Origin: Thermoplasmata archaeon
GTDB lineage: Archaea; Thermoplasmatota; Thermoplasmata; SG8-5; JAGLSY01
DNA: 12,860 nucleotides
Assembly: GCA_023137005.1 (NCBI GenBank)
Contig: JAGLQE010000033.1
Coordinates: 1 to 12,860, forward strand
Direction: 5' to 3'
Of this stretch, positions 1-12,860 are shown one piece after another. A program made the translations under genes and the position numbers. The notes under the pieces were generated by a model that saw only the letters and a program-made list of their open reading frames with translations, searched no databases and was not told the origin of the DNA. How positions within the stretch are numbered: the first letter of the stretch is position 1; the number at the start of each line of letters is the position of its first letter.

Positions 1-1
1 G

Positions 2-36
2 GGCCTGGACCCTAAATATTAAACACTAGCCAGGCC
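2..36 (-). terminator. Inverted repeat just downstream of cheR, possible 3'-end stem-loop
   Basis: Two perfectly complementary 7-base arms, GGCCTGG at 2-8 and CCAGGCC at 30-36, enclose a 21-base AT-rich loop. They begin 9 bases after the cheR stop codon in the direction of transcription. The position fits an operon-end structure. No T-run follows inside the window because the sequence ends, so it may instead be a processing site or a simple repeat. Seen directly: the arms and the position. Inferred: termination. Confidence 0.4.
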
Positions 37-44
37 TTCACTTT

Positions 45-884
45 TTAATCTTTTTCTTTTATATAGATCCTTTCTCTATTGTTCACAGGAACAAAAACGT
101 TCTTTGCCTCTCCCGAGAGCATCTCGGTCTTACCTATGACCAGATATCCGCCATTGTTCAGGGAATCGTAGAAATCCATCAACAGTTTTTCCTGCATTTC
201 CCTTGAAAAATATATCATCACATTCCTGTTAAAAATCATATCAAAGTTCACTGACTTCTTATCCTGAATGAGATTGTGCTTTTTGAATCGTACGAAATCC
301 TTTATTTCATCCTTTATCATATAAATATCATCATCGTTATTATAATCAAAATAGTGATCCAGAAGAGCCTCACTTACATTTTCCAATTGATCAATAGGAT
401 AAGCACCTATTTTTGCCTTTATCAATGACCCATCATCAATATCCGTACCATGTACGCTCACTAAAAAGTCATCAAAACGCTCACCAAGCAATTCCTTGAT
501 GATAATTGCAATGGAATAGGCTTCCTCACCACTGGAACTGCCAGCACTCCATATCCTGAAGACCCTTCTATTGCTATTAGTCTTATTGTAGATTATCTCA
601 GGTATGACCTCATTTCCCAGTACTTTGAACATTGACGGATCTCTGAAGAACTGGGTCACATTGATGGTGACCATGTCCATCAAGGTATCATATTCCCCAT
701 GATTCTTTTTGAGATACCTGATATAATCAGCATAATTATCCAGTTCATTGGCCCTGAGGCGCACTTGCAAGCGTCTTTTCAGATATTTATCCTTGTACTG
801 GGAACAATCCAGGTTAGTGTGTTCGAATATCATTCTTTTAAGAGCATTGAAGCTCGCATCATCATCCGCTATCAATATATTCAC
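45..884 (-). CDS. cheR: CheR, chemotaxis receptor glutamate O-methyltransferase
   Basis: CheR transfers methyl groups from S-adenosylmethionine to glutamates on the receptor's cytoplasmic helices, opposing CheB during adaptation. The 279 residues match the family length. Residues 15-70 form the all-alpha N-terminal domain with the basic YKDKYLKRRLQVR stretch. TINVTQFFRD (73-82) is the family's T-x-F-FR signature. WSAGSSSGEEAYS (112-124) is the SAM-binding loop; the usual Cys-Ser-Thr is here Ser-Ser-Ser. GTDID (146-150) supplies the acidic residue for the ribose, and FDMIFNRNVMIYF (214-226) is the conserved strand. The start is GTG, chosen because AGAGGT lies 5 bases upstream; an overlapping ATG is out of frame. 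It is the last gene of the operon, 43 bases after the winged-helix gene. The first residues (MNILIADDD) look like a response-regulator start but no receiver domain follows. Confidence 0.96.
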   Translation of the reverse strand: MNILIADDDASFNALKRMIFEHTNLDCSQYKDKYLKRRLQVRLRANELDNYADYIRYLKKNHGEYDTLMDMVTINVTQFFRDPSMFKVLGNEVIPEIIYNKTNSNRRVFRIWSAGSSSGEEAYSIAIIIKELLGERFDDFLVSVHGTDIDDGSLIKAKIGAYPIDQLENVSEALLDHYFDYNNDDDIYMIKDEIKDFVRFKKHNLIQDKKSVNFDMIFNRNVMIYFSREMQEKLLMDFYDSLNNGGYLVIGKTEMLSGEAKNVFVPVNNRERIYIKEKD

Positions 885-927
885 ATTATACCTCTATCAT
901 TTTATATCACTTTTAAAAATCATATTC

Positions 928-1176
928 TTAATTCTTCTGAATTCTGACAATTGCTAGGTATTTTTTTCCTTCAAAACCTCTTTGTTCCTCTAATTCTGCA
1001 ATCCACCCTAATTCTACCAGTTTGTTTACCTTCCTGTAGGCCGTGGCCTTTGGTATCTCTAAATTGGAGGATATCTCGCTTATGGTCTTCTCCCTGAAGC
1101 GAATGAAGTCCAGTATTTCCTGCACCTGGACCAGGGTGTCTTTGCCATTTTCCTTAATTACGCCATTCATGTTCAT
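928..1176 (-). CDS. Small winged helix-turn-helix DNA-binding protein
   Basis: This 82-residue protein is essentially a single winged helix. Residues 31-52 (TISEISSNLEIPKATAYRKV) read as a classic helix-turn-helix with the recognition helix at about 43-53, followed by NKLVELGWIAEL and a basic wing ending in a beta strand (KKYLAIVRI, 71-79). This architecture is typical of archaeal MarR/ArsR/TrmB-like small regulators. No effector domain is present. The start ATG at 1176 has AAGGAG a few bases upstream, and that Shine-Dalgarno sequence overlaps the stop codon of the preceding gene; a second in-frame ATG lies two codons on. It sits between the 79-aa gene and cheR in the che operon, so it is made together with the chemotaxis proteins. 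Its target is unknown; autoregulation of the operon is a guess. Confidence 0.85.
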   Translation of the reverse strand: MNMNGVIKENGKDTLVQVQEILDFIRFREKTISEISSNLEIPKATAYRKVNKLVELGWIAELEEQRGFEGKKYLAIVRIQKN

Positions 1177-1184
1177 TCTTCTCC

Positions 1185-1424
1185 TTATTTGATGCCGGAT
1201 ATCCTCCTTTTGAAGACGCGTTCCAGTTTTTTCCAGTTGCTGAGTGGTGTTACTGTTGATGCAATAGTCAATATCTCCATTATAAGAAGTGGCTCATCCT
1301 CTGGCTGAAGCGTATCTGGGCATTTTCCAATCCTCCTGCACTGCTCCTCAACCATGAACACACCGATATTGCCCACAATTTGCTCGGTCTCACGAGCGAT
1401 CTCCTGGAAAGATTTTGTTGCCAT
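1185..1424 (-). CDS. Stand-alone 79-aa EQC/IGK-domain protein, function unknown
   Basis: I do not recognise a named family. The protein is predicted helical, with EEQCRRIGKCPDTL at 26-39, LLIMEILTIAS at 46-56, and a P60-x3-W64 / F71-K72 segment near the end. It aligns without gaps, residue for residue, with positions 1-75 of the 262-aa protein at 11611-12399: E27, Q28, C29, I32, G33, K34, P36, L39, D43, L47, I48, P60, W64, F71 and K72 are identical. The start has GGAGG 6 bases upstream; a nearby ATG at 1428 is out of frame. It sits between cheD and the winged-helix gene, 21 and 8 bases away, so co-transcription with the che genes is near certain. A role as a protein-interaction or signalling module of this chemotaxis system is inferred from context only. 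Confidence 0.85.
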   Translation of the reverse strand: MATKSFQEIARETEQIVGNIGVFMVEEQCRRIGKCPDTLQPEDEPLLIMEILTIASTVTPLSNWKKLERVFKRRISGIK

Positions 1425-1445
1425 TCATGTCCTCCATTCTTCATA

Positions 1446-1931
1446 TCATATATTCTGCTCTATGTTCTCCGACACTTTCCTTATCGTAAGACCACCAGTG
1501 ACCATGTCCAGTATCACTGTTCTTCCACAATTTCCACCTGTTTCTTCTGATTTCAGTCTTATCTTTTCTTTCTTCAGGGTCTCTTTGGCAGCCTTGATAT
1601 TTCGCTCTCCCACATTCATAATATCCGAGCCGAGGAATGAGAACATCTGGGAACCTCCGGCTATCTTGGCAATTATCTTTTCTTTCTTGGCTCCCATTCT
1701 GAGCAAATCGTCCAATAAGATGTATATTGATGTGTCAACGTATTTGATCGGATTGTGTTTATCTCTACCCTCTCCATAATATGGGAGCATAGCGTGGATC
1801 ATACCACCAATTCTCTTGTCTGGCTCGTATAATATTATACTCAGACAAGAACCTATACCAATGCTTTTCAATATTGTTGGATTGGAGGCAACCCGATATT
1901 TTCCTACTTCAACAAGTATTTCTTTTGACAT
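1446..1931 (-). CDS. cheD: CheD, receptor glutamine deamidase
   Basis: CheD deamidates specific receptor glutamines to methylatable glutamates and, in CheC-containing systems, binds CheC and stimulates its phosphatase activity. The 161 residues match the family. GIGSC (25-29) holds the catalytic Cys29, IGGMIHAMLP (41-50) holds His46, and AKIAGGSQMF, the VGERN motif and GGNCGRTVILD follow in the usual order. The third member of the known Cys-His-Thr triad lies six residues before the cysteine; here that position is Ser23, a conservative swap that should keep a hydroxyl. Start ATG lies 6 bases after the cheC stop, with GTGAT upstream as a modest ribosome-binding site, suggesting translational coupling to cheC. 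That pairing mirrors the CheC-CheD complex. Confidence 0.96.
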   Translation of the reverse strand: MSKEILVEVGKYRVASNPTILKSIGIGSCLSIILYEPDKRIGGMIHAMLPYYGEGRDKHNPIKYVDTSIYILLDDLLRMGAKKEKIIAKIAGGSQMFSFLGSDIMNVGERNIKAAKETLKKEKIRLKSEETGGNCGRTVILDMVTGGLTIRKVSENIEQNI

Positions 1932-1937
1932 TATGCA

Positions 1938-2585
1938 TCACTTCACATTTATCTTGAACTTATCCATAATGGCCTTCTGTACATCATCATCTGGCATGAA
2001 GAGGAAATACCCATTGAACCTATCAGCATTTCTTATGAACTGAGTTTGGATTATTATGACATAATCCACCCTCCTGCCAATTTCCAAGACTGGGAACTGT
2101 AATACAGCTCCAAGCATGTCCACGGCTAAACCAGGCACGGTGGGGAATAAAGTGATACCCAGAAGATCGGACATTGCATTAAGATAGGCACAGGCGCACA
2201 CATTTCCAATCTCATTGATAGCTGATTCATCCTTAGAGGATAGTTCAGTAGATGTGCCTATGGGCCTTTTGAAGAACATATCCACAAGTTGAAGTGTATT
2301 TTCAAAGGGGAACAACATAAGGAGGTTATGGGTTCCACTGCCAGTAACCTGCATGAACACACCTGCAACTTTATCTGAGGGATCTCCAAACAATTCATTC
2401 TGCATATCCTCAATACCTATGATATGTGAGCTTGTCACATCTATCATGATGGTCTCCTTCAACATGCTGGATAATGCAGTAGCGGCATGGGCCGCGCCTA
2501 TATTGCCAATTTCTCGTAATGCATCCTTTTGGATATCTGTCAAATTTGCAATTCTCTCATAATTTATGCTTTTTTCTTCATTCAT
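1938..2585 (-). CDS. cheC: CheC, CheY-P phosphatase of the CheC/CheX/FliY family
   Basis: CheC dephosphorylates CheY-P and is modulated by CheD. The family active site is [D/S]-x3-E-x2-N-x22-P, usually present twice. The first half has D21, E25 and N28, but position 51, where the proline should be, is threonine. The second half is complete: S121, E125, N128 and P151. The rest (hydrophobic strand pairs around FMQVTGSGTHNLLMLFPF and the C-terminal YVIIIQTQFIRN and YFLFMPDDD) fits the pseudo-two-fold fold at 215 residues, close to the usual length. Start ATG follows AAGGAGG and overlaps the stop of the TPR gene by four bases (ATGA). cheD follows 6 bases later. The missing proline may weaken or alter the first site; this is inference. 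Confidence 0.95.
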   Translation of the reverse strand: MNEEKSINYERIANLTDIQKDALREIGNIGAAHAATALSSMLKETIMIDVTSSHIIGIEDMQNELFGDPSDKVAGVFMQVTGSGTHNLLMLFPFENTLQLVDMFFKRPIGTSTELSSKDESAINEIGNVCACAYLNAMSDLLGITLFPTVPGLAVDMLGAVLQFPVLEIGRRVDYVIIIQTQFIRNADRFNGYFLFMPDDDVQKAIMDKFKINVK

Positions 2586-3532
2586 ACATTGCCTCCTTTT
2601 CTCATGTTATTCTCATCAATAGTAGATGTTAATGTACTGCCTTTTAGCACATTTTCAATTTTAGCGCATCCTTTATCCAGGAGCTCTATTGCCTCCTTGG
2701 TGCGCCCTTTTCTATTATACTGGATCGCCTGGATAATATAACCCCTCTCTTTGTCAATGTTTATTGATAGATCCTTTGCAAAAATAAGTAATTCCTTGAG
2801 GTCCGCAGCCTTTTTTGATAATAATTTCTTTAATTCTTCAGGGTCTTGGAGCTCTAATGTGGATATCTCCTCATCATCAATATCTTCATTTTCTCCAATG
2901 TGTTCATATTCTCCAGATGCTTCGATGACCTGATCCAGAGCGGCCCTTGATACCACGTGTGAATAGCATTCTGCGGCATTCAATGGCTCCTCCATCTTAT
3001 TGAAGAGGTCTGCTTTTGCCATCCAGGCGTTCTGATTATGTGGATCTATGTTAAGGATTTTATCAAATGACACTAGAGCCTTGATATATTCCTCCATGTT
3101 CATCAGGATTGAACCTCTGGCATACCATAGCTCGATATTATCTGGTGATATCAATAGCTCATTATCATAATGTGATAATGCTTTTTTATTCGTATCCTCT
3201 TCTGTTTCATCTTCTGTGTCACCCGATACCTTCAATGTTGTTCCACATTCATAACACACAGATTCATAAGTGCTGATAACTGTTTCACAAAGTGGGCATT
3301 TGCTTTCATGGCCTATCAATTCCTCTGTAAATTCTGTTGCACAGATATCCTCGAGGTCTTTCTCACGCAGAGCCGTCTTGATCTCCGCCGCAGATACCCG
3401 CCCGATCCCATCTATCTGAATAAGTTCGACAACACTGGCTCTCTTGAGCTCCCTCAATGTTCTGTATCCTGCATCGTATAATATATCTGCTTTTAGCAAT
3501 CCTATCCCGGGAAGCTTGATGAGTTCCTTCAC
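2582..3532 (-). CDS. Helix-hairpin-helix / zinc-ribbon / TPR protein of the che operon
   Basis: This 316-residue protein combines three parts. Residues 1-58 contain two helix-hairpin-helix motifs, the hairpins being LPGIG (7-11) and IDGIG (40-44), as in DNA-repair and topoisomerase tails. Cys79, Cys82, Cys93 and Cys96 form a CxxC-x10-CxxC zinc-binding knuckle. Residues about 115-195 carry two TPR-like repeats (NIELWYARGSILMNMEEYIKAL, then NQNAWMAKADLFNKMEEPLNAA), and a further helical pair with an acidic linker follows (about 225-295). Such HHH-zinc-TPR proteins are known mostly from archaea, without a defined role. The start is GTG, immediately before the first HHH; the ribosome-binding site is weak and close (AGGGA), and no other in-frame start precedes it. 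It lies between cheA (38-base gap) and cheC (4-base overlap). Its job could be scaffolding by TPR, or linking the system to nucleic acid; neither is shown. Confidence 0.88.
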   Translation of the reverse strand: MKELIKLPGIGLLKADILYDAGYRTLRELKRASVVELIQIDGIGRVSAAEIKTALREKDLEDICATEFTEELIGHESKCPLCETVISTYESVCYECGTTLKVSGDTEDETEEDTNKKALSHYDNELLISPDNIELWYARGSILMNMEEYIKALVSFDKILNIDPHNQNAWMAKADLFNKMEEPLNAAECYSHVVSRAALDQVIEASGEYEHIGENEDIDDEEISTLELQDPEELKKLLSKKAADLKELLIFAKDLSINIDKERGYIIQAIQYNRKGRTKEAIELLDKGCAKIENVLKGSTLTSTIDENNMRKGGNV

Positions 3533-3570
3533 ATCCCTGTTTGTGGATCTTTTATTACCATTATTGCCTA

Positions 3571-5517
3571 TTATGTGAAAGCCCCCACATCTATTATCAT
3601 CGCAACCGAGCCATCTCCAAGGATAGTTGCACCTGAGAAGTATTTGGATCTTCGCAATTCTCCACCAACTGTCTTGACCACTATCTCCTGCTGGCCGATG
3701 AAATCATTCACTATCAGGCCCACTCTGGTAGAATCCTTTTCTACAATTACTGCTGACAGACCAGAATCATCTCGTGTACTAGCCCCTATAAATTCATTAT
3801 TAAGGTCAAATAATGGTAATATCTCATCTCTTAATTTGAACATATCGCGTTTGCCCACAGTATGGACCATTTCATGATTGATCAGGACTGTTTCTGCAAC
3901 ATTCTCCAGTGGTAATGCATATGTTTCATCTCCAATATTGATGAGCAATGCCTTGATTATTGCCATTGTCGGTGGTAGCTTGATGGTCATCTTAGTACCC
4001 TTACCGACATCTGTTTTGATGTTTACCGTGCCGCCGAGTGAATTGATCTTACTGTAGACCACATCCAGTCCTACGCCTCTTCCTGAAATATCCGTGATCT
4101 CTTTTGCAGTGGTAACACCAGGCAGGAACATCAAGGATAATCGTTCATCTACATTCATTGCCTCTGCATCCTTCTCGCTGACATTTCCTTTCTCAATGGC
4201 TGCTTTCGTGAGCCTGTCAACATCAATACCCTTTCCATCATCGGATATGTCTATCACAATGTAACTTTGGTCCCTGTGAGCTGATAAGCGGATGGTTCCA
4301 GCTTTTTCCTTGCCTGCTTTCATACGAGCATCACTGGGCTCGATACCATGATCTATGGCATTTCTGAGCAAGTGCACGAGTGAATCCCCTATCTCATCCA
4401 GAAGACCACGATCCATCTCGATGTCGCCACCTTCAAGGACCAGATTTATCTCTTTATCCCCATCTTTGGCCATGTCCCTTACCATTCTCGGGAATAGCCT
4501 GAAAATATGGTCTATGGGAACCATTCTCATCTGGAGCACATAATGCTGCAGATCCTCGGTCAGCCTATTGCTTGCCTTCAATGCCACATCAAGGTTCTTA
4601 TTCTTATGTTGAGATGCTATTTGATTGATCTGGATATTATTTATCATATTCTCCCCGACAAGATTGAGAAGTGCATCCAGAAGCTGTACATTGACGCGAA
4701 TTGTTTCGCCGGCCGAGATGGTCTTTGATCTATTGTTCTCCTCTACTTTTTGATTGCTCAATGAATCTATTGGCTCGGAAATGATATTATTAACCTCTGG
4801 AGTTTGATATATAACATCCTCTATTTCTTCCTCATTTTTGGATGTGGAAAATATGATCTGAAATGATCGAGACCCTTCCAAGATGCCGATTTCTTCTTTA
4901 TCTGGAACAGAACGAATTATTGAACCGAACTCCTTTAGGTCTCTGAATATCTGGTGGGCCCTGCCCTCTACCAATTTACATTTCTCATCGATGATGATCG
5001 TGATCAAAGAGGTATTCGAGCCTTTTTTTATTTCAGCTCCCAGTGTTTTCTTTTCCTCTGGCTTCAACATAAATATTATATCTTTTAAATCAAGTATCTC
5101 ATCTGCAGTATTGCTTTCTTTATCTGCTGTTTTTTCTGCTTCAGATATCAAAGAGGCATTTAATTTAGAGATCAGTTCCTTTCCATGTATCTGTTTTTTT
5201 TCCTTGGCAACATTGTCGATCATGGTCTCCAATGTATCCACACCTTCGAATAGGATATCGATATTTTCCTGGTTGAAATCTATCTCCTTGCTTCGTAACT
5301 TGTCCAACAGGTCTTCCATCAGATGAGATACATTTTGTATCTCCATATGTCCAAGGATGGCCGAGGTCCCTTTCAATGTGTGAATGACCCGAAAGAAATC
5401 ATTCAAAGCATCTATATTCTTATGATCCTTTTCCAGGATAAGAAGAAGCTTGTTCATCTCTGTCAATTGTTCATTTGCCTCACCAATGAAAGATTCATTA
5501 TATTTCGAAATGTTCAT
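3571..5517 (-). CDS. cheA: CheA, chemotaxis histidine kinase
   Basis: CheA autophosphorylates in trans in response to receptor state and passes phosphate to CheY and CheB. At 648 residues all five domains are visible. P1 (1-120) has the phospho-site His46 in IHTLKGTSA. A low-complexity linker leads to a P2-like docking domain (about 165-240). P3, the dimerisation helices, covers about 268-335. The P4 ATPase domain has the N-box LLRNAIDHGIEP (383-394), the G1 box DDGKGID (426-432), the F-box region around SLMFLPG and the G2 box GRGVGLDVV (479-487). P5, the CheW-like regulatory domain, is about 518-648. Nothing essential is missing. Start ATG directly abuts the cheB stop (TGAATG), with AAGGAGTGAT as a near-perfect ribosome-binding site inside the end of cheB. 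Confidence 0.98.
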   Translation of the reverse strand: MNISKYNESFIGEANEQLTEMNKLLLILEKDHKNIDALNDFFRVIHTLKGTSAILGHMEIQNVSHLMEDLLDKLRSKEIDFNQENIDILFEGVDTLETMIDNVAKEKKQIHGKELISKLNASLISEAEKTADKESNTADEILDLKDIIFMLKPEEKKTLGAEIKKGSNTSLITIIIDEKCKLVEGRAHQIFRDLKEFGSIIRSVPDKEEIGILEGSRSFQIIFSTSKNEEEIEDVIYQTPEVNNIISEPIDSLSNQKVEENNRSKTISAGETIRVNVQLLDALLNLVGENMINNIQINQIASQHKNKNLDVALKASNRLTEDLQHYVLQMRMVPIDHIFRLFPRMVRDMAKDGDKEINLVLEGGDIEMDRGLLDEIGDSLVHLLRNAIDHGIEPSDARMKAGKEKAGTIRLSAHRDQSYIVIDISDDGKGIDVDRLTKAAIEKGNVSEKDAEAMNVDERLSLMFLPGVTTAKEITDISGRGVGLDVVYSKINSLGGTVNIKTDVGKGTKMTIKLPPTMAIIKALLINIGDETYALPLENVAETVLINHEMVHTVGKRDMFKLRDEILPLFDLNNEFIGASTRDDSGLSAVIVEKDSTRVGLIVNDFIGQQEIVVKTVGGELRRSKYFSGATILGDGSVAMIIDVGAFT

Positions 5518-6567
5518 TCAATCACTCCTTCCTTCAAGAAATTTCAGGATCACAGAGGCTATTTCGCTCAATGGTACTACCTTATCCACACCGCCAAGAG
5601 CAATTGCTTCCTTCGGCATTCCAAAAACAACGCAAGACTCCTTGTTCTGTGCAATGGTTTGTCCACCATTACCCTTTATGTCTTTCATTCCCTTGGCACC
5701 ATCCGCACCCATGCCAGTTAATAGAACACCTATGACATTCTTCCCATGGATATTGGCTGCTGATGTCATCATGACATCCACCGAAGGCCGTATCGAGTTC
5801 ACTTTCGGTTTTTTATTCAAGGCAATTCTGCCATTGACCACCTCCATATGGTAATCACCAGGGGCGACTAATGCCAAACCAGGAATGATACGGTCTCCAT
5901 GCTCCGCCTCTTTCACCTCAACTGATGACTGCCAATTCAAACGCTCAGCAAATGATTTCGTAAAACCTTCTGGCATGTGCTGGGTTATAATTATCCCTGC
6001 AGGAATATCTCTAGGTAGAAGGGACAATACCTCCAGAAGGGCCTTTGGCCCCCCAGTTGATGCACCTATGGCAATGATCTTACTCTTTCCATAAACTTTT
6101 TTCCGAGTATATATCAAAGGTCTGACGATCCTCGGGCGGGATATCTTTTTCACATTGACTTCAGAGGCTACTCTTACCTTATTGATGATGTCATGTCCGA
6201 TCTTTTCAATGTCAAACGACAGGCTACCAGATGTTTTTGAAATGAAGTCCACTGCACCATGGTCCAGTGATTTCATCACAATGTCCGCATTACGTTTGTC
6301 CATGGCACTTATCATGATAGTAGGCGTGGGTTTCTTGCCCATTATATGCTGTAATGCTGTTAATCCATCCATCTTTGGCATTTCTATATCCATTGTGATG
6401 ACATCGATGTTCTGGCTCGAAGCTATCTCTACAGCTTCTGCTCCATTCTTAGCAGTTGCGACCACCTTGATATCTGGATCAGATTCAAGTAGATCTTTCA
6501 ATAGCTTCCTCATTATTGCAGAGTCATCTGCCACCAGGACGCGTATGGGTTGGCTCACTTTTCTCAA
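5518..6567 (-). CDS. cheB: CheB, receptor methylesterase / response regulator
   Basis: CheB removes receptor methyl groups, activated by phosphorylation of its receiver domain by CheA. Residues 8-125 are the receiver, with D14/D15, phospho-acceptor D60 (ITMDIEMP) and K111. A linker follows, then the catalytic domain (about 162-349) with Ser170 in IGASTGGPKA, His197 in TQHMPEGF and Asp289 in LLTGMGADGAKGM: the full Ser-His-Asp triad. Length (349) is normal. The annotated start is a TTG overlapping the cheY stop by four bases (TTGA). A GTG three codons downstream (6558-6556) is a credible alternative, since neither has a strong ribosome-binding site; the receiver is intact either way. cheA begins immediately after its stop codon. 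Confidence 0.97.
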   Translation of the reverse strand: MRKVSQPIRVLVADDSAIMRKLLKDLLESDPDIKVVATAKNGAEAVEIASSQNIDVITMDIEMPKMDGLTALQHIMGKKPTPTIMISAMDKRNADIVMKSLDHGAVDFISKTSGSLSFDIEKIGHDIINKVRVASEVNVKKISRPRIVRPLIYTRKKVYGKSKIIAIGASTGGPKALLEVLSLLPRDIPAGIIITQHMPEGFTKSFAERLNWQSSVEVKEAEHGDRIIPGLALVAPGDYHMEVVNGRIALNKKPKVNSIRPSVDVMMTSAANIHGKNVIGVLLTGMGADGAKGMKDIKGNGGQTIAQNKESCVVFGMPKEAIALGGVDKVVPLSEIASVILKFLEGRSD

Positions 6568-6944
6568 CCCGTTATACTTCTTTCTATGGCTGAGATCAGG
6601 TCATCGGGCTCGAAGGGCTTGATGATATAATCCCTAGCACCAGCATCTAATGCATCCATTACCAATGATTTCTGATGTAATCCACTGATGACCACGATTC
6701 TTGCTTTTGGATCATGTTCGATGATGGTCTTTATGGCATCTATGCCATGTGTTGACGGCATGACCACATCCATTGTGACAACGGTTGGTTCATATTCCTT
6801 GTATCTCACAAGGGCCTCATCACCATCCTTTGCCTCACCAGCAATAATATATCCCTTATCTTTAAGGGAATCCTTGATCATCTCCCGCATGACCTCCGAG
6901 TCGTCAACGACCAATACGGTCTTTCCATTGTTTTCGTTTTCCAT
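6564..6944 (-). CDS. cheY: CheY, chemotaxis response regulator
   Basis: A single receiver domain of 126 residues. It carries the CheA-derived phosphate to the motility machinery; in archaea this reaches the archaellum through adaptor proteins that are absent from this window. D14 and D15 coordinate Mg2+, D59 (VVTMDVVMP) is the phospho-acceptor, S87 in VISG takes the Thr/Ser switch position and K109 is in YIIKPFEPDD. No output domain follows, which separates it from transcriptional regulators. Start ATG has AAGGAGG 8 bases upstream, inside the end of cheW. The stop overlaps the cheB start. Confidence 0.96.
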   Translation of the reverse strand: MENENNGKTVLVVDDSEVMREMIKDSLKDKGYIIAGEAKDGDEALVRYKEYEPTVVTMDVVMPSTHGIDAIKTIIEHDPKARIVVISGLHQKSLVMDALDAGARDYIIKPFEPDDLISAIERSITG

Positions 6945-6946
6945 GT

Positions 6947-7492
6947 TTAATCCTCCTTAATTTTTACGGGCATGGATGGTGAGGCCACCGCCCCACCGCC
7001 GAAATCTGCCACTTTGTCGATCTGTGCAATTTCCTCTTCGCTCAATATACTGTCCAGGTTCAACAACATCACAAGGTTGCCCGGCAATTTACAGATGCCT
7101 TTTAGATAACTGGAATCTATATTGTTGGTCACGATCTCAGGCGGAGGTGCGATATCATCTGGAGATACACGGATAACTTCAGAAACAGCATCCACTATCA
7201 TTCCAAATTGGAAAGAGCCCACCTCACCGATAATTATCCTTGATTGTACACTTCTCTCAATTGAATCCATTGAAAAGCGTTTCCTCATATCGATGACCGT
7301 TGTGATCTGGCCTCTGAGATTGACCACACCCTCTATGAAATCAGCCATTCTTGGAACCGTTGTGATCTTTTCCAATCTGACGATCTCATGCACCTGGGCA
7401 ACATCAATAGCAAATGTCTCATCTCCGAGGATGAAGGAGACGAGTTGTACCTCGTCCCCTTTGAGTTCTATTTTTCCTCTATCTTTTGCCAT
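6947..7492 (-). CDS. cheW: CheW, receptor-kinase coupling protein
   Basis: CheW bridges the receptor tip and the CheA P5 domain in the signalling array. The 181 residues hold one CheW domain: VSFILGDETFAIDVAQVHEIVRL (18-40) starts the first SH3-like half, GVVNLRGQITTVIDMRKRF (55-73) is the hallmark segment including the conserved Arg60, and FGMIVDAVSEVIRV plus YLKGICKL complete the second half. The last 20 residues (FGGGAVASPSMPVKIKED) form a flexible tail beyond the usual end. Start ATG follows GGAGGAGTGAT, lying at the very end of the receptor gene; only one base separates the receptor's stop from it. Tight coupling to the receptor gene suggests matched expression. Confidence 0.97.
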   Translation of the reverse strand: MAKDRGKIELKGDEVQLVSFILGDETFAIDVAQVHEIVRLEKITTVPRMADFIEGVVNLRGQITTVIDMRKRFSMDSIERSVQSRIIIGEVGSFQFGMIVDAVSEVIRVSPDDIAPPPEIVTNNIDSSYLKGICKLPGNLVMLLNLDSILSEEEIAQIDKVADFGGGAVASPSMPVKIKED

Positions 7493-7493
7493 A

Positions 7494-10400
7494 TCACTCC
7501 TCCTTTGGAAGCTCTATTCCTCTTTTCAGAAGTGATTCTCCCATGTTTGCGGGTATGGGTGTCTTGTCCTTTGGTCGTGGTACTGGAGCCTCGTTCTTCT
7601 TTATTTTCTTCATTTTCTTAGGAGGGGCTTTTTGGGTCATTTTATGCTTCTTTGTAACCTCATCTCCAAGTTTGAATCGAGCAGCACTATTCTGTAGGGA
7701 TAATGCCATTTCTGAAAGCTCCTGGGCCTGCGCGGTCATCTCTTCCATTGAAGCAGTCAATTCTTCAGTAGATGATGCGGATTCCTCACTTGCCGAGGCG
7801 GATTCTTCTGCAATACTGGCTATACCATCCACTGCTGCAGCCACTTGCTGAGTGCCTGCTTTCTGCTGTTGTGTTGCTGCTGATATTCCACCGATCTCAC
7901 TATTGACCTTCTCTGTTGCATCCGCGATCTGCTGGAAGGAGGAATCTGTCTGTGAGACCAGAGCCATTCCCTCTTCTACCTCTTTGGTTCCCTGTTTCAT
8001 GGATCCAACTGCTTTATCGGTCTCTGATTGGATCTCTTTGATCATCTTGGAGATCCGTTCTGCGGCCTCTCTGGAATCCTCTGCAAGGGCTTTCACCTCA
8101 TCTGCTACCACAGCAAAGCCACGACCCTGGTCACCAGCTCTGGCTGCTTCAATAGCCGCATTCAAAGCAAGTAGATTGGTCTGGTCAGTGATATTGGTAA
8201 TGACATCCACGATCTCACCGATCTCTTTGGATCTATCCCCGAGGGTCTCTATGGTCTCTGATGAGCTGGCTACGACCTTCTGGATCTCTTTCATTTTCTT
8301 TACTGTCTGCTCAACCGCTTGCCTGCCTTCTGAAACATTTGAAGTTGCCACCGTGGCCGACTCTACGCTAGCTTCCGCTCTCATAGATACATCATCGACA
8401 GATGTGGATACCTGCTTCATCGCTCCAGCAGTTTCCTCTACCTTGTCAGCTTGCTCCTGTGATCCCTTGGATATCTGATTGATGGCGGAAGACACCTGCT
8501 GTGTGCTGGCATTCATTTCTTCAGCGGAGCTTGCCATTTCCTGAGATGTAGATGCTACTGTAGCAGATGTGGCCTGTATCTCACTTACTAGGCTCCTTAG
8601 ATTCTCCTGCATTTTTATGAAAGCCTGAACTATCTCGTCTATCTCACCTTTTGCCTGTACCTTTATATCCATAGATAGGTCGCCATCAGCAATTGCCTGG
8701 GCCACAATATTTAGTTCTCTTAGTGGTCCTGCTGTATTGGTAAGCATCCCTTGGTAGGCTGTTACCATTTCTCCAATTTCGTCATTTCCGGCCTTTACGT
8801 CCAGTTTCGCGTTGAAATCCCCTTTGGCCAAGGATTTCGACCCATCCATCAATTTAGTGACTGGCCTGGTGATACTTCTTGAGAAGAAATAACCGATTAT
8901 GATCCCAAGTATAATGGCTATGATCGCAACGATTATAGATATCTCTATGGCAGAAGTTGTGGAATCCTTAACTTCATCATGGGAAGCGATGGCTGCAGCG
9001 GATGCTGTATTTGCTTCTTCCGTCGCAACCTGCATATCATCTTTTAGAGTGACCAACAAATCTTCAATTTCGGATTCTATTTCCTCTCCAATTGTATGGA
9101 AATCGCTCAAAGCCAAGGCGGCTGCGGCTTTTGCAGCCTGTGCATTATCATAGGAGTCGAACACTGTTTGAGCTTCAACAAGCATCATTGTATGTTCCAG
9201 ATCGATTGTGTCTAGAGTATCTTGTTCCTGGCTTCCAGGGTCAATCAAATCATCCAGTTGAGTGAATTTTGATGCAAAGTCAATCTCGTATTGATTGAAC
9301 AGTGTTAAAGATCCGGAGTCTCCTAAAGCATAAGCATCGACCGCGGACAATTCACTTCCTAGGATTACCTGTAACTGCAATACATACTCTACCATAAACG
9401 AAGTCTCGTTCCAAACTATTTCGTCCTGGGTCCTATTTGATTCCATATGGGCGACCAGTACAGTAAGATTTAGCTCCATCTCTATTATTTCACTGTTCAA
9501 TAATCCCTCTATAATGATCATCTCGTCATGTAATGCAAAAATTCCTGGGCTGGAGTGGGTAATAGGATTTTCCACAATCTCTATGAAATGCTGGAACTCG
9601 TTTATGACAACGTTAATTTCTATTGTATAGTTAGGTTCGGCTGCCAGCAGCACTGTGGCATTTTCAATGAATATATTCCTGTAAACTGTGAAGTTGGTAG
9701 CTACATCATCTCCTTTAAGGTATTCAAATACCGTAACTTCGGCTTGCAGGGCTGCGATTTCCATATTATAAATAAATTTGCTGCTGTTCAAGTCCGTTAC
9801 TAAAAGGTTTAGATCATCCAGGTTATGCTCGATATGTAATATTTCGGTTTCCATCAGATGTTCTTCGGATACCAAAGCATCGTAATCTGCAAATAAGGTC
9901 AACGCTTGAGTGGCCATATGATCATGTTCGTTGATCACAGAGTCTACAATTTCTTGGTCCACTGTTCCAGATGCCACCAAAGCATCCAAAGCAGTCATGT
10001 CTTCATCGTATTTTTGCTCCATGTCGTTGAATTCTGCCAGGGCACCTGAATTACCCAAAAGATATGAATTTATGGCAGCCAGTTGATATGCTAGATCTAA
10101 TTGAATGTCAGTCGCATAGGATTCTGATTCAACAGCATTATCCATATCTATTTTTGCCAGGACCTTAATGTGATCAATATCTGCTACCAGTGCATCTATC
10201 TCTCCATTAACATGATGAACTTCTTCTTCATAGGAGCTTCTTGCCTCATTCAATTCATGTTCAGCTGCTATTTCTATATCATATTCGTTAAATATGCCCT
10301 CAGTGTCTTCTGCAGCACCGTAAAACTCCTCGAACACATCCTCAAGATTGGATATCTCTGCGCTATGATTGGCTCCGGTAAGACTCATTAATTCTTCCAA

Positions 10401-10706
10401 ATGATGCTCTACCTCCTGTTTAAATGAAAGATATTTTGCCTTGCTGGTATTATCTCCCAATAGATATTCGGCAGCGGCGTCCTCCATAGCGTATACCAAG
10501 CCCTCAATCTTATTTCCATGCTCAGTGGCAGGGAAATCAATATCAACGAGTTCCCCCAAGGAATTGTCTATTTGGTGAATATCCTCTTCCATATGATCGA
10601 CTTCGGTGTTCACGTCGGTCAATGACACGAATACCACAGCGCCCACAACACCAGATAACAAAGCAACTATGAGAAATGCGGCTATCATCTTTGGGCCAAG
10701 CTTCAT
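7494..10706 (-). CDS. Methyl-accepting chemotaxis receptor with a giant four-module ectodomain
   Basis: This 1070-residue receptor senses an external signal and controls CheA. A membrane helix at about 7-29 follows a short basic start, the ectodomain runs about 30-585, and the second membrane helix is at about 586-608. Two HAMP-like units follow (about 605-655 and 658-705), then the antiparallel signalling helices with the conserved tip ([19 protein letters not shown], 840-858) and arms of about 150 residues each. A Lys/Pro-rich tail (about 1018-1070) has no recognisable CheR-tethering pentapeptide. The ectodomain shows four copies of a helical module, each with a Y-x-x-G-D/N-type motif (81-85, 215-219, 329-333, 459-463) and, 57-61 residues after its glycine, an F-x-x-Y/H-D motif. 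Nine N-x-S/T sequons fall between 86 and 435; the protein has no cysteine and many histidines in the first half. The ATG overlaps the stop of an upstream 31-aa ORF; an in-frame stop 9 codons upstream fixes the start. The ligand cannot be read from the sequence. Confidence 0.96.
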
Positions 10707-10798
10707 TTTACCAAAACCTTGATGCTCGTGGTGTTTGTTTCACCTGCTAAACTGGTATTTTCTCTATTCATTCTGTTTTTTATTTTCAAAGATTTCAT
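10703..10798 (-). CDS. Possible 31-aa leader ORF coupled to the receptor gene
   Basis: A short ORF begins with ATG preceded by GGAGGT at ideal distance and ends in a TGA that overlaps the receptor's ATG (ATGA). The peptide starts [19 protein letters not shown] and is basic and hydrophilic, with no membrane segment. The receptor has only a weak ribosome-binding site of its own, so translating this ORF could deliver ribosomes to the receptor start. Seen directly: the ribosome-binding site and overlap. Inferred: translational coupling. The peptide itself may have no function. Confidence 0.45.
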
Positions 10799-10802
10799 AC
10801 TT

Positions 10803-10865
10803 TTACCTCCGTTCTATTTCAATTATTCTTACGCCTTGTTTTCCAATTTTTATGACTGTGATCAT
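10803..10865 (-). CDS. Possible 20-aa ORF between the KOW-like gene and the receptor leader
   Basis: The ATG shares one base with the stop of the 138-aa gene (TAATG), has GAGGGG 7 bases upstream, and the ORF ends in a TAA lying within the GGAGGTAA that precedes the next ORF. The peptide (starting MITVIKIGKQGVRI) alternates hydrophobic and charged residues like a beta hairpin. It is so short that coincidence is a real alternative, and it might also be a frameshifted continuation of the 138-aa protein. Confidence 0.3.
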   Translation of the reverse strand: MITVIKIGKQGVRIIEIERR

Positions 10866-11281
10866 TATTTGACCCCTCTTTCGATATCGCTCTCAGGCAA
10901 TCCAACTTCCAGGCCTTCCACCTTGATCAAAAACCAATTCTGCTTGTCATTGTTATCTAATCTACCTGCGATCACTCCACATTTCATGTGGAATATTCCC
11001 GGCTGGGTTATTATTACACGTTCTCCAATTTCAATGATATTTTCCTGATCGGCGCTTCTGCGCTTATTTTCATTATTAACTTGGTTAATCTGTTTGTTTT
11101 TCATCATATGGCGATCTATTAACAAACTTTCACCTCCACGGTTTATTTTTATATTGAACTGCATAATCTTGACATATTCCTCTCTAGGTAATTTAAAAAA
11201 AGCAGGGAGCAAGTAGCTCCCTGTAATGGAAGAAGGGTTGATCTTCAAATTCTCATCATATAGTTGATAAACAAGTTTCAT
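10865..11281 (-). CDS. 138-aa protein with KOW/SH3-like C-terminal domain
   Basis: No named family is recognised. Residues 84-130 (IGERVIITQPGIFHMKCGVIAG, then a strand WFLIKVEGLEVGLPESDIE) have the pattern of a KOW/SH3-like barrel, in which a G-x-V-x-I strand is followed by a G-rich turn and another strand. Residues 55-80 are a basic, Asn/Gln-rich linker. The N-terminal 40 residues are less convincing and contain the third hairpin of this region. Start ATG at 11281 has GGGGGTG 6 bases upstream; an alternative in-frame ATG is at 11164 (residue 40, MQFNIKINRGG), which would leave the hairpin in the 5' untranslated region. It lies directly upstream of the receptor in the direction of transcription, so a chemotaxis or RNA-related regulatory role is possible but not shown. 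Confidence 0.65.
   Translation of the reverse strand: MKLVYQLYDENLKINPSSITGSYLLPAFFKLPREEYVKIMQFNIKINRGGESLLIDRHMMKNKQINQVNNENKRRSADQENIIEIGERVIITQPGIFHMKCGVIAGRLDNNDKQNWFLIKVEGLEVGLPESDIERGVK
11195..11223 (-). terminator. Stem-loop plus T7, third of three tandem elements
   Basis: Arms CAGGGAGC (11203-11210) and GCTCCCTG (11216-11223) form a perfect 8-bp stem with a 5-base loop, followed on the minus strand by C and seven T residues. It falls within codons 19-29 of the 138-aa ORF if that ORF starts at 11281. It could act as an intragenic attenuator or as evidence that the true start is further downstream. Confidence 0.5.
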
Positions 11282-11298
11282 AATACACCCCCATTTAG

Positions 11299-11329
11299 AA
11301 AAAAATGATGAGAGGATTTAAGCCTCTCA
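11299..11329 (-). terminator. Stem-loop plus T7, second of three tandem elements
   Basis: Arms TGAGAGG (11309-11315) and CCTCTCA (11323-11329) form a 7-bp stem, followed on the minus strand by ATCA... and T7. A C8 tract lies just upstream on the same strand (plus-strand G-run ending near 11345). It sits in the region leading to the 138-aa gene, whose ribosome-binding site GGGGGTG follows within 15 bases of the T-run. Confidence 0.55.
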
Positions 11330-11356
11330 CCATACGTGGGGGGGGAGATGATAATT

Positions 11357-11378
11357 TTGATATATTGGATAATATATG
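11357..11378 (-). promoter_or_regulatory. TATA-rich element between the first two hairpins, candidate promoter
   Basis: On the minus strand this reads CATATATTATCCAATATATC, two TATA-like boxes just after the first hairpin's T-run and about 75-95 bases before the 138-aa start. It could initiate the transcript carrying the 138-aa gene and the che operon, making the second hairpin a leader structure. AT-rich background makes TATA calls uncertain. Confidence 0.3.
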
Positions 11379-11410
11379 AAAAAAAAGTATGAGGGGTTGT
11401 TAACCCCTCA
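11379..11410 (-). terminator. Stem-loop plus T8, first of three tandem elements
   Basis: Arms TGAGGGGTT (11390-11398) and AACCCCTCA (11402-11410) form a perfect 9-bp stem with a 3-base loop, followed on the minus strand by T8 (11379-11386). It lies 40 bases after the stop codon of the 52-aa gene and is a good terminator candidate for the upstream two- or three-gene unit. In archaea the T-run alone can terminate transcription; the hairpin is extra. Confidence 0.65.
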
Positions 11411-11449
11411 TGGGGGGAAGAGATCATCCTAAAAATAGAGGAAAAGTAA

Positions 11450-11608
11450 TTATTGGTCATTTACTACCTCCATTGCTTCAACAAGTTGAGTTGACATTTC
11501 AGAAAGCATAGATTCTATTCTTGTCAATCTGCATTGTAGACAATCGCAACTTATCTCAATATTATCTTTTTCAAATTCTATATGATTTTTATTAATCTTA
11601 TGATACAT
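11450..11608 (-). CDS. 52-aa small protein with CxCxxC motif
   Basis: A short gene begins 2 bases after the stop of the 262-aa gene. The peptide starts MYHKINKNHIEFEKDN, contains C21, C23 and C26 (SCDCLQC), then an amphipathic, possibly coiled-coil helix (RLTRIESMLSEMSTQLVEAMEVV). The ribosome-binding site would be the G-run GGGGGGTTGGG at the end of the upstream gene, somewhat distant. The reading frame, the contiguity with the preceding gene and the protein-like helix support a real gene. The clustered cysteines could bind a metal, perhaps in an oligomer. No family is recognised. Confidence 0.6.
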   Translation of the reverse strand: MYHKINKNHIEFEKDNIEISCDCLQCRLTRIESMLSEMSTQLVEAMEVVNDQ

Positions 11609-11610
11609 AT

Positions 11611-12399
11611 TCAAGCCCAACCCCCCGTTTCAAAAGTGTTTGGATCGGCCTCAATTATTATCTGAGTATGTCCATCATCCAAAGGAAATAGTTCAACACT
11701 ACCAGCACGCCCAGTCCTGAATTTTTGAATTCCCTCACATATACCTAGTACAAATTGCTGTAATTGATCTGAGTTAATTCCATTGAAAGAATATATACAA
11801 CAGCCATTAGCTACTGATACTGAATGGTCATCTAAGATAAACATCTCATCAATATTGCTGAAAGCCTCGATTTGCTCATTACTTAGGATTCCAAACCAAT
11901 AATGCATGGGCATGTTGGGGTTGTTTATAATTATATATTCACCAATCACTTTGGCTCGGTTAAATCCAGTAGTTGCGGATAAATTTTCAATTTCTGTTAA
12001 TATCTCATTCAATATGGATATTGGATACCAACCCTCATTCCGTATTTTTGAAGAGGGTATCGTTATTTTTTCTAGTTGTTCTAAGCCAATTGTGCCTCTT
12101 TTGAAAGAAAAGAAACTCATAACTCTTTTAATAACTCCTCCCTTTACTTTTCCAAAGTCAGTGACTTCTTCATTAAACAATTCCTTAAATCGCTCGTCCA
12201 CTATTTCCCATTTATCTTTCGGGATCGAATCCCCAAGTTGTGACATCAATGATAATATCAAGAATCTGCTATCGTCTTGTGCAAGATCTTCCGGAGTTTT
12301 ACCGATTATCTCACATTGCTCATGAATTATCTCTTTTGCTTCGCCTACACCCGCCGAATGCAAAATTTCAACCAATTCATCAAACAGTTCCGAAGACAT
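11611..12399 (-). CDS. 262-aa two-domain protein: EQC/IGK domain plus unknown C-terminal domain
   Basis: Residues 1-75 match the stand-alone 79-aa protein at 1185-1424 with no gaps (shared E27-Q28-C29, I32-G33-K34, P36, L39, D43, L47-I48, P60, W64, F71-K72). A basic linker (about 82-100) leads to an alpha/beta domain (about 105-262) with GWYPISILNEILTEI (123-137), a Cys-Cys pair (CCIYSF) and a final strand pair around GSVELFPLDDGHTQIIIE. That layout faintly recalls heme-NO-binding/V4R-like sensor folds, but I cannot support that beyond a hint. No membrane segment or signal peptide is seen, so it is cytoplasmic. Start ATG has GAGGT 8 bases upstream. It follows the RHH gene by 49 bases and abuts the 52-aa gene. 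A sensory or adaptor role in the chemotaxis system is inferred from the shared domain. Confidence 0.85.
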   Translation of the reverse strand: MSSELFDELVEILHSAGVGEAKEIIHEQCEIIGKTPEDLAQDDSRFLILSLMSQLGDSIPKDKWEIVDERFKELFNEEVTDFGKVKGGVIKRVMSFFSFKRGTIGLEQLEKITIPSSKIRNEGWYPISILNEILTEIENLSATTGFNRAKVIGEYIIINNPNMPMHYWFGILSNEQIEAFSNIDEMFILDDHSVSVANGCCIYSFNGINSDQLQQFVLGICEGIQKFRTGRAGSVELFPLDDGHTQIIIEADPNTFETGGWA

Positions 12400-12448
12400 T
12401 TTTTAAACCTCAATTATCTTTCATTTTTCTATAAAATCCATAATTAGA

Positions 12449-12625
12449 TCAATCTGTACTCTCAACATTTATCTTGATAATACTGTTCACAGTAGCTGTG
12501 CTGACCATGGATATCCATGTAGAAGATTTCAGTCCAATTTTCTTTGACTGTTTTTTTATTTTATCGTATGTTGCTTTGTCAAGGGTTATTGTCACCCGTA
12601 CTGTTTTTGCTTCATTTTTTGCCAT
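12449..12625 (-). CDS. Ribbon-helix-helix (CopG/Arc-like) DNA-binding protein
   Basis: A 58-residue protein with the RHH layout: the DNA-contacting strand TVRVTITLD (8-16), helix A ATYDKIKKQSKKIG (18-31), a short turn and helix B STWISMVSTATVNSII (35-50). Proteins of this family dimerise through the strand and usually repress their own operon or act as antitoxins. No toxin-like partner is adjacent: the next gene is the 262-aa protein, 49 bases on. Start ATG at 12625 has GGATG and AGGA upstream, the latter rather close. The upstream region carries a cluster of TTTACATG half-sites around a TATA-like box, fitting autoregulation. It may also control the 262-aa and 52-aa genes, which lie downstream on the same strand. 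Confidence 0.8.
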   Translation of the reverse strand: MAKNEAKTVRVTITLDKATYDKIKKQSKKIGLKSSTWISMVSTATVNSIIKINVESTD

Positions 12626-12655
12626 GTCCTATGCACATCCGCATCTAACATGGGC

Positions 12656-12702
12656 TTTACATGCTCATATATGGTGCGAAAAAAACATGTAAATCATGTA
12701 AA
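12656..12702 (-). promoter_or_regulatory. Operator/promoter cluster upstream of the RHH gene
   Basis: Three copies of the 8-base word TTTACATG (or its complement CATGTAAA) occur at 12656-12663, 12686-12693 and 12695-12702, the first inverted relative to the other two. The palindrome ACATG-N5-CATGT lies at 12685-12699. The TATA-like CATATATGG (12666-12674) is between them, about 41 bases upstream of the RHH start codon. Repeats flanking a TATA box are what an autorepressing RHH dimer would bind. Confidence 0.55.
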
Positions 12703-12860
12703 GTTTTTTTAAATAATTCTCTTCGTTCTTCATCGATTCAACCACGCTTGCTATCAAGAACTGCCCTGATCTTCAATTATAGTGATGAAGCATCCTACAA
12801 TTTGAAGATCATTTATTGAATCATCCCCAAGCCCTAATACCGCAACCTTTAGGTTTGCGG
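12703..12860. repeat. Non-coding region with nested inverted repeats and an edge hairpin
   Basis: No credible gene is seen here. A 9-base inverted repeat, GATCTTCAA (12768-12776) and TTGAAGATC (12802-12810), is nested inside GATTCAA (12735-12741) and TTGAATC (12816-12822). At the very edge, CCGCAA (12840-12845) pairs with TTGCGG (12855-12860), with an inner CC/GG, forming a strong hairpin. These may be a terminator of an off-window gene, a structured RNA or regulatory palindromes. Confidence 0.5.

Follow-up and report, generated by a model that had tools for sequence, protein, structure and literature searches.

Four homologous helical modules in the ectodomain of an archaeal chemoreceptor: a probable tandem duplication of a two-bundle sensor

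The receptor gene and its neighbourhood

The window, a stretch of 12,860 nucleotides from a Thermoplasmata archaeon (contig JAGLQE010000033.1), carries the gene of a chemoreceptor (MCP) followed by a cluster of che genes (Table 1). The protein scores 168.4 bits against PF00015 (cut-off 34.6) and shows the layout of an MCP, with two membrane helices flanking an ectodomain and a HAMP domain thereafter, as judged by hydropathy and the HAMP profile. The ectodomain corresponds to approximately residues 27-585 between TM1 and TM2, by hydropathy, and no inner membrane helix was detected in it, there being no hydropathy peak above threshold between residues 27 and 585. This is the sole PF00015 match in its genome, the assembly of which is 79% complete. 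The C-terminal tail of the receptor (window 7494-7640, minus strand) is rich in lysine and proline. The receptor of genome G022, a relative, ends in SLKKRGIDVE, and the extreme C-terminus appears to be conserved between the two.

The intergenic gaps from the MCP gene to the CheR gene are at most 43 bases, with the exception of 269 before the HTH gene. The genome encodes CheA, CheB, CheC, CheD, CheR, CheW and CheY besides the receptor. There was no match to archaellin (PF01917) in this 79%-complete genome; the archaellin gene may be absent from the assembly, or the che cluster may drive something else. The HhH/TPR gene between CheA and CheC (window 2582-3532, minus strand) encodes HhH_5 at residues 2-57, a cysteine-pair region and TPR at residues 134-176, and its product matched none of the 14 G022 ORFs with which it was compared. 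Upstream of the receptor lies an ORF of 138 aa without a convincing family (window 10865-11281, minus strand), in the place taken by a binding-protein pair in G022. This pair (L090 2693-4777) lies directly upstream of the receptor and consists of a protein of 409 aa, recognised by eye as LivK-like, and a TM-HAMP protein of 279 aa without a signalling domain. A conserved protein adjoins both che clusters (window 11611-12399 and L090 1524-2387; 26% identical), for which no convincing Pfam or NCBIfam assignment was found. The archaeal nature of G022 is indicated by the ribosomal protein marker S19e. The window genome carries S24e, a marker found in four of 14 control genomes, these being the four archaea named there; S19e was not found in this incomplete genome.

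Table 1. Features of the receptor gene and the downstream che genes, in window positions
Feature	Residues	Position	Strand	Basis
Chemoreceptor (MCP) gene, 1070 aa		7494..10706	minus	ORF and PF00015 match
TM1	8-26	10629..10685	minus	hydropathy
Module M1, first bundle of unit I	39-172	10191..10592	minus	motif, alignment, held-out profile, profile match
YLLGD turn of M1	81-85	10452..10466	minus	motif; helix end in low-confidence model
FNEYD of M1	139-143	10278..10292	minus	motif
Module M2, second bundle of unit I	173-300	9807..10190	minus	motif, alignment, held-out profile, profile match
YLLGN turn of M2	215-219	10050..10064	minus	motif
FADYD of M2, EHxxM just upstream	272-276	9879..9893	minus	motif
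Module M3, first bundle of unit II, weakest copy	301-416	9459..9806	minus	motif, alignment, held-out profile
Putative chain reversal between units (LNSSKFIYN)	~304-320	9747..9797	minus	rod-closure inference
YLKGD turn of M3	329-333	9708..9722	minus	motif
FALHD of M3	390-394	9525..9539	minus	motif
Module M4, second bundle of unit II	417-550	9057..9458	minus	motif, alignment, held-out profile
YALGD turn of M4	459-463	9318..9332	minus	motif
FDSYD of M4, EHxxM just upstream	516-520	9147..9161	minus	motif
TM2	586-604	8895..8951	minus	hydropathy
HAMP domain	607-657	8736..8888	minus	PF00672, 86.2 bits
MCP signalling domain	782-965	7812..8363	minus	PF00015
CheW, CheY, CheB, CheA, HhH/TPR protein, CheC, CheD, HTH, CheR genes		45..7492	minus	family profiles

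Motifs and internal homology of the four modules

The original prediction described the ectodomain as a helical module present in four divergent copies, marked by two recurring motifs. The four Y-x-x-G-D/N motifs lie where they had been placed (Table 1), as do the four occurrences of the second motif, IFNEYD from residue 138, LFADYD from 271, IFALHD from 389 and VFDSYD from 515. The distances from the glycine to the Y/H, recomputed from the motif positions, are 58, 57, 61 and 57, in agreement with the values claimed. Each loose motif pattern has four sites only across the entire 1070-aa protein, and 200,000 shuffled versions of residues 30-585 gave correctly spaced pairs at a mean of 0.000165 and a maximum of 1, never 4. 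The turn-to-turn distances are 134, 114 and 130 residues, the M2-M3 junction being the odd one.

The two halves of the ectodomain align with a score of 184, against 50.6 ± 8.8 for shuffled sequences, none of which scored as high in 1000. This alignment pairs residues 71-299 with 312-550, which is most of the length of a half. Between single modules, M2-M4 is the clearest pair (score 147, 0/1000 shuffles as high) and includes a gapless block of 104 residues, followed by M2-M3 (score 67) and M1-M2 (score 66), each equalled by one shuffle in 1000, and M1-M3 (score 50, 5/1000). M1-M4 is weak (score 47, 46/1000) and M3-M4 gave no pairwise signal (score 28, 622/1000). The part of M1-M3 adds to the half-to-half match on its own, being equalled by 5/3000 in each shuffle. 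In held-out profile tests M1, M2 and M4 were each matched by 0/5000 decoys and M3 by 6/5000, or 12/5000 when only the protein's own other modules were used.

It is scarcely credible that the similarity reflects coiled-coil composition alone, with no real repeat. The sequence is charged and helical and the M3-M4 and M1-M4 scores are weak, but this explanation is rejected for M1, M2 and M4 by shuffling of residues and of local windows, by reversed sequences and by held-out profiles. Judged from sequence, the homology of the modules extends past the motif; it is clearest for M2 and M4 and least clear for M3. The claim of four divergent copies therefore stands as to their relationship, with the qualification that M3 has diverged furthest and shows no detectable link to M4 alone.

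An assembly duplication was also considered and rejected. Only short DNA matches were seen between the copies, the best of the four pairs tried (M2-M4) having 35 identities, 10 mismatches and 4 gaps, and the sole tandem repeat reported in the window is located elsewhere.

An H-x-x-M sequence, with seven residues between the M and a following F, occurs as EHxxM in M2, M4 and the second module of the G022 receptor and as LHxxM in the first module of the latter. Its histidine is absent from M1 and M3. It is a possible candidate site.

Relatives and known sensor families

A search with the whole protein gave matches in 15 of 61 genomes, and in the same 61 residues 1-585 alone matched only their own genome. 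The search for homologues with other numbers of modules, likewise proposed earlier, led by profile search and alignment to a two-module receptor in G022. This protein of 743 aa is 51-53% identical to the window protein from query residue 501 onward. The module profile matched the window genome (G000) and G022 among 400 genomes of the class, G022 among its 79 relatives, and G000 and G406 among 389 genomes of the phylum, these sets overlapping. The G406 match was rejected as chance, its frame looking like a Lon-type protease (named by eye). Credible modules thus appear confined to the window genome and G022 among the genomes searched by module profile. In a large protein collection the window protein found only itself among 7995 scored candidates, the relative P0002 found none among 3522, and the pair alignment none among 7998, under a length rule excluding proteins above ~1020 aa. 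A scan of genome contigs gave four loci, in which the match fell in TM2/HAMP or the cytoplasmic part, and searches of PDB sequences returned no match to a sensor bundle.

A PF00015 survey of 300 class genomes found matches in 36, 33 of them above cut-off, at 52 places with 51 distinct frames. Forty-five frames were examined as receptors, leaving out three of 200-260 aa and three below cut-off. In 21, hydropathy predicts two membrane helices that enclose more than 50 residues; the ectodomain is 180-193 residues in 19 of these, 252 in G022 and 560 in the window protein. The remaining 24 comprise 15 without a predicted membrane helix, seven with closely spaced helices, one with a single helix and one cut at its start. 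The receptors of single-bundle size are 4HB-like membrane receptors which also have HAMP and MCP signalling domains, and they carry Y-x-L-x-Y-G and W-x-x-Y at places comparable to those of the window modules. The one that was scanned scored 25.9 bits with 4HB_MCP_1, just below the cut-off of 27. In a signalling-domain tree, for which nine soluble receptors were trimmed shorter and three very long rows of an earlier tree dropped, a 100/100 split parts the window and G022 receptors from those of single-bundle size, subject to a warning of long branches. Under the same warning, a clade of these two was not recovered (AU p 0.032 against).

Among helical chemoreceptor sensors, forms with one bundle, two (HBM) and three (McpZ) are known. 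A close known system is McpZ of the bacterium Sinorhizobium meliloti (PDB 8f7n; Salar et al. 2023, Proteins 91:1394). McpZ reportedly has three concatenated bundles, whereas the window protein has four modules and, in a low-confidence model, a helix pattern with two tips. Neither the window ectodomain nor P0002 gave a hit to the Pfam HBM profile at E values of 10 or below. 4HB_MCP_1 (PF12729) reached 18.3 bits on the window protein, over residues 1-43 only, and 28.1 bits on P0002, just above its cut-off of 27; CHASE3 (PF05227) reached 20.8 bits (cut-off 28) over residues 462-563. As there is no HBM match and the other two profiles fall below their cut-offs, the window protein is HBM-like in predicted architecture and not a member of HBM. 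The HBM sensor of McpS from Pseudomonas putida (PDB 2yfa, 2yfb) comprises ~250 residues, and the ~560 of the window protein probably two such units in a row; in comparison with McpS, the same short motifs are kept in all four bundles of the window protein. The TorS and PilJ sensor domains (3i9y, 3i9w, 7zjr, 8wdf) differ in having one unit per chain, and TorS is a histidine kinase.

The window receptor shares a duplicated helical sensor on one chain with GlnX of Corynebacterium glutamicum, the helical tandem module of which has, according to passages of PMC9769921, been modelled like a receptor dimer within the chain. In GlnX, however, the duplicated element is a single bundle together with its membrane anchors, while the repeat of the window protein is bimodular and has, by hydropathy, no membrane helix between its copies. 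A module of the GlnX type was rejected for the window protein, as hydropathy gave no inner membrane helices. No paper on a four-bundle chemoreceptor sensor was found in the literature within reach, which mostly excludes subscription journals.

Fold, arrangement and meaning of the sensor

The model of the window ectodomain is of low confidence (pLDDT 48), its best part being M4 (pLDDT 66-83 by tens over residues 431-520). The larger alignments A3, A4, A7 and A8, with which helices were misplaced, were left out of folding. Y-x-x-G-D/N falls at a helix end in all four modules of this low-confidence model. In the well-modelled G022 receptor the motif lies at the turns of both modules, as YLLGE and a looser YIISGGD. 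The G022 model shows a two-bundle fold with the second bundle inserted, as in HBM, and comparison of this predicted structure with solved folds indicates that the module pair folds like one HBM domain. The halves of the window ectodomain are co-linear in sequence with G022, and residues 302-558 match TorS/PilJ from the weak model (pLDDT 48). We infer the fold of the window protein itself from prediction: the ectodomain is probably a tandem duplication of an HBM-like two-bundle sensor, in which M1 and M2 form unit I and M3 and M4 form unit II.

Each chain would contain approximately twelve helices in four four-helix bundles, with unit I after TM1 and unit II before TM2. Within a unit the chain would run up, down, up as a long helix, down, up, and back as a second long helix. 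The second bundle would be inserted into the first, such that the Y-x-x-G-D/N turns of the two bundles face opposite ways. An intrachain pseudo-dimer, with the two units packed next to one another, is the most likely arrangement. Arithmetic on the rods, with low-confidence helix ends as input, sets the units beside each other, and the low-confidence model draws residues 251-328 as a single helix with no reversal seen there. Read literally, with a reversal at each of the ten breaks left after joining the first helix pair, the helix list of that model gives eleven helices and puts TM2 on the wrong side; this path was rejected. A chain of continuous helices of the spectrin kind was set aside on reasoning alone.

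The original prediction pictured four full bundles stacked in series, reaching far from the membrane. This would suit four homologous modules with near-equal motif spacing, but it is now highly improbable. There are 54 residues from TM1 to the first turn and 65 from FDSYD to TM2, which span at most ~81 Å and ~98 Å at 1.5 Å per residue of helix, and a tower with M4 on top is disfavoured because these membrane-connecting stretches are too short. The 71, 52 and 64 residues from F-x-x-Y/H-D to the next motif are short for two more full helices, and the modules are paired, each half corresponding to one HBM-like domain as in G022. Successive insertion of four bundles into one rod, as an extension of the McpZ fold, would predict a single hairpin tip and, at the end, a very long helix. 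The weak model shows two tips of short helices (195-216/221-245 and 429-460/465-487) and a last helix of at most 93 residues outside the membrane, and such a rod is unlikely. Four ordinary bundles might instead be placed next to one another, in the manner of the GlnX module but without its inner membrane helices; the prevalence of single-bundle-sized receptors in the class sample (19/21) and the resemblance of their Y-x-L-x-Y-G and W-x-x-Y to the module motifs point this way. This is nevertheless very doubtful, as the modules of G022 are predicted as one inserted HBM-like unit and not as two bundles.

For the preferred tandem of two-bundle units, ligand mode and signalling movement can be proposed conditionally. 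Binding of a ligand or a solute-binding protein at bundle interfaces would displace the last long helix. This helix would continue into TM2, HAMP and then the signalling hairpin, which would control CheA via CheW; CheR, CheB, CheC and CheD would provide adaptation. The ectodomain may dock a solute-binding protein instead of a small molecule, a matter of function and not of fold. The nearest solved folds to the G022 model include, by entry titles, complexes of TorS with TorT and of LytS with XylFII, in which both partners, TorT and XylFII, are binding proteins. Because of these folds and the LivK-like and TM-HAMP genes upstream of the G022 receptor, docking is a reasonable rival to direct ligand binding. 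The HBM receptor CtpL, according to passages of PMC5126104, reads PstS. Docking is still somewhat unlikely, as no binding-protein gene was recognised in the window, the 79%-complete genome has no match to PF13458, the one such family searched, and one gene neighbourhood is weak evidence.

Passages of PMC5126104 place the ligands of 4HB and HBM receptors between two chains, at the dimer interface. By analogy with GlnX, modelled with two single bundles, an interface of this kind could arise within a single chain from its two units. Our boldest claim is this intrachain pseudo-dimer: we tentatively suggest that one chain bears two complete bimodular sensors, covalently joined, with ligand sites of the interchain type formed within the chain. 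If so, the homodimer would have eight bundles and several kinds of interface, and ligand binding would be uncoupled from receptor dimerisation. With the single- and double-module relatives, sequence would then preserve the growth in bundle number from one to two to four; as the tree does not support a window/G022 clade, this series is a comparison and not demonstrated descent.

The strongest claim is that of four homologous helical modules, arranged as a two-bundle unit in duplicate. The ectodomain would be an unusually large helical sensor, possibly with several docking sites, and a four-bundle sensor from a doubled two-bundle unit would extend the known series. As short motifs are common to every bundle, it becomes testable from sequence whether bimodular sensors arose by internal duplication, and the tandem unit would show if a single chain can build a ligand site normally found between two. 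As the sole MCP found in a genome 79% complete, its signal may be the main chemotactic input of the cell.
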